A DNA stretch of 53,735 nt from Fibrobacter sp. UWP2 (lineage in GTDB: Bacteria; Fibrobacterota; Fibrobacteria; Fibrobacterales; Fibrobacteraceae): the NCBI RefSeq assembly GCF_900141705.1, contig NZ_FQYM01000022.1:1-53735 (forward strand), given 5' to 3'. Every line of letters starts with the position of its first letter. Positions within the stretch are counted from its first letter, which is position 1. The notes below the pieces were generated by a model, which had not been told where the DNA came from, did not search any database, and was given only the letters and a program-made list of their open reading frames with translations. The translations under genes and the position numbers were made by a program. Shown in pieces: positions 1 to 53,735 of this stretch.

Positions 1-103
1 GAAAAGAGCATGAAACTACTTGACAATGAAGCGCTAATAGCCTAGATTTACACCAGTTGGAGACCTGGATTTTCAACTAAAAAAGGGACAAATTCCAAAG
101 CCC
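1..103. other. left edge, upstream of the fibro-slime gene
   Basis: The frame of the fibro-slime gene stays open back to position 41 and would encode PRFTPVGDLDFQLKKGQIPKP before the first ATG at 104. It is then closed by adjacent TAA (35-37) and TAG (38-40). Another frame runs from position 1 to a TAG at 43-45 and could be the tail of an upstream gene. I see no convincing promoter or Shine-Dalgarno sequence before 104, so the start of the downstream gene is doubtful. Confidence 0.4.
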
Positions 104-2641
104 ATGAAGGTGGACATGAACCGTTGCGGTTGGTACTATTACGTGTTTTTCGGTGAAAAGGCGACGAATGACGTTCTCTTTTTGCGTAGCGATGCTATTA
201 CTGCGGATGAAGGTCTTGGCTTGAATGGTTTACAAGAGACCGGGAAGCCCACTCTTATACCCTTGAGATTTCTGTTTGAATTGAATGATAATATTTTCTT
301 TGTTTCCGATGCCAACTACATTCCGGACAACAATACTCAAGGGATTTATACTACGGATCCTATGGTGGAGGGCGTATGCTCGTATGTGCTTTCGGCGGTA
401 ATCTACGATACCGACGCCATGCTGCATCCGTCATTCTCTTGTGCTGTTTATCCTTCTATGGAAGGCTGCCAAAACGGGGCGCTGGGACTGAGTTCCAATG
501 TCGCTCAGGATTATGTAAAAAACTGTATTGGCGTTACGACGGGGATTGTGAAGGATACATTGGGTGCCGATAAAAAGCCCCACTTGTCCGGTTCCGCCAA
601 TGCCAAAAAGTGCTTCCCCAGTGACGAAATCTTTAACATGCTTTTCAATCAAACGAATGGCGTGAACGAAATGTCGTGTTACGACTTGCCTTTGACAAAA
701 ACAGAAAAAAACCGGTGGATGTTTAACTCGGATTATTTCCAGGGGGAGGGAACTCCGATTGTCGGAGGTTTTTACCCTCTGGAACTTACAACGGATGAAA
801 CGATTTTGTTGGCTTCCAGCTCGCAGACTCCTGTTCCGTATGCAAGATTCAAGCGTACCGCCGAAGGCCCCGTATACATGCACCCCTACCTGAGGGCCGT
901 TGATCCTGAAATTGAAGAAGACTTCCCTCGCCAAGATCTTTTGTGCAATGGCCCGGGATGGTCCGGTGGCATGAATTGCGAAGGACTGTATGCTGACGGA
1001 GATGATTTGAATACGATTCTGCACTTGCCTATGTCGGAAAGTTTTAACAAAGCATGGTGCTGGGGCTCGTATTGTGCAGATTCCCGACCCGCAGGTTGGC
1101 CTTTGATAGTAGAAGGTACAGAAACATTGGCGGGGGCGGGGGCTAATGCAAGTATCCGCTGGGTTTCAAAAGAAAATGCGTCGGGAACGGGTGGCCGTAA
1201 CCAGCATTTCTGCTTTGAATCCCATTCCAGGTTCGTATACCAGCCTGGCCAGATCTTTAGCATCCGCGGTGATGACGATATTTGGGTATTTGTCGACAAT
1301 CAGCTGGCGGTGGATCTTGGCGGTACGCATTTGGCTGCTCCGGGCTTTGTAAAACTGGACTCTTTTAAGGGGAAAAGTGGAAAGCTTGTGCCGGGGCAAT
1401 CTTATGACTTTGACTTGTTCTTCTGCGATCGCCGTACGACTATGAGTAATGTCAAGGTCGAAACAAATGTCCACTTTACTCAGCCTAAGCCGGAACTGAA
1501 GGTGGTTAAGAGTGAGAATGGGGATTCGTATTCCGTATGCTCGATTCAGTATAAGGACCCGGGATGCGCGAGTCGCTTGAGTGCTGATCCAGAAATGGAT
1601 ACAGTTTGCACTGTGGAGCCATTAAAAATGGAGCTCGAGTACTCCTTGCTCGGAGAAGACGGAAAAGTTATAGAGAATCAACTGGAATTAGGCCTTGTGC
1701 ATTATGGCTGCATCGACCTCACTAATTCTTCAAATCCTGTGATTTATAGCGAAAAGTGTACACTTGATGTGGGGCGTTACGCCTTGCAAGTGAAACTAGG
1801 TGATAAAACGCATAAAATATCCTTTGTAGTCAACGGTGGGCTCGGCATTGCGACTAGAGACGCGATAACTCCCGAGGGAACCAAATACCAGTTTGTATCT
1901 AGGGCGCTTGAGGGCGAGGCTGTCCCGCTGTATATATCTTCGTATGTAGATCCGTGTGCAGACGCATCTGTTTGCGATAGTGCGTTAAAAATGGATTTGA
2001 CAAACGCCGCAGGCCTTAGCTACGCGTTGGTGTTGCCGGCAAAGATTCGTGCTGTCGCTACTTCTGAAACGGGCGGCCTTGTGAACGTTTCTTCTGGTGT
2101 AACAAGAACCGTGGGGCCTGCGGGTGTAGATACGGTATTTGTTGTTTTGGACGCTCTGGACAAAGGCGACTCTGTACAAAAATTTGACATCGCCCTCGTT
2201 GGTTCTAGTCAAAAAGTCACCGTGTCCTTCTTCAAGACGGAAGAAGTCCTTATTGAAGATGAAGAGAAGGAAAAAGAAGAAGCTCAGAAAGCGGATTCTA
2301 CGGGAACGTCCAGCGATAGCAAAGGCTCTAGCGACAGCAAGGGTTCTGGGGACAGTAAGGGCTCCAGCGATAGTAAGAATGTGGATGACGATTCCGATGA
2401 CGAAGCCGATTTCGCGGAACCCACCTTCAGAATCAAGCTGGTGGCTCCGTTCACCTTCGCGATTGTCTTTGAAGAGAGCTCCGACAAACCCAAGACCAAG
2501 AAATTCGCGGTCATGGACTTGATGGGGACCGTTGTCAAGCAGGGAACAGTGAACTCCGCCGAGACCAAGGTGACTTTGCCGCATGCGGGCACGTACATTG
2601 TGCGCGTGGGCCGCGGCAAGCAGCTGGTGACGTTCAAGTAA
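104..2641 (+). CDS. fibro-slime domain protein with C-terminal sorting-like domain, probably 5'-truncated
   Basis: A secreted-type surface protein, probably involved in adhesion or carbohydrate binding. The fibro-slime domain lies at about residues 366-457 and is marked by GDDDIWVFVDNQLAVDLGGTH, an acidic PA14-like calcium-binding signature. A low-complexity Ser/Asp/Gly/Lys linker (about 725-775) leads to a C-terminal beta domain ending in YIVRVGRGKQLVTFK, which resembles type IX secretion sorting domains. The N-terminus (MKVDMNRCGWYYYVFF) has no signal peptide and looks like the inside of the N-terminal module usual in this family. The open frame continues upstream to position 41, where it is cut by two stops, so the real 5' end seems missing or frameshifted. 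The 3' end overlaps the convergent MATE gene by 8 bases. The fibro-slime call is firm; the ligand is unknown. Confidence 0.8.
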   Translation: MKVDMNRCGWYYYVFFGEKATNDVLFLRSDAITADEGLGLNGLQETGKPTLIPLRFLFELNDNIFFVSDANYIPDNNTQGIYTTDPMVEGVCSYVLSAVIYDTDAMLHPSFSCAVYPSMEGCQNGALGLSSNVAQDYVKNCIGVTTGIVKDTLGADKKPHLSGSANAKKCFPSDEIFNMLFNQTNGVNEMSCYDLPLTKTEKNRWMFNSDYFQGEGTPIVGGFYPLELTTDETILLASSSQTPVPYARFKRTAEGPVYMHPYLRAVDPEIEEDFPRQDLLCNGPGWSGGMNCEGLYADGDDLNTILHLPMSESFNKAWCWGSYCADSRPAGWPLIVEGTETLAGAGANASIRWVSKENASGTGGRNQHFCFESHSRFVYQPGQIFSIRGDDDIWVFVDNQLAVDLGGTHLAAPGFVKLDSFKGKSGKLVPGQSYDFDLFFCDRRTTMSNVKVETNVHFTQPKPELKVVKSENGDSYSVCSIQYKDPGCASRLSADPEMDTVCTVEPLKMELEYSLLGEDGKVIENQLELGLVHYGCIDLTNSSNPVIYSEKCTLDVGRYALQVKLGDKTHKISFVVNGGLGIATRDAITPEGTKYQFVSRALEGEAVPLYISSYVDPCADASVCDSALKMDLTNAAGLSYALVLPAKIRAVATSETGGLVNVSSGVTRTVGPAGVDTVFVVLDALDKGDSVQKFDIALVGSSQKVTVSFFKTEEVLIEDEEKEKEEAQKADSTGTSSDSKGSSDSKGSGDSKGSSDSKNVDDDSDDEADFAEPTFRIKLVAPFTFAIVFEESSDKPKTKKFAVMDLMGTVVKQGTVNSAETKVTLPHAGTYIVRVGRGKQLVTFK

Positions 2642-4025
2642 GCGGCATCTTGCGCATCTCGAGCTTCATCAAGGTGAGGCCGAGAATGGCGGCGCCGGTA
2701 TCGGCGATGGGCTGCGCGATAAACACTCCCTTGAGGCCAAAGAAATGCGGCATAATCAAGAGGAACGGTATAAACAGGATGATTTGACGGCAGGCGTTCA
2801 GGAATAGTGAACGACCTGCCTTTCCTGTCCCTTGGAAAAAGCTTCCTGCCGTCATGCCGAGGGGGATCATGAACATGGCGCCCATGAAGATGCGGAGCCC
2901 CCAGGCGGCAATCTCCAGTAGGCGCTCGTCGCCTGCGGCGAATGGGGCGATAAAGAACTCGCAGTTCCACTGCAAAATAGCATACGCGGTGAGTACAAAG
3001 CTCGTGGAGTACAGAAGTGCAATCTTCATGGTCTCCCGCACGCGGTTGAATAGCCTGGCGCCGTAGTTGTAGCCAATGATGGGCTGCATGCCGTGCACAA
3101 AGCCGAGCACCGGGAACAAGACCACCGTGGCGATACTGTTCAAGATGCCGAACGCCGAAATCGCCATGTCGCCGCCCACGAGGCCGCCTTTGAATGTGTA
3201 GGTGCTCCCGTAGGTGGTGAGGCTCTTGGCGAGGATCGCGTTCATGAGGCTCGCCGAGATTTGCATCACGGAGGGAGGGAGTCCCAAAATGAAAATCTTG
3301 CGCACGTACACGAACTTGAGTTTCATGTAGCGGGTGCGGAACTTGATGGGGGTGCTCTTTTTGAGGAAGAACTGCATCACGAAAATGCTCCCCACGAGCT
3401 GCGAGAGCACGGTCGCCCAGGCGGCGCCCTGGATGCCCCACTTGAACACCATGATAAAGAGCCAGTCCAGAATCACGTTGGTCCCAGCGCCAATCATCAC
3501 GCGGAACATGGCTGTTTTGGGGTGCCCCATGCTACGGATGAAGTGGTTCATGCCGGGGGTGATCGTTTGGAACAGCACCCCGCAAAGAACAATGCGCATG
3601 TAGGAGCTGGCGTAGGGCATGAGCTCGTCACTTGCCCCGAGGAGCCTCAAAATGGGGGACATGAACGACTCGCCGAGCACAAAGGCCGCGACGGCCATGA
3701 TGACGAGCAGCATAAAGCCGTGGTTCATGATGATGGATGCCTGCTCGTACTTTTTTTCGCCGAGGCGGATGGCAAAGAGCGTGTTGCTCCCGACGCCAAT
3801 GATCATGGACATGGCCGAGATGAACAGCACGATGGGGAAGCAGATGGTGATGCCGCCGATGCCGAGGTAGCCGACCCCCTGGCCCACAAAATAGCGGTCC
3901 ACTATATTATAGAGGGCCTCGACGAGCATGCTGATGATGGCGGGCACCGAGAACTGCAAAATGAGCCTGCCGATGCTCGAAGTGCCCATGGAGTTGATTC
4001 TGGAATTCTTTAGCGCTTCGCTCAT
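2634..4025 (-). CDS. MATE family multidrug/Na+ efflux transporter
   Basis: A 463-residue inner-membrane protein with about 12 hydrophobic segments in two similar halves, as in MATE antiporters, which export cationic drugs or metabolites using Na+ or H+ gradients. The N-terminus reads LILQFSVPAIISMLVEALYN, followed by DRYFVGQG, a pattern typical of MatE domains. Length matches the family. The stop overlaps the convergent fibro-slime gene by 8 bases. The start has no clear Shine-Dalgarno sequence; a -10-like TACATTTG lies 10 bases upstream on the minus strand (4036-4041), suggesting a very short leader. Substrate cannot be deduced. Confidence 0.9.
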   Translation of the reverse strand: MSEALKNSRINSMGTSSIGRLILQFSVPAIISMLVEALYNIVDRYFVGQGVGYLGIGGITICFPIVLFISAMSMIIGVGSNTLFAIRLGEKKYEQASIIMNHGFMLLVIMAVAAFVLGESFMSPILRLLGASDELMPYASSYMRIVLCGVLFQTITPGMNHFIRSMGHPKTAMFRVMIGAGTNVILDWLFIMVFKWGIQGAAWATVLSQLVGSIFVMQFFLKKSTPIKFRTRYMKLKFVYVRKIFILGLPPSVMQISASLMNAILAKSLTTYGSTYTFKGGLVGGDMAISAFGILNSIATVVLFPVLGFVHGMQPIIGYNYGARLFNRVRETMKIALLYSTSFVLTAYAILQWNCEFFIAPFAAGDERLLEIAAWGLRIFMGAMFMIPLGMTAGSFFQGTGKAGRSLFLNACRQIILFIPFLLIMPHFFGLKGVFIAQPIADTGAAILGLTLMKLEMRKMPLT

Positions 4026-4269
4026 TTGGAGGCCAAATGTAGAAATAATGGGGCTTGCCTTTAAAGGGTGGGTCGGTAAAAGGGATTTCCCTCGGGTTTG
4101 TGCGACCTATCTTTTTGATGTTCAACGGGTTACGGGTTGTCCCCCTTGCCGGGGGCGCTTTGACGGTCATAATTTGGGCAGTTTTTTACAACTTCTGAAA
4201 GCCCGGCGAGGTAGTGGCTTGGGGGCTAAAAATCTATCTTTACACGCGAATTTTACGAGGTAAAGCTCT
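4026..4269. other. divergent intergenic region before the nuo operon; no nuoA
   Basis: This 244-base gap separates the MATE gene (-) from nuoB (+). It should hold the operon promoter. TTGACG followed 17 bases later by TTTTTA (around 4160-4188) is a weak candidate. A GAGGT Shine-Dalgarno sequence precedes nuoB. No reading frame here encodes the three-helix NuoA subunit that normally opens a nuo operon. Confidence 0.5.
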
Positions 4270-4905
4270 ATGACAGCTGAGGCAGAAAAGCCAAACATCA
4301 TTACGTCCTCGCTTGACTTTATTGTCAACTGGGGCCGTACGAACTCCCTTTGGCCGTTCCCTTATGGTACGGCCTGTTGTGCAATCGAATTCATGAGTAC
4401 CGAAGTGGGCCGCTACGACCTTTCCCGTATTGGTTCCGAATACGTCCGCTTTACGCCGCGCCAGTCCGACGTGCTTTTGGTGTCGGGGACCATCACCTAC
4501 AAGCAGGCCCCGATTTTAAAGCGCATCTACGAGCAGATGGCGGAACCGCGCTGGGTGATTGCGATGGGCGCCTGCGCCTGCTCCGGCGGTTTTTACGACT
4601 GCTACTGCACGGTGCCGGGCATTGACCACATTATCCCGGTCGACGTCTACATGGGTGGTTGCCCCAGCCGTCCGGAGGCGTTCTTTGACGCCATGTTCGA
4701 CCTGCAGAACAAGATCAAGGACGAGTCGTACATGAAACAGCGTGCGGAACGTGTCAAGGAACAGCTCGAAATGATCAAGGCCAAGACGGCCGAGGCGAAG
4801 GCTGAAGTCAAGGAACTTGCCCACGAGAAGGTCGTGGACATCAAGGATTTTGTGGTTTCCAAGGAACAGGAAATCGCAAAGAAAGTGCAATTCTGGAAGG
4901 AGTAG
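4270..4905 (+). CDS. nuoB: NADH-quinone oxidoreductase subunit B
   Basis: The subunit of the complex I peripheral arm that carries cluster N2, the last Fe-S centre before quinone. Ligands visible are the tandem C36-C37 in GTACCAIEFM, C102 in MGACACSGG and C131 in GGCPSRPEA. Extra cysteines occur at 104, 111 and 113. The family core ends near residue 150. Residues 151-211 form a highly charged, probably helical or coiled-coil extension rich in Lys, Glu and Ala, which most NuoB proteins lack. It is the first gene of the operon, with nuoC starting 3 bases after its stop. Confidence 0.96.
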   Translation: MTAEAEKPNIITSSLDFIVNWGRTNSLWPFPYGTACCAIEFMSTEVGRYDLSRIGSEYVRFTPRQSDVLLVSGTITYKQAPILKRIYEQMAEPRWVIAMGACACSGGFYDCYCTVPGIDHIIPVDVYMGGCPSRPEAFFDAMFDLQNKIKDESYMKQRAERVKEQLEMIKAKTAEAKAEVKELAHEKVVDIKDFVVSKEQEIAKKVQFWKE

Positions 4906-4908
4906 AAG

Positions 4909-5514
4909 ATGAAGACCGTTGAAGAAATCTTCGCTGTCCTGGAAGAAAAGTTCGGCGTCAAGCGCGAATCGCTCGACAAATGGGGCGTGACGGCGGTAGT
5001 TTCTGCAAATTACCTCCACAACGTGGTGCAGTATTTACGTGACGAGTCCGACCCCAAGTTCGAGATGCTCGTGGACATCGCCGGTATCGACTACCTGACG
5101 TACCCCAATCACGAGGGACCTCGCTTTGCGGTCGCCTACGCCCTCAAGAGCATGTCCCAGCCGGGGCTTCGCATCCGTCTCAAGGTGCTGGTCTCCGAGG
5201 GCAACCTGAAGGTCCCGACCATTAGTGACCTTTATGCGAACGCCAACTGGTATGAGCGCGAGACCTGGGACCAGTTCGGCATTGTGTTCGAAGGCCACCC
5301 GGACCTCCGCCGCTTGTTGAACCACGTGGAGTTCGTGGGCCACCCGCTGCGCAAGGACTATCCCGCCCAAAAGCGCCAGTGGCTCTCGACAAACGACTTT
5401 TTGCTCCCGGAACTGGAAAAGCGCCTCGAGACCTTGGGTTACAAGGTGGTCAAGCGCTCCAAGGAAGTGGAACCCAATCCCGATGAATTTTTGGAAGGGA
5501 GTGTGCAGGCATGA
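4909..5514 (+). CDS. nuoC: NADH-quinone oxidoreductase subunit C
   Basis: The 30-kDa type subunit of the complex I connecting module; it binds NuoD and carries no cofactor. The family signature ANWYERETWDQFGIVFEGHP is followed by RRLLNHVEFVGHPLRKDYP. At 201 residues it is a stand-alone NuoC, not a NuoCD fusion. Its last four bases overlap the start of nuoD (ATGA), implying translational coupling. Confidence 0.96.
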   Translation: MKTVEEIFAVLEEKFGVKRESLDKWGVTAVVSANYLHNVVQYLRDESDPKFEMLVDIAGIDYLTYPNHEGPRFAVAYALKSMSQPGLRIRLKVLVSEGNLKVPTISDLYANANWYERETWDQFGIVFEGHPDLRRLLNHVEFVGHPLRKDYPAQKRQWLSTNDFLLPELEKRLETLGYKVVKRSKEVEPNPDEFLEGSVQA

Positions 5515-6704
5515 TAGTACTGGACAAAAATGGTGAAAAACTGAATTTGATGCCCTTGAACGTGGGGCCTTCCCATCCGGCGACTCACGGCTGCTTGCGT
5601 TTTATGGCGGCTATGGACGGTGAAACCATCGTCGCGAGCGTTGAGGAAATCGGCTACCTGCACCGCGGGTTCGAAAAGATGGTGGAACGCGGCACCTGGC
5701 AGCAGGTGGTGCCCTACACGGACCGCCTCAACTATTGCTCGGCCATCATGAACAACATTGCCTACTGCCGCACGGTCGAAAAGATGTTCGGCGTGGATAT
5801 CCCGGACCGCTGCAAGGTTCTCCGCGTGATTGTGAACGAGCTCAGCCGCATTAACGACCACTTTGTGTGCGTCGCCGCGGCGTTCCAGGACTTGGGCGGC
5901 ACGACTCCGTTCATGTACGCATTCAACCCGCGCGAAGAAATCATGTGCATTTGGGAAAAGCTCACGGGCGCACGCCTTACGAACAGCTTTGCCCGTATTG
6001 GCGGCCTCTACCGCGACAGCTACGAAGGCTTTGAGCAGGATGTGCTCGCTGCCCTCGACTCGACCGAGAAGGCGCTCAAGGACTTGCACGCCTGCTTGGA
6101 TAGGAACCGCATCTTCCTCGACCGTACCGTGGGCATCGGCAAGATCTCTGCCGAGAAGGCCATCAGCTACGGCTGGACGGGCCCGTGCCTGCGCGCCTGC
6201 GGTGTGGCGAGCGACCTGCGCAAGGACGAACCCTATTACGATTATGAGACCTACGACTGGGAAGTCGTGGTCGGCACCCAGGGCGACTGCAACGACCGCC
6301 TGCAGGTGCGCCTCGCCGAAATCGAAGAATCTGTGAAGATTGTGCGCCAGGCGCTCAAACGCCTCACTCCGGGCCCGGTCGATATCGTGGACCCGCGTAT
6401 CCGCGTGCCGGCGCACAAGCTCGCCTATCAGGACATGGAGGGCCTCATTGGCCGCTTCAAGAGTGTGTACGAGGGCGTGCGTGTTCCCGAAGGTGAGTTC
6501 TATTGCGGCAGCGAGTGCGCCAACGGCGAACTCGGCTTTACCATCATTAGTGACGGCAGTGGCCACCCGTACCGCATCAAGGTGCGCCCGCCCTGCCTTA
6601 CACAGTTTGCCGCGTTCCACGAACTGGTGGAAGGAGGCCAGCTGGCCGACTCGATGGCCGTACTTTCTGGCCTGAACATCATTGCTGGAGAACTTGACCG
6701 ATGA
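5511..6704 (+). CDS. nuoD: NADH-quinone oxidoreductase subunit D
   Basis: The 49-kDa type subunit that forms the quinone pocket with NuoB; it descends from the large subunit of NiFe hydrogenases and has lost the metal site. Family motifs are NVGPSHPATHGCLRF near the N-terminus, then EIGYLHRGFEKM and YCSAIMNN. The protein ends with the family's characteristic DR (GELDR). Length, 397 residues, is typical. The start overlaps nuoC by 4 bases and the end overlaps nuoE by 4. Confidence 0.96.
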   Translation: MIVLDKNGEKLNLMPLNVGPSHPATHGCLRFMAAMDGETIVASVEEIGYLHRGFEKMVERGTWQQVVPYTDRLNYCSAIMNNIAYCRTVEKMFGVDIPDRCKVLRVIVNELSRINDHFVCVAAAFQDLGGTTPFMYAFNPREEIMCIWEKLTGARLTNSFARIGGLYRDSYEGFEQDVLAALDSTEKALKDLHACLDRNRIFLDRTVGIGKISAEKAISYGWTGPCLRACGVASDLRKDEPYYDYETYDWEVVVGTQGDCNDRLQVRLAEIEESVKIVRQALKRLTPGPVDIVDPRIRVPAHKLAYQDMEGLIGRFKSVYEGVRVPEGEFYCGSECANGELGFTIISDGSGHPYRIKVRPPCLTQFAAFHELVEGGQLADSMAVLSGLNIIAGELDR

Positions 6705-7762
6705 GAGAACATATTACTGGTGCAGTTCAATTTGTATCGAACAATCGTTTGAAGTTCGACCGTCCGGAACAGCCAATCTCGGCTCCGGCCGACGCCGCCG
6801 ATACCTTTGGCCATGTGCACAAGGCCGTGCCGCAGCCGCCTACAAAGGAAGTGCTCGAAAAGCTCAATACTCCCGAAATCAAGGAACGCTGTGCCGACTT
6901 GCTCAGCCGTTACCCGGAAGGGCAAGGGGCTCTGCTCGAAGTGCTTTGGCTGGTGCAGGGCGTGTTCGGCTGGGTCCCGCGCGAGGGCATTCGTTGGGCT
7001 GCCGGCGTTTGCGGTTGCGCTCCCGCCCATGCCTTGGGCGTTGCCACCTTCTATACCATGTACAACCACGCTCCCAAGGGCAAGTTCCTGTTGCAGTTCT
7101 GCCGCAACATCAGCTGCACCATCAAGGGAGCTCCGAGCCTGATCTCGTATGTGGAAAATGCCCTCAACATCAAGACCGGCGAGACGACCCCCGACGGCTT
7201 GTTCACTATTCTCCAGGTGGAATGCCTGGGCTCTTGCGGCAATGGTCCCATGATGCTGGTGAACGACGACTTTGCGACCGACGTCGAGAACGACCAGTTG
7301 GTGATGAAGCCGGGGACGACTCTTACTCAAGAAAGTATCACCCGTATTTTGAAGTGGTGCTATGCCCACGAGAACAACATGCCCAAGCACGATGTGCTGG
7401 GCGGTGTGGTGAAGGGGCATTGCGGTCACCCGGGCGCCCCCGGTGCGACAGCGAAGCCGCAGGTCGCCGACTATGCGCCTCCTTCTCCTGTTTTGAATGT
7501 AAAGGCCGAAGCCGACGAAGCGGGTGCTTCGCTTACGTGGAAGGGCGCTCCTGAATTCACCAAGCTTGTTGTCGAAAAGAAGAACGGCAGCAAGTGGGAA
7601 GTGGTGGGCGAGCCCGGCGTTAAGGACAAGGTCTTTGTGGATGTCGCCGGCAAGGTCGGCGACGTGTACCGCATGATCGCCACCTCTGGTGAACGTACGG
7701 CAAAACCTTCCAAGGAAGCGGAGGCTACCCAGAAGCCCGCTCCGGTAGAGGAGGCTAAGTAA
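6701..7762 (+). CDS. nuoE: NADH-quinone oxidoreductase subunit E with C-terminal FN3-like extension
   Basis: The 24-kDa type subunit of the NADH dehydrogenase module, holding the [2Fe-2S] cluster N1a. Ligands are C134 and C139 (QFCRNISC) and C175 and C179 (VECLGSC). The thioredoxin-like core ends near residue 220. Family members are usually about 160-180 residues; this one has 353. A Gly/Pro-rich stretch (about 235-262) leads to a beta-rich segment at 262-334 with a fibronectin-III-like pattern (ASLTW, then KWEVVG, then GDVYRMIATSGE), and the tail is rich in Ala, Pro and Glu. The FN3 reading is my inference. It overlaps nuoD by 4 bases; nuoF begins 2 bases after the stop. Confidence 0.93.
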   Translation: MREHITGAVQFVSNNRLKFDRPEQPISAPADAADTFGHVHKAVPQPPTKEVLEKLNTPEIKERCADLLSRYPEGQGALLEVLWLVQGVFGWVPREGIRWAAGVCGCAPAHALGVATFYTMYNHAPKGKFLLQFCRNISCTIKGAPSLISYVENALNIKTGETTPDGLFTILQVECLGSCGNGPMMLVNDDFATDVENDQLVMKPGTTLTQESITRILKWCYAHENNMPKHDVLGGVVKGHCGHPGAPGATAKPQVADYAPPSPVLNVKAEADEAGASLTWKGAPEFTKLVVEKKNGSKWEVVGEPGVKDKVFVDVAGKVGDVYRMIATSGERTAKPSKEAEATQKPAPVEEAK

Positions 7763-7764
7763 TT

Positions 7765-9072
7765 ATGGCTGAAGTAGTAAAAGTTTGTACGCAGAACTTT
7801 GGCAAGGGCGCCCAGGACATTGAAGTCTACAAGAAGCTGGGCGGCTATGCGAATATTTCCGAACGCCTGTTCGAGATGAGCCAGTTCGAGCTCATCGACT
7901 ACGTGCAGCGTTCTAACCTCCGTGGCCGCGGCGGTGCAGGCTTCCCCACGGGCATGAAGTGGAGCTTCGTGCCCCGCAATTCCGGCAAGCCCGTCTACAT
8001 CGTGGTGAACGCGGACGAAGGCGAAGGTGGTACGTTCAAGGACCACTTCCTCATGATGGAAGATCCACACCGCCTTATCGAAGGCTTGATTATCGCCGCG
8101 TGGGCGCTCGGTTCCCGTGCTGCCTACATTTACGTGCGCGGCGAATTCCTCCCGTGCATCGAGAGCTTGAACAAGGCGCTCAACCAGGCTTATGCTGCGG
8201 GCTACCTCGGCGAGAACATTTGTGGGACCAAGTTCAGTTTCGACATCTTTGTGCATCGCGGTGCCGGTGCCTACATTTGCGGTGAAGAAACGGCCTTGAT
8301 CAACTCCCTCGAAGGCCAGAAGGGACAGCCGCGACTCAAACCGCCTTTCCCGGCGGTCTCCGGTGCGTGGAAGTCCCCGACCTGCGTGAACAACGTGGAG
8401 ACCATCATGAGCCTCCCGTGGATTTTGCAACACGACCCGAGCGAATACGCCAAGATGGGTACGCCCCGTGCCGGTGGCACGAAGGTGTTCTGCATCAGTG
8501 GCGACGTGAAGAATCCGGGCGTGTACGAGGCTCCTCTCGGCACTCCGATGATGACAATGATCAACGACTACGCCGGTGGTGTCGTGGGCGGCAAGCTCAA
8601 GGCCGTGTTGCCGGGCGGATCCTCTTGCGCTCCGCTGACTGCGGAAGAAGCGGCTGTCGCCACCATGGACTACGAATGCCTCGCCTCCATGAAGACGATG
8701 TTCGGTTCGGGCGCCATGATCATTATCAACGATACGCACAACATGGTGGACCTGCTCAACTGCCTTGGCAACTTCTACAGCCACGAATCCTGCGGCCAGT
8801 GCACTCCGTGCCGCGAGGGGACTGGCCTGTTGCACCGCATTTTGAACCAGATCGTGGCCGGCAACGGGCACGACGGCGATGTGGAATTGATGCAGAGCCT
8901 CTGCGGTGGTTTCGGTGGCGTCACCATTTGCCCGCTCTCTATTTCACTGGGCGGGCCGGTGGGCGCCTACAGCGCGAAGTTCCGTAGCGACTTCGACGAG
9001 TATATTGCAAAGAACCCGGATCACGCCAAGCCGCGTATCCAAGAAACCTATCGTCCTGGAATTTTCTGGTAA
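7765..9072 (+). CDS. nuoF: NADH-quinone oxidoreductase subunit F
   Basis: The 51-kDa type subunit that binds NADH and FMN and carries [4Fe-4S] cluster N3. The nucleotide-binding motif GRGGAGFPTGMKW and the flavin loop NADEGEGGTFKDHF are present; the latter is usually NADE-S-EPGTFKDR, so Ser and Pro are both replaced by Gly. Cluster ligands are in ESCGQCTPCREGTG (about 342-355) and the later TICPL. Length (435) is normal. It lies between nuoE and nuoG in the operon. Confidence 0.96.
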   Translation: MAEVVKVCTQNFGKGAQDIEVYKKLGGYANISERLFEMSQFELIDYVQRSNLRGRGGAGFPTGMKWSFVPRNSGKPVYIVVNADEGEGGTFKDHFLMMEDPHRLIEGLIIAAWALGSRAAYIYVRGEFLPCIESLNKALNQAYAAGYLGENICGTKFSFDIFVHRGAGAYICGEETALINSLEGQKGQPRLKPPFPAVSGAWKSPTCVNNVETIMSLPWILQHDPSEYAKMGTPRAGGTKVFCISGDVKNPGVYEAPLGTPMMTMINDYAGGVVGGKLKAVLPGGSSCAPLTAEEAAVATMDYECLASMKTMFGSGAMIIINDTHNMVDLLNCLGNFYSHESCGQCTPCREGTGLLHRILNQIVAGNGHDGDVELMQSLCGGFGGVTICPLSISLGGPVGAYSAKFRSDFDEYIAKNPDHAKPRIQETYRPGIFW

Positions 9073-9076
9073 TATT

Positions 9077-10669
9077 ATGAGTAACTACTACAACATGCCG
9101 AAACTCCCGACCGAGAATAGCCCGAAGGTGGAAATCTTCGTGGACGACAAGCCGGTGATGGTTCCTGGCGATACGAACCTCCTCGAAGCCCTCAAGGCTG
9201 TCGGGATTGAAACTCCCCACGTATGTTACCATCCTTACCTTCCGGTATCGGGTAACTGCCGCCAGTGTCTGGTGGAGCAGGAAGGCCCGCGTGGTCGCAT
9301 GCTCGTGATTGCATGCTATACGCCGGTCGCTCCGGGAATGAAAATCTACACGCCCGCCTCTAGCGCCCGCGTGAAGAACGCCCGCAAGGCGACGCAGGAG
9401 TTTATGCTGGTGAACCACCCGCTCGATTGCCCGATTTGCGACAAGGCCGGTGAATGCACCCTGCAAGAAAACTACATGGAAGCGGGTCAGAACGAATCCC
9501 GCATGCGCCCCGAATATGGCAAGAACTACCACGGCAATCCCGAGCACCAGTTCATTGATGCGAAGGGCCAGGTGCGTGGCGGAAAGCACGTCGACATTGG
9601 TCCGCGCATTTTGCTTGACGAAGAACGCTGCGTGCAGTGCGACCGCTGCGTGCGCTTTATGCGAAGCATTGCGAAGGACGAACAGCTGCAGCTCGCCGGC
9701 CGTGCCGACCACACTTATATTACCACGTTCCCGGGCGAAAAGCTGGACCACGAGTACGACTTGTGCGTGACGGATGTGTGTCCCACGGGCGCCATGACCG
9801 CCAAGTACTTCCGCTTCCAGAAGCGCGTATGGCTTTTGAGCCACACGCCGACCATCTCGATGGACGATTCCCTGGGCGCAAACATTTGGTTGGACCATGC
9901 CGACGGCCGCATCTACCGTGTGATGCCGCGCTGCAACCCCGAAGTGAACCGCAGCTGGCTCTCCAATACGAGCCGTCTCGCTTTCCAGGGCTTTAACAAG
10001 AACCGCTTGCCTTCGATGAACATCTCGAACTACACCTTCGGCAATGGGAAAATCGCCCTGGTTGCCGGCGGCTCCTGCACCATTGAAGACCTTGCCGCTC
10101 TCCGCGTCCTCAAGGAATCCCTCGGTGACCGTGCGGAACTCTTTGGTGGAAGTCTCCTCAAGGTCGGTAATCCCGACGGCATCGCCAAGAGCGGTGACCC
10201 GGTGGCGAACCGTGCCGGCATGAAACTCTTGGGCTTTGCCGACGTGGCCGACTTTGTGAAGCGCATTGGCGAGTTCGAAACGCTTTTGACGCTCAATGCC
10301 GATCTCTATGGCGAAGATCCCTCTGTCGAGAAGACGCTCGATAAGCTCAACTGCCGCATCGCCCTCTCTGCCTTCGACGATGCCACCGCCAAAAAGGCGA
10401 CGCTCGCCCTTGGTGTGAAGCACTGGAGCGAAGTGCAGGGCACCATGGTGAACTGCCTCAACATTCTGCAAAAGTTGAACCCCTGCCCGGTCTGCCCCGA
10501 CGAAAACATCCCGGCTGCCTACGAAGTGGTTTCGGCGCTCGCCGGCCAAAAGTTCGAAAGCGCCGCCGCCGCGTTCAAAAAGGCGGGCGAGTTCGCTCCG
10601 GTCCTTGCCGGTTTGACTTACGACGCCATCAAGAGCACAGGCAAGCTCCTTGAAGGAGGTAACGCATAA
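9077..10669 (+). CDS. nuoG: NADH-quinone oxidoreductase subunit G, short form
   Basis: The 75-kDa type subunit, relaying electrons through several Fe-S clusters. N1b ligands: C50, C61, C64, C80. N5: H114, C118, C121, C127. N4: C185, C188, C191, C235. After these comes part of the molybdopterin-oxidoreductase-like domain, but the protein stops at 530 residues, much shorter than the 780-910 of Thermus or E. coli. I chose the ATG at 9077 (MSNYYNMPKL), 4 bases after the nuoF stop. The frame is also open further upstream within nuoF, but that part reads as nuoF out of frame. The stop codon overlaps the nuoH start by one base. Confidence 0.94.
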   Translation: MSNYYNMPKLPTENSPKVEIFVDDKPVMVPGDTNLLEALKAVGIETPHVCYHPYLPVSGNCRQCLVEQEGPRGRMLVIACYTPVAPGMKIYTPASSARVKNARKATQEFMLVNHPLDCPICDKAGECTLQENYMEAGQNESRMRPEYGKNYHGNPEHQFIDAKGQVRGGKHVDIGPRILLDEERCVQCDRCVRFMRSIAKDEQLQLAGRADHTYITTFPGEKLDHEYDLCVTDVCPTGAMTAKYFRFQKRVWLLSHTPTISMDDSLGANIWLDHADGRIYRVMPRCNPEVNRSWLSNTSRLAFQGFNKNRLPSMNISNYTFGNGKIALVAGGSCTIEDLAALRVLKESLGDRAELFGGSLLKVGNPDGIAKSGDPVANRAGMKLLGFADVADFVKRIGEFETLLTLNADLYGEDPSVEKTLDKLNCRIALSAFDDATAKKATLALGVKHWSEVQGTMVNCLNILQKLNPCPVCPDENIPAAYEVVSALAGQKFESAAAAFKKAGEFAPVLAGLTYDAIKSTGKLLEGGNA

Positions 10670-12024
10670 TGGATATTATTGAATCCAAAACCTGGATTGA
10701 ATGGGTCATCACCATAGCGAAGTTCGCCTTCTGCTTTGTGCCGGTCCTTTACATCCTTCTTTTGATCCCGATGGAACGCCGCGGCGCTGGCTTTATGCAA
10801 GACCGCCAAGGCCCGAACCGTTCCTACATCAAGATTCCCTACTTTGGCAAAATCCGCCTGTTCGGCTATGTGCAGAACATGTGCGATGGAACCAAGCTGT
10901 TCTTCAAGGAAATGTTCGCGCCCGCGGGCGTGAACAGAGTGCTCTACTACGTGGCGCCGGCCATCCCGTTCGCTATCGTGTTCTTGAGCCCCTGCGTGAT
11001 TCCGTGGTTCGGGCCGATGGTGTTCGACTGGGGCGGCAAGATGGTGCGCATTCCGGGCTCGATTATCGATTCCGACGTGGGCGTGCTCTTGCTCATGGGC
11101 TTCTCTTCGCTTTCCGCCTTCGGTGCGATTCTAGCGGGTTGGGCTTCCAAGTCCAAGTACACTTTCCTCGGTGCCCTGCGTACGAGTTCCATGACGATCA
11201 GTTACGAAGTCTGCCTGGGCCTCTCCCTCATGGGCGTGCTGCTCCTCGCGGGTTCCTTCAACCTGACCGACATCGTGACTTGGCAGGAACACCACGTGTG
11301 GGGCATCGTTGCCCAGCCGGTGGCGTTCTTCTGCTTCCTTATTGCAAGCATCGCCGAGACCGGCCGTGCCCCGTTTGACGTTGCCGAAGGTGAACCCGAA
11401 CTGGTCGCCGGTTACCATACCGAATATGGCGCCATGCAGTTCGGCCTCTTCTACATGGGAGAATACTCCCACATTTGCATCAACAGCTTCCTCATCGCAA
11501 CGCTCTTCTTGGGAGGCTATGCGGTTCCGTTCGTGACGACCGAGACCATGCAGGCCCACATGGGTGGCGCTCTCGCCATCCTTTGCGGAATCCTCGCGTT
11601 CCTCGTGCTCGCCTTCCTCCACATGCTTTACCGTTATTCCAAAAAGCTCGCTGCGACCAAGCAGACGCACCGCATGGTCGTGCTGCAAGAGTACAAGCTG
11701 TACAAGCTGGTCGCCTGGGTGGCGGTTGTTGTGCTCGTCGCCTTGGGTGTCGCCTCCTGGTTCTTCTATAACCCGGCGAACTTTGTGGTGAACGGCGTGG
11801 CCGTGGGCAGCCTTGCTACTGCCGTTGGCACAGCGCTTATCCACTTGCTCGTGCTCGTGGTCAAGAGCGTGTTCTTCTGCTGGGTGTGGATTTGGGTCCG
11901 CTGGACACTCCCGCGCTTCCGCTACGACCATGTGATGAACCTCGGCTGGAAGATCATCTTGAACGTTGCGTTGCTGAATCTCGTGGTGACTGCGGTCATC
12001 GCGAAACTCCTGGGAGGTAACTAA
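10669..12024 (+). CDS. nuoH: NADH-quinone oxidoreductase subunit H, enlarged
   Basis: Membrane subunit at the junction with the peripheral arm; it forms part of the quinone channel. Conserved stretches are ERRGAGFMQDRQGPNR (36-51), ETGRAPFDVAEGEPELVAGY (230-249) and the C-terminal WIWVRWTLPRFRYDHVMNLGWK. At 451 residues it is about 100 longer than usual. The surplus sits between the helix near 300-320 and the conserved final block near 400. It contains a Lys-rich loop and one or two extra hydrophobic segments (about 346-365 and 375-395). It overlaps its neighbours by single bases. Confidence 0.95.
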   Translation: MDIIESKTWIEWVITIAKFAFCFVPVLYILLLIPMERRGAGFMQDRQGPNRSYIKIPYFGKIRLFGYVQNMCDGTKLFFKEMFAPAGVNRVLYYVAPAIPFAIVFLSPCVIPWFGPMVFDWGGKMVRIPGSIIDSDVGVLLLMGFSSLSAFGAILAGWASKSKYTFLGALRTSSMTISYEVCLGLSLMGVLLLAGSFNLTDIVTWQEHHVWGIVAQPVAFFCFLIASIAETGRAPFDVAEGEPELVAGYHTEYGAMQFGLFYMGEYSHICINSFLIATLFLGGYAVPFVTTETMQAHMGGALAILCGILAFLVLAFLHMLYRYSKKLAATKQTHRMVVLQEYKLYKLVAWVAVVVLVALGVASWFFYNPANFVVNGVAVGSLATAVGTALIHLLVLVVKSVFFCWVWIWVRWTLPRFRYDHVMNLGWKIILNVALLNLVVTAVIAKLLGGN

Positions 12025-12593
12025 TGGCTCGCGTTATTAGACAAAAACCCATGAACTGGATTGAACGCCTCTACATTTTTGAGTGCCTTAGGGGCTTGTT
12101 CACCACTTTGAAGCATGCGGCCCGCGGTCTGTTCCGCTACGAGACCCTCCCGACGATTTCTTACCCGGAAGGCCAACCCGAAATCCGCAACACTTACCGC
12201 GCCAAGCACCGCTTGATGCTCCGCCCTGATGGCACGCCCCGTTGCGTAGCTTGCGGCATGTGTGCGGCAGCCTGTCCGGCGCACTGCATTTTCATTGAGG
12301 CCACCCAGAGCGACGACCCGCGCATCGAAAAGCGCGTGATGCGCTTTGACATTGACCATTTGACTTGCGTGTTCTGCGGTCTTTGCGTCGAAGCCTGCCC
12401 GGTGGACGCCCTTCGTATGGATACGAAGAAGATTGTGTTTGAACACCGCACCCGCGAAGAATTTGTGGCCCACTTGAGCGACCTCACGGACTGGGATCCG
12501 GCGGATTACCCCGAAGACGCCCAGAGCCAAGTTGCCCCCGGTGGAACCAAAAATGCCGAGGCCCTCAAGGTCTGGGGAATGGAGGTTAAGTAA
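12024..12593 (+). CDS. nuoI: NADH-quinone oxidoreductase subunit I
   Basis: The 23-kDa type ferredoxin-like subunit carrying [4Fe-4S] clusters N6a and N6b. Two CxxCxxCxxxCP motifs are intact: C74, C77, C80, C84 and C115, C118, C121, C125. The amphipathic N-terminus (WIERLYIFECLRGLFTTLKH) fits the membrane-lying helix of the family. At 189 residues it is normal. Start and stop overlap nuoH and nuoJ by one base each. Confidence 0.96.
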   Translation: MARVIRQKPMNWIERLYIFECLRGLFTTLKHAARGLFRYETLPTISYPEGQPEIRNTYRAKHRLMLRPDGTPRCVACGMCAAACPAHCIFIEATQSDDPRIEKRVMRFDIDHLTCVFCGLCVEACPVDALRMDTKKIVFEHRTREEFVAHLSDLTDWDPADYPEDAQSQVAPGGTKNAEALKVWGMEVK

Positions 12594-13135
12594 TGCTCGC
12601 TCTATTGTACTTCATTATCTTGGCGGTCATCGCCTTGGGTGCCGCGGTTTGCGTGCTCCTGAGCCGTCATCCGCTTTATGGTGGGCTTTCGCTCATCGTC
12701 TCGATGGTTTCCCTTGCCGGTATTTACGGCCTTGTTGGGAGCCCGTTTTTGGGAGTTGTGCAAATCATGGTCTACGCCGGAGCCATCATGATGCTCGTGA
12801 CGTTCGTGATCATGGTGCTGAACGGCGCCCGCGATAGCCACACGCCCATGTTCGACAAGGTCTCGCTCTTTGTGATTCCTGCGGTCATCGTGCTTGCCGG
12901 CCTTGTGGGTTTTGCCCTGGTCCGTGCCCCGCTCGCCTTTGACGCGGCGACGCTTCGCGGTTCTGTGGCTCTCACTTCCCGTTCGCTCTTTGACGTGGCC
13001 CAGACGGGTCCGGGTTACTTTATGCTTTTTGAAGTCCTCGGTCTTTTGCTGCTTTCGGCTATGGTCGCCGCTGTGCTCCTCGCCAAAAAGCGCCTTGGCT
13101 CTGTGGCGTCTGAAAATACGGAGGAAAAACACTAA
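12593..13135 (+). CDS. nuoJ: NADH-quinone oxidoreductase subunit J
   Basis: A five-helix membrane subunit next to NuoK, part of the proton path. The signature is FLGVVQIMVYAGAIMMLVTF, typical of the NuoJ third helix (the pi-bulge region). Its 180 residues and its position between nuoI and nuoK agree. The start overlaps the nuoI stop and the stop overlaps the nuoK start by one base (TAATG). Confidence 0.95.
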   Translation: MLALLYFIILAVIALGAAVCVLLSRHPLYGGLSLIVSMVSLAGIYGLVGSPFLGVVQIMVYAGAIMMLVTFVIMVLNGARDSHTPMFDKVSLFVIPAVIVLAGLVGFALVRAPLAFDAATLRGSVALTSRSLFDVAQTGPGYFMLFEVLGLLLLSAMVAAVLLAKKRLGSVASENTEEKH

Positions 13136-13449
13136 TGGAACTCCAGCCTATATTTATTCAGATTCTCGCCTTGGCGATTTTCGCCATCGGCCTCATGGTG
13201 GCGATTTCCCGCCGCAATATGTTCTTTGTGCTCATGGGCATTGAACTTGCCCTGAACGCCGTGAACTTGAGCTTTGTCGGTTTTGCAAAGACCTTGCCTG
13301 CCGACATGAGCATTGCGGGCCAGGTGGTTCCGCTGTTCGCTATCGCCGTTGCCGCCGCCGAGGCGTGCGTCGGTTTTGCCATGGTCATCATGTTGTTCCG
13401 CAAAAAGGAGAGCATCGATGCCGATAACTATTCGAACATGAAGGGGTAA
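13135..13449 (+). CDS. nuoK: NADH-quinone oxidoreductase subunit K
   Basis: A small three-helix subunit related to MrpC and part of the proton path. Conserved acidic residues lie in the second and third helices (VLMGIELALNAVNLSF and VAAAEACVGFAMVI). The 104-residue length is typical. It is preceded by nuoJ with a one-base overlap; nuoL follows after 6 bases. Confidence 0.96.
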   Translation: MELQPIFIQILALAIFAIGLMVAISRRNMFFVLMGIELALNAVNLSFVGFAKTLPADMSIAGQVVPLFAIAVAAAEACVGFAMVIMLFRKKESIDADNYSNMKG

Positions 13450-13455
13450 TAAGCT

Positions 13456-15402
13456 ATGACATATTTACCGCTTTGGCTCATTCCTCTGTTCCCGCTGGTG
13501 GCGACCCTCTTGCTGGGCGCTATCGCGGTGACTTCCGCTTCCAGCAAAAAGGGACCCGATGAGGGAATCGTTGGCGGTCTTGCCGTCATTTTCCCGGCGC
13601 TCTCATTTGCCGTAGTCGCGGTCCTCGCTTACTCCATGCCCGAGGCCGGCATTCGCGAAACGCTTTGCAACTGGATTGACATTCCCATGTTCAAGGCCGA
13701 TTTCGGATTCCTGTTCGACGGTCTTTCACGCATCATGCTCCTCTTTGTGACGGGCATCGGCACCCTCATCACGCTGTACTCGATTGGTTACATGCATGGC
13801 GATCGCGGCTTTGCGCGTTTCTTTGCCTACATCAACCTCTTCCTCTTCAGCATGATTGTGCTCGTGCTCTCCGACAGCTTGCTCTTGACGTTCCTCGGTT
13901 GGGAAGGCGTGGGCCTTTGCTCTTACCTGCTCATCGGTTTCTGGAACAAGGACCTCAATAACTGCAAGGCGGCGAACAAGGCTTTCATTGTGAACCGCGT
14001 TGGCGATATTGGGTTCCTGCTCGGCATGCTCTGCCTCGTCACTATCGGTGGCGCCGGCATTTTGAATTACGATGCGCTGAACCAGTTTATCCAGATGATT
14101 GTTGCCGGGAACCATGTCGACATCGTGATTCCGGTACTCTCTCTGGCAGGCCTTCTCTTCTTTATCGGTTGTACGGGCAAGTCCGCCCAGATTCCGCTCC
14201 TCACTTGGCTTCCCGATGCCATGGCGGGTCCGACTCCGGTTTCGGCCCTTATCCATGCGGCGACGATGGTGACTAGCGGTGTCTACCTGTTGGCGCGCCT
14301 TGGCAATATGTTCGCGCTTTTGCCGCTGATCCTGAACATCATTACGGTCATCGGCATGTTCACGGCTCTCTGGGCCGCCATTGCAGGCCTCTTCCAGAAT
14401 GACATCAAAAAGGTGCTCGCTTATTCGACCATCAGCCAGTTGGGCTACATGTTCATGGCGGCAGGCGTTTGCGCCTATGACGCCTCCATTTTCCATGTAT
14501 TCACCCACGCCTTCTTCAAGGCGGCGCTCTTCCTTGGCGCCGGTGCCGTGATCCACGCGCTCGCCGGTGAACAGGACATGCGCAAGATGGGCGGCCTTAT
14601 CAAGAAGACTCCGGTGACGGCTTGCGTCATGATTTTCGCGTTCCTCGCGATTATCGGCTTCCCGGGCTTTGCCGGCTTCTGGTCCAAGGACTTGATTTTG
14701 GAAAGGCTGTTCATGAACGGCTCTGCCGGTGTGGTGTTCTATACAGTCGGCCTCTTCACGGCTGTGATTACCGCAGTGTACATGAGCCGCCTGATGATCC
14801 TCACTTTCTTTGGCGAGTATCGCGGTTCCAAGGAGAGCGAGGAGCATATTCACGAGGCTCCGGCTTCGATGCTCATCCCGATGGTGGTGCTCGCGTTCGG
14901 TGCAATCTTTGCCGGTTACCTGTGGGCCGATTCCATGGGCATCAAGTTCTTTAGCGAGACGCTCGCCCCGGTGGTTGGCGCTGCCCAGGCCTACAACGCC
15001 CCGGCGCACGCCCATGTGAACCCGATGATCTTTGCCGGTCTTGGAACGCTTGCCGCTCTGGTCGGTATGTTCATTGCCTACAAGGTTTACGGCAAGGCCC
15101 GTGTTCCTGCCGCCAAGGGATCCTCTGCCCCCGAGGGCTACAAGGCCACTTGGACGTTCTTCTTCGATATCCTGCACAAGTATTGCGGCATCATTCCGGT
15201 GACCATATTGGCTTGGATTTGCGATGTCGTGGTCGACAAGATTTTGCAAGCTATCCAATGGACTGTCGGAGCTATTGCCACAATCGTGGGCGACGGCGCT
15301 ACGGTTTTCCAGGTCCGCAAGGTTCGCCTGCAGGTGGCGTTTAGCATAGTAGGCGTCGCCGCACTTGTTCTAGTTGTACTTTTGACTGGAGGGATTGTCT
15401 AA
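13456..15402 (+). CDS. nuoL: NADH-quinone oxidoreductase subunit L
   Basis: The distal antiporter-like proton-pumping subunit. The antiporter core includes WEGVGLCSYLLIGFW (conserved Glu), KSAQIPLLTWLPDAMAGPTP (conserved Lys), SALIHAATMV and DIKKVLAYSTISQLGYMF. The remainder holds the long C-terminal lateral helix and last membrane segment. Length is 648, close to normal. It overlaps nuoM by one base. Confidence 0.96.
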   Translation: MTYLPLWLIPLFPLVATLLLGAIAVTSASSKKGPDEGIVGGLAVIFPALSFAVVAVLAYSMPEAGIRETLCNWIDIPMFKADFGFLFDGLSRIMLLFVTGIGTLITLYSIGYMHGDRGFARFFAYINLFLFSMIVLVLSDSLLLTFLGWEGVGLCSYLLIGFWNKDLNNCKAANKAFIVNRVGDIGFLLGMLCLVTIGGAGILNYDALNQFIQMIVAGNHVDIVIPVLSLAGLLFFIGCTGKSAQIPLLTWLPDAMAGPTPVSALIHAATMVTSGVYLLARLGNMFALLPLILNIITVIGMFTALWAAIAGLFQNDIKKVLAYSTISQLGYMFMAAGVCAYDASIFHVFTHAFFKAALFLGAGAVIHALAGEQDMRKMGGLIKKTPVTACVMIFAFLAIIGFPGFAGFWSKDLILERLFMNGSAGVVFYTVGLFTAVITAVYMSRLMILTFFGEYRGSKESEEHIHEAPASMLIPMVVLAFGAIFAGYLWADSMGIKFFSETLAPVVGAAQAYNAPAHAHVNPMIFAGLGTLAALVGMFIAYKVYGKARVPAAKGSSAPEGYKATWTFFFDILHKYCGIIPVTILAWICDVVVDKILQAIQWTVGAIATIVGDGATVFQVRKVRLQVAFSIVGVAALVLVVLLTGGIV

Positions 15403-17135
15403 TGCTGTTGCATCTCCTTGTCATTGCCCCGTTTATTGCCGCCATCCTCATGGTGGCGACTTCCAAGGAAGACCCCAGTTCTTCTTCGCGTTTGGCGTTC
15501 TTGTTTGGCATTGGCTTTGTCGCCCTCTCGGTGATGCTTGTGGCCAACGGCAACATGGCGACCAACCCCGTGGAATGGTTCCGTATTCCCGGGACCAAGG
15601 GCCCGGTCTTCTATTACCTGTATAGCCATGGGCTGGGTGCTTGGATGGTGTTCCTGTCTTGCACCCTCTCACTTGTGGCGCTTGTTATTGCCCGCGCGAC
15701 AACTTGCAAAAACTACCGCAACTTCGCCATTGGCATCTTTAGCCTGATGGGCGCCATGAACGGCACCTTCCTCGCTGCCGATGCCGTGCTGTTCTTCTTC
15801 TTCTTCGAAGCCATGGTGATTCCGGCCGCGGTGCTTATCGCTGGCTTTGGCGGCAAGGACCGTAGCAAGGCCGCGATGACCTTTGCTATTTACACGTTGG
15901 TGGGCTCCGCCCCGATGATGGTCGCCTTGTGGTACTTGCTCACGATTGCTGACAACTCTTTGTTGCTCTCCCTCGCGGTCGCTCTGCAGAGCCTCCCGGC
16001 CGATAGGCAAATGGTTATTCTCGCAAGCTTCTTGCTAGCCTTCCTTGTGAAGACTCCTATCTTCCCGTTCCACGGTTGGCAGGCAATCACCTATGCCGAG
16101 GCCCCGGCTCCGCTTTCGGCCATCCTCACGGGTGCCATGAGCAAGGCGGGTGTGTTTGGCTTTATCGCCTGGGTGCTCCCCATTTTCCCGCTCTCCATGA
16201 ACGTGGTCACGGTCATGATGTGGCTGGGACTTGTGACGGCTGTTTACGGTGCCCTGATGGCGCTCCGTGCCACCGACGGCAAAAAGCTGTTGGCGTTTAG
16301 CTCCATGAGCCACTTGGGTCTTGCCGTGGCGGGTGTGTTCAGCCTTTCGGAGGCGATGCTCCCCGCGGTTCTCGTTCTCTTGGTCGCCCATGGAATTTCT
16401 GCCGGTGCGCAGTTCTTCTTGATGGGCGTTGCCGAGCGCATGACTGGCACTCGCGAACTCGACCAGCTTGGTGGTCTCGCCAGCAAGAATCCTGTGTTCA
16501 GCACCCTCTTTGGGGCTGCCGGTATTATGAGCCTTGCGGTTCCCGGTACGGCGGGCTTTGTCGGTGAATTCACGGTGCTCCTCTCCCTGTGGGATATGGG
16601 GCCGTTCCCGGCCTTGGTCATGGGCTTCAGCATGATTCTCTCGGCCGCCTACATGCTCCGCTTTATCCAGAAGGTCATCTTTGGCAAGCAGGCTCGCGAA
16701 TACGAAGAAGGCAAGCGGATTTCTGGTTTGGAAGGCGCCTCCATTGGCGTCATGACCGCGCTCCTCTTGGTGTTCGGTTTCCATCCCGCCTTCATTACCA
16801 ATTCCCTCCACTTGTTCGATGAACAGGCTGTTGAACAAATGGCTGACGTCAACAAGATGCTCGACGGCGATGCCGAAGATGCCGACGAGGAAGAAGCCGA
16901 TGAACCGGTGCAGGCGATGACCGACGAGGAAATCGCCCGGCTCGATTCGACGCTCAAGGCGAACGGCTTTAGCGACGAGGAACGCAAGTCCCTCATTGCC
17001 CAGGTGACGGGCATGACGGACCAGCTGGCTGCCGCCGATTCCGCCGATGCGGCGAAGGCCGCCGGCTCCGCAGCCGCTACGGATTCTGCCAAAACAAATG
17101 TTGAAGCTCTGGACAAGGAGGCTTCCCATGACTAA
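15402..17135 (+). CDS. nuoM: NADH-quinone oxidoreductase subunit M with acidic C-terminal tail
   Basis: An antiporter-like proton-pumping subunit. Conserved regions are FFFFFEAMVIPAAVLI (conserved Glu), LAFLVKTPIFPFHGWQ (conserved Lys) and KLLAFSSMSHLGLAVAGVF. The membrane part ends near residue 467. The last 110 residues are hydrophilic, first strongly acidic (DGDAEDADEEEADEP) and then rich in Ala, Ser and Asp with a helical pattern. Such a tail is not usual in NuoM. The last 8 bases overlap the start of nuoN. Confidence 0.94.
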   Translation: MLLHLLVIAPFIAAILMVATSKEDPSSSSRLAFLFGIGFVALSVMLVANGNMATNPVEWFRIPGTKGPVFYYLYSHGLGAWMVFLSCTLSLVALVIARATTCKNYRNFAIGIFSLMGAMNGTFLAADAVLFFFFFEAMVIPAAVLIAGFGGKDRSKAAMTFAIYTLVGSAPMMVALWYLLTIADNSLLLSLAVALQSLPADRQMVILASFLLAFLVKTPIFPFHGWQAITYAEAPAPLSAILTGAMSKAGVFGFIAWVLPIFPLSMNVVTVMMWLGLVTAVYGALMALRATDGKKLLAFSSMSHLGLAVAGVFSLSEAMLPAVLVLLVAHGISAGAQFFLMGVAERMTGTRELDQLGGLASKNPVFSTLFGAAGIMSLAVPGTAGFVGEFTVLLSLWDMGPFPALVMGFSMILSAAYMLRFIQKVIFGKQAREYEEGKRISGLEGASIGVMTALLLVFGFHPAFITNSLHLFDEQAVEQMADVNKMLDGDAEDADEEEADEPVQAMTDEEIARLDSTLKANGFSDEERKSLIAQVTGMTDQLAAADSADAAKAAGSAAATDSAKTNVEALDKEASHD

Positions 17136-18606
17136 TTTCATTAACCTTTTGCCGATTGCCATCGTCGCCGTGGGCGCGCTTGTTTCGCTTGCCGCCGAAC
17201 CGTTCATTAAGGACGAGAACAAGCACAAGATCCTCCCGTGGATTGCGGCGATTGCCATTGTATTTGGCATGGGCGGTTTTGCCTTTGTCAATACCGATAC
17301 GCTCTACAACCTGTTTGCCATGGATCCCGTCCGCCGTCTGCTCGGTATCGCGGTGCTCCTCTGCGCATTCCTCGGTGTGGCCGGTACTCAGTGGACTTTA
17401 GGCCGCGAAAAGTTCAAGGGTGGCGAAGCCTACGGCCTCCTGCTCTTGGCGACTTGCGGCGCGCTGTTCATGACGCAGGCGATTGACTATGTTGCCTTGT
17501 TCCTCGGCATGGAACTGACTAGCTTCCCAGTGTACGCTCTTGTGGGTATCCGTCGTCACGAAGAAAACGCTGGCGAAGGCGTGTTCAAGTACTTTGTCTC
17601 GGGTGCGGTATTTAGCGCCTTGTACCTCTATGGTGTCGCCATGATTTATGGCGCTACCGGCAGTACGCATTTCTTTGCCTCGATTCTCGATGGCCGTGGC
17701 CCGATTTTTGCCGTGGGCATCTTGTTCGTGATCTTTGGCCTGCTCTTTAAGGCGGGCGCTGCTCCGTTCCACTTCTGGGTGGCCGACGTCTACACGGGCG
17801 CATCTGTCGCCGTGACGGGCTTTATGGCCGCCGTCGTGAAGGTGGGCGCCTTGGCGGCTCTCGGTTCTGTGTGGCTTGGCCTTTTGGTGACCAAGGCTGC
17901 GACCGCCCCTGCTTGGAATTTGGCGGAGCCGGTCACAATCGGTAGCCAGTCGCGTTCGCTTTACTTGGTGGTCTTGGTTGTCGCCATCCTCTCCATGGTC
18001 GTTGGCGCCTTTAGCGGCTTGGCTCAAAAGTCCATCCGCCGCATTATGGCGTTCTCTGCCGTGATGAACGCCGGCTTCATTGCAATCGGTTTCTTGCTCC
18101 CGAACTATGCCGGTAACGGTTCTGTGCAGCTCGGCCCCATGGTCTACTTCCTTGTGACCTACGCCGTGGCGAGTGCGGGTGCCCTCACGGGTATCGCTTA
18201 CCTCTCTGGCAGGGAAGACAAGAAGGAAAATCTCGATGATATCCAGGGCGTAGGACGCCGCCGTCCGTTTGTTGCCTTGAGTGTTACGGTTTGCTTGGCA
18301 AGCCTTGCCGGCCTCCCGCCGGTGGCCGGGTTCCTCGCCAAGTTCACCTTGTTCACGGACGCCTTTAGTGCCGGCCTTGGCAAGCTCGCCGCCTTTGGCT
18401 TTGCGCTTTCCCTGGTGGCTGCGGTTTACTACCTCCGTGTAGCATACGCCCTGTTCGCTCCGCGCAAGTGCGACTGTGAAGAGGAAAAGTGCTGCTGCAA
18501 GGGGACGAACCCGTCTTACGGTTACCTGCTCAAGTTCGGCGTGGCTATTGCTGGCCTGGCACTCCTTTTGGTCGGAGTGATGCCGAGCCTTGCGCTGATA
18601 GTGTAA
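17128..18606 (+). CDS. nuoN: NADH-quinone oxidoreductase subunit N with Cys-rich loop
   Basis: The third antiporter-like subunit. Family motifs are [39 protein letters not shown] and [18 protein letters not shown] start it at ATG 17128 ([11 protein letters not shown]), preceded by AAGGAGG, rather than further upstream where the frame is only open inside nuoM. It then has 492 residues. Between the last two helices a loop reads [14 protein letters not shown], five cysteines in ten residues (C448, C450, C455-457), which I do not know from other NuoN proteins. It ends the complex I set. Confidence 0.95.
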
Positions 18607-18640
18607 GGCTCGCCCCGGCTCACAAAGAAAAGGTACGAAC

Positions 18641-19126
18641 ATGGACAAGATTTATCGTTCGGGCATCGGTTTTGACGTTCACAAGTTGGTGGAAGGCCGC
18701 AAGTGCATTATTGGCGGGGTGGATATCCCGTACGAGAAGGGTCTCCTTGGACACAGCGACGCCGATGTGTTGCTCCATGCGATTAGTGACGCCCTTCTGG
18801 GAGCCGCGGGCCTCGGCGACATTGGTACGTATTTCCCGGATACCGACCCTGCGTTCAAGGGCGCCGACAGCCTGGAACTGTTGCGCAAGGTGGGCGAGGA
18901 AGTCCACAAGGCTGGCTTCGAAATAGTGAACATCGACAGCATCGTGATGTGCGAGCGCCCGAAGGTGAACCCGCACAAGGACGCCATGAAGGCGAACATC
19001 GCCCGCGTGCTGGGCCTGGATATCAGGCAGATTGGCATCAAGGGCACCACGACCGAAAAACTCGGGTTTACGGGCCGGGGCGAGGGCATTGCGAGCCAGG
19101 CCGTTGCCATGGTAAGAAGTCTGTAA
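18641..19126 (+). CDS. ispF: 2-C-methyl-D-erythritol 2,4-cyclodiphosphate synthase
   Basis: The fifth step of the MEP isoprenoid pathway: it cyclises CDP-methylerythritol 2-phosphate to MEcPP with release of CMP. Metal ligands are visible in GIGFDVHKL (Asp, His) and [19 protein letters not shown], followed by [12 protein letters not shown] and the C-terminal [17 protein letters not shown]. The 161-residue length is exact for the family. It lies 34 bases after nuoN on the same strand, with AAAGG upstream, so it may share the operon transcript. Confidence 0.96.
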
Positions 19127-19151
19127 GGAAAAAGGCTCGGGGTACGAGGCT

Positions 19152-19182
19152 CTCGTTGTCCCTAATTCAACGAGTTTGGTTT
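19152..19182 (+). terminator. possible terminator after ispF
   Basis: CTCGTTG (19152-19158) pairs perfectly with CAACGAG (19168-19174) across a 9-base loop, followed by TTTGGTTT. The T tract is interrupted, so termination strength is uncertain. It is the only hairpin close behind the nuo-ispF block. Confidence 0.4.
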
Positions 19183-19229
19183 ACCATTTTTTTTGGTGGT
19201 TAAATTTTACCTAATTTTTTCTATATTTT

Positions 19230-19331
19230 ACGCCAGCTTTACAATCAACAATTCACCGCCATGAGCCCGAACTAGCTGAAAGGCAGCGACGATGATCCGG
19301 TAGTGGCGCTTCATAGGAAGGTCCTATAATT
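19230..19331 (+). promoter_or_regulatory. leader of the first Na/Pi cotransporter gene, Shine-Dalgarno inside a hairpin
   Basis: TTTACG-ccagc-TTTACA (about 19227-19243) forms two 11-base-spaced near-direct repeats that could be a regulator site. Further on, ATAGGA (19313-19318) pairs with TCCTAT (19322-19327) around AGG, placing the Shine-Dalgarno region of the gene in the hairpin. Between them CGCCA and TGGCG (near 19257 and 19303) could close a larger stem. I do not recognise a known riboswitch class. Confidence 0.35.
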
Positions 19332-21038
19332 ATGACTTGGATGGCGTTAAAAATGTTAGGGTGCCTAGCCCTGCTCATGTTCGGTATGAAGTCCATGAGC
19401 GAGGCTTTGCAAAAAATGGCCGGTCCGCAGCTCAGACATGTGCTCGGAACCATGACCACGAACCGTTTCACGGGGATGCTCACCGGCATGTTCGTTACAG
19501 CCTCAGTACAAAGTTCGACCGCCACCACGTTGATGACGGTCTCTTTTGTTAATGCGGGGCTCCTTACGCTCATGCAGGCCATCTCGATTATCCTCGGCGC
19601 CCACATCGGTACGACGGTAACGGCATGGATCATGAGCCTCGGGTTCTCGTTCAACATCGCGAACTTCGTCTACCCGGCGTTCTTCATCGGTATCATTCTC
19701 GTGTACCTGAACAAGAAGCGCGTGCTAGGCGAGTTCCTGTTCGGTGTCGGTTTCCTCTTCCTCGGTCTTACGACCCTCAAGGAAACTGGTTTCGCGGTAG
19801 TACAGGATCCGGGTGCGAGCGCTTCCATCAGTTCGTTCTTTGCCCGCTTCAGCGACCCGAACTTCTTCAACTCGCTGTTCTTCCTCGTGATGGGTACGGT
19901 GCTTACCCTGTGCGTGCAGTCTTCTGCCGCCATCATGGCCATCACGATGATCCTCTGCTCCACCGGCGTGCTCCATATTGACCAGGGCATCATGCTCGTG
20001 CTTGGCGAAAACATCGGTACGACGATTACCGCGAACATCGTGGCGCTTTCCGCCAATACGCAGGCTCGCCGCGCGGCCCTTGCTCACTTTACGATTAACG
20101 TGATAGGCGTTATCTGGGTAATCATCGTGCTCAAGTGGTTCCTCGCTGCCGTCTGTAACGTGGTTGGCTTCGACCTCTCCATCCACATGGGCGAACCGGG
20201 TTACGAAAAGAACCTTGCGAAGATTTCCGTGGTGCTCGCCACGTTCCACTCGGCGTTCAACGTCTCGAACACATTCATCCAGATTTGGTTCATCAAGTAC
20301 ATCGAAAAATTTGTTTGCAGGGTCATTAAGCCCAAGAAATCCGATGAAGAGGAAGATTCCCGCCTGCACTTCATTAGCTCAGGCCTGATGGGCACTCCGG
20401 AACTCTCGCTCCTTGAGGCCCGCAAGGAAATCAGCCTGTTTGCGACCCGCACTCGCAAGATGTTCAACTTCGTACCGAACCTGCTCGAAATGAAGGAAGA
20501 GAACGACTTCGTGAAGTTGTTCGCCCGCATCGAGAAGTACGAAGGCATCAGCGACAACATGGAAATAGAGATTGCGAAGTACCTGAACCAGGTGAGCGAA
20601 GGCCGCCTGAGCCCGGAGAGTAAGACGAACATCCAGTCGATGCTCAGGGAAATTTCTGAAATCGAAAGCATTGGCGATTCCTGTTACAACATGGCGCGCG
20701 CCATCAACCGCAAGTTCCGCAGCAAGGAAGATTTTACCGCGGAGCAGTACGAGCATATCAAGCATATCATGGGCCTGTGCGACAAGGCGCTCGAGCATAT
20801 GATAGCTGTTCTCGACGATAGCCAGCAGGTGGATGCGAACCGTACGCTGAACCTGGAAAACGAGATTAACGACTACCGCAAGCTCCTCAAGGAGAAGAAT
20901 GTCGACGATATCGAAAACCAGAAGTACAGCTACCAGATGGGCGTGCACTACATGGACGTGGTGAACGACTGCGAAAAGCTGGGCGACTACGTGGTGAATG
21001 TGGTAGAGGCTCACGCCAACAAGAAATTCTCTACATAA
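19332..21038 (+). CDS. Na/Pi cotransporter family protein with PhoU-like C-terminal domain (copy 1)
   Basis: A membrane protein of the NptA/YjbB type, which moves inorganic phosphate with Na+. The N-terminal 330 residues contain the two repeated QSS motifs of the family (FVTASVQSSTATTLMTVSF and TLCVQSSAAIMAITMI) and GxNIGTT motifs. The C-terminal part (about 370-560) is a helical PhoU-like domain that could gate transport. It is 568 residues, the same length as its paralogue at 23438, and nearly identical to it over the last 180 residues. A phoB/phoR-type pair follows. Transport direction (uptake or export) cannot be read from sequence. Confidence 0.88.
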   Translation: MTWMALKMLGCLALLMFGMKSMSEALQKMAGPQLRHVLGTMTTNRFTGMLTGMFVTASVQSSTATTLMTVSFVNAGLLTLMQAISIILGAHIGTTVTAWIMSLGFSFNIANFVYPAFFIGIILVYLNKKRVLGEFLFGVGFLFLGLTTLKETGFAVVQDPGASASISSFFARFSDPNFFNSLFFLVMGTVLTLCVQSSAAIMAITMILCSTGVLHIDQGIMLVLGENIGTTITANIVALSANTQARRAALAHFTINVIGVIWVIIVLKWFLAAVCNVVGFDLSIHMGEPGYEKNLAKISVVLATFHSAFNVSNTFIQIWFIKYIEKFVCRVIKPKKSDEEEDSRLHFISSGLMGTPELSLLEARKEISLFATRTRKMFNFVPNLLEMKEENDFVKLFARIEKYEGISDNMEIEIAKYLNQVSEGRLSPESKTNIQSMLREISEIESIGDSCYNMARAINRKFRSKEDFTAEQYEHIKHIMGLCDKALEHMIAVLDDSQQVDANRTLNLENEINDYRKLLKEKNVDDIENQKYSYQMGVHYMDVVNDCEKLGDYVVNVVEAHANKKFST

Positions 21039-21254
21039 ATTTGCCTATAAATGTCGCCATACGGCATCGCGCTCGCACTCGCTGTATTTTTATACAGCTT
21101 CGGTTCGCGCTCTTTGCTACTGAGACTCCGCGCTTTAGCGCGGGAAATGGGCTTTGCCCATTGTTCGTCGAAGGATGTCGTAATCATATCTTGTCGGAAA
21201 CTTGTTTCCGTTTCAAGATATAGATTAGGACCTTGCTCGTTTCTAGGTGAATTT
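21037..21254. repeat. structured intergenic element, copy A (long form)
   Basis: It begins at the stop codon of Na/Pi gene 1 and is bounded by AAATTTGCCTA (21037-21047) and TAGGTGAATTT (21244-21254), which pair along their full length if G-U is allowed. Inside are stems GCTGTAT/ATACAGC (21081-21098), CCGCGCT/AGCGCGG (21128-21143), AATGGGC/GCCCATT (21146-21162) and a long hairpin ATATCTTG-CGGAAAC/GTTTCCG-CAAGATAT (21186-21221). The first 80 bases and the CCGCGC hairpin recur in copies B and C at 25147-25378. The remainder to 21375 is AT-rich and should hold the promoter of the response regulator. Confidence 0.8.
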
Positions 21255-21393
21255 TGAAGATAGGCTTTTCTAGTCAAAGTCTGATTTGTAAAATCCATGT
21301 AAAGTATAAATAAAACCTTTGCGAAGTTTTTGTTTTAGACATTGCATTGACTGTATTGTGTTTTTATCTTGGTGATTGGATAATCCGCAAACT

Positions 21394-22077
21394 ATGAATA
21401 CAATCTACATTGTTGAAGACGATTCCGAAATCCGCGAGATGGAAGCCTACGCGCTTAAAAGTAGCGGTTTTGATGTGAACGCTTTCGACTGCGGGAAGGG
21501 CTTAGACGAGGCTGTCAAGACATGCGTGCCCGACCTGATTATTCTCGATATCATGTTGCCGGGAGAAGATGGCCTAAGTATTCTGAGGCGCCTCCGCGCA
21601 CAGGACGCTACTAAGAGTGTCCCTGTCATCATGATTACTGCCAAGGGCTCTGAAATCGAAAAGGTCAAGGGTCTCGACGCGGGTGCGGACGATTACATTG
21701 CAAAGCCTTTCGGTATTCTGGAATTCATTTCGCGCGTCAAGGCACTGCTCCGCCGTGCGGGCACGCTGAAAGCCGATTCCGAGGAACAGACTTCGCTATC
21801 GCTCGGGGGTGTTTGCATCGATATGGGCAAGCGCATCGTTACCGCCGATGGCGGGAACGTGGAACTCACCTATAAGGAATACGAGCTCCTGAAACTTCTC
21901 ATGTCTCAACCGGGGCTCGTCTATTCCAGGCAGCAGATTCTGGAAAAGATTTGGGGCATCGATTTCAAGATGGACACTCGAACGGTGGATATGCACATCA
22001 AGACCCTCCGACAAAAATTGGGTGAGCAAGGGTCCATCATTCAAACCGTCCGCAATGTAGGTTACAAGGCGCAATGA
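21394..22077 (+). CDS. PhoB-like response regulator (OmpR family)
   Basis: A DNA-binding response regulator. The receiver domain occupies about residues 1-115 with acidic pocket E8, D9, D10, phosphoacceptor D52 (LIILDIMLPG) and the conserved Lys in AKPFG. A winged-helix output domain follows (about 130-227), with LTYKEYELLKLLMSQPG, RTVDMHIKTLRQKLG and a final VRNVGYKAQ. I start at ATG 21394; a TTG at 21376 in the same frame is the alternative. It overlaps the histidine kinase gene by 4 bases. Flanking phosphate transporter genes suggest a PhoB role. Confidence 0.9.
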   Translation: MNTIYIVEDDSEIREMEAYALKSSGFDVNAFDCGKGLDEAVKTCVPDLIILDIMLPGEDGLSILRRLRAQDATKSVPVIMITAKGSEIEKVKGLDAGADDYIAKPFGILEFISRVKALLRRAGTLKADSEEQTSLSLGGVCIDMGKRIVTADGGNVELTYKEYELLKLLMSQPGLVYSRQQILEKIWGIDFKMDTRTVDMHIKTLRQKLGEQGSIIQTVRNVGYKAQ

Positions 22078-23441
22078 AGGACCGCATAAGATATAGCTTG
22101 ATCTATATGGGGGTGATTGCAGCCCTGTGTGCGGTTTACTTTACAATGCAGGTTTTTGAAGGGGAAATGGCGGGCCAGCTCAAGAGCCAACTTCGCGAGA
22201 ACTTGCGCCTGATAGAGACTGCGTATGTCGGGGAAGCCCTTGGCGACGAGCCTCAAAAGCTTTCAAAGTTTGCAAGCAAGGACCTTCGCATAACGCTCAT
22301 CGATTCGAAGGGAGGAATCCTTTACGATAGCGATGCCGAAACGGTCAAGATGGAAAATCACAATGACCGCGAAGAGGTCATAGATGCCTTTGCGAAAGGG
22401 GCTGGCGAAGATCTCCGCTATTCCTCTACCTTGCAGGCAAAGGTGTTCTACTTTGCCAAGCGCCTGAATGATGGCAAGGTGCTGCGCCTCGGAATGCGCC
22501 AGGCGAACTTGCAGCAGGTATTTTCCAAGACGATTCCGTACCTTATTGTTTTGTTGGCGGCCATTGTCGCTGCGGCAATTCTCATTGCAATCGGGCTTAG
22601 CCGAGCCTTCATTAGTCCGCTACAAAAGCTAGTGGACCAGTTGGGAACTCCCGAGTGGATGAAAATCGAGAACGTCTACAAGGAAATCGCACCGCTTGTC
22701 AATACCATACGCAAGCAGGATCTTGAGCTGCAGTTGACCATCGAGCAGCTCTCGAACGAAAAGCAGAAGATAACGCACCTGAAGGACGAGTTTACGGCGA
22801 ATGCTTCTCACGAGCTGAAGACGCCGTTGACCTCTATTTCGGGCTATGCGGAACTTATCGAGAACGACATGGCAAAACCTGAAGATGTCAAGATGTTTGC
22901 GGGCAAAATCCACAAGGAAGCGCTCCGCCTGCAGTCCATCGCGAACGACATCATCACGCTCTCGAAACTGGATGGGCAACAAGGCGAACTGTTTGACCTG
23001 AACGAAAAGGTCAACCTCTGGAACGTGGCGCACGGCTGCGTCGAGGACCTTAGCCTGAAGGCAAGCAAAAAATCCGTATCAGTCTCGCTGGATGGCGATA
23101 AGGCTGCGGAAATCCAGGGAAACTCGAAACTGCTTTACGAGATGGTCTTTAACCTAGTGGATAACTCCATTCGCTATACGGAGCAAGGCGGCAAGGTTGC
23201 CGTTATTGTTGAACCGGGCGCTATCGTGGTGAAGGATACCGGCATCGGCATTCCGGAAGAATGCCAGTCGCGTGTCTTTGAGCGCTTTTACCGCGTAGAC
23301 AAGAGCCGTTCCAAGGAAACAGGTGGAACGGGGCTCGGGCTTGCTATCGTAAAGCACATAGCGGAAGTTCTCCACGCAACAATACAACTGAATTCGGCTG
23401 TCGGATTCGGTACTGAAATTAGGATTGGATTTAAAGTATGA
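22074..23441 (+). CDS. PhoR-like sensor histidine kinase
   Basis: A membrane sensor kinase partnered with the upstream regulator. A first membrane helix (about 7-25), an extracytoplasmic sensor region (about 26-152), a second helix (153-176), then a short linker. The DHp helix carries phospho-His H246 in ASHELKTPLTSISGY. The ATP-binding domain shows NLVDNSIRYT (N box), KDTGIGIPEE (G1), RVFERFYRVDKSRS (F box) and GGTGLGLAIVKH (G2), so it should be active. Both ends overlap neighbouring genes by 4 bases, tying kinase, regulator and the second Na/Pi transporter into one operon. Confidence 0.91.
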   Translation: MKDRIRYSLIYMGVIAALCAVYFTMQVFEGEMAGQLKSQLRENLRLIETAYVGEALGDEPQKLSKFASKDLRITLIDSKGGILYDSDAETVKMENHNDREEVIDAFAKGAGEDLRYSSTLQAKVFYFAKRLNDGKVLRLGMRQANLQQVFSKTIPYLIVLLAAIVAAAILIAIGLSRAFISPLQKLVDQLGTPEWMKIENVYKEIAPLVNTIRKQDLELQLTIEQLSNEKQKITHLKDEFTANASHELKTPLTSISGYAELIENDMAKPEDVKMFAGKIHKEALRLQSIANDIITLSKLDGQQGELFDLNEKVNLWNVAHGCVEDLSLKASKKSVSVSLDGDKAAEIQGNSKLLYEMVFNLVDNSIRYTEQGGKVAVIVEPGAIVVKDTGIGIPEECQSRVFERFYRVDKSRSKETGGTGLGLAIVKHIAEVLHATIQLNSAVGFGTEIRIGFKV

Positions 23442-25144
23442 TTCTTGCAATTCTCAAAATGATCGGTTGCCTTGCGCTCCTCATGTTCGGCATGAAGACG
23501 ATGAGCGAAGGCTTGCAGAAACTCACCGGCGGTCACCTCCGCGCAGTCCTTGGCACCATGACCAAGCACCGTATCGGAGGCCTCCTCACAGGTACGTTCG
23601 TTACGGCCTCGGTGCAATCTTCTACCGCCACGACCGTCCTTACCGTAAGCTTCGTTAACGCTGGCCTGCTCACATTGAGTCAGGCCATTCCTGTTATTAT
23701 GGGCGCGAACATCGGTACCACTGCCACGGCGTGGATCATGTCGATATTCGGGTTCCAGTTCAACATGAGCTCGGTGGTGTGGCCGTTCTTCGCACTCGGC
23801 ATCATCCTTTCTTACACCAAGAAGAACTCGACCAAGAGTATCGGCGAATTCGTGTTCGGTTTCGCGTTCATGTTCCTCGGCCTTACTACGCTGCGCGAAA
23901 ATGCAGTGGCGATGGACTTGGCCCACAACCAGGCCGTAATCAACTTCTTCTCGACGACCGGCGGCTGGGGCATCTTCAGCACGCTCCTCTTCTTGTTGCT
24001 GGGCAGCATCCTTACCATGTGCGTGCAGTCGTCTGCCGCCATCATGGCGATTACGCTCTTGCTCTGCAGTAGCGGCGTGCTCCCGATTTACCAGGGCATT
24101 GCGCTCGTGATGGGCGAAAACATCGGTACCACGGTGACGTCGAACCTTGCGGCCCTTTCGGCAAGTACGCAGGCGAGGCGCGCGGCCTTGGCCCACATGT
24201 TGTTTAACGTGTTCGGCGTGGTGTGGGTGTTGATTGTGTTCCGCCCGTTCGTGAACATGGTGTGCAGCATTGTAGGGTTCGACCCGAATTTCGTACCGCA
24301 TTCCGAAGAAGAAGTTGCCCAGGCGAGCGTTCGTGTGACCTACGCGCTATCTGCCTTCCATACGGCGTTCAACCTCTGCAACGTGCTTATCCTCATCTGG
24401 TTCATCAAGCCGATGGAAAAAATCATCTGCAAGATTATCCGCGAAAAAGAAGATGGCGAAGATTTCAAGGTCAAGTTTATCAGCGCGGGCCTCATGAGTA
24501 CCGCAGAACTTTCGCTTTTTGAAGCCCGCAAGGAAATTAACTTGTTTGCGGCCCGCACGCAAAAAATGTTCCGCATGGTGCCCGAACTGCTCGAGATGAA
24601 GGACGAAAACGAATTCGTCAAGCTGTTTGCCCGCATCGAGAAGTACGAAGGCATCAGCGACAATATGGAAATCGAGATTGCGAACTACCTTAACAAGGTT
24701 TCGGAAGGCCGCCTGAGTCCCGAAAGTAAGACGAACATCCAGTCGATGCTCAGGGAAATTTCTGAAATCGAAAGCATCGGCGACTCCTGCTACAACATGG
24801 CCCGTGCCATCAACCGCAAGTTCCGCAGCAAGGAAGACTTTACGGAGAACCAGTACGGCCATATCAAGCATATCATGCAACTTTGCGACAATGCGCTCAC
24901 GAACATGGTTGATGTCATTAGCGATTATGCATCGGCCGATGCGAACCGCACGCTGAACCTGGAGAACGAAATCAACGACTACCGCAAGCTCCTCAAGGAG
25001 AAGAACGTCACCGATATCGAGAACCAGGAATACAGCTACCAGATGGGCGTGCACTACATGGACGTGGTGAACGACTGCGAAAAGCTGGGCGACTACGTGG
25101 TGAACGTGGTGGAGGCGCATACCAACAAGAAATTCTCCACCTAG
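23438..25144 (+). CDS. Na/Pi cotransporter family protein with PhoU-like C-terminal domain (copy 2)
   Basis: Paralogue of the gene at 19332 and identical in length (568). Conserved transporter motifs are FVTASVQSSTATTVLTVSF, MGANIGTTATAW and TMCVQSSAAIMAITLL, followed by GENIGTTVTSNLAALSAST. The PhoU-like C-terminal domain (about 370-560) is almost the same as in copy 1, while the membrane half has diverged. The start overlaps the kinase stop by 4 bases, so it is cotranscribed with the two-component pair. This places phosphate transport, or its sensing, under that pair. Confidence 0.88.
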   Translation: MILAILKMIGCLALLMFGMKTMSEGLQKLTGGHLRAVLGTMTKHRIGGLLTGTFVTASVQSSTATTVLTVSFVNAGLLTLSQAIPVIMGANIGTTATAWIMSIFGFQFNMSSVVWPFFALGIILSYTKKNSTKSIGEFVFGFAFMFLGLTTLRENAVAMDLAHNQAVINFFSTTGGWGIFSTLLFLLLGSILTMCVQSSAAIMAITLLLCSSGVLPIYQGIALVMGENIGTTVTSNLAALSASTQARRAALAHMLFNVFGVVWVLIVFRPFVNMVCSIVGFDPNFVPHSEEEVAQASVRVTYALSAFHTAFNLCNVLILIWFIKPMEKIICKIIREKEDGEDFKVKFISAGLMSTAELSLFEARKEINLFAARTQKMFRMVPELLEMKDENEFVKLFARIEKYEGISDNMEIEIANYLNKVSEGRLSPESKTNIQSMLREISEIESIGDSCYNMARAINRKFRSKEDFTENQYGHIKHIMQLCDNALTNMVDVISDYASADANRTLNLENEINDYRKLLKEKNVTDIENQEYSYQMGVHYMDVVNDCEKLGDYVVNVVEAHTNKKFST

Positions 25145-25146
25145 TC

Positions 25147-25251
25147 TAATTCGCCTATAAGCTTCGCGATACTGCATCACGCTCGCACTCGCCGTACTAT
25201 TTGTACGGCTTCGGTTCGCGTTCTTTGTCTGGCTCGCTTCTAGGCGAATTA
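25147..25251. repeat. structured intergenic element, copy B (perfect terminal inverted repeats)
   Basis: The element is delimited by TAATTCGCCTA (25147-25157) and its exact reverse complement TAGGCGAATTA (25241-25251). The internal hairpin is GCCGTAC/GTACGGC (25191-25209), corresponding to GCTGTAT/ATACAGC in copy A, so both arms changed together. Positions 25156-25228 are identical to 25264-25336 in copy C. It starts 3 bases after the stop of Na/Pi gene 2. Confidence 0.85.
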
Positions 25252-25261
25252 TTGATATAGC

Positions 25262-25378
25262 TTTATAAGCTTCGCGATACTGCATCACGCTCGCACTCGC
25301 CGTACTATTTGTACGGCTTCGGTTCGCGTTCTTTGTTACTGAGACTCCGCGCTTTTAGCGCGGGCAGTCTCGCCTAGG
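25262..25378. repeat. structured intergenic element, copy C
   Basis: A direct repeat of copy B with a 108-base offset and 73 identical bases, but without the terminal inverted repeats. It continues with the CCGCGC hairpin seen in copy A, here lengthened by GAGACT/AGTCTC arms around CCGCGCT/AGCGCGG (about 25340-25372). It is followed at once by a bidirectional terminator. Confidence 0.8.
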
Positions 25379-25385
25379 AAAATGC

Positions 25386-25422
25386 AAAAAAAAACGGCGC
25401 TCTGAAGAGCGTCGTTTTTTTT
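25386..25422. terminator. bidirectional intrinsic terminator
   Basis: ACGGCGCTCT (25394-25403) pairs with AGAGCGTCGT (25406-25415) with one G-T pair, flanked by nine A on the left and eight T on the right. It can stop transcripts from the Na/Pi operon (+) and from the deacetylase gene (-), which converge here. Confidence 0.9.
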
Positions 25423-25435
25423 GATTTGTGTGGAT

Positions 25436-26830
25436 TTAGAGAGAAACCTTGAACGTCTTGTTGCCGACTTTCACGAGGTACTTGCCCTTCGCGCCAGAGA
25501 ACACCTTCTGTACCATGCCGAGCCCGCGTGTGGTGCGGATAACCTGACCCATGTGGTTGTATACCGTAATCGGCATGCCCTTTGCGCCGGAAACTTCGAT
25601 GTAGTTGTCTGCGGTCCTGTAGACGGCAACCGCGGAGAAGTCCACAGTTTCAGCCGTGAGTGCGGTGGTCGAAGAAGATTGCGGACCCCACGGATTCGGA
25701 CCCCACGGATTGGTTGCAGACGAGGAAGATTGTCCCCACGGATTGTTGCGGGATGATGAGGATACCGGCGTGTTGCTGCTGGAAGTCTGCGGAATTTCTA
25801 CGCTGCTAGAGGATTCTGGAATGGGACCCGAGCCGCCTTCGCCCGCGATGACGATGTCGCCTTCGTTCGGCACGGCGTCGAAGTACACGTAGCCGCCGTC
25901 AATCTTGGATTCAAGCTTGGCGCCCGCCTGCGTCACGTTGGCCGTGGAGCCGCTGTACTTGACGCGCAGGGAGAGCGGGTAGTCGTAGTCGGAAATGTTG
26001 TCCTTGATGTTGTGGGTCAGCTTGACCGTGATGTTGCCGCCGCTCGTAGAAGCTTCTGCCTTGGAGGCATTGCGTTCCTTGATGTACATGGCGACAAATC
26101 CCATCGGAGCGACCCAGATGTCCTTGTCGTTCTGCTGGGCCCACTTGAGGGCACCATCGATGGCGTTGATATCCGTCGGCGAGTAGTTGGCGTTGCCGTT
26201 TTGCTTGCCCTGGAAACCATGGGTGAGGAATGCTGCCCAGCCGTTGCTCTGGATGACTTTCTGCATTCTGCCGGTAAAGTCGTTCGTGGTCTTGAGCTGG
26301 CCTTCGTCACCGGTCATGGTGGCGGGGGTTTGAGCCCAGTTGGAGGGGCCGTCCTTGCCCATTTCATCATTCATGCCCTTCCAGCTGCCGTTGCAGATAC
26401 GGCCTACGATGTAGTTCTGCTTGACTGCGCTTTCGTTAGGAACGTTGCAGTTCGGATAGGCGACCGTGATGATACCGTATTTCTGCTTGATTCTGCCCCC
26501 GATATTTGTCTTGGAAGAGGCTTCCTCGCCGCTCATGTTATTGCCGTGGCTATTGCTGTGGCTTGCGATTTCGTGCCCCTCATTGGCAAGTCCCTGGAAA
26601 CCGTTCCAGTCGGGGTTCCAGTTGTAAACCACGTTGAAGGTTGCCTTGTAGCCGTACTTCTTGAACATCGGACCTGCGTCGCTCACGTGGCTCGGCGCGC
26701 CATCGTCAAACGTAAAGGAAGCTGCGCCCTTGCGGAAGCCTGCCCAAGTACCGATTTCGGCCGTCTGGGCGTAGACCATGCCGCAACCAAACGAAAAGGC
26801 GAGAAGAGAAGAGAGAATTTTTTTGTCCAT
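25436..26830 (-). CDS. secreted polysaccharide deacetylase (CE4-like) with C-terminal sorting-like domain
   Basis: A secreted carbohydrate esterase of the NodB fold, likely removing acetyl groups from xylan or another polysaccharide. The signal peptide is residues 1-21 (cleavage after VYA). Catalytic motif 1 is TFDDG (40-44; D42, D43) and motif 2 is HSNSHG (91-96), giving the metal-binding His pair. A beta-sandwich-like region, Ser-rich linkers and three NPWG repeats follow, then a C-terminal beta domain ending YLVKVGNKTFKVSL, like that of the fibro-slime protein. I start at the ATG at 26830 because AAAGGG lies 7 bases before it; another ATG two codons upstream touches the Shine-Dalgarno sequence. 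Substrate is inferred. Confidence 0.86.
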   Translation of the reverse strand: MDKKILSSLLAFSFGCGMVYAQTAEIGTWAGFRKGAASFTFDDGAPSHVSDAGPMFKKYGYKATFNVVYNWNPDWNGFQGLANEGHEIASHSNSHGNNMSGEEASSKTNIGGRIKQKYGIITVAYPNCNVPNESAVKQNYIVGRICNGSWKGMNDEMGKDGPSNWAQTPATMTGDEGQLKTTNDFTGRMQKVIQSNGWAAFLTHGFQGKQNGNANYSPTDINAIDGALKWAQQNDKDIWVAPMGFVAMYIKERNASKAEASTSGGNITVKLTHNIKDNISDYDYPLSLRVKYSGSTANVTQAGAKLESKIDGGYVYFDAVPNEGDIVIAGEGGSGPIPESSSSVEIPQTSSSNTPVSSSSRNNPWGQSSSSATNPWGPNPWGPQSSSTTALTAETVDFSAVAVYRTADNYIEVSGAKGMPITVYNHMGQVIRTTRGLGMVQKVFSGAKGKYLVKVGNKTFKVSL

Positions 26831-26964
26831 AATCATACCCTTTTGTATCTATGTTAAAAATAGATTCGGGAACCATGTTTTCCCCTTTTTGGGGGGAGTT
26901 TTCGTTGTATAGGTTTGCAACGCAAAAATGCCTTTTTTGAGCAGAATAGCGCAAAAATTCTAGC

Positions 26965-26976
26965 TATATTAGTGAA
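26965..26976 (+). promoter_or_regulatory. -10 element 6 bases before the start codon
   Basis: TATATT (26965-26970) is followed by AGTGAA and ATG at 26977. No Shine-Dalgarno sequence is present. The expected transcription start coincides with the start codon, predicting a leaderless mRNA. A clear -35 is not seen. Confidence 0.45.
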
Positions 26977-28107
26977 ATGCTGTTCGACGAGATTGTAAAT
27001 TCTGCATATACACACCGCGAATACCCCGCCTTGGACTCCCTTTCGGCGGAGTGGAGGCAGTCGCGCCCCTTCGAGGGCCTCCGCGTGCTGGTGGCGACCC
27101 CCATCTTCAGAAACACCCTGCTTGAGTATCGCGCCTTGCTTGCGGGCGGTGCAGGACTTGTCGCCGGTCGTGCTGGGGGGGAGGGCGGTACGTCCATGCC
27201 CTGCGATGCAAAGATCGTCGACCTGCTCCGTGAAAGCGGCATCCCCTTGCTTACCCCCGCCGAGGTCCTGGCGGGCGAATCCGAAGGCGCCTTTTTTGAC
27301 CTGATCCTGGACTGCGCCGGGCAATTCTCGGCGTGCCACCCGCGTCACGGCTTTGTGGAACTGACCCGCAGCGGCGTCCAGTTTTTTGAAAAATCCTCGC
27401 TGCCTGTTTACGTGGCCGATAGCGGAATCGTTAAGCGTATTGAAACGTGCCTTGGCACGGGCGAGGGCTACTTTAGGGCGTTGGAGCAGCTTGGCTTTGC
27501 GGAGGGGGCGTCGGAGGGGGGTACGCCCCCGGCAACAAGGCTACTTGTTTTTGGAAGCGGCAAGGTGGGGTCGGGAATCGCTTTGCAGGGCGTACGTCGC
27601 GGGTGCGCGGTGACCGTCGCGACCGATACGCAAAGGGCTGGCGGCGCGAACGATTTTTCGCAGGTGCTTTCGCAGAACGGGGTTGCCGTCCTAGATTTTC
27701 GCGACTACGCCGCCGTTTCCAGTGCGATTGCGGAGTCCCGCCTCGTGGTGACGGCGACAGGCGTGAAGGGAGCGCTTGACCACCCGCAAATCGTGGAGGC
27801 CTTGCTCGCCTCGGATGCAGTGCTTGCCAACATGGGCGTGGAAGACGAATATGGGCCGGGTGTTCCGGCAGCCCGCGTGCTCGCCGAAAAGAAACCGCTG
27901 AACTTTATCTTGGAAGAACCGACGCACCTCAAGTACATCGATGCATCGCTCGCGCTGCATGTCGCGCTTGGCGAACTGCTGGTGCGCGGTACACAAAAAG
28001 AAACGGGCCCCATGGACCCGCCAAGTGAATTGGAACAAAAGATAATCATGGTCACCATCAACCAGGGCGCCATTGGCGACGAACTCTGCGGGATGATGGG
28101 ACTATAG
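26977..28107 (+). CDS. adenosylhomocysteinase-like NAD(P)-binding protein
   Basis: A 376-residue cytoplasmic protein with a Rossmann nucleotide-binding fold at about 188-300: VFGSGKVGSGIALQGVRRG holds the GxGxxG glycines (193, 195, 198). The arrangement, a substrate-like N-terminal domain, a DCAGQF segment near 112, then the NAD domain with VVTATGVKGAL and a late IDASLALHVALGELL, resembles S-adenosylhomocysteine hydrolases and related proteins. I cannot see the full catalytic set of SAHH, and it is shorter than that enzyme (about 430), so the reaction is not assigned. It stands alone; the convergent FISUMP gene ends 13 bases further on. Confidence 0.55.
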   Translation: MLFDEIVNSAYTHREYPALDSLSAEWRQSRPFEGLRVLVATPIFRNTLLEYRALLAGGAGLVAGRAGGEGGTSMPCDAKIVDLLRESGIPLLTPAEVLAGESEGAFFDLILDCAGQFSACHPRHGFVELTRSGVQFFEKSSLPVYVADSGIVKRIETCLGTGEGYFRALEQLGFAEGASEGGTPPATRLLVFGSGKVGSGIALQGVRRGCAVTVATDTQRAGGANDFSQVLSQNGVAVLDFRDYAAVSSAIAESRLVVTATGVKGALDHPQIVEALLASDAVLANMGVEDEYGPGVPAARVLAEKKPLNFILEEPTHLKYIDASLALHVALGELLVRGTQKETGPMDPPSELEQKIIMVTINQGAIGDELCGMMGL

Positions 28108-28120
28108 ATTTTTCAATTCC

Positions 28121-29011
28121 CTAGTCGCCGGTAAATACCGGGCGGACTGCGAAACCGTATCTAATCGCCCCGCCATTAGTATTAAAGTTTGATGGTACAA
28201 AAGAATTTCCGGCTCTATCAAGCCTATAGCCATGAGAATTGTTGACAAAGCCTGTTTCGTTATAGTAGCCCGCTTTAGGGAGGGCGATTTCGGTCTTGTG
28301 GATAGGGTCGATATGGTTATAGCAAACGGTGTGGTGGTCGATAATCGTCTCTGTAGTGGCTCCTCCAAAGTATCGGTAGCGGTATAAGTACCATATTTCG
28401 TCATATCTCGGTAATCTCCATTTCCCGCCCAGCTTGGCCCGGGCGATGTCGTAGGCATCGTTGCCAGCTATATCGCTACTATTGATTATCTCCTCCAAGT
28501 AGAAGTATCCGCTTGTGTCCCCATGGACGAACAGGTCCAAGGTGTCGGCTTCGATATCGTAGTACATCTCGTTGTGGTACTTGACGCGTGCTCCCTTCGA
28601 AATTATTCCGGGGGACGCAGGGACTACGCCTTCGTAGTTGCCTTCGCCTTTCTTGATCAAAAGCAGGTTGGCCTTGGCAAAATAGATTGGTTTTACGCTG
28701 ACAATGCTATTGTCGCTATCGTAAGTGGTGTCGTTTGCGCCAATGTAAACGCCTTCGATTCCCTTTTCGGTGGCGGTCAGTGGATAGAGTGTATTTTTCA
28801 GGCAAACTTTCTGCAAGGTGTCATAGGCGGTACCGCCGCATTCCACCTTGATAGTTCCCCCGTCACAGGTTGCGACTTCCGGGTCGTATTCAGCTTCGCC
28901 GCATAGCTTGTAGACGGCATAGTTTCCACTCAGTCGACTCCTGAAGCAGAAGGCGGTATCGGTTGTGTATTTTTTTGAATTGCAAGTTAGGGTGTCTAGT
29001 GGAGGAACCAT
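28121..29011 (-). CDS. C-terminal part of the split protein: FISUMP domain
   Basis: The fragment downstream of the TAG, here from its first ATG (MVPPLDTLTC). It contains two short Cys-paired segments and, in its last 120 residues, the Fibrobacter major paralogous domain pattern: GGKWRLPRYDEIWYLY, then NSHGYRLDRAG and IRYGFAVRPVF. It has no signal peptide and no Shine-Dalgarno sequence of its own, so independent expression is unlikely. The function of FISUMP domains is unknown; they are found on secreted proteins of this lineage. Confidence 0.65.
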   Translation of the reverse strand: MVPPLDTLTCNSKKYTTDTAFCFRSRLSGNYAVYKLCGEAEYDPEVATCDGGTIKVECGGTAYDTLQKVCLKNTLYPLTATEKGIEGVYIGANDTTYDSDNSIVSVKPIYFAKANLLLIKKGEGNYEGVVPASPGIISKGARVKYHNEMYYDIEADTLDLFVHGDTSGYFYLEEIINSSDIAGNDAYDIARAKLGGKWRLPRYDEIWYLYRYRYFGGATTETIIDHHTVCYNHIDPIHKTEIALPKAGYYNETGFVNNSHGYRLDRAGNSFVPSNFNTNGGAIRYGFAVRPVFTGD

Positions 29012-29131
29012 CAATACCGAGGAAGAATGGGTTTCTTCAGAACTGGATGAAGATGATTCTTCATTGACGGAAGAACTTTCCGGTTTTGCGGAAGACGAGG
29101 AATTTCCCGGTTTTACGGATGAGGAAGAATC

Positions 29132-29683
29132 CTACGACTTTACGGAAGAAGAACTCTTTTCAGAGGATTCCTTTTGACTTGACGAGGATGTGTTTTCATT
29201 ACCACTCGAGACGTTTTCATCTTTGCTGGCTGAAGATCCGTTTTCCGTGCCACTCGAGACGTTTTCATCTTTGCTGGCTGAAGATCCGTTTTCCGTGCCG
29301 CTTGAAACTTTTTCTTCTTTGGTGGAAGATGAACTTTCGTCCTTGTCGGTCGTGGCGGACCATACGACACGCGTGGAATCCCCGCAGGTAATTCTCACCC
29401 CGGCGTTCCCGGACGTGTTGACGGTGTCCTTCACGTGGCAGGTCCCCTGTTCGGTCTCCTCGTCGTGGATGGTGTCGATGGAATCCCCGTTGCAGATAAT
29501 GTCGAAGCCTTCTGCGGATTCCTTGACGGTGCAACCGGAATCGACCTGAGCCGTATCTTTTGGGGGAGTGATTTCGGCGGTGCTGGGCGAGTCGTTTTTC
29601 GACGCGCTTGTGGAGGAATCGTCACCGCAGGCGACGAAAAAGAACAGGGCGCAGGTTCCGGCCAAGAGAGCGAATTTCTTCAT
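29132..29683 (-). CDS. N-terminal part of the split protein: lipoprotein with Ser-rich repeats
   Basis: It begins MKKFALLAGTCALFFFVACGDD, a lipoprotein signal with lipobox FVAC, and has a good AAGGAG Shine-Dalgarno sequence 8 bases upstream. After a Cys-containing module (about 45-105) come nearly identical repeats of about 14 residues (ENGSSASKDENVSSGT). It ends at the internal TAG in the Ser linker. If no readthrough occurs, the cell makes only this 183-residue lipoprotein. Confidence 0.7.
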   Translation of the reverse strand: MKKFALLAGTCALFFFVACGDDSSTSASKNDSPSTAEITPPKDTAQVDSGCTVKESAEGFDIICNGDSIDTIHDEETEQGTCHVKDTVNTSGNAGVRITCGDSTRVVWSATTDKDESSSSTKEEKVSSGTENGSSASKDENVSSGTENGSSASKDENVSSGNENTSSSSQKESSEKSSSSVKS

Positions 29684-29763
29684 AGGGCGGTCTCCTTAGA
29701 GGATTATTCGTTGTAAAAATAAATCAACAAGGGGCGATAGTCAAGAAAAAAAACAGCCGAAAA

Positions 29764-29789
29764 CAAAAAAAGGGGGGATGCCCCCCCCC
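29764..29789 (-). terminator. terminator of the alanine symporter gene
   Basis: On the minus strand GGGGGG, CAT and CCCCCC form a hairpin (29772-29786) followed by seven T. It lies 26 bases after the stop of the symporter gene. Confidence 0.85.
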
Positions 29790-29814
29790 TTGTACTGCGG
29801 CTTCTAGCCTTAGG

Positions 29815-31248
29815 CTAGTTCCTCTCCTTCTCGAGCTTCACGAAGAACTTCTTCGTCTCGCGGGCGACAATGCCGGAAAGTAGAATCAGAGCAACGAGGT
29901 TCGGGAAGGCCATGAGCCCGTTGAAGATGTCGGCGCTGGTCCACACGGCGCTCACCGTGAGGTAGGGGCCCACGAACACGGCGGCGATGTAAAGCCAGCG
30001 GTAAGCGAGGATGGCGCCTTTTTTGCCGCGGCCCACGAGGTATTCGAGGCAGCGTTCCGAGTAGTAGGCCCAGCCGAGGATGGTCGTGAATGCAAAGAAC
30101 ACGAGCGCGATGGTGAGCACGAACGGGGCGATGGTCGCACCCGCCGGGAAAATGGAGAGTCCGCGGGTGAAGGCTTCGAGCGTGATGTTCACTCCCTGGA
30201 GGCCGAGTTCCGGGCTCCAGGCGCCCGTCACCACGATGGCGATGCCCGTCATGGAGCAGATGACGATGGTGTCGATGAAGGTTCCCGTCATGCATACGAG
30301 TCCCTGGCGTACCGGTTCCTTGGTGCGGGCGGCGGCAGCGGCAATGGGGGCGGAACCGAGGCCCGCCTCGTTGCTGAAAATGCCACGGGCGATGCCCTTT
30401 TGCATGGCGATAAAGATGGTGCCCACCACGCCGCCGGTCACGGCGCTCGGGTTAAACGCGGCGCGGATGATGGTCTCGATGGCGGTAGTCACCTGCGAGA
30501 GGTTGAGGCCGATGATGAGCAGGCAGAAGATGATGTAGAAAATCGCCATAAAGGGCACGATGAGCGTGGAGACCTTCGCGATGCGTTTGAGTCCGCCGAT
30601 GATGACGGCTGCCGCAAAGAGCGTAACCAAGAGGCCCGCAAGCGCGGTGGAGTACGAGATGGAGTTGCCGCTGATGTTCACGAATTCGGAGGTGGGGATG
30701 ACGGTCGCGACGGCCGAGGCGATACCGTTCACCTGCGTGATGGTGCCGATGCCGAGCAGGCCCGCGAGGACGCCGAACACGGCGAACATCACGGCGAGCC
30801 ACTTGAAGTTCAGCCCAAAGCGCTCCTTGATGCCGGTCTCGATGTAGTAGAAGGGGCCGCCCAGGATTTTGCCGTCGGTATCGACCTTGCGGTACTTGAC
30901 GGCGAGAAGCCCTTCGGCGTACTTGGTCGCCATGCCGAGAAAAGCGGCGACTTCCATCCAAAAGAGGGCTCCCGGTCCACCGGTACCGATGGCGGTCGCG
31001 ACACCCACGATGTTGCCGGTGCCGACGGTCGCCGCGAGCGCCGTGCAGAGGGCGGCAAAGCTGGAGACTTCGCCCTCGCCATCCTTCTCGTTGCGGATAA
31101 CATACCGCAAGGCGTTCTTGAGGTTGGTGATTTGCAGTACGCCGAGGCGCATGGTGAGCAGGAGGCCCACGAACAAGATGACGGCGATGAGCGGGATGCC
31201 CCACACGAATCCGTCCACGGTATCGAGAAATGCGTTCAATGCTTCCAT
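29815..31248 (-). CDS. alanine or glycine:cation symporter (AGCS family)
   Basis: An inner-membrane Na+-coupled amino-acid carrier of 477 residues, with about 11 hydrophobic segments. Family signatures are TVGTGNIVGVATAIGTGGPG near residue 75, FWMEVAAFLGMATKYAEG, and GIFSNEAGLGSAPIAAAAA in the second half. The Shine-Dalgarno sequence AAGGAT precedes the ATG. It is monocistronic: its own terminator follows, and gltX diverges upstream. The substrate is likely alanine or glycine. Confidence 0.92.
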   Translation of the reverse strand: MEALNAFLDTVDGFVWGIPLIAVILFVGLLLTMRLGVLQITNLKNALRYVIRNEKDGEGEVSSFAALCTALAATVGTGNIVGVATAIGTGGPGALFWMEVAAFLGMATKYAEGLLAVKYRKVDTDGKILGGPFYYIETGIKERFGLNFKWLAVMFAVFGVLAGLLGIGTITQVNGIASAVATVIPTSEFVNISGNSISYSTALAGLLVTLFAAAVIIGGLKRIAKVSTLIVPFMAIFYIIFCLLIIGLNLSQVTTAIETIIRAAFNPSAVTGGVVGTIFIAMQKGIARGIFSNEAGLGSAPIAAAAARTKEPVRQGLVCMTGTFIDTIVICSMTGIAIVVTGAWSPELGLQGVNITLEAFTRGLSIFPAGATIAPFVLTIALVFFAFTTILGWAYYSERCLEYLVGRGKKGAILAYRWLYIAAVFVGPYLTVSAVWTSADIFNGLMAFPNLVALILLSGIVARETKKFFVKLEKERN

Positions 31249-31361
31249 TGACTCGTATCCTTGTTAAAAAGTGGTCTGTAACTCTTTGATGCTCAAAAAG
31301 ATAGCAAAGATTCGGTGGTTTGCGGCTTTGGTGATGGCAAAAGTCGGAAAATCGGTCGTAT

Positions 31362-31388
31362 CGCCCTGAGGGCGGGTCTTTTTTTTGC
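31362..31388 (+). terminator. orphan intrinsic terminator upstream of gltX
   Basis: CGCCC (31362-31366) pairs with GGGCG (31370-31374) around TGA, followed by GGTC and eight T. No + strand gene ends here. It may close a small RNA or act in the gltX leader. A TAAATTTG -10-like element lies just after it (31397-31404), suggesting that gltX starts downstream of the hairpin. Confidence 0.65.
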
Positions 31389-31437
31389 TTTTTTGCTAAA
31401 TTTGTGACGAAATTTGACCATTTTCAAAGAGGATATC

Positions 31438-32901
31438 ATGTCTGAATCTCGTCCTGTCCGTGTCCGTTTTGCCCCCAGCCCCACGGGCTACCTGCATGTG
31501 GGCGGCGCCCGTACCGCCATTTACAACTACTTTTTTGCCAAGGCCACGGGTGGCACGTTCTACCTGCGTATCGAGGACACCGACCGCAAGCGTTACAACG
31601 AAGCCGCCCTGCACGACCTGATGCGCGACCTCAAGTGGATGGGCCTCCAGTGGGACGAGGGCCCGGGTTGCGAAGGCGATTGCGGCCCGTACTTCCAGAG
31701 CGAGCGCCTGGACATTTACCACAGGGAAATCAAGAAGCTCTTGGATTCCGGCGACGCCTACTACTGTTTTTGTACCGAGGAGCGCCTGCAGGAAGTCCGT
31801 GCCGAGCAGGAAAAGAGCCATGTGCCCGTGACGGGTTATGACCGCCATTGCCGTAACATTAGTCGCGAAGAGGCTGAGGCGCGCATCGCCGCCGGCGAAA
31901 AGTACGTCATCCGCCTCAAGGTCCCCGAGACGGGCGTCACGGAGTTCGACGACATGATCCGCGGCCACATTGAGTACCAGAACGAACTTCTGGACGACCT
32001 GGTGCTTATCAAGCGCGACGGTTACCCGACGTACCACTTTGCAAGTGTCGTCGACGACCACCTGATGGGTACGACCCACGTGCTGCGCGGCGATGAATGG
32101 ATCAGCTCCACGCCCAAGCATATGCTTTTGTACAAGGCGTTTGGCTGGGAACCGCCCGTATGGTGCCACCTTCCGGTGATTCTCGACAAGAACGGCGGCA
32201 AGCTTAGCAAGCGCAAGGGCGCCGCATCCGTAGGCGAATTCCGCGACCTCGGCTACCTGCCCGAAACGCTCATGAACTACCTCGCGCTCCTCGGCTGGAA
32301 CCCAGGTGACGATCGCGAGGTCATGACCGTGAATGAGATGATCGACTGCTTTACGCTGGAACGCATCAACCCGAAGTCCGCCATGTTCGACGAAAAGAAG
32401 TTGCAGTGGATGAACGGCCAGCACATTCACCTGTGCGACGACGCCTTCCTCAAGGGAATCATGAAGGAAGGCTTGGCTGCGAAGGGTATTGACCTCTCGA
32501 AGGAGCCGGAAGAACGCCTCGACGAGATCGTGAAGCAGCTCAAGCCGCGCGCCCATTTTGTGCAGGACCTGGCCGACATGGCGGTGTACTTCTTTGTCGC
32601 GCCGACGACTTACGACGAGAAGGGCGCAAAGAAGCACTTTGGCGAAGGATCCAAGGAACTGGCGACCCTCGTGCGCGACATGCTCGCTTCCATTGACGAC
32701 TTCAAGACGCCGGTCATCGAAAAGGGTTTTTACGATCTTGCTGAACGCTGCGGCCACAAGGTGGGCGAACTGGTGGGCGCCCCGCGCCTGGCTGTCTCCG
32801 GCGTTACCGCAGGCCCCGGCCTTTGGGAAATGTTCGAGATCATCGGCAAACAAGAGGTTTTGCGCCGCATCGACGTGGCGCTCCCGCTCATGAAGGAATA
32901 G
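31438..32901 (+). CDS. gltX: glutamyl-tRNA synthetase
   Basis: A class I aminoacyl-tRNA synthetase that charges tRNA-Glu. The catalytic Rossmann fold begins FAPSPTGYLHVGGARTA with the HIGH-type motif at 20-23, followed by FYLRIEDTDRKR; the KMSKS-type motif is KLSKRKG near residue 255. I use ATG 31438 (MSESRPVRV), preceded by AGAGGA 5 bases upstream, not the TTG in the same frame at 31414. Length is then 487, typical. Whether it also charges tRNA-Gln cannot be judged here. Confidence 0.96.
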   Translation: MSESRPVRVRFAPSPTGYLHVGGARTAIYNYFFAKATGGTFYLRIEDTDRKRYNEAALHDLMRDLKWMGLQWDEGPGCEGDCGPYFQSERLDIYHREIKKLLDSGDAYYCFCTEERLQEVRAEQEKSHVPVTGYDRHCRNISREEAEARIAAGEKYVIRLKVPETGVTEFDDMIRGHIEYQNELLDDLVLIKRDGYPTYHFASVVDDHLMGTTHVLRGDEWISSTPKHMLLYKAFGWEPPVWCHLPVILDKNGGKLSKRKGAASVGEFRDLGYLPETLMNYLALLGWNPGDDREVMTVNEMIDCFTLERINPKSAMFDEKKLQWMNGQHIHLCDDAFLKGIMKEGLAAKGIDLSKEPEERLDEIVKQLKPRAHFVQDLADMAVYFFVAPTTYDEKGAKKHFGEGSKELATLVRDMLASIDDFKTPVIEKGFYDLAERCGHKVGELVGAPRLAVSGVTAGPGLWEMFEIIGKQEVLRRIDVALPLMKE

Positions 32902-32920
32902 TTTAAAGCTCTAAGTTATT

Positions 32921-32991
32921 AGTTACTAGTGAATTTTTAATGCAAGAAGCTTCTTGGGATTGATAATTCTAGTAACTATCAACTAGTAACT
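32921..32991. repeat. inverted repeat with central palindrome
   Basis: AGTTACTAGT (32921-32930) and ACTAGTAACT (32982-32991) are exact inverted repeats; CTAGTAACT also occurs as a direct copy at 32970-32978 with one change. Between them CAAGAAGCTTCTTG (32943-32956) is a perfect 14-base palindrome. The region lies between gltX and the zinc-ribbon gene. Confidence 0.6.
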
Positions 32992-32996
32992 CAAAA

Positions 32997-34238
32997 ATGC
33001 GCTCCCAGTTTCCACATAGGTTACATTCGCAACAGCTCTTTTGCAGGCGTTGCCGCAGGGTGACGACCCACGGGCTGTTTGCCAAGGAACCGTACTCGAC
33101 GTACGGCGGTTTGGACGCGCACATACCGCTTCTATGCAGCTGCGACGAATGCGAGACGACTTTTGTCGCCTTTTCGCACGAGTTCTCCCTCGGTCGTCGC
33201 AATGTGGGGACGGAGTACGCCAAGATTTACGGCTACAACCGCGTGTCTCCCGGGAACTGGCTCTACTTCAAGGGCGCCGTCAAGCCGGGCGTGGTCATGA
33301 GTTGTTTCCAGACCGGCGACAAGGATGTTTTCCAGGTCAGCTATGACGGCAATGCCCCCGAGCAGATCGAATGCTCCAAGGTTGTCATTTCAAATGAGAA
33401 TGCTCCCGAAGGCTACCGCCTGGTTCCCGCCCAAACGGCGCATGTGCTGATAGGCGACCATGTCTACCACACCTTGAGGGACCAGTTTGGAGTGGCCGTC
33501 GGCTTGGTGAGCGATGCGGGCAAGGACAAGCTCGCCATCCTCCTGGACGACAAGTCGCTTTTGTTCATCACTATTCCGCAGTCCATGCAGAACATCCCCA
33601 ACGAAAAACTTTCGGAGGTGGTCCGCAGCAAGCTGTTCCAGCTCTTCCCCGAGGACTCCCGCCGGGTCTCTGTGACGGTGGGGCAGGGGATTGTTTACCT
33701 GGACGGCATTGTCAGGAGCCTGATGGTTAAGCGCGCCCTTTGCGCCTGCGTCAACAACATGCCGCGCGTCCGCGGCTGCGTGGACTTTATGCGCGTGCAA
33801 ATGGAGACCTACATTTCGGATGAACGCATCAGGGAGGCCATTTTGCGCATGCTGGAATCGCTGACCGTCCGCGTGTTTGACTATTCGGTAGAGGTCGAGA
33901 ACAGCAAGGCGAAAGTGCGGCTGTGCTGCACGGAGGAAAATTATCCCAAGGACTTGGAAAACCGCATCGCCAACATGACGGGCCTCCAGGACCTTTCGCT
34001 TGTCATCGAGACTGTGCCCGAGAGCTCCCTGCAAAATGTGAACATCTGCAAGGATATTGAACTCGTCTTTAATGTAAGTTCCCGCTTGTCGGGGGCGCAC
34101 ATTCGCGTGAGTTATTACAACAACAAGTATTTGCTAGAAGGGCATGTTGCCAATTCCTTCCAAAAGCAGTGGGCGTTCCTCAACGCCGTGAAAACGGTCA
34201 AGACGGCATCCATCGAAAATAGGTTGAGAATTTGTTAA
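32997..34238 (+). CDS. zinc-ribbon protein with BON-like domains
   Basis: A 413-residue cytoplasmic-looking protein with no signal peptide or membrane helix. The N-terminus carries CRRC (C16, C19) and CSCDEC (C47, C49, C52), a likely zinc ribbon. The C-terminal 220 residues appear to hold three BON-like modules: one around VTVGQGIVYLDGIVRS, one beginning ISDERIREAILRMLESLTV, and one ending YLLEGHVANSFQKQWAF. BON domains often bind membranes or phospholipids in the periplasm, so their pairing with a cytoplasmic-type zinc ribbon is odd. No Shine-Dalgarno sequence is visible. The function is unknown. Confidence 0.6.
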   Translation: MRSQFPHRLHSQQLFCRRCRRVTTHGLFAKEPYSTYGGLDAHIPLLCSCDECETTFVAFSHEFSLGRRNVGTEYAKIYGYNRVSPGNWLYFKGAVKPGVVMSCFQTGDKDVFQVSYDGNAPEQIECSKVVISNENAPEGYRLVPAQTAHVLIGDHVYHTLRDQFGVAVGLVSDAGKDKLAILLDDKSLLFITIPQSMQNIPNEKLSEVVRSKLFQLFPEDSRRVSVTVGQGIVYLDGIVRSLMVKRALCACVNNMPRVRGCVDFMRVQMETYISDERIREAILRMLESLTVRVFDYSVEVENSKAKVRLCCTEENYPKDLENRIANMTGLQDLSLVIETVPESSLQNVNICKDIELVFNVSSRLSGAHIRVSYYNNKYLLEGHVANSFQKQWAFLNAVKTVKTASIENRLRIC

Positions 34239-34259
34239 GCAAAAAAAAGGAGATTTCTT

Positions 34260-35228
34260 ATGGCTGGGTATGAGAAAATAAACACCGTGAAGGATTTGTT
34301 GAAAAGGGAGATGACCGTGTCCCAACTGGCGACCGCCATTGGCCGCGGCCCCCGCACGGTATTCCGCTATTTGGAACTGCTTCGTAGCGAAAACTGCGGA
34401 CTTCACAGCCACAAGCGCAACGGTGAAACGGTGTGGGTCATCCAGACCGAAGAAAAGATGAACTTTAACCAGGGCGCTGTCAAGCAGCTTGAAAAAATCA
34501 AGAAGAACATGTCGGACGCGACTCCTGCCAATGTCAAGAACCGCAAGTTGCTCGACAAGCTAATCGAGGCTTTGCAGACGACGAATCCCGACGAGTTCAA
34601 ACCCGAGGCCATCACCACGGACCGTGACCTGGTGCTGGACTATGGCCCGTTCAGCGACAACAAGATCCAGGACGTGATGGTCAACAAACTCCTTGACGCC
34701 ATCCACAAAAAACTCAAGATCCGCGTGACCTACAGTCATGCCGGCGACAAAAAAGTGGAGACCATGGAACTGAGCCCAGTCAAGGTCATTATGCGAATCG
34801 ATACTTTGTACCTGGTCGCGGCCGACGAGACCTATGCGCAAAAGAACGTGTTCAAAAATTACCTTGTAGAAAACATTTCCAATGTCACTTTGACGAACAA
34901 GCCTATAGAAGACAACTTGGTGTTTGACGCGGCGACGCATTACAAGTACACGTTTGGCAAGTACACGAAGTCAGACCCGGTGCAAAGTGTTTCACTCCTC
35001 ATCAAGGATGGCTGGCTCAAGAACCAGTTCGAAAAGTCGCATTTCAATCCGCCGGTGGTGCTTCGCAGGGACAGCGGCAAGAGGGATGTGGTCGACATGA
35101 AAATCCGTGTCACGCCCGACTTTAAAACTTGGCTTTTGGGAATGTTGCCGCATGTGCAGATTCTCAAGCCGGAATCCCTCCGCGACGAAATGAAGAAGCT
35201 TCTTAAGGATACATTGGAAGAAATGTAA
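34260..35228 (+). CDS. WYL-domain transcriptional regulator
   Basis: A predicted DNA-binding regulator of 322 residues. Residues 1-60 form a winged-helix (VSQLATAIGRGPRTVFRYLE). The middle part (about 130-215) has the WYL fold, which senses ligands such as nucleotides or nucleic acids, here with LSPVKVIMRIDTLYLVAAD in place of the classical Trp-Tyr-Leu. A WYL C-terminal extension follows. AAGGAG stands 7 bases before the ATG. The stop overlaps the queA start by one base. Confidence 0.8.
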   Translation: MAGYEKINTVKDLLKREMTVSQLATAIGRGPRTVFRYLELLRSENCGLHSHKRNGETVWVIQTEEKMNFNQGAVKQLEKIKKNMSDATPANVKNRKLLDKLIEALQTTNPDEFKPEAITTDRDLVLDYGPFSDNKIQDVMVNKLLDAIHKKLKIRVTYSHAGDKKVETMELSPVKVIMRIDTLYLVAADETYAQKNVFKNYLVENISNVTLTNKPIEDNLVFDAATHYKYTFGKYTKSDPVQSVSLLIKDGWLKNQFEKSHFNPPVVLRRDSGKRDVVDMKIRVTPDFKTWLLGMLPHVQILKPESLRDEMKKLLKDTLEEM

Positions 35229-36271
35229 TGGAACATTCGCTTTCGGATTACAACTTTGAATTTCCCAAGGAGTTAATCGCCTCCCGCACGGCGGGCAAGG
35301 GCAAGACGCACATTTTGTATTGCCCGCGCCATGGCGGCGAACGCCGTATTATGAAGGCCCCGGAGATTGTTGAACTCTTCCGTCCCGGCGATTGCCTTGT
35401 GGTAAATAATACCAAGGTGATTCCGGCACGCTTGTATGGCGAAACGCTGCACGGCGGCAAGGTCGAGACGCTTTTGGTGCAGGCGCTTATCCCTGCCGAG
35501 AACGGGAATGCTCGCTACGAGGCGCAGGTGCGCCCGGGTAAGGCGTTCCAAATTGGGCGCGTGCTCAACATTGCCGGTGTCGAGACGACGGTCGAAGACA
35601 TCAGGGAAGACGGCGCCCGCGTGCTCCGCTTTGCGGTGACGCCAGTGGAGCTTGAGGCGGTGATGAACGCGCAGGGCCATGTGCCGCTCCCGCCCTACAT
35701 TGACCGCCCCGATGACGAGGACGACAAAAAGGCTTACCAGACGATTTTCGCCAAGTACGCTGGGGCGGTGGCTGCGCCTACGGCGAGCCTCCACTTCAGC
35801 GAGCAGATGCTTGCCGATTTAAAGGCGAAGGGAGTCTCTGTCGCTGAAGTCACGCTTCACGTGGGCCCCGGCACCTTCCAGAACATTTCGGTCGAGGACT
35901 TCACTCAGCACAAGATGCACGGCGAACATTACGAACTCACCAAGGAGAACTCCGACATCATCAACAAGGCGAAGCGCGAAGGCGGACGCATTGTGACCGT
36001 GGGTACCACGAGTACCCGCGTGGTCGAGACCATCGCCGACGCTAACGGCTTTTTAAAGCCGCAAAAGGGCGTGACTCACGCGTTTTTCTACCCGGGTTAC
36101 AAGTACAAGGTGATAGACGGACTGCTCACCAATTTCCACTGGCCCAAGAGCAGCCTCATATTGCTTGTGTCCGCATTCTACGGTCGCGAGAATACGCTTG
36201 ACGCCTACAAGATGGCGGTCGAGAACCGCCTCAAGCTCTTTAGCTACGGCGACGGGATGCTTATTCTGTAA
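35228..36271 (+). CDS. queA: S-adenosylmethionine:tRNA ribosyltransferase-isomerase
   Basis: The queuosine pathway enzyme that transfers and isomerises the ribosyl group of SAM onto preQ1 at tRNA position 34. Typical blocks are LSDYNFEFPKELIA at the start, VVNNTKVIPARLYG, GHVPLPPYIDRPD, APTASLHFSEQML, LHVGPGTFQ and a C-terminal LLTNFHWPKSSLILLVSAF. Length 347 is normal. It is translationally coupled to the WYL gene by a TAATG overlap and converges with the next gene 19 bases away. Confidence 0.95.
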   Translation: MEHSLSDYNFEFPKELIASRTAGKGKTHILYCPRHGGERRIMKAPEIVELFRPGDCLVVNNTKVIPARLYGETLHGGKVETLLVQALIPAENGNARYEAQVRPGKAFQIGRVLNIAGVETTVEDIREDGARVLRFAVTPVELEAVMNAQGHVPLPPYIDRPDDEDDKKAYQTIFAKYAGAVAAPTASLHFSEQMLADLKAKGVSVAEVTLHVGPGTFQNISVEDFTQHKMHGEHYELTKENSDIINKAKREGGRIVTVGTTSTRVVETIADANGFLKPQKGVTHAFFYPGYKYKVIDGLLTNFHWPKSSLILLVSAFYGRENTLDAYKMAVENRLKLFSYGDGMLIL

Positions 36272-36290
36272 CTCAGAATCCAGACGCGAT

Positions 36291-37742
36291 TTATTTGATT
36301 CTGTCTAAAAGCCTTCTCGCCTGGACGGCGAGGATGTCTTTGTCGTTCAGTTCAATGACCTTGTTCAGGCGGGCCTTGCCTTCTTCCGGATTCATGTTCT
36401 TGAGAATACGGATTTCACCGATGTTGTACAGGGCGCGTCGGGCGAGGGTCGCGTTCCTCTCGTTGAGGAGCCCTTTTTCGAGGAACATCAGGGCGGTTTC
36501 GTGGAGGTTCTTGATTTTGGCGATGCCGCCCCATTCCAGCCACTGCGCACTGGAAATGTCAATGTAAAAGTCGGGGCTCACCATGCGTTCGGCATAGCTC
36601 TGGAGCGCTTCCTTGTCGGGCGGGGTCTCTTGCAAAAGCGCTGTCATGGCGCGCGTCAGCAGTTGCAGGGCGGCGTCCAGGTGGCCCTTCCTGAATTCGG
36701 AGAAACCTTCTTCGAACTGCTCGCGGGTGGCCGCTTTTTTGGCGGCTATGGAGTTCTTTGCCGATTGCTGTTTAAGGCGTGCCTCGATGGCTTCCTCGTT
36801 CTTTTCTTGCTCGCTCTTGGTGCGGTTGGGGATTTTCATGCCGCCGATGGTGCCGAGCCCAAAGAACATGAGCGAGGCGAGAGCGACCGCGCCGTAAATG
36901 CCGCTATAAATAAAGGCGTTGACTAAAATGTCGATGACGAGCCCGGCAATGGCCAGGTAGCGGATTTTTTCGGGAACGGCGTCCTTGGTGCGCCCGAAGG
37001 CGGTCCCGCCCAGCAAAAAGGCGATGGCGACGCTCCCGCCCATGAGGCGGTTCTCCCTGAAGTGGTCAAAGAAACTGGTCGTGGTCAGCAGGGTGACTAC
37101 GTAGCCGCCGGCGACGTTCGCCAGTACAAATATGCCGCTGGTTAGGGCAGTACCCCAGCGCTCGCAGGTTTGCACAAAGGCGAACCCGCCAATAATGGCG
37201 AAAAGCAGGAAGGCGAGGACTCCGGGAAAAAGAAGCCAGCAGGTGGCAAGCCTCAGGTATTCTCCGTCCTTGGGGACAAAAGCCAAACTGTATCTAAGGT
37301 GCTTGTCGGTGTAGTTCTTGATCCATTTCCTCTGTTCGTTTTGGAATATCTTTTCGTTGGGATAAATGTTGTGGTCTTGGATGTACTGTTCCTTGCCGCC
37401 GCCAATTTCCCACCATTCGCGGAATTCCTTACGCATTTCGGCGATGCGGTCCTCCACAATAAAGGTGTGGTTCTGCTTGAGGTAGCGTTCGCGGAACTGA
37501 TCGAATTCCTCTTGCCTCGTCTTTTCGTCGGCCTTCAAGCCGACTGCAATAAACTGGGCGGCGCCCTTTTCTTCCCACCAGGAATCGAACAGGCGCTCGA
37601 TTGTCCTTTCGCGGCGTTCCTGCTGTGCCTTGGGGTGTATCGCGGTAATGACGTTGAACAGTCCCAGTCCAACGACCAGGACGAACAAGATGTAGTAGCT
37701 GGGCTTGAGGCGCCTAAAAAACCTTTTGACCTTCCTGTTCAT
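36291..37742 (-). CDS. multi-pass membrane protein with C-terminal TPR-like helices
   Basis: Not recognised as a named family. A single helix (about 15-35) is followed by a charged soluble segment rich in Trp, Glu and Arg (40-150), then about five hydrophobic segments (160-190, 195-220, 232-248, 258-280, 284-300). A Lys/Glu-rich stretch (305-345) leads to helical repeats resembling TPRs (345-483). The membrane part has a rhomboid-like look: GGSVAIAFLLGG (235-246) resembles the rhomboid serine motif, but I see no matching histidine, so protease activity is doubtful. It follows the kinase gene by 14 bases, likely one operon. Confidence 0.6.
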   Translation of the reverse strand: MNRKVKRFFRRLKPSYYILFVLVVGLGLFNVITAIHPKAQQERRERTIERLFDSWWEEKGAAQFIAVGLKADEKTRQEEFDQFRERYLKQNHTFIVEDRIAEMRKEFREWWEIGGGKEQYIQDHNIYPNEKIFQNEQRKWIKNYTDKHLRYSLAFVPKDGEYLRLATCWLLFPGVLAFLLFAIIGGFAFVQTCERWGTALTSGIFVLANVAGGYVVTLLTTTSFFDHFRENRLMGGSVAIAFLLGGTAFGRTKDAVPEKIRYLAIAGLVIDILVNAFIYSGIYGAVALASLMFFGLGTIGGMKIPNRTKSEQEKNEEAIEARLKQQSAKNSIAAKKAATREQFEEGFSEFRKGHLDAALQLLTRAMTALLQETPPDKEALQSYAERMVSPDFYIDISSAQWLEWGGIAKIKNLHETALMFLEKGLLNERNATLARRALYNIGEIRILKNMNPEEGKARLNKVIELNDKDILAVQARRLLDRIK

Positions 37743-37756
37743 AAAAGCTTCCCCGT

Positions 37757-38857
37757 CTATCTATTGCCGTATTCCCTTAGCTGGTTCCACAAAAAGTCGG
37801 TGTTCACGTCGCGGTAGCCCTGGGCGTTCACCTCTTCGCGCAGCTTGTGGGCGATGTCAAAGAGGTTCGGGCAGTTCTGCATGCGTTCAAAGCTGTCGAA
37901 AATGGTGAGGTTCTCAATCCATTGGGTGAGCTCGGGGAAGCGGGAGTCCTCAAAGCGGTTCTCGCGCCCGGTCTTGATGTAGTCCAGGTAGCGGTCCGTA
38001 ATCCTGTAACCGTCTTCCGTAAAGATGTCCATCGCCTTGGGGAACAGCTTGTAGCCCGTGAGGTACTCGTGAACAATGATGCCAAAGCTGAAGTAGTCCA
38101 CCGAGTACGAGAGGTTCTCTCCCATAATCGCCTGCTCCGGGGCGCTGTAGCAGGGCGTGAGCTGACCGCCGTATTCGTTGACGGTCTCGCGTAGCTTTGC
38201 CTGCGCATAGCCAAAATCGCAAATGAGGATCTTGTGGTTGTTCTTGTGCAGAGGGTTCTGGCACAAAAGCAGGTTCTTGGGCTTCAAGTCCTTGTGTATC
38301 ACCTGGTAGTAGTGCAACTGGCTTATTGTGTTCGCAAGGTAGGCAATCTGGGCAACGCGGTGCAGTTTCTCGTCGTCGGTCAGGTCGGTTTTGAACATGC
38401 GGTCCAGCGAGCAACCTTTGATGAACTCTAGCTTGAGGTAGGGGTGTCTTCCGGCGAGCCCTCCACCCAGGCTCTGGACCACGCCCTCGATGTTTGTGGC
38501 GCGGATCAGGTTGTTGATGCGGATCTCATCCTGGAAGGCGCTCAAGAGCATGTTGAGGCGGTGGAGCCTGTTTTTGCCGGGAGCAGCCCAGAACTTGCAT
38601 ATCTTCACGACGATTTCGCGTTCGCCGTAGTGCTGTTCGTCGTTCGGGTGCTGGATCCAGAAGTTCGCACGGTACAGGTTGTTGGTTCCCTCGAGAGTCA
38701 GGGGTTCAATGAGTTCAATCCGCTCCATGGCGCCATTGTGCAAAAATTCTGGGTTCTGGTCAAACCACCGCTGGTATTCTTGCATAGAGTACTGAGGGCG
38801 AAGCGCAAGGTTGCGCGACACCCTGTCCAAGGTCTCTGCGAGTAAGTTTCTAATCAT
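37757..38857 (-). CDS. eukaryotic-like serine/threonine protein kinase
   Basis: A soluble Hanks-type kinase of 366 residues. Catalytic residues are in place: VVKIC (K85), a helix-C Glu near 111, HKDLKPKN (188-195), DFG (214-216) and APEQ (239-242). The glycine loop is weak. There is no membrane segment, PASTA or other sensor domain. On the minus strand TAAATTTG lies 7 bases before ATG with no Shine-Dalgarno sequence, so the mRNA may be leaderless. The neighbouring membrane TPR gene is a plausible partner or substrate. Confidence 0.85.
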   Translation of the reverse strand: MIRNLLAETLDRVSRNLALRPQYSMQEYQRWFDQNPEFLHNGAMERIELIEPLTLEGTNNLYRANFWIQHPNDEQHYGEREIVVKICKFWAAPGKNRLHRLNMLLSAFQDEIRINNLIRATNIEGVVQSLGGGLAGRHPYLKLEFIKGCSLDRMFKTDLTDDEKLHRVAQIAYLANTISQLHYYQVIHKDLKPKNLLLCQNPLHKNNHKILICDFGYAQAKLRETVNEYGGQLTPCYSAPEQAIMGENLSYSVDYFSFGIIVHEYLTGYKLFPKAMDIFTEDGYRITDRYLDYIKTGRENRFEDSRFPELTQWIENLTIFDSFERMQNCPNLFDIAHKLREEVNAQGYRDVNTDFLWNQLREYGNR

Positions 38858-38885
38858 GGCGCCAAATTTAGCTAACTAGGTCGTT

Positions 38886-39722
38886 TTAGGCTTGCTTGAG
38901 ATCGTTCTCCCAAGTCTTACGGCTCCAATCGTCACCCTGTTTTTCGAGAGTCTCGGTAATGAACTTGTAGGCGTCGTCCACGGTATCGCAGAACCGGAAC
39001 AGCTTGAGGTCTTCCTTGTTGATCATGCCCGTCTCTACAAATAGGTTCCAGTTGATGAGCTTTTTCCAGAACTTGGAGTCGAACACCACCACGGGCATCT
39101 GCTGGGCGTACTTGTCGGTCTGGATAAGCGTGAGCATTTCGAACATCTCGTCCATGGTGCCAAAGCCGCCCGGGAAAATCACGAGGGCGCGCGCCTTGCG
39201 CAGGAACCAGTACTTGCGGATAAAGAAGTAACGGAACTGGAGGTTCAGCTCGTCGTCAATATAGGGGTTGAAATGCTGCTCGAACGGGAGCTTGATGTTG
39301 AGGCCGATGGAGGGCAGGCCCACGTCGGAGGCGCCCCGGTTGCCGGCTTCCATGATGCCCGGACCACCGCCGGTGATGACGGCGAAGCCGCTGTGCTTTT
39401 TGTTTGCCCACTTGCCCAGGCGGGCGCCCAGCTCGCGGGCGGCGTTGTACGAGTTGGCGACCTTCTCAAGGCGGGCGAGGCGGGCGAGTTCCTTTTTGTC
39501 TCTGCAACCCTTGCGGCGTTTTTTTATTTCGTCGGGAGGGAGGGTGCGCGCCGAGCCAAAGAAAACAAAGGTGTTCCTGATGTCTTCCTGCTCAAAGACG
39601 AGTCCGGGTTCAAAGAATTCGGAGAGAATGCGGAGCGGACGACCGGCGTCGCTCTCCATAAAAGCCTGGTTTTCGTATGCCATTTTCCCGGGGACGGGGC
39701 TGATTTTCTTTTTGGAAGCCAT
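38886..39722 (-). CDS. LOG-family (TIGR00730-like) nucleotide phosphoribohydrolase
   Basis: A Rossmann-like protein of the LOG family, members of which cleave nucleoside 5'-monophosphates to base and ribose 5-phosphate. Motifs are GGGPGIMEAGNRGA (118-131) and PGGFGTMDE (184-192), which form the active site. The N-terminal part has FFGSART. The 278 residues include an N-terminal extension of about 50. AGGAT precedes the ATG. Substrate (cytokinin precursor or ordinary nucleotide) is not decidable. Confidence 0.86.
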   Translation of the reverse strand: MASKKKISPVPGKMAYENQAFMESDAGRPLRILSEFFEPGLVFEQEDIRNTFVFFGSARTLPPDEIKKRRKGCRDKKELARLARLEKVANSYNAARELGARLGKWANKKHSGFAVITGGGPGIMEAGNRGASDVGLPSIGLNIKLPFEQHFNPYIDDELNLQFRYFFIRKYWFLRKARALVIFPGGFGTMDEMFEMLTLIQTDKYAQQMPVVVFDSKFWKKLINWNLFVETGMINKEDLKLFRFCDTVDDAYKFITETLEKQGDDWSRKTWENDLKQA

Positions 39723-39824
39723 GGTAGTATCCTTATGTTCTAATTATTTACTTAATATATGCTTCAAATTACGAAATAGTGTTAAAAAAAAGCGAATGTC
39801 GTTCTTATTTGGAATAAAAAACTT

Positions 39825-39836
39825 TATATTTAAAAC
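39825..39836 (+). promoter_or_regulatory. -10 element 6 bases before the small ORF
   Basis: TATATT (39825-39830), then TAAAAC and ATG at 39837. TTCTTA lies 17 bases upstream as a partial -35. No Shine-Dalgarno sequence is visible, so a leaderless transcript is predicted. Confidence 0.45.
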
Positions 39837-40049
39837 ATGCTAGTAAAGATATGGACCGACAGTTTTATTATTACAGGTGAAATCGACACCCTCCGTGACG
39901 AACGTCTTACCGACTACATCCGCGAAAACAAGGACTTTATCGCCGTCACCCAGGTGAAGGTGAGCGACCGTGCCGAAAAGGACTTGTTCCGCACGCATTT
40001 TCTCAATGTGAGCACCTGCCACATCGAAATTATTTTACCTGCAGAGTAA
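39837..40049 (+). CDS. small conserved-looking protein, 70 residues
   Basis: A short hydrophilic protein with beta-strand-like alternation (VKIWTDSFIITGEIDTL) and an ending CHIEIILPAE. I believe I have seen similar short proteins in other bacteria (DUF6812-like) but cannot confirm it. There is no signal peptide or membrane segment. Evidence for coding is a clean ORF filling the gap between two divergent/convergent genes, a -10-like element at the right distance, and a terminator-like hairpin 41 bases after the stop. Confidence 0.65.
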   Translation: MLVKIWTDSFIITGEIDTLRDERLTDYIRENKDFIAVTQVKVSDRAEKDLFRTHFLNVSTCHIEIILPAE

Positions 40050-40089
40050 AAGACCGCTAGCTCTAAAATTGGGTAGAAAAAGAGTCTAC

Positions 40090-40125
40090 AAAAAAACCGC
40101 TCCAAGAGGAGCGGCTTTAAATTTT
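40090..40125. terminator. terminator between the small protein and the outer-membrane protein gene
   Basis: CCGCTCC (40097-40103) and GGAGCGG (40108-40114) form a perfect stem with loop AAGA. Seven A on the left give a T tract for minus-strand transcripts of the outer-membrane gene; the right side has CTTTAAATTTT, which may serve the + strand. Confidence 0.88.
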
Positions 40126-40140
40126 ATGTTCTGTAACGGA

Positions 40141-40833
40141 TTACAGGAAGAACCAGCTGATGAAGCAGCCAGTCTTGAGACCGAAGTCCAAGCGGCTGTA
40201 GTCCACCGTGGCGCCACCCTGATCTTCGCTCGAGAAGAGGTAGTTGATGGAGAGGCCGACCTTGCCCGTCAGGTAGAGGTTGTCGGCCAAGTTGGCGCGG
40301 AAGCCCGGCAAGATGTTGATGTCGATCTGGCTGTTGTCTTCGCCCCAGTGATTGAACAGGAACTCGCCGCCGATGGAAATCGGGAGCAACTTCTGGGTGA
40401 TAAAGTAGTCGAAGCCCACACCAATCTGGATCTGGGTGTAATCGTCTTCCTGGTCCGCTTCAACACCGTTGGCTTCGGCGGTGGTTTCGCCGTGGCTGTA
40501 CAGAGCAAAGATCAAGCTCAGTTCCATATCGGGTGAGATTTTATATGTCAGGTAGAACTTCTGGAGGCCGGCATTGTCAATGGCGTCGACGAGGTCCAAC
40601 TGGAGCCCGAGAGTCCCTTCGCCTGCGTTAACGGCGGCGGACTTCTTCTTCTTTTTCTTTTCCTTTTTAGGAGCAGGAGCTTCGTCTTCTTCCTCTTCGT
40701 CTTCTTCGACTGCCGGAGCCTTCTTCACTTCTTCGGTGGTTTCTTCTTCTTCGTATTCGTCTTCGTCGTCCTGGGCAAAGCCGTAACCGCACAGGGCGAG
40801 GGAGGTCACGACAGCAAGAAACATTTTCTTCAT
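40141..40833 (-). CDS. predicted outer-membrane beta-barrel protein with acidic/basic N-terminal stretch
   Basis: The signal peptide MKKMFLAVVTSLALCGYGFA is followed by a very acidic run (residues 22-52), then a Lys run (KEKKKKKK, about 57-64). The rest (about 70-230) shows alternating amphipathic strands such as KFYLTYKISPDMELSLIFAL and NLYLTGKVGLSINYLF, and ends in an aromatic residue and leucine (SWFFL), as outer-membrane barrels often do. AAGGAG precedes the ATG. The exact family and function are unknown; a small 8-strand barrel is likely. Confidence 0.7.
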   Translation of the reverse strand: MKKMFLAVVTSLALCGYGFAQDDEDEYEEEETTEEVKKAPAVEEDEEEEDEAPAPKKEKKKKKKSAAVNAGEGTLGLQLDLVDAIDNAGLQKFYLTYKISPDMELSLIFALYSHGETTAEANGVEADQEDDYTQIQIGVGFDYFITQKLLPISIGGEFLFNHWGEDNSQIDINILPGFRANLADNLYLTGKVGLSINYLFSSEDQGGATVDYSRLDFGLKTGCFISWFFL

Positions 40834-40940
40834 AGGTATAACTCCTTAGTGTTAGTTTGCGCTTTAATATAAATCCTTAAAGGCGAAATGAAAACCCAAA
40901 ATGTAATTTTTTGGGTAAAAAAAGTTTAATTTGTCTTTTT

Positions 40941-43514
40941 TTACCAAATAATTGCGGTTTTTGCCACCAAGAAGCGTCTGGAGACTTCGTCGAGCTTGGT
41001 CGGGTCGATGGTAATCCCGAGGAGCCCTGCGTATATCACGAAGGGGCTTATCGTGGTCCCCTGGTTGTTGCACTTGACCTTGATGACGAGGGTTTTCCCC
41101 TGGATGTCGATTTCCATCACGTGCTCGTTCAGGTCGAATTCCTGGCCGCGGTGGTTCACGACGGTGGGGAGTGTCTTGGCGTTGAACCGCTCCATCAGGT
41201 CGGCGGGCACGCTCTCGGGGGTGTAGCTGTACACCATCGCCGTGGGGAAGTGCATGCTCAGGCGTTCCTTGAGAGGTTCGATGTCCACGATTTCCATGCC
41301 GCGCGGGAATGGCGCCGAGAGGCTCTCGATGAGCTTTGGTTTGTTCTCGGTCGAGAGGTCGAGCTCGCGCAGCAGTTCCACGCTAATGATTTCGCAGTAG
41401 GTCTCCATGCCAAGCGGGAGAGCGCCCATGTTCACAATGCGCGGTTTTGGGCTAAAGCCCTCGCTGAACTTGATGGGGATGCCTGCGCAGAGGAAAGTGC
41501 GCTCGAAAAAGCCCAGCATGTTCTGGTGCGGCAAAAAGCGGCTGATGCCGGTCTTTTTGAAGGTGATTTTGTAGCGGAAGGCTTCCGTCTTTTTGGGGCG
41601 GCGCTCGGCGACCAGCTTTTTGATTTCTTCGGGGGTGCGGCTCGGCGCCTTGTGGCGCACGGGGTTGTCGGCGAGCTTGATCTCGGCTCCAAAGCCGGGG
41701 ATGCCGCACTTTTGGCAGTCGCCCCACTTGCAGTTGGGCACGGGTGCCGAGTTCGGGTCAAACGCCTTTTCCCATTCGCGGCGCAGGTACTGCTTGGTGG
41801 TCCCCGCGTGGATAAAGTCCCAAGGAAACACTTCGCTTGCCTCGCGGGTGCGGTACACCCAGTCGGTTTCGTAGCCTGTCTCCTGCCAAACCTGCAGCCA
41901 TTTTTCAAAGTCAAAACGGTAGGTGTCGCTCTCGAAAATGATGCCCTTCTTGTAGGCGGCGTAAATCACAGGGGCGAGGCTTCGGTCGCCGCGGCTGTAG
42001 ATGGCCTCGAGGAAGCTCGTCTCCCAGCTGGCCCAGTTGATTTTCACGTTCGGGTGGCGGAAGAACTTTTCGCGCACGTACTTGATGTGCTGGAGCGCCG
42101 TGTCCTTGTCCATGAACGGCGCCCACTGCAGCCCGGTAAAAGACTTGGGTATCAAGATGCCGATGGAGACCGCGATCTGGATTCCCTTGTTGTGCTTGCG
42201 GCCGATTTTCACCAGGTTCTGGATGAGGTTACAGAACGCCTCCATGTCTTGCTCGTTCTCGGTGGGGAAGCCGATCATGGTGTAGAGCTTGATCTTGTTG
42301 AACCCGCTGCTGAAGGCGTGCTCGGCGGCGTCGTACATGTCCTGGTCGCTAATGGTCTTGTTGATCATTTTGCGGATGCGCTCCGAACCGGTTTCGGGGG
42401 CGAAGGTGGCACTGCGTCCCCCCTTCAGGGCTGCCACTTTTTCGGCAAGACTTTGGCCAAAACTGTTCACGCGGATGCTCGGCAGGCTCACATCCACGTT
42501 GTCGTAGAACGGGTCGTCAATGATGGAGTCGGTGAGGGCTTCCACGGGCTTGTAGTCGGCGGTCGAGAGGCTCAAAAGCCCGAGCTCGCGTTCACCGGTC
42601 GCCTTGAGTCCCGCCTTGGCGATGTCCAGCACGTCGTCGGGGTCCAGTTCGCGGCACGGGCGGTACCAAATGCCCGCCTGGCAAAAACGGCAGCCCTGGG
42701 CGCACCCGCGCATCACCTCGACGCTAAAGCGGTTGTGCACCAGCCTCATGTTCGCGATCAGGTTCCGCACCGGGTAGTCCTTGGGGTCCATCACGGGGAT
42801 AAACTGGCGGCGCACGCCGTTCGTGTTCTGGTAGGTTCCCTTGGCGGGCTCCGCCGGTACCAGAACCCCAAATTCGTTCTTTACAACCGTGCGCAGGCTG
42901 GGGACGTATACGCCGTCAATTTTAGACAAGTTAAGCAAAATCTGGGCGCGGGGGAGGTGCGCCTTGCGGCCTTCGCCCACGCAACGAATAAATTCGACAA
43001 TCAGTTTTTCGCCGTCGCCGATCATGAAGGCGTCAAAAAAGTCGGCGACGGGTTCGGGGTTCGCCATTGAGGGGCCGCCGGCGACCACGATGGGGTCCTC
43101 TTCCTTGCGGTCGCGGCTCCACACGGGGATTCTCGCCAGGTCCAGTACGTAGGGCACGTTCGTGAAGTTGAGCTCGGTCTGCAGCGTCATGCCTACTACT
43201 TCGTAGTCGCGCACCGCCGTGTAGCTTGCGTGCGTGTACAGCGGGATGTCGTACTTTTGCATTTCTCGCGCCATGTCATCCCACGGGGCAAAACTCACTT
43301 CGCAAAGCAGGTCGGGCTCGCGGTTGATCACGTGGTACAAAATGCGGATGCCGTTGTTGCTCATGCCAATCTCGTAGGTGTCCGGGAACACGAACGCCAT
43401 GCGGGCGAGCATTTTGCTGTGGTCCTTCACCACGCTGTTGGCTTCGCCGCCCATGTACCGGGCGGGGTTTTCGACGGCAGGAAGCGCCAAGGCGATTTTT
43501 TCGAGAATGGTCAT
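40941..43514 (-). CDS. B12-binding-like radical SAM protein fused to a DUF2344 domain (TIGR03960/TIGR03936 type)
   Basis: A cytoplasmic radical SAM enzyme of unknown substrate. The N-terminal part (about 35-215) is cobalamin-binding-domain-like (PIVVAGGPSMANPEPVADFF). The cluster motif GCAQGCRFC gives C271, C275 and C278. The C-terminal DUF2344 domain begins near KITFKKTGISRFLPHQNM and contains FSEGFSPKPRI. I place the start at ATG 43514 (MTILEKIALALPAVENPA) because a TAAATT -10 lies 7 bases upstream and this segment is what the upstream array repeats. An in-frame upstream extension has no support. In many bacteria this gene lies near ribosomal or RNase genes, suggesting an RNA-related role. 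Confidence 0.88.
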   Translation of the reverse strand: MTILEKIALALPAVENPARYMGGEANSVVKDHSKMLARMAFVFPDTYEIGMSNNGIRILYHVINREPDLLCEVSFAPWDDMAREMQKYDIPLYTHASYTAVRDYEVVGMTLQTELNFTNVPYVLDLARIPVWSRDRKEEDPIVVAGGPSMANPEPVADFFDAFMIGDGEKLIVEFIRCVGEGRKAHLPRAQILLNLSKIDGVYVPSLRTVVKNEFGVLVPAEPAKGTYQNTNGVRRQFIPVMDPKDYPVRNLIANMRLVHNRFSVEVMRGCAQGCRFCQAGIWYRPCRELDPDDVLDIAKAGLKATGERELGLLSLSTADYKPVEALTDSIIDDPFYDNVDVSLPSIRVNSFGQSLAEKVAALKGGRSATFAPETGSERIRKMINKTISDQDMYDAAEHAFSSGFNKIKLYTMIGFPTENEQDMEAFCNLIQNLVKIGRKHNKGIQIAVSIGILIPKSFTGLQWAPFMDKDTALQHIKYVREKFFRHPNVKINWASWETSFLEAIYSRGDRSLAPVIYAAYKKGIIFESDTYRFDFEKWLQVWQETGYETDWVYRTREASEVFPWDFIHAGTTKQYLRREWEKAFDPNSAPVPNCKWGDCQKCGIPGFGAEIKLADNPVRHKAPSRTPEEIKKLVAERRPKKTEAFRYKITFKKTGISRFLPHQNMLGFFERTFLCAGIPIKFSEGFSPKPRIVNMGALPLGMETYCEIISVELLRELDLSTENKPKLIESLSAPFPRGMEIVDIEPLKERLSMHFPTAMVYSYTPESVPADLMERFNAKTLPTVVNHRGQEFDLNEHVMEIDIQGKTLVIKVKCNNQGTTISPFVIYAGLLGITIDPTKLDEVSRRFLVAKTAIIW

Positions 43515-44317
43515 AAACCCCAATTTAGAAAAAAAAACGCCCGGTACGCCGTGAGCCACAAAGCCCCTTGCCTAAAGCAAGGGGCGGTGGCGAGAGCACG
43601 GCTCCATTCAAGAATTTTAGACCCGTGACAAGAGCCGTGCGGTCTCGTGTGAGGCGGGGTTTTCGACGGCAGGAAGCGCCAAGGCGATTTTTTCGAGAAT
43701 GGTCATAAACCCCAATTTAGAAAAAAAACCGCCCGGTACGCCGTGAGCCACAAAGCCCCTTGCCTAAAGCAAGGGGCGGTGGCGAGAGCACGGCTCCATT
43801 CAAGAATTTTAGACCCGTGACAAGAGCCGTGCGGTCTCGTGTGAGGCGGGGTTTTCGACGGCAGGAAGCGCCAAGGCGATTTTTTCGAGAATGGTCATAA
43901 ACCCCAATTTAGAAAAAATCCGCCCGGTACGCCGTGAGCCACAAAGCCCCTTGCCTAAAGCAAGGGGCGGTGGCGAGAGCACGGCTCCATTCAAGAATTT
44001 TAGACCCGTGACAAGAGCCGTGCGGTCTCGTGTGAGGCGGGGTTTTCGACGGCAGGAAGCGCCAAGGCGATTTTTTCGAGAATGGTCATAAACCCCAATT
44101 TAGAAAAAATCCGCCCGGTACGCCGTGAGCCACAAAGCCCCTTGCCTAAAGCAAGGGGCGGTGGCGAGAGCACGGCTCCATTCAAGAATTTTAGGCCCGC
44201 GACAAGAGCCGTGCGGTCTCGTGAGAGGCGGGGTTTTCGACGGCAGGAAGCGCCAAGGCGATTTTTTCGAGAATGGTCATAAACCCCAATTTAGAAAAGA
44301 ATCCGCCCGGTACGCGG
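43462..44317. repeat. tandem array of 191-192 bp units copying the 5' end of the radical SAM gene
   Basis: The segment from the gene's 18th codon through its start codon and -10 element to CGCCCGGTACG occurs five times. Its start codons (minus strand) are at 43514, 43706, 43898, 44089 and 44280, a period of 192, 192, 191, 191. The copies are joined by four copies of a 115-base spacer. Each spacer has hairpin GCCCCTTGC/GCAAGGGGC (43563-43585 in the first) and stem GCACGGCTC/GAGCCGTGC. Units differ mainly in the A-run after TTAG; the outermost one has a few substitutions. Each extra copy encodes the gene's first 18 codons plus 11 new ones, ending in TAA (first: 43617-43706). The period is too long for CRISPR. 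Confidence 0.95.
43522..43527 (-). promoter_or_regulatory. -10 element of the radical SAM gene, repeated in each array unit
   Basis: On the minus strand TAAATT is followed by GGGGTTT and ATG at 43514. The same sequence and spacing precede the four extra start codons at 43706, 43898, 44089 and 44280. No Shine-Dalgarno sequence is present in any copy. Confidence 0.5.
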
Positions 44318-44364
44318 CGTTATTGTTTTTGAGGACGTTACTTGTGCATTTTGTCGGTATCCCA

Positions 44365-44394
44365 TTGACATCGTCCAAAAATTTTGTGTAAATT
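44365..44394 (+). promoter_or_regulatory. promoter of the GGDEF-like gene
   Basis: TTGACA (44365-44370), 18 bases, TAAATT (44389-44394), then TATGGT and ATG at 44401. The -35 is a perfect consensus. The predicted transcript start is at or next to the A of ATG, implying a leaderless mRNA. Confidence 0.7.
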
Positions 44395-44400
44395 TATGGT

Positions 44401-45780
44401 ATGAGCTTCCTATCTTATTTCTTATTCCTTGTCCTTTTTGCCGGTGGTGTCGTCGGGTCGTATTTTATCCCCGAATCAAACATCCCGCTCTATGGCAAGT
44501 TTGTCTTTGTGGGCGCCTGGGGCGCCGTGGTATGGTTCATCTACTTTATCTCTTGCAAGCGAAAGTTCCAGGAAGCCGAAGAAAATTACGTGGAATCCCT
44601 GAATGAGGCCAAACAGTCCGCCCCCAAGACGGAATACATCCCTGTGGTCCCGACTGTGGGCGACGAAGAGACTAAGGCGGATTCCCCCGTCCCCGTCAAG
44701 AATCCGTTCGAGAGCATTTTGCCGCCGGGCGCCATGCCCGCCAAGGAAGTGTTCGAGAAACTGGACGCGGCGGCACGCCCCGTTTTCCCGCTGGAGCCGT
44801 GGAACGCCTTTTGCAAGGAAATCCTCAAGAATCGCCCGTTCCCCGAGGTGGTGGGCGCCCTCGAAAAGGCTTTGCCGCTTTTGTTCCCCAATGCCGCCGG
44901 CATCCTCTACATGTATGGCGATGTGCAGTCGGAACTCCGTAAAATATTCTCGTTTGGCGACTTCGTGGTGAGCGACGACGTGATTATGCCCGCTGAGTGC
45001 GCGAGCTTCAACAAGGGCGACATCGTAATAACCGACTTTGCCTCGGGCAAGTCCGATGGCGGTTGCACCCACCTGCACCACCACCCGCAGGGGATTGCCT
45101 TCTGCGCCCCCATCGAGGGGCTAGAAGAGCATTTTGGCATCTTGACCATCCAGGTCGACAAGATACCCGAGGGCGAGACCCTGGAATTCTGGAAGGCGAA
45201 GGTGAGCATCGTAGCTGCCACGTTTGGTCTCTATGTGGCGAACCAGAACTTGAATTTGCGTTTCCAGCAACACAGCATTCGGGACGGGCTCACGGGTCTT
45301 TTCAACAAGCGCTACATGGAAGAATCCCTCACGCGCGAGATTTCTGCCGCCGCCCGTCACGGGACCCCGATCGGCATCATCATGCTTTGCCCGGACGCCG
45401 TCCAAGAGATTCAAAAGACCCGCGGAAGGCATGCCGTGGAGCAGATGCTCTGGGAGCTGGGGCAACGTCTCCCGAACTTCATCCGCACCGAGGACATCCC
45501 GTGCCGTTACGAAGGGGACGTGTTCTGCATTATCTTGCCGGGCGCCGACTACAAGATTACGCGCGACCGTGCCGAAAAGATTCGTTACGAGATTTCCCAG
45601 TTGCAGGTCAGCTATGGCGACATCATTTTGGCGACGACGCTCAGCTTGGGCGTTTCTGTGCTGCCGGTGCACGCCGTCGATGCCGAAACGCTGATATATG
45701 CGGCCCATGCCTCAATGCAAATGGCTGAGACCAATGGCGGCAACCGCGTGGTCCTGGCCGACGCCCTGCAAAAACAGTGA
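44401..45780 (+). CDS. membrane protein with GAF-like and degenerate GGDEF domains
   Basis: Two N-terminal membrane helices (about 3-23 and 33-52), a linker rich in Pro, Glu and Val, a GAF-like region (about 135-275) and a GGDEF-type domain (about 290-455) beginning DGLTGLFNKRYMEESL. The signature GGDEF reads EGDVF (371-375): the first Gly and the catalytic Glu are both changed. It is therefore probably not an active diguanylate cyclase, and more likely a receptor or structural domain. An RND exporter gene follows after 16 bases on the same strand, so the two are probably cotranscribed. Confidence 0.83.
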   Translation: MSFLSYFLFLVLFAGGVVGSYFIPESNIPLYGKFVFVGAWGAVVWFIYFISCKRKFQEAEENYVESLNEAKQSAPKTEYIPVVPTVGDEETKADSPVPVKNPFESILPPGAMPAKEVFEKLDAAARPVFPLEPWNAFCKEILKNRPFPEVVGALEKALPLLFPNAAGILYMYGDVQSELRKIFSFGDFVVSDDVIMPAECASFNKGDIVITDFASGKSDGGCTHLHHHPQGIAFCAPIEGLEEHFGILTIQVDKIPEGETLEFWKAKVSIVAATFGLYVANQNLNLRFQQHSIRDGLTGLFNKRYMEESLTREISAAARHGTPIGIIMLCPDAVQEIQKTRGRHAVEQMLWELGQRLPNFIRTEDIPCRYEGDVFCIILPGADYKITRDRAEKIRYEISQLQVSYGDIILATTLSLGVSVLPVHAVDAETLIYAAHASMQMAETNGGNRVVLADALQKQ

Positions 45781-45796
45781 CATTAGGAAATAGCAA

Positions 45797-48382
45797 ATGA
45801 ACCAAAGTAAAATAGAGCGCTTTGCCGCGCATTATGTGAATTTTGTTGAACGGAACAAGTGGAAATCGTTCCTGGTAATCATAGCCATCCTTGTTTTGAG
45901 CCTGATTCCCACGGTGCTGAAGTTGCAAATCCACACGGACTTGGCGACGCTTTTGCCCGAGGGGACTCCCAGCGTAATCGCCCTTGAGGAATCGTATCAG
46001 CGCTTTGGCAGCACTGACCGCTTTATGATCGCCATCCAGGCGAAGGACCCGTACCTGGTCGCTCGCCTGCAGGACAGCATCCAGGAATACATCAACGCGA
46101 ACTGGCAAGACGACATCATCAGCAAGCCGCAGGTGAAAAACGACAATGCCTTCTTTACCAAGAACGCCCTGATTTATTTGCCCATCGAGCATCTGGAACG
46201 TATCCGCGACAACCTCGAAGACATCCAGCTCGAAATTGGCCGCAAAAACGGACCGCTGGTTGTGGACCTCCTGGCTGCGAGCGACAGTTCTTCTGCCGAC
46301 TCCGCCGCGCCCGCCAAAAAGGAACGCGTGTGGTTCGACGCCAACCTGCCGCAGGCCCTTGGCCTCCCCGACGAGGCCGCCGATGCCTTTGAGTCGTTCT
46401 TCAAAAAGAAGGATGAAAACGGGGCCGAGACCGCCAAGGACGAGGGCCCCAAGCGCAATTTGCCTAAGGAACTCAAGACTCGCCTGATTGGCGAGGACAA
46501 GCACGACTCCACTCTCTTCAACGGCGTAGTGCAGTGCAAGCTGGTCCGTCCATCCACCGACGTGGACTTTGTGAAGCACATTATTTCGCGTTCCGACACC
46601 CTGATTGAAAAATTCAGCAGCGTCGATTACGGCCAGCCGGTACTCATCACCATGGAAGGTTCCTACGAGGGACTGAACGAGGTAAACGACATCATGAGCG
46701 ACAGCACCATCTCGATGGTCATTGCCGTGGTGCTCATTTTCTTGATTGTTGCCTTCTTCTTCCGCAGCGCCGTCAAGGCTCCGCTTTTGATGCTTGCCCA
46801 GGTGCTTTTGGCCTGCTCGCTCACCATGTGCTTTACCACGCTCTATTACGGTGCCTTGAACCCGTTCACGGTGCTGGTGACAAGCATTATCCTCGGTATG
46901 GGTGTGGACTATTCGATTCACTTTATGGGAACGTGCCAGCGCTTCTACACGGCCTGTGGCGACTTGAAGCTTGCCATGGAACAAAGTGTTGCCCGTTTGC
47001 TCCGCCCCATGGCGCTTGCCGCTCTCACCACCATTGCTGGGCTCCTCTCGCTCTTGATTGCCAAGTTTGTCGGGTTCTACGAGTTCGGCGTCATCTCGGC
47101 GGTGGGCATATTCTTCAGTTTTGCCACGGCCATCTTCGCCATGCCGGTGTTCATCTTTGTGGCAGGTGGGCTCCCGCCGCGCCCGCGCAACTCGTTCTTC
47201 CCCAAGTCTTGGGACGACGACAAGGTGATGCGTTTCTTTAGGCGCGCCGCCATTGCCGGAGGCATTTTCTCCATTGTGATGCTGTGCTTTACGCCTTACC
47301 TGGAATTCGAGTACAACTTCAAGAACCTGCGCCGCCCGCCCAAGGAGAACGTGCAGGAGACGAGGAAGTCCATCAGTACGGGTAACGCCCTTGCTAGTAA
47401 CCGCAAGAGTTCCACGCCGGCGGCTGTGATGGCGACCCGCGCCGAACTTCTGGATTCCCTGTACGACACGCTCATGGTGCGCATGCACGTGGAGCACGAT
47501 TCCACGCTCCGCAGCTTCCTCACGCTCAAAACGTTTATGCCTTCGCAAAAGGACCAACAAGAGCGTATGGAGGTGATTGACGAAATCAAGGAACTTGCCG
47601 AGGCCCGCGTGTTTGACCGTGCTACGGGCGACGACAGCGTAAACATCGCGACGCTCCGCAAACTGGCTGAGGAGGTGGCTCCGTTCACGGTCGATTCCCT
47701 GCCCGAGTGGGCGGTGGACCTGCTCAAAGAAAAGGACGGCAGCGTCGGCAAGATTGGCTTTATTTACGGTCGCTACAACAGTTCCGACGCCCGCGAGGCG
47801 GGCGAGTGGCAAGATCGTTATGGCCATTGGGAATTCGGCGGCGAAAAACTGAAGGTGTTCAGCAGCCAATTCATCTTGGCCGACGTGGTGCGCGCCGTGA
47901 AGTACGATTCCATGCGCATGGCTTTTGTGGTGATTCTCGTGATTATCGCCATCCTGGCGCTCTCGTTGCGCAAGCTGAAGCTGGTGCTTATCTCGGCGGG
48001 TTCGCTCCTCATAGGTCTTTTGTGGAGTGCCGGCTTGTTGGGCGTTTTGAACGTGACCATAGGTCTTGGGCACATCGGCATTTACAACGTGGTGGTGATC
48101 CCCGCGGTGCTGGGCCTTGCCATCGACTCGACCATCCATCTGCTGGTGGGTTGGTCCCAGGACCCGTCCATGACGCCGCGCATGCTTGTCGACAACATTG
48201 GCCGCTTGGTGATGGCGAGTTCCGTTACCACGGCGGCGGGTTTTGCCGGGGCTTTGGGTGTTGAGCACAAGGGGCTTCGCACCATTGGCGAACTGGCCTC
48301 GACCTCCATTTTGGCGTTCCTGGTGGCATCCCTGATATTCACCATCTTCTTCGCCATAGTCTTCCTCAAAAAGAAGAATTGA
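45797..48382 (+). CDS. RND-type (MMPL family) exporter
   Basis: An 861-residue inner-membrane protein with the RND layout: one N-terminal helix (about 22-42), a large extracytoplasmic domain, five to six helices (about 305-470; DYSIHFMGTCQRF carries the conserved Asp of the helix-4 region), a second external domain, and a second helix group (about 700-855; LGLAIDSTIHLLVG, again with Asp). Members export lipids, hopanoids or other hydrophobic compounds using the proton gradient. The first external domain includes an Asp/Ala/Lys-rich insert (about 155-230). It is probably in one operon with the GGDEF-like gene. The substrate is unknown. Confidence 0.87.
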   Translation: MNQSKIERFAAHYVNFVERNKWKSFLVIIAILVLSLIPTVLKLQIHTDLATLLPEGTPSVIALEESYQRFGSTDRFMIAIQAKDPYLVARLQDSIQEYINANWQDDIISKPQVKNDNAFFTKNALIYLPIEHLERIRDNLEDIQLEIGRKNGPLVVDLLAASDSSSADSAAPAKKERVWFDANLPQALGLPDEAADAFESFFKKKDENGAETAKDEGPKRNLPKELKTRLIGEDKHDSTLFNGVVQCKLVRPSTDVDFVKHIISRSDTLIEKFSSVDYGQPVLITMEGSYEGLNEVNDIMSDSTISMVIAVVLIFLIVAFFFRSAVKAPLLMLAQVLLACSLTMCFTTLYYGALNPFTVLVTSIILGMGVDYSIHFMGTCQRFYTACGDLKLAMEQSVARLLRPMALAALTTIAGLLSLLIAKFVGFYEFGVISAVGIFFSFATAIFAMPVFIFVAGGLPPRPRNSFFPKSWDDDKVMRFFRRAAIAGGIFSIVMLCFTPYLEFEYNFKNLRRPPKENVQETRKSISTGNALASNRKSSTPAAVMATRAELLDSLYDTLMVRMHVEHDSTLRSFLTLKTFMPSQKDQQERMEVIDEIKELAEARVFDRATGDDSVNIATLRKLAEEVAPFTVDSLPEWAVDLLKEKDGSVGKIGFIYGRYNSSDAREAGEWQDRYGHWEFGGEKLKVFSSQFILADVVRAVKYDSMRMAFVVILVIIAILALSLRKLKLVLISAGSLLIGLLWSAGLLGVLNVTIGLGHIGIYNVVVIPAVLGLAIDSTIHLLVGWSQDPSMTPRMLVDNIGRLVMASSVTTAAGFAGALGVEHKGLRTIGELASTSILAFLVASLIFTIFFAIVFLKKKN

Positions 48383-48415
48383 CGAAAAACCGCCAAAAAA
48401 GGCTATAAAACGGAA

Positions 48416-48452
48416 AAACCCCTCGGCTTTTAGGCTGAGGGATTTTTTTTGG
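48416..48452 (+). terminator. terminator of the RND exporter gene
   Basis: CCCTCGGC and GCTGAGGG-type arms (about 48419-48441) form a hairpin with loop TTTTAG, followed by ATTTTTTTT. It lies about 35 bases after the stop codon. Confidence 0.85.
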
Positions 48453-48678
48453 GGGTTAGGAGGAGAACAAAGAGTTCTTGACCATAAGATACCATTTTGA
48501 GAAGGCAAAAACATCCTTTTTTGCATTCCGACCGTTGAAAGTGTTGAGAACTTCTCAATGGGAACAACGGCTTTCGGGAACATTTTTCCCGTTTTTTTGA
48601 GAAAAAGAGGCTTGTGAAAAACTTTCCGCGGGGCGCCTTTGGGCCCTGGGCGGAATTATTTTCTACATTGTGGCTTGT
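48453..48678 (+). other. intergenic region with a second terminator, possible small RNA
   Basis: CGGGAA (48575-48580) and TTCCCG (48586-48591) form a stem followed by seven T (48592-48598), a clear + strand terminator with no gene in front of it. TTGAGA/TCTCAA (about 48544-48557) is a further stem. TTGACC at 48478 could be a -35. A transcript of about 100 bases is possible. TACATT at 48664-48669 is a -10-like element for the next gene. Confidence 0.45.
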
Positions 48679-49611
48679 ATGAAGAAAATTCTCGCTCCCA
48701 TTGTTTTATTCGTGTTGGCTGCTGGGGTGGTTGCGTATTTGCTCATGGATTTTTCCAGGACGGGATCGTCCTTTGACGCCGAAGCCTATTTGCAGGCACG
48801 TGCCAAGATTGATTCGCTAGAGATCCTCCTGTGGGAATCTGCCGACAAGCCCGATGCCCAGCTGGCCATTCGTACCGAACTGGAAACGTCTTGGGAGAAT
48901 TTGAACGCCATGCGTTCCGCCCCCGGTGCAGGTGAACCGGGCGAAGACGGAAAGTCGTTGGGCGGATTCTCGAACGATACGGTTTTGTGGATTGCCGGTG
49001 GCGTCGCCGCCGTCGCCTTCTGTGTGATTTTGTTGATGGCGTTGAGCCACCGCAAAAAGGTGCTCACGCAAAAGCTGGAAGCCCTCAAGGCGGAGCAGCG
49101 CTTCAAGGAGCCCAAGAACGGTTTCGAGAACGACCCGACGCTCATGGCGCCGCGTCCGCGCCCGCAAAAGCGCTCCATTTTGGACGAAGTCGTGGGTGAG
49201 CCCACGGTGACTGAAAAGCCCAAGGTGGTCTTTGAGGACGAGAACGGCGTTCCCGAGAATAAAATCTTGTCGGAGGACCTCGACGCCAAGCCGACATTGC
49301 GCCCCACAGCAAAGGAACGCATCACCAGCGCCATGCAGTCGCTTTCCGACGTGCTCCGTTCCCCGCGCGGTGTCGCCCGCGACAGGACCATGAAGATCCG
49401 CGCCCAGAGCCACAACACTACGGGTGACGCCAGCATCCAGGGCAGTTCCCCCATGAAGACGAACCGCTTTGACCGCGAGTTCACCGAGAAGACCAAGATA
49501 TTGCAAATGTCCCGCCGCGGTTTCCCCGCTTCGGCCATCGCGACCAACTTGAAGATCCCGCAAGAACAGGTGGAAGCCATTATCCGCGAAGCCCAGGAGA
49601 TGGGCGGCTAG
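48679..49611 (+). CDS. membrane-anchored protein with C-terminal HTH-like segment
   Basis: Not recognised. It has an N-terminal helix (about 4-24), a short external region, a second helix (about 100-122, VLWIAGGVAAVAFCVILLMA), and a long cytoplasmic part rich in charged residues. The last 40 residues (ILQMSRRGFPASAIATNLKI, then PQEQVEAIIREAQ) look like a helix-turn-helix similar to the C-terminus of small bacterial DUF6115-type proteins. I start at ATG 48679 rather than the GTG at 48670. truA starts 4 bases after its stop, so the two share a transcript. Confidence 0.6.
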   Translation: MKKILAPIVLFVLAAGVVAYLLMDFSRTGSSFDAEAYLQARAKIDSLEILLWESADKPDAQLAIRTELETSWENLNAMRSAPGAGEPGEDGKSLGGFSNDTVLWIAGGVAAVAFCVILLMALSHRKKVLTQKLEALKAEQRFKEPKNGFENDPTLMAPRPRPQKRSILDEVVGEPTVTEKPKVVFEDENGVPENKILSEDLDAKPTLRPTAKERITSAMQSLSDVLRSPRGVARDRTMKIRAQSHNTTGDASIQGSSPMKTNRFDREFTEKTKILQMSRRGFPASAIATNLKIPQEQVEAIIREAQEMGG

Positions 49612-49615
49612 TTTT

Positions 49616-50368
49616 ATGCGTTACCGCTTCCGCTGCGAATATCTGGGCAGCGCCTTTTACGGATGGCAGGTCCAGAACGAGGCGGGCAAGACCAAGTTCA
49701 TCACAGTCCAGTCTGCGCTCGAGGAAGCTTTCTCGATAGCGCTCCGTACGCCCATTCGGCTTACGGGTTCGGGCCGTACCGATACGGGGGTGCACGCCCG
49801 CGGCCAGTGCGTACACTTTGACTACGACGGCGAGTTGGACCCGTTAAAGACGGTGCATTCCATTAACGGCCTCACCAAGAGGCTCATCCGCATTCGCGAT
49901 TTGGAACGTTGTGCCGACGATTTTAACGCCCGCTACGATGCGGTGCAGCGCTATTACCAGTACACCATCTTCACGCGCCCGGTCGCGCTCATGCGCGAGT
50001 ACGGCTGGGAGTGCGGTTCTCTGCACCTGGATCTCGACGCCATGGAGCGCGAAGCTGCTTCGTTTTTGGGCGAGCACGACTTTATCGATTTTTGCATCCC
50101 CAGGAACGACGGCAAGTCGACGCTCTGTACTTTGTACGAATTCCGCCTAGAACGTGTAAACGAATGGACTTGCGTTTTCCACATCAAGGGGAACCGCTTT
50201 TTGCACCGCCAAGTACGCGCGATGGTCGGGACCTTGTTCGATGTAGGCCGAGGGCGATTCCCCGAGGGAACGGTAAATCAAATATTCGAAAAAAAATTTA
50301 AGGGTGAACGCACATGGGCGCCGCCACAAGGACTTGTACTTCACGACGTGAAGTATGAGGATTATTGA
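49616..50368 (+). CDS. truA: tRNA pseudouridine synthase A
   Basis: Modifies uridines 38-40 of the tRNA anticodon arm to pseudouridine. The catalytic Asp is D56 in GSGRTDTGVHARGQ. Other conserved parts are YLGSAFYGWQVQ, DFNARYDAVQRYYQY and the C-terminal FLHRQVRAMVGTLFDVGRG. Length 250 is normal. It is closely linked to the preceding membrane-protein gene. Confidence 0.95.
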   Translation: MRYRFRCEYLGSAFYGWQVQNEAGKTKFITVQSALEEAFSIALRTPIRLTGSGRTDTGVHARGQCVHFDYDGELDPLKTVHSINGLTKRLIRIRDLERCADDFNARYDAVQRYYQYTIFTRPVALMREYGWECGSLHLDLDAMEREAASFLGEHDFIDFCIPRNDGKSTLCTLYEFRLERVNEWTCVFHIKGNRFLHRQVRAMVGTLFDVGRGRFPEGTVNQIFEKKFKGERTWAPPQGLVLHDVKYEDY

Positions 50369-50369
50369 T

Positions 50370-50500
50370 CAATGTGTAGTGATTGATGTGAAGTGTGGAA
50401 TGTCTTAAACGATACATGGTGCTTTAGCACCTTAGTAGAGTTATCCTCTATGAGGAAATCTCACATCACACATTACACTTTTCACATTGCCGTCGCCGCG
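50370..50500. repeat. imperfect long inverted repeat between truA and pdxJ
   Basis: The left part (CAATGTG at 50370 and following GTGATTGATGTGAAGTGT) is partly complementary to the right part, which ends ACACTTTTCACATTG near 50488. Inside lie GGTGCT/AGCACC (50418-50431) and a second small stem. TCGCCGC/GCGGCGA (50493-50510) overlaps the pdxJ stop. None has a T tract, so I do not call a terminator. Confidence 0.5.
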
Positions 50501-51229
50501 TTAGCGGCGAATGGCCTCTAACATTTCTTTTACGGCTTTTTCCATGCCCACAAACACGGCGCGGCTCACAATGCTGTGGCCCACGTTGATTTCTTCGATG
50601 CCCTCGATTGCGGCGATGGCGCCCACGTTACGGTAGTTGAGGCCGTGGCCGGCGAGCACGCGGAGCCCGTACTTGCGGGCGAGAACCGTCATGTCCTCGA
50701 TGGCCGAGACTTCGCGGTCCACTTCCTGGATGCTGCCGAGGTCGCAGGCGGCGGCGTACTTGCCGGTGTTGAATTCCACAAAGTCGGCGCCAATTTTCTT
50801 GGCCGCCTTCACCTGTTCGGTCTCGGGCTCAATAAATACGCATACGGCAATGTCGTTGCTCTTGAGAGTCATTACGAATTTGGCGAGTTCGTCAATCTTG
50901 GCGGTGACGTTCAGCCCGCCCTCGGTGGTGATTTCTTGGCGGTTCTCGGATACGAGCGTCACCAGGTCGGGTTGCACGTTCGTCGCGAACTGGAGCATCT
51001 CTGCCGTCGGGGCGATTTTCAGGTTGAGCTTGGTGGTCACCGTGCCGCGAAGCAGGCGGATGTCGCGGTCCTGGATGTGTCGCTTGTCTTCGCGCAGGTG
51101 GGCCGTAATGCCGTGGCAACCGGCGAGTTCTGCAATGAGGGCCGCCGTGACCGGGTCCGGTTCCCTGATTTTGCGGGCTTCACGGATGGTGGCGATGTGA
51201 TCGACATTGACTCCAAGTTTTGCGCTCAT
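50501..51229 (-). CDS. pdxJ: pyridoxine 5'-phosphate synthase
   Basis: The last step of the DXP-dependent vitamin B6 pathway: it condenses 3-amino-2-oxopropyl phosphate with 1-deoxyxylulose 5-phosphate. Family features are LGVNVDHIATIREAR at the start, GITAHLREDKRHIQDRDI, IAPTAEML, and the C-terminal VLAGHGLNYRNVGAIAAI and EEINVGHSIVSRA phosphate-binding parts. It is 242 residues. AAGGAG precedes the ATG. It follows the YibQ-like gene by 13 bases on the same strand; DXP is also the precursor for the MEP pathway to which ispF belongs. Confidence 0.96.
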   Translation of the reverse strand: MSAKLGVNVDHIATIREARKIREPDPVTAALIAELAGCHGITAHLREDKRHIQDRDIRLLRGTVTTKLNLKIAPTAEMLQFATNVQPDLVTLVSENRQEITTEGGLNVTAKIDELAKFVMTLKSNDIAVCVFIEPETEQVKAAKKIGADFVEFNTGKYAAACDLGSIQEVDREVSAIEDMTVLARKYGLRVLAGHGLNYRNVGAIAAIEGIEEINVGHSIVSRAVFVGMEKAVKEMLEAIRR

Positions 51230-51242
51230 TACGGTCTCCTTG

Positions 51243-52340
51243 TTAATACGCCATAAAGGTAGATAAATTTATGATGGTGGTGCCTTGCTTGGCCGTTTTA
51301 TCCTTAATCGATTTGACTTTAGCCACGCTTTCGGTGCTGAGGGGGACTACAATGGCCGCCATCCCGCTTTTGGAGGCGGCGCGGAGCCTGCGCGTAACGT
51401 AGTCGTCCAGCGTGCTGTTCGAGGGGTTGTACGGCGAAATTTGCTTGCATTTAATGCCAAAGTCCTCGCAGGTTTCCTGCGTTCTCGACTTTTGGTTCGT
51501 CGAGAGGTCGGCAAACCAAAGTCCCTGTTCCTTGGCGGGGGCGAACGTCGCCTGCAAAAGCTGCTTGTGCTCCACCGCCTGCTCGGCAAAGCGCGTGGCG
51601 ATCCCCTTCGCGCTCGGTACCAGCGCCTTCGCCTCGGTAATGATGTTCTCGATTTGCTGCTGCGTGTGGTGGATGCGGATGGGGCGCAGCTTGTTGTGGC
51701 GGGAGTCCAAGCTCTGGGATTCCATCAACAGCCACAGCACCAGTTCCTTGTTCTTAATGCGGTCCAAGTCGGGGAAGAACCCATCGCCCATCCCGAACGG
51801 GGTGATCATCAGGTCGTAGGGAAAGTCGAGACTGTTCAACGCGACGATCAGTTCCGGTGTGAGTCGGGTCACTTGGAAGGCAATCGCGAGGTACGAGGCA
51901 TTGTCGCGGAACACGTTCTCCGAAACCTGCAGGGTGATGTTCAGCGTGTCGCCGTCCGGGGTTAGGGCGTCAAGCTTGGCGGCCTGGGTTCCCACGTCGT
52001 CGTGGATTTCTTCCATGTAGAGCACCTTGCCACCGTTCGCCTTCAAAAAACGCTGCGCCTGCAACAGGTAATAAATGATCGTACGTCCCTTGCCCAAGGT
52101 CCAAAAGTCGCGTTTCTTCCTTTTAGAGTAGCTGGATTGGATGACTTCGAGCTGGTTTTTGAATCTGTCAACGAACGGGGTGGTGTCCTGGACGGCCGCG
52201 GAGTCGGCGACCATCTCGGGTTCGGCGTCCTTGTGCTGCAGCAGGCGCGCCCCGAGGTCGGTCTGTTGCAATACGTAGGCTGCCGTCGCCAATATCGCGA
52301 GAACGATAAATATGGCAAGAATGTGTTTCACTTTATTCAT
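51243..52340 (-). CDS. divergent polysaccharide deacetylase-like protein (YibQ/DUF610 type), membrane-anchored
   Basis: An N-terminal membrane helix (about 6-25) is followed by an Asp/Glu-rich linker and a region (about 65-365) resembling the divergent polysaccharide deacetylase family: LIVALNSLDFPYDLMITPFG, then ELVLWLLMESQSLD, a segment beginning IATRFAEQAV, and GLWFADLSTNQKS. The usual metal-binding His and Asp residues of classical deacetylases are not obvious, so activity is uncertain. I start at ATG 52340; a TTG three codons upstream overlaps the -10-like TATATTTG. It diverges from miaA with 30 bases between starts. Confidence 0.65.
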   Translation of the reverse strand: MNKVKHILAIFIVLAILATAAYVLQQTDLGARLLQHKDAEPEMVADSAAVQDTTPFVDRFKNQLEVIQSSYSKRKKRDFWTLGKGRTIIYYLLQAQRFLKANGGKVLYMEEIHDDVGTQAAKLDALTPDGDTLNITLQVSENVFRDNASYLAIAFQVTRLTPELIVALNSLDFPYDLMITPFGMGDGFFPDLDRIKNKELVLWLLMESQSLDSRHNKLRPIRIHHTQQQIENIITEAKALVPSAKGIATRFAEQAVEHKQLLQATFAPAKEQGLWFADLSTNQKSRTQETCEDFGIKCKQISPYNPSNSTLDDYVTRRLRAASKSGMAAIVVPLSTESVAKVKSIKDKTAKQGTTIINLSTFMAY

Positions 52341-52370
52341 CTGGCTCAAATATAGCTACATTAACGGCGT
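52341..52370. promoter_or_regulatory. 30-base divergent promoter region
   Basis: For the minus strand TATATTTG ends 6 bases before ATG 52340. For the plus strand TACATT (52357-52362) ends 8 bases before ATG 52371. Neither gene has a Shine-Dalgarno sequence. The two promoters overlap, so their -35 regions must lie inside the opposite gene. Confidence 0.45.
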
Positions 52371-53270
52371 ATGCCTATCGTGATTGCACTTGTGGGAGCC
52401 ACTGGAATCGGTAAGTCGAGCTTGGCGCTGGAACTTGCCGAAAAATTCCATGCCCAAATCGTCAGCGTGGATTCCCGTCAGGTGTACAGGGGCTTTGCCA
52501 TCGGAACGGCACAGCCCGCGCCGGCGGAGCTTGCCAAGGTGCGTCATCACCTGGTGAATTTCCTCGACCCCATGCAAACCTACTCTGCGGGCGATTTCTG
52601 CCAGGATGTCAATAGGCTCCTGCAAAGCAGTCCGCGGCAAAAATACATCTTGGTGGGGGGAACCGGCCTGTACTTGCAATCGCTCATGCTGGGTCTCCCT
52701 AAGATTCCCAAAATAGCCCCCGCAGTCCGCGAAAACTTGGAACGCGATGCTTTGGGTTCGGGTTTGATTAATTTGTTCAAAATGGCGAAAGAGGCGGATC
52801 CCGAGGCCATGGCGAATGTCGATTCAAACAACGTGCAGCGTATTGTGCGCGTGCTCGAGGTGTGGCAGGGCACAGGCCGCAAACTCTCGGAATGGCAAAA
52901 AGAGCGCGAGGGCGGCATAGGCAAACTCCCCGTGTTTTGGCTGAACCGCTCGCGCGAAAACCTCTACGTCCGTATCGATGCACGTGTGGACCAAATGATG
53001 GCGGACGGCTGGATGGACGAAGTCCACAGTTTGGCTCAAACCGTGCCGCTTGCAGCGCCTGCCTGGCAGAGCCTGGGCTACCGTGAACTTCTTGCGGCAA
53101 AAACAGATCGCGATGTTGATGCCGTATTGGACGGAGTAAAGCGCAAAACGCGCAACTACGCCAAACGCCAGCTCACCTGGTTCCGTTGGCAGGTAGAATC
53201 CACCGAGGTCGATTTGGATTTGAATTCGAATCCTGCGGAGACTATCGCAAAGCAAATTCAATCTGCTTAA
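52371..53270 (+). CDS. miaA: tRNA dimethylallyltransferase
   Basis: Transfers a dimethylallyl group to A37 of tRNAs reading codons that start with U. The P-loop GATGIGKS (9-16), DSRQVYRG (34-41, catalytic Asp and substrate contacts), YILVGGTGLYLQSLM and the later NNVQRIVRVLEVWQGTG are present. Length 299 is normal. Its substrate DMAPP is a product of the MEP pathway. Confidence 0.95.
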   Translation: MPIVIALVGATGIGKSSLALELAEKFHAQIVSVDSRQVYRGFAIGTAQPAPAELAKVRHHLVNFLDPMQTYSAGDFCQDVNRLLQSSPRQKYILVGGTGLYLQSLMLGLPKIPKIAPAVRENLERDALGSGLINLFKMAKEADPEAMANVDSNNVQRIVRVLEVWQGTGRKLSEWQKEREGGIGKLPVFWLNRSRENLYVRIDARVDQMMADGWMDEVHSLAQTVPLAAPAWQSLGYRELLAAKTDRDVDAVLDGVKRKTRNYAKRQLTWFRWQVESTEVDLDLNSNPAETIAKQIQSA

Positions 53271-53616
53271 TGCAACAAACTCATTAGGTTATGGATAGAT
53301 TAAAATAATATGGATGTGGCTTATTCCACTATGCAAAAAAATATTTGCTGCATTTGCGAAGTAAATACAAAGTAATTTAGGATAAATTAACCTTGCGAAA
53401 TATTTAATTTGTGTGTAAATGGAGATGCCTTCGGGTGGTTTTTATACCATTTTTTGTTCGGGGTTCCCTTTTGTAAACCTTTGTAAGTCAATAATATAGA
53501 AGGGCCTGTTGAAAATTCATGTGAATAGAGTGTTTATAGTGTGTGCCGAGGCTGGGTATGTCTAGTTTTTATGCGGTTTTTAGCAAAAAAATGAAAAAAT
53601 ATGAAAAAAAATCTAC
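53271..53616. other. AT-rich intergenic region, no gene seen
   Basis: About 350 bases after miaA are rich in A and T with no ORF of note. TGGT-TTTTAT-ACCA followed by six T near 53440-53458 could be a weak + strand terminator for miaA. I see no tRNA cloverleaf. Confidence 0.5.
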
Positions 53617-53645
53617 TTGACCCCTTGCAAAAGTTTCGTTAAATT
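53617..53645 (+). promoter_or_regulatory. strong promoter at the right edge
   Basis: TTGACC (53617-53622), a 17-base spacer and TAAATT (53640-53645), the same -10 form as elsewhere in the window; TATAAT at 53647-53652 is a second possibility. The sequence changes abruptly from AT-rich to GC-rich just after it, as at stable-RNA promoters. Confidence 0.65.
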
Positions 53646-53735
53646 CTATAATTGGCACCACTCCCGAGACGAGCGGTCCACAAGACCCCGGATCGAAGGG
53701 GACGGAGGCCCGAGAGGCCGCCGGGCAGTTTGAAG
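53646..53735 (+). ncRNA. GC-rich structured leader, possibly the start of an rRNA operon
   Basis: About 90 bases with small stems (CCCC/GGGG around 53685-53702, GGCC/GGCC near 53707-53720) and ending GGGCAGTTTGAAG, which has some likeness to a boxA-type antitermination signal. No ORF begins here. An rRNA leader fits the promoter and composition, but the 16S sequence itself is not in the window, so this is only a suggestion. Confidence 0.35.

Follow-up and report, generated by a model that had tools for sequence, protein, structure and literature searches.

Mobile ORFs of fungal mitochondria, which are homing-endonuclease elements, have been described in atp6, atp9, cox2 and nad3 of Allomyces and Glomus, where a foreign gene end replaces the displaced native one, the DNA differing with little or no change in the protein, and horizontal transfer was inferred (PMC3630166). 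The short units described here, from the bacterial genus Fibrobacter, share with these ORFs the displaced native end and the foreign, mainly synonymous replacement, and mobile ORFs are their closest working analogue. However, mobile ORFs are much longer and code for an endonuclease, whereas the Fibrobacter units measure ~190 bp and have no endonuclease ORF (their spacer is ~102 nt and non-coding). The Fibrobacter units further differ in containing a structured element (element E) and a stretch complementary to the target (T'), in being bacterial, in forming tandem stacks and in having a tRNA gene among their targets. Integrative islands and prophages at the 3' ends of tRNA and tmRNA genes likewise leave a displaced direct repeat beside a restored gene, but the Fibrobacter units encode no integrase (at 152-441 bp there is no room for one), and their target varies while the scaffold remains constant.

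Other systems share individual features with the units. REP/BIME repeats associated with RAYT are also dispersed, palindromic and non-coding, lie mostly just after stop codons and form short tandem arrays. We know of no REP or BIME that has a replacement gene end or a target complement, and a search for the Y1 transposase (Y1_Tnp, PF01797) had no match in the window genome and was positive in 4 of the 16 genus genomes searched. IS110/IS1111 elements use a seekRNA or bridge RNA, a structured RNA of 70-100 nt in which target-complementary stretches select the insertion site, with a separate segment matching each of the two target strands, and they require a DEDD transposase (PMC11187229). T', in contrast, is one contiguous complement, and the IS110-type gene (Transposase_20, PF02371) is absent from the window genome, with one positive among 11 genus genomes searched. 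Finally, integron attC sites and cassettes resemble the units in being tandem, with imperfect inverted repeats that fold as single strands, but by inspection the attC core boxes RYYYAAC and GTTRRRY are absent from element E, which has the motifs GACCG, CTCTCGC and GGCTCAC, and the Fibrobacter cassette content, unlike that of integrons, consists of gene-end replacements.

The array at the radical SAM gene

The stretch of DNA analyzed here (the window; 53,735 nt) is contig 22 of the 72-contig draft genome of Fibrobacter sp. UWP2 (G000), and the relatives found for it are Fibrobacter genomes; the genomes compared are largely metagenome-assembled. It contains an intact gene for a B12-binding radical SAM protein, the N-terminus of which is the same in orthologues from 24 genus genomes, preceded by a tandem array of the gene's own 5' end (Table 1). 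The original prediction of five head-to-tail copies with periods of 192, 192, 191 and 191 bases proved real: TRF reported a period of 191, 4.5 copies and 98% matches, a repeat search returned five 89-nt copies at this spacing, and the predicted coordinates were right within 2 bases. Each copy consists, on the minus strand, of a promoter-like CTAAATT, an ATG and 18 codons (MTILEKIALALPAVENPA), and the 857-codon ORF continues only from the copy with its ATG at 43514, as had been noted. The remaining ~102 nt of every period is non-gene sequence that is structured and has relatives elsewhere in the genome. T' at the gene-joined copy lies at 43538-43547 (GTACCGGGCG), and the other copies have an 11-nt T' (GTACCGGGCGG); its presence on the gene-distal copy suggests a remnant of an older unit in which the element was lost or decayed. 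A CRISPR array was considered and rejected, since the two halves of the unit are each repeated, one half being the start of a host gene, and there are no unique foreign spacers.

Table 1. Features of the radical SAM locus, in window coordinates.
Feature	Position	Strand	Description or evidence
Target gene	40941-43514	-	TIGR03960/TIGR03936-type B12-binding radical SAM protein, intact, 857 codons; ATG at 43514, stop at 40941-40943
Full tandem array	43461-44315	-	Five gene 5'-end copies with four elements E between them; TRF and repeat search
Target T	43455-43465	-	Minus-strand sequence CCGCC|CGGTAC; insertion junction J between 43461 and 43460, where displaced and intact copies diverge
Restored 5' end R	43461-43549	-	Joined to the gene; CTAAATT, ATG, 18 codons; preceded by T'
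Element E copy 1	43551-43644	-	Gene-nearest; hairpins HP1 and HP2; covariance model R1 E-value 4.7e-16; fold z -5.1
Linker	43645-43652	-	8 nt (TCACACGA), from displaced copy to GACCG of element E
Gene 5'-end copy 2	43653-43741	-	With T'; repeat search
Element E copy 2	43743-43836	-	Covariance model
Gene 5'-end copy 3	43845-43933	-	With T'; repeat search
Element E copy 3	43934-44027	-	Covariance model
Gene 5'-end copy 4	44036-44124	-	With T'; repeat search
Element E copy 4	44125-44218	-	Most diverged; 3 substitutions in its spacer; covariance model
Displaced copy 5	44227-44315	-	Gene-distal; also with T' (44303-44313)

Sequence comparison indicates that this array is probably a stack of four non-coding, mobile insertion units of ~191 bp, each of which restores the gene end that it displaces. 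What had been described as amplification of the gene's 5' end thus stands in so far as these are tandem copies of that end, but the unit itself reads better as an insertion, composed of a foreign structured element and a replacement start. Because the genome is a draft in 72 contigs, an assembly artefact has to be considered; this is scarcely credible, as the units carry distinguishing differences and equivalent arrays with other copy numbers are present in independently assembled relatives. The array was proposed originally to vary in copy number between cells, and a difference in copy number was seen between species: there are four elements in the window genome, two in G017, one each in G002, G079 and G094, and no unit at 63 of the 67 radical SAM loci from other genomes. 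In six genomes (G016, G057, G058, G062, G078 and G091) there is a remnant in which T' and the right-hand end of E survive without a full element.

The window units are 98% identical to one another and three of the four spacers are identical, in agreement with an expansion that looks recent, as had been suggested. Their differences fall mostly in an A-run, again as described earlier, and additionally comprise the three substitutions in the spacer of the gene-distal unit (44124-44226), the most diverged of the four. Such near-identity would also follow from plain local tandem duplication, in which a hairpin repeat lay near the gene and slippage or unequal crossing-over amplified the repeat together with the gene start, and the copy number of such repeats is easily altered by unequal exchange. 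Nevertheless, local duplication is contradicted as the origin of the units. In G002, G017, G079 and G094, the restored and displaced copies differ in both promoter and codons; the restored start is recoded with its amino acids unchanged at 13 (G002), 10 (G017) and 9 (G094) of 18 codons. For example, the displaced promoter and start of G094 (91 nt) are letter-identical to the intact start of an empty relative, G005, the two gene bodies being 96% identical, while its restored start has a promoter different from the displaced native one. The outermost copy is preceded by native sequence and by no element, and it agrees with a unit-free relative. In addition, the junction falls at the same base across many species, T' is left unexplained, and stacks found at a second gene in G049 and G057 consist of non-identical units. 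Taken as a whole, local duplication is improbable, but for the extra copies in the window it is still likely, since the window units are nearly identical and simple duplication of one unit suffices there.

Element E as a dispersed family

Element E is a Fibrobacter-specific dispersed family of structured sequences. It is ~94 nt long and forms two tandem hairpins, the spacer giving a fold z score of -5.1 on one strand and -5.6 on the other. A pattern derived from the second hairpin matched 36 of 41 genus genomes, and a reversed control gave almost no matches. In an alignment of 36 elements, GACCG, CTCTCGC and GCTCAC are invariant between stems that vary in concert, with 95% of cells paired and a covariation score of 0.501, compared with 0.119 for shuffled and 0.038-0.088 for slid partners; template-switch correction of inverted repeats could contribute to this hairpin covariation. 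A covariance model identified ~57 copies in the window genome (E-value < 1e-3), 18-33 copies in each of three other Fibrobacter species and no copies in 13 genomes outside the genus. An Rfam search of ten loci returned only tmRNA and tRNA above the cut-offs and no family over element E, and IMG/VR viral contigs gave no match to an element pattern.

Most copies of element E are isolated or occur in ~95-nt tandem arrays, a form that is REP/BIME-like, and in 67 of the 107 element clusters a stop triplet, counted irrespective of reading frame, lies at most 9 nt upstream. Because most dispersed copies are without a restored gene end and without T', element E alone does not imply gene-end restoration, and gene-restoring units are a minority of its loci. 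T' was also considered as a trait of every copy and rejected, since most of the 107 clusters lack a match complementary to the left flank beside them; the top complement scores among them belong mostly to gene-restoring units. At the tmRNA of G020 (locus L087), an array has a duplicated flank with no T' match.

Gene-restoring units and their target complement

Units of the same type were found at the ends of other genes. At the 3' end of tRNA-Arg(ACG), they are present in the window genome (two stacked) and in G003, G005, G014, G016, G023, G042, G043 and G044, with a variant unit containing other hairpins in G007 and, in G020, element E and T' to the left of an otherwise single copy. At the 3' end of rplT, encoding ribosomal protein L20, units were read in 19 species, and in nearly all of them the duplicates end at query base 57, the same codon junction. 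A short, diverged unit with a 12-nt T' (CTTGAAGTCATT) is probable at the 3' end of serS in the window genome. Units range from 152 to 441 bp, contain no coding sequence, and have a constant order: displaced gene end, linker, one or two copies of E, T', restored regulatory signal and gene end, and the remainder of the gene. The linker is ~8 nt at the other target genes as well, and at the radical SAM gene, where the unit sits at codon 18/19 and the order is that of the gene strand, R runs exactly to the insertion point.

These loci bear on the earlier suggestion that stacked promoters tune expression, and also on a reading of the array as a regulatory leader of the radical SAM gene. CTAAATT and the ATG are kept in every copy, as such a function would have it. 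However, the equivalent units at the tRNA and rplT 3' ends repeat terminators and no promoter, most species have no array, and each displaced start in the window opens a short ORF of ~30 codons that runs into stop codons, followed by a hairpin before the next promoter. Expression tuning is consequently very improbable as the basis of the array.

T' is 9-17 nt long and lies to the right of element E. Its sequence is the reverse complement of the stretch of target that spans the insertion point, the complement beginning 4-6 nt past the junction. When each T' was compared with its own target, 34 of 34 units from three genes matched (mean score 11.6, minimum 8), compared with a mean of 4.1 and a maximum of 8 in a cross-gene control, and shuffles of T' rarely reached the observed score. 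Moreover, T' changes with its target. In rplT, CTTGGCC accompanies the target CAAG in five species and ATGGCC is found in the other 14, and at the radical SAM gene GTAACG, ATAGCG and GTACCG correspond to the targets CGTTAC, CGCTAT and CGGTAC, respectively. At the radical SAM gene (67 loci), three of the four filled loci have a complement of 9 nt or more upstream, compared with none of the remaining 63. At tRNA-Arg, T' stands beside a single gene copy where the element, another hairpin or a remnant adjoins. In addition, T' can pair with that half of the target which was displaced, giving a closing stem around element E that is clear in the radical SAM and tRNA examples and weak in the rplT example. 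Rather than by function, the match between T' and T could be kept by template-switch correction of inverted repeats.

The displaced and restored layout is identical to that of integrative islands, for which tRNA and protein-gene ends are typical targets and which restore the gene end. The units might accordingly be non-autonomous remnants of an element with a tyrosine or serine integrase, the gene ends serving as attB and R as a gene-restoring attP core. Such an origin appears unlikely, given that one scaffold is found at several unrelated targets with its own T' at each, whereas integrase specificity lies in the protein, and that the units are of ~190-440 bp without coding sequence, with none of larger size seen at tRNA-Arg (31 genomes) or rplT (80 genomes).

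Probable spread of the units and a possible mechanism

Restored ends have a promoter or terminator other than that of the displaced native copy, and their sharing between species points to mobility. Between G000 and G065, all 90 nt of the rplT unit that run from T' through the stop codon are the same, whereas the native left flanks are 80% identical over 65 nt and the gene bodies 94%. Similarly, the tRNA-Arg units of G003 and G005 show 99% identity across 74 nt in their right parts and 56% in the left flanks, and the displaced terminator of G005 resembles that of the empty G045. Since foreign ends are shared beside differing native ends, these sequences favor horizontal transfer of the units between species, although recombination between the repeats can easily remove a unit, and if precise would leave what looks like an empty site, so that vertical descent followed by many losses is a less likely account. 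The two rplT units stacked in each of G049 and G057 have different elements, both in number and in type, as well as a different T' and terminator, and these stacks therefore look like successive insertions at a rebuilt target and not duplicates.

In the insertion model that we favor, a unit would displace the native gene end and provide a new one, leaving the gene whole, and would in doing so rebuild the target, so that further units could insert beside the gene. The extra copies in the window could have come from repeated insertion of a resident unit at the rebuilt target, from unequal exchange between near-identical units, or from both. A hypothetical trans-acting enzyme would locate the target through folded E and T', as RNA or as single-stranded DNA. 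More tentatively, E and T' may do the targeting in a hitherto undescribed system of nucleic-acid-guided insertion, with a ~90-nt scaffold and a 9-17-nt guide directing insertion into a conserved gene end. Such a system would bring its own repair patch, making it harmless in essential genes, would regenerate its target, and would shift specificity through T' and R while the scaffold stayed constant.

Element E could be linked to no transposase, recombinase or nuclease, and searches for Y1, TnpB-type and IS110-type proteins had no match in the window genome; the TnpB-type domain (PF07282) of IS200/IS605 omega-RNA systems was found in none of 17 genomes, with six control genomes positive. This result would fit an origin with no dedicated enzyme, in which rare template switches at inverted repeats made each unit once and recombination with foreign DNA spread the units. 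T'-R-T and the left part of T with E and T' form inverted repeats able to undergo template switches, and shared gene flanks would be enough for spread, as between G000 and G065. However, the order of linker, E, T' and R would then need a separate origin at three or four unrelated genes, and we regard this scenario as rather unlikely.

Within the open-access literature, to which our search was confined, we found neither elements of this kind in Fibrobacter nor tiny gene-restoring elements, and the family appears to be undescribed there. Gene-repairing mobile elements are known as large coding ones, such as islands and homing ORFs; here the whole unit is ~190 non-coding bases. The units recur at conserved genes across the genus, and each is complementary to its own target over one stretch. 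If T' does guide insertion, they would represent a new class of guided mobile DNA, natural units in which scaffold, guide and repair template are combined. Even without guiding, they account for the recurrent duplicated gene ends in Fibrobacter, which annotation pipelines may call as truncated genes, and they offer a natural system for studying the part that inverted repeats and recoding play in stabilizing an insertion.

Loci at protein genes and the tmRNA gene

In the UWP2 genome, the two-hairpin element E separates intact rplT from a displaced copy of its last 19 codons lying past the gene, and this junction is common to about 20 species. The 3' end of serS is probably a fourth target; its displaced copy is short and diverged, and T', the stretch right of E complementary to the target across the insertion junction, is 12 nt long and forms a hairpin spanning the stop codon. 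Downstream of the tmRNA gene in genome G020 are two E copies, and the terminator half is duplicated with a period of 137; T' was absent at this locus.

Variant E copies and other repeats

A second repeated module, CTCCCACCTAAAGGTGGCCATG...AAAGGTCGC, lies inside or adjoins several E elements, frequently in the interval between hairpins HP1 and HP2. One E copy carries an additional AT-rich insertion of ~50 nt within the HP2 loop.

Positions of loci and repeats
Feature	Position	Locus	Period (TRF)
rplT	UWP2 C5:112576-112943	L198, L305	
serS	UWP2 C34:1992-2081	L155	
tmRNA	G020:C3:38013-38240	L087	
tRNA-Arg(ACG)	UWP2 C1:111744-112363	L005/L218	
tRNA-Arg	G007:C34:92859-93034	L212	
Second module	C16:37823		
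Second module	C4:119032		
Second module	C7:64785		
Second module	C30:8440		
Second module		L085	
HP2-loop insertion	UWP2 C2:50109-50244		
Tandem repeat	window 25163-25328		52
Tandem repeat	window 29202-29325		48

tRNA-Arg units

The 3' end of tRNA-Arg(ACG) in UWP2 bears a stack of two ~298-bp units, each containing two E elements; the displaced ends, 28 nt each, could be miscalled as tRNA fragments. In the tRNA-Arg units of genome G007, unrelated hairpins stand in place of E. Since these units retain the linker and T' despite this replacement, the folded scaffold appears to be exchangeable.
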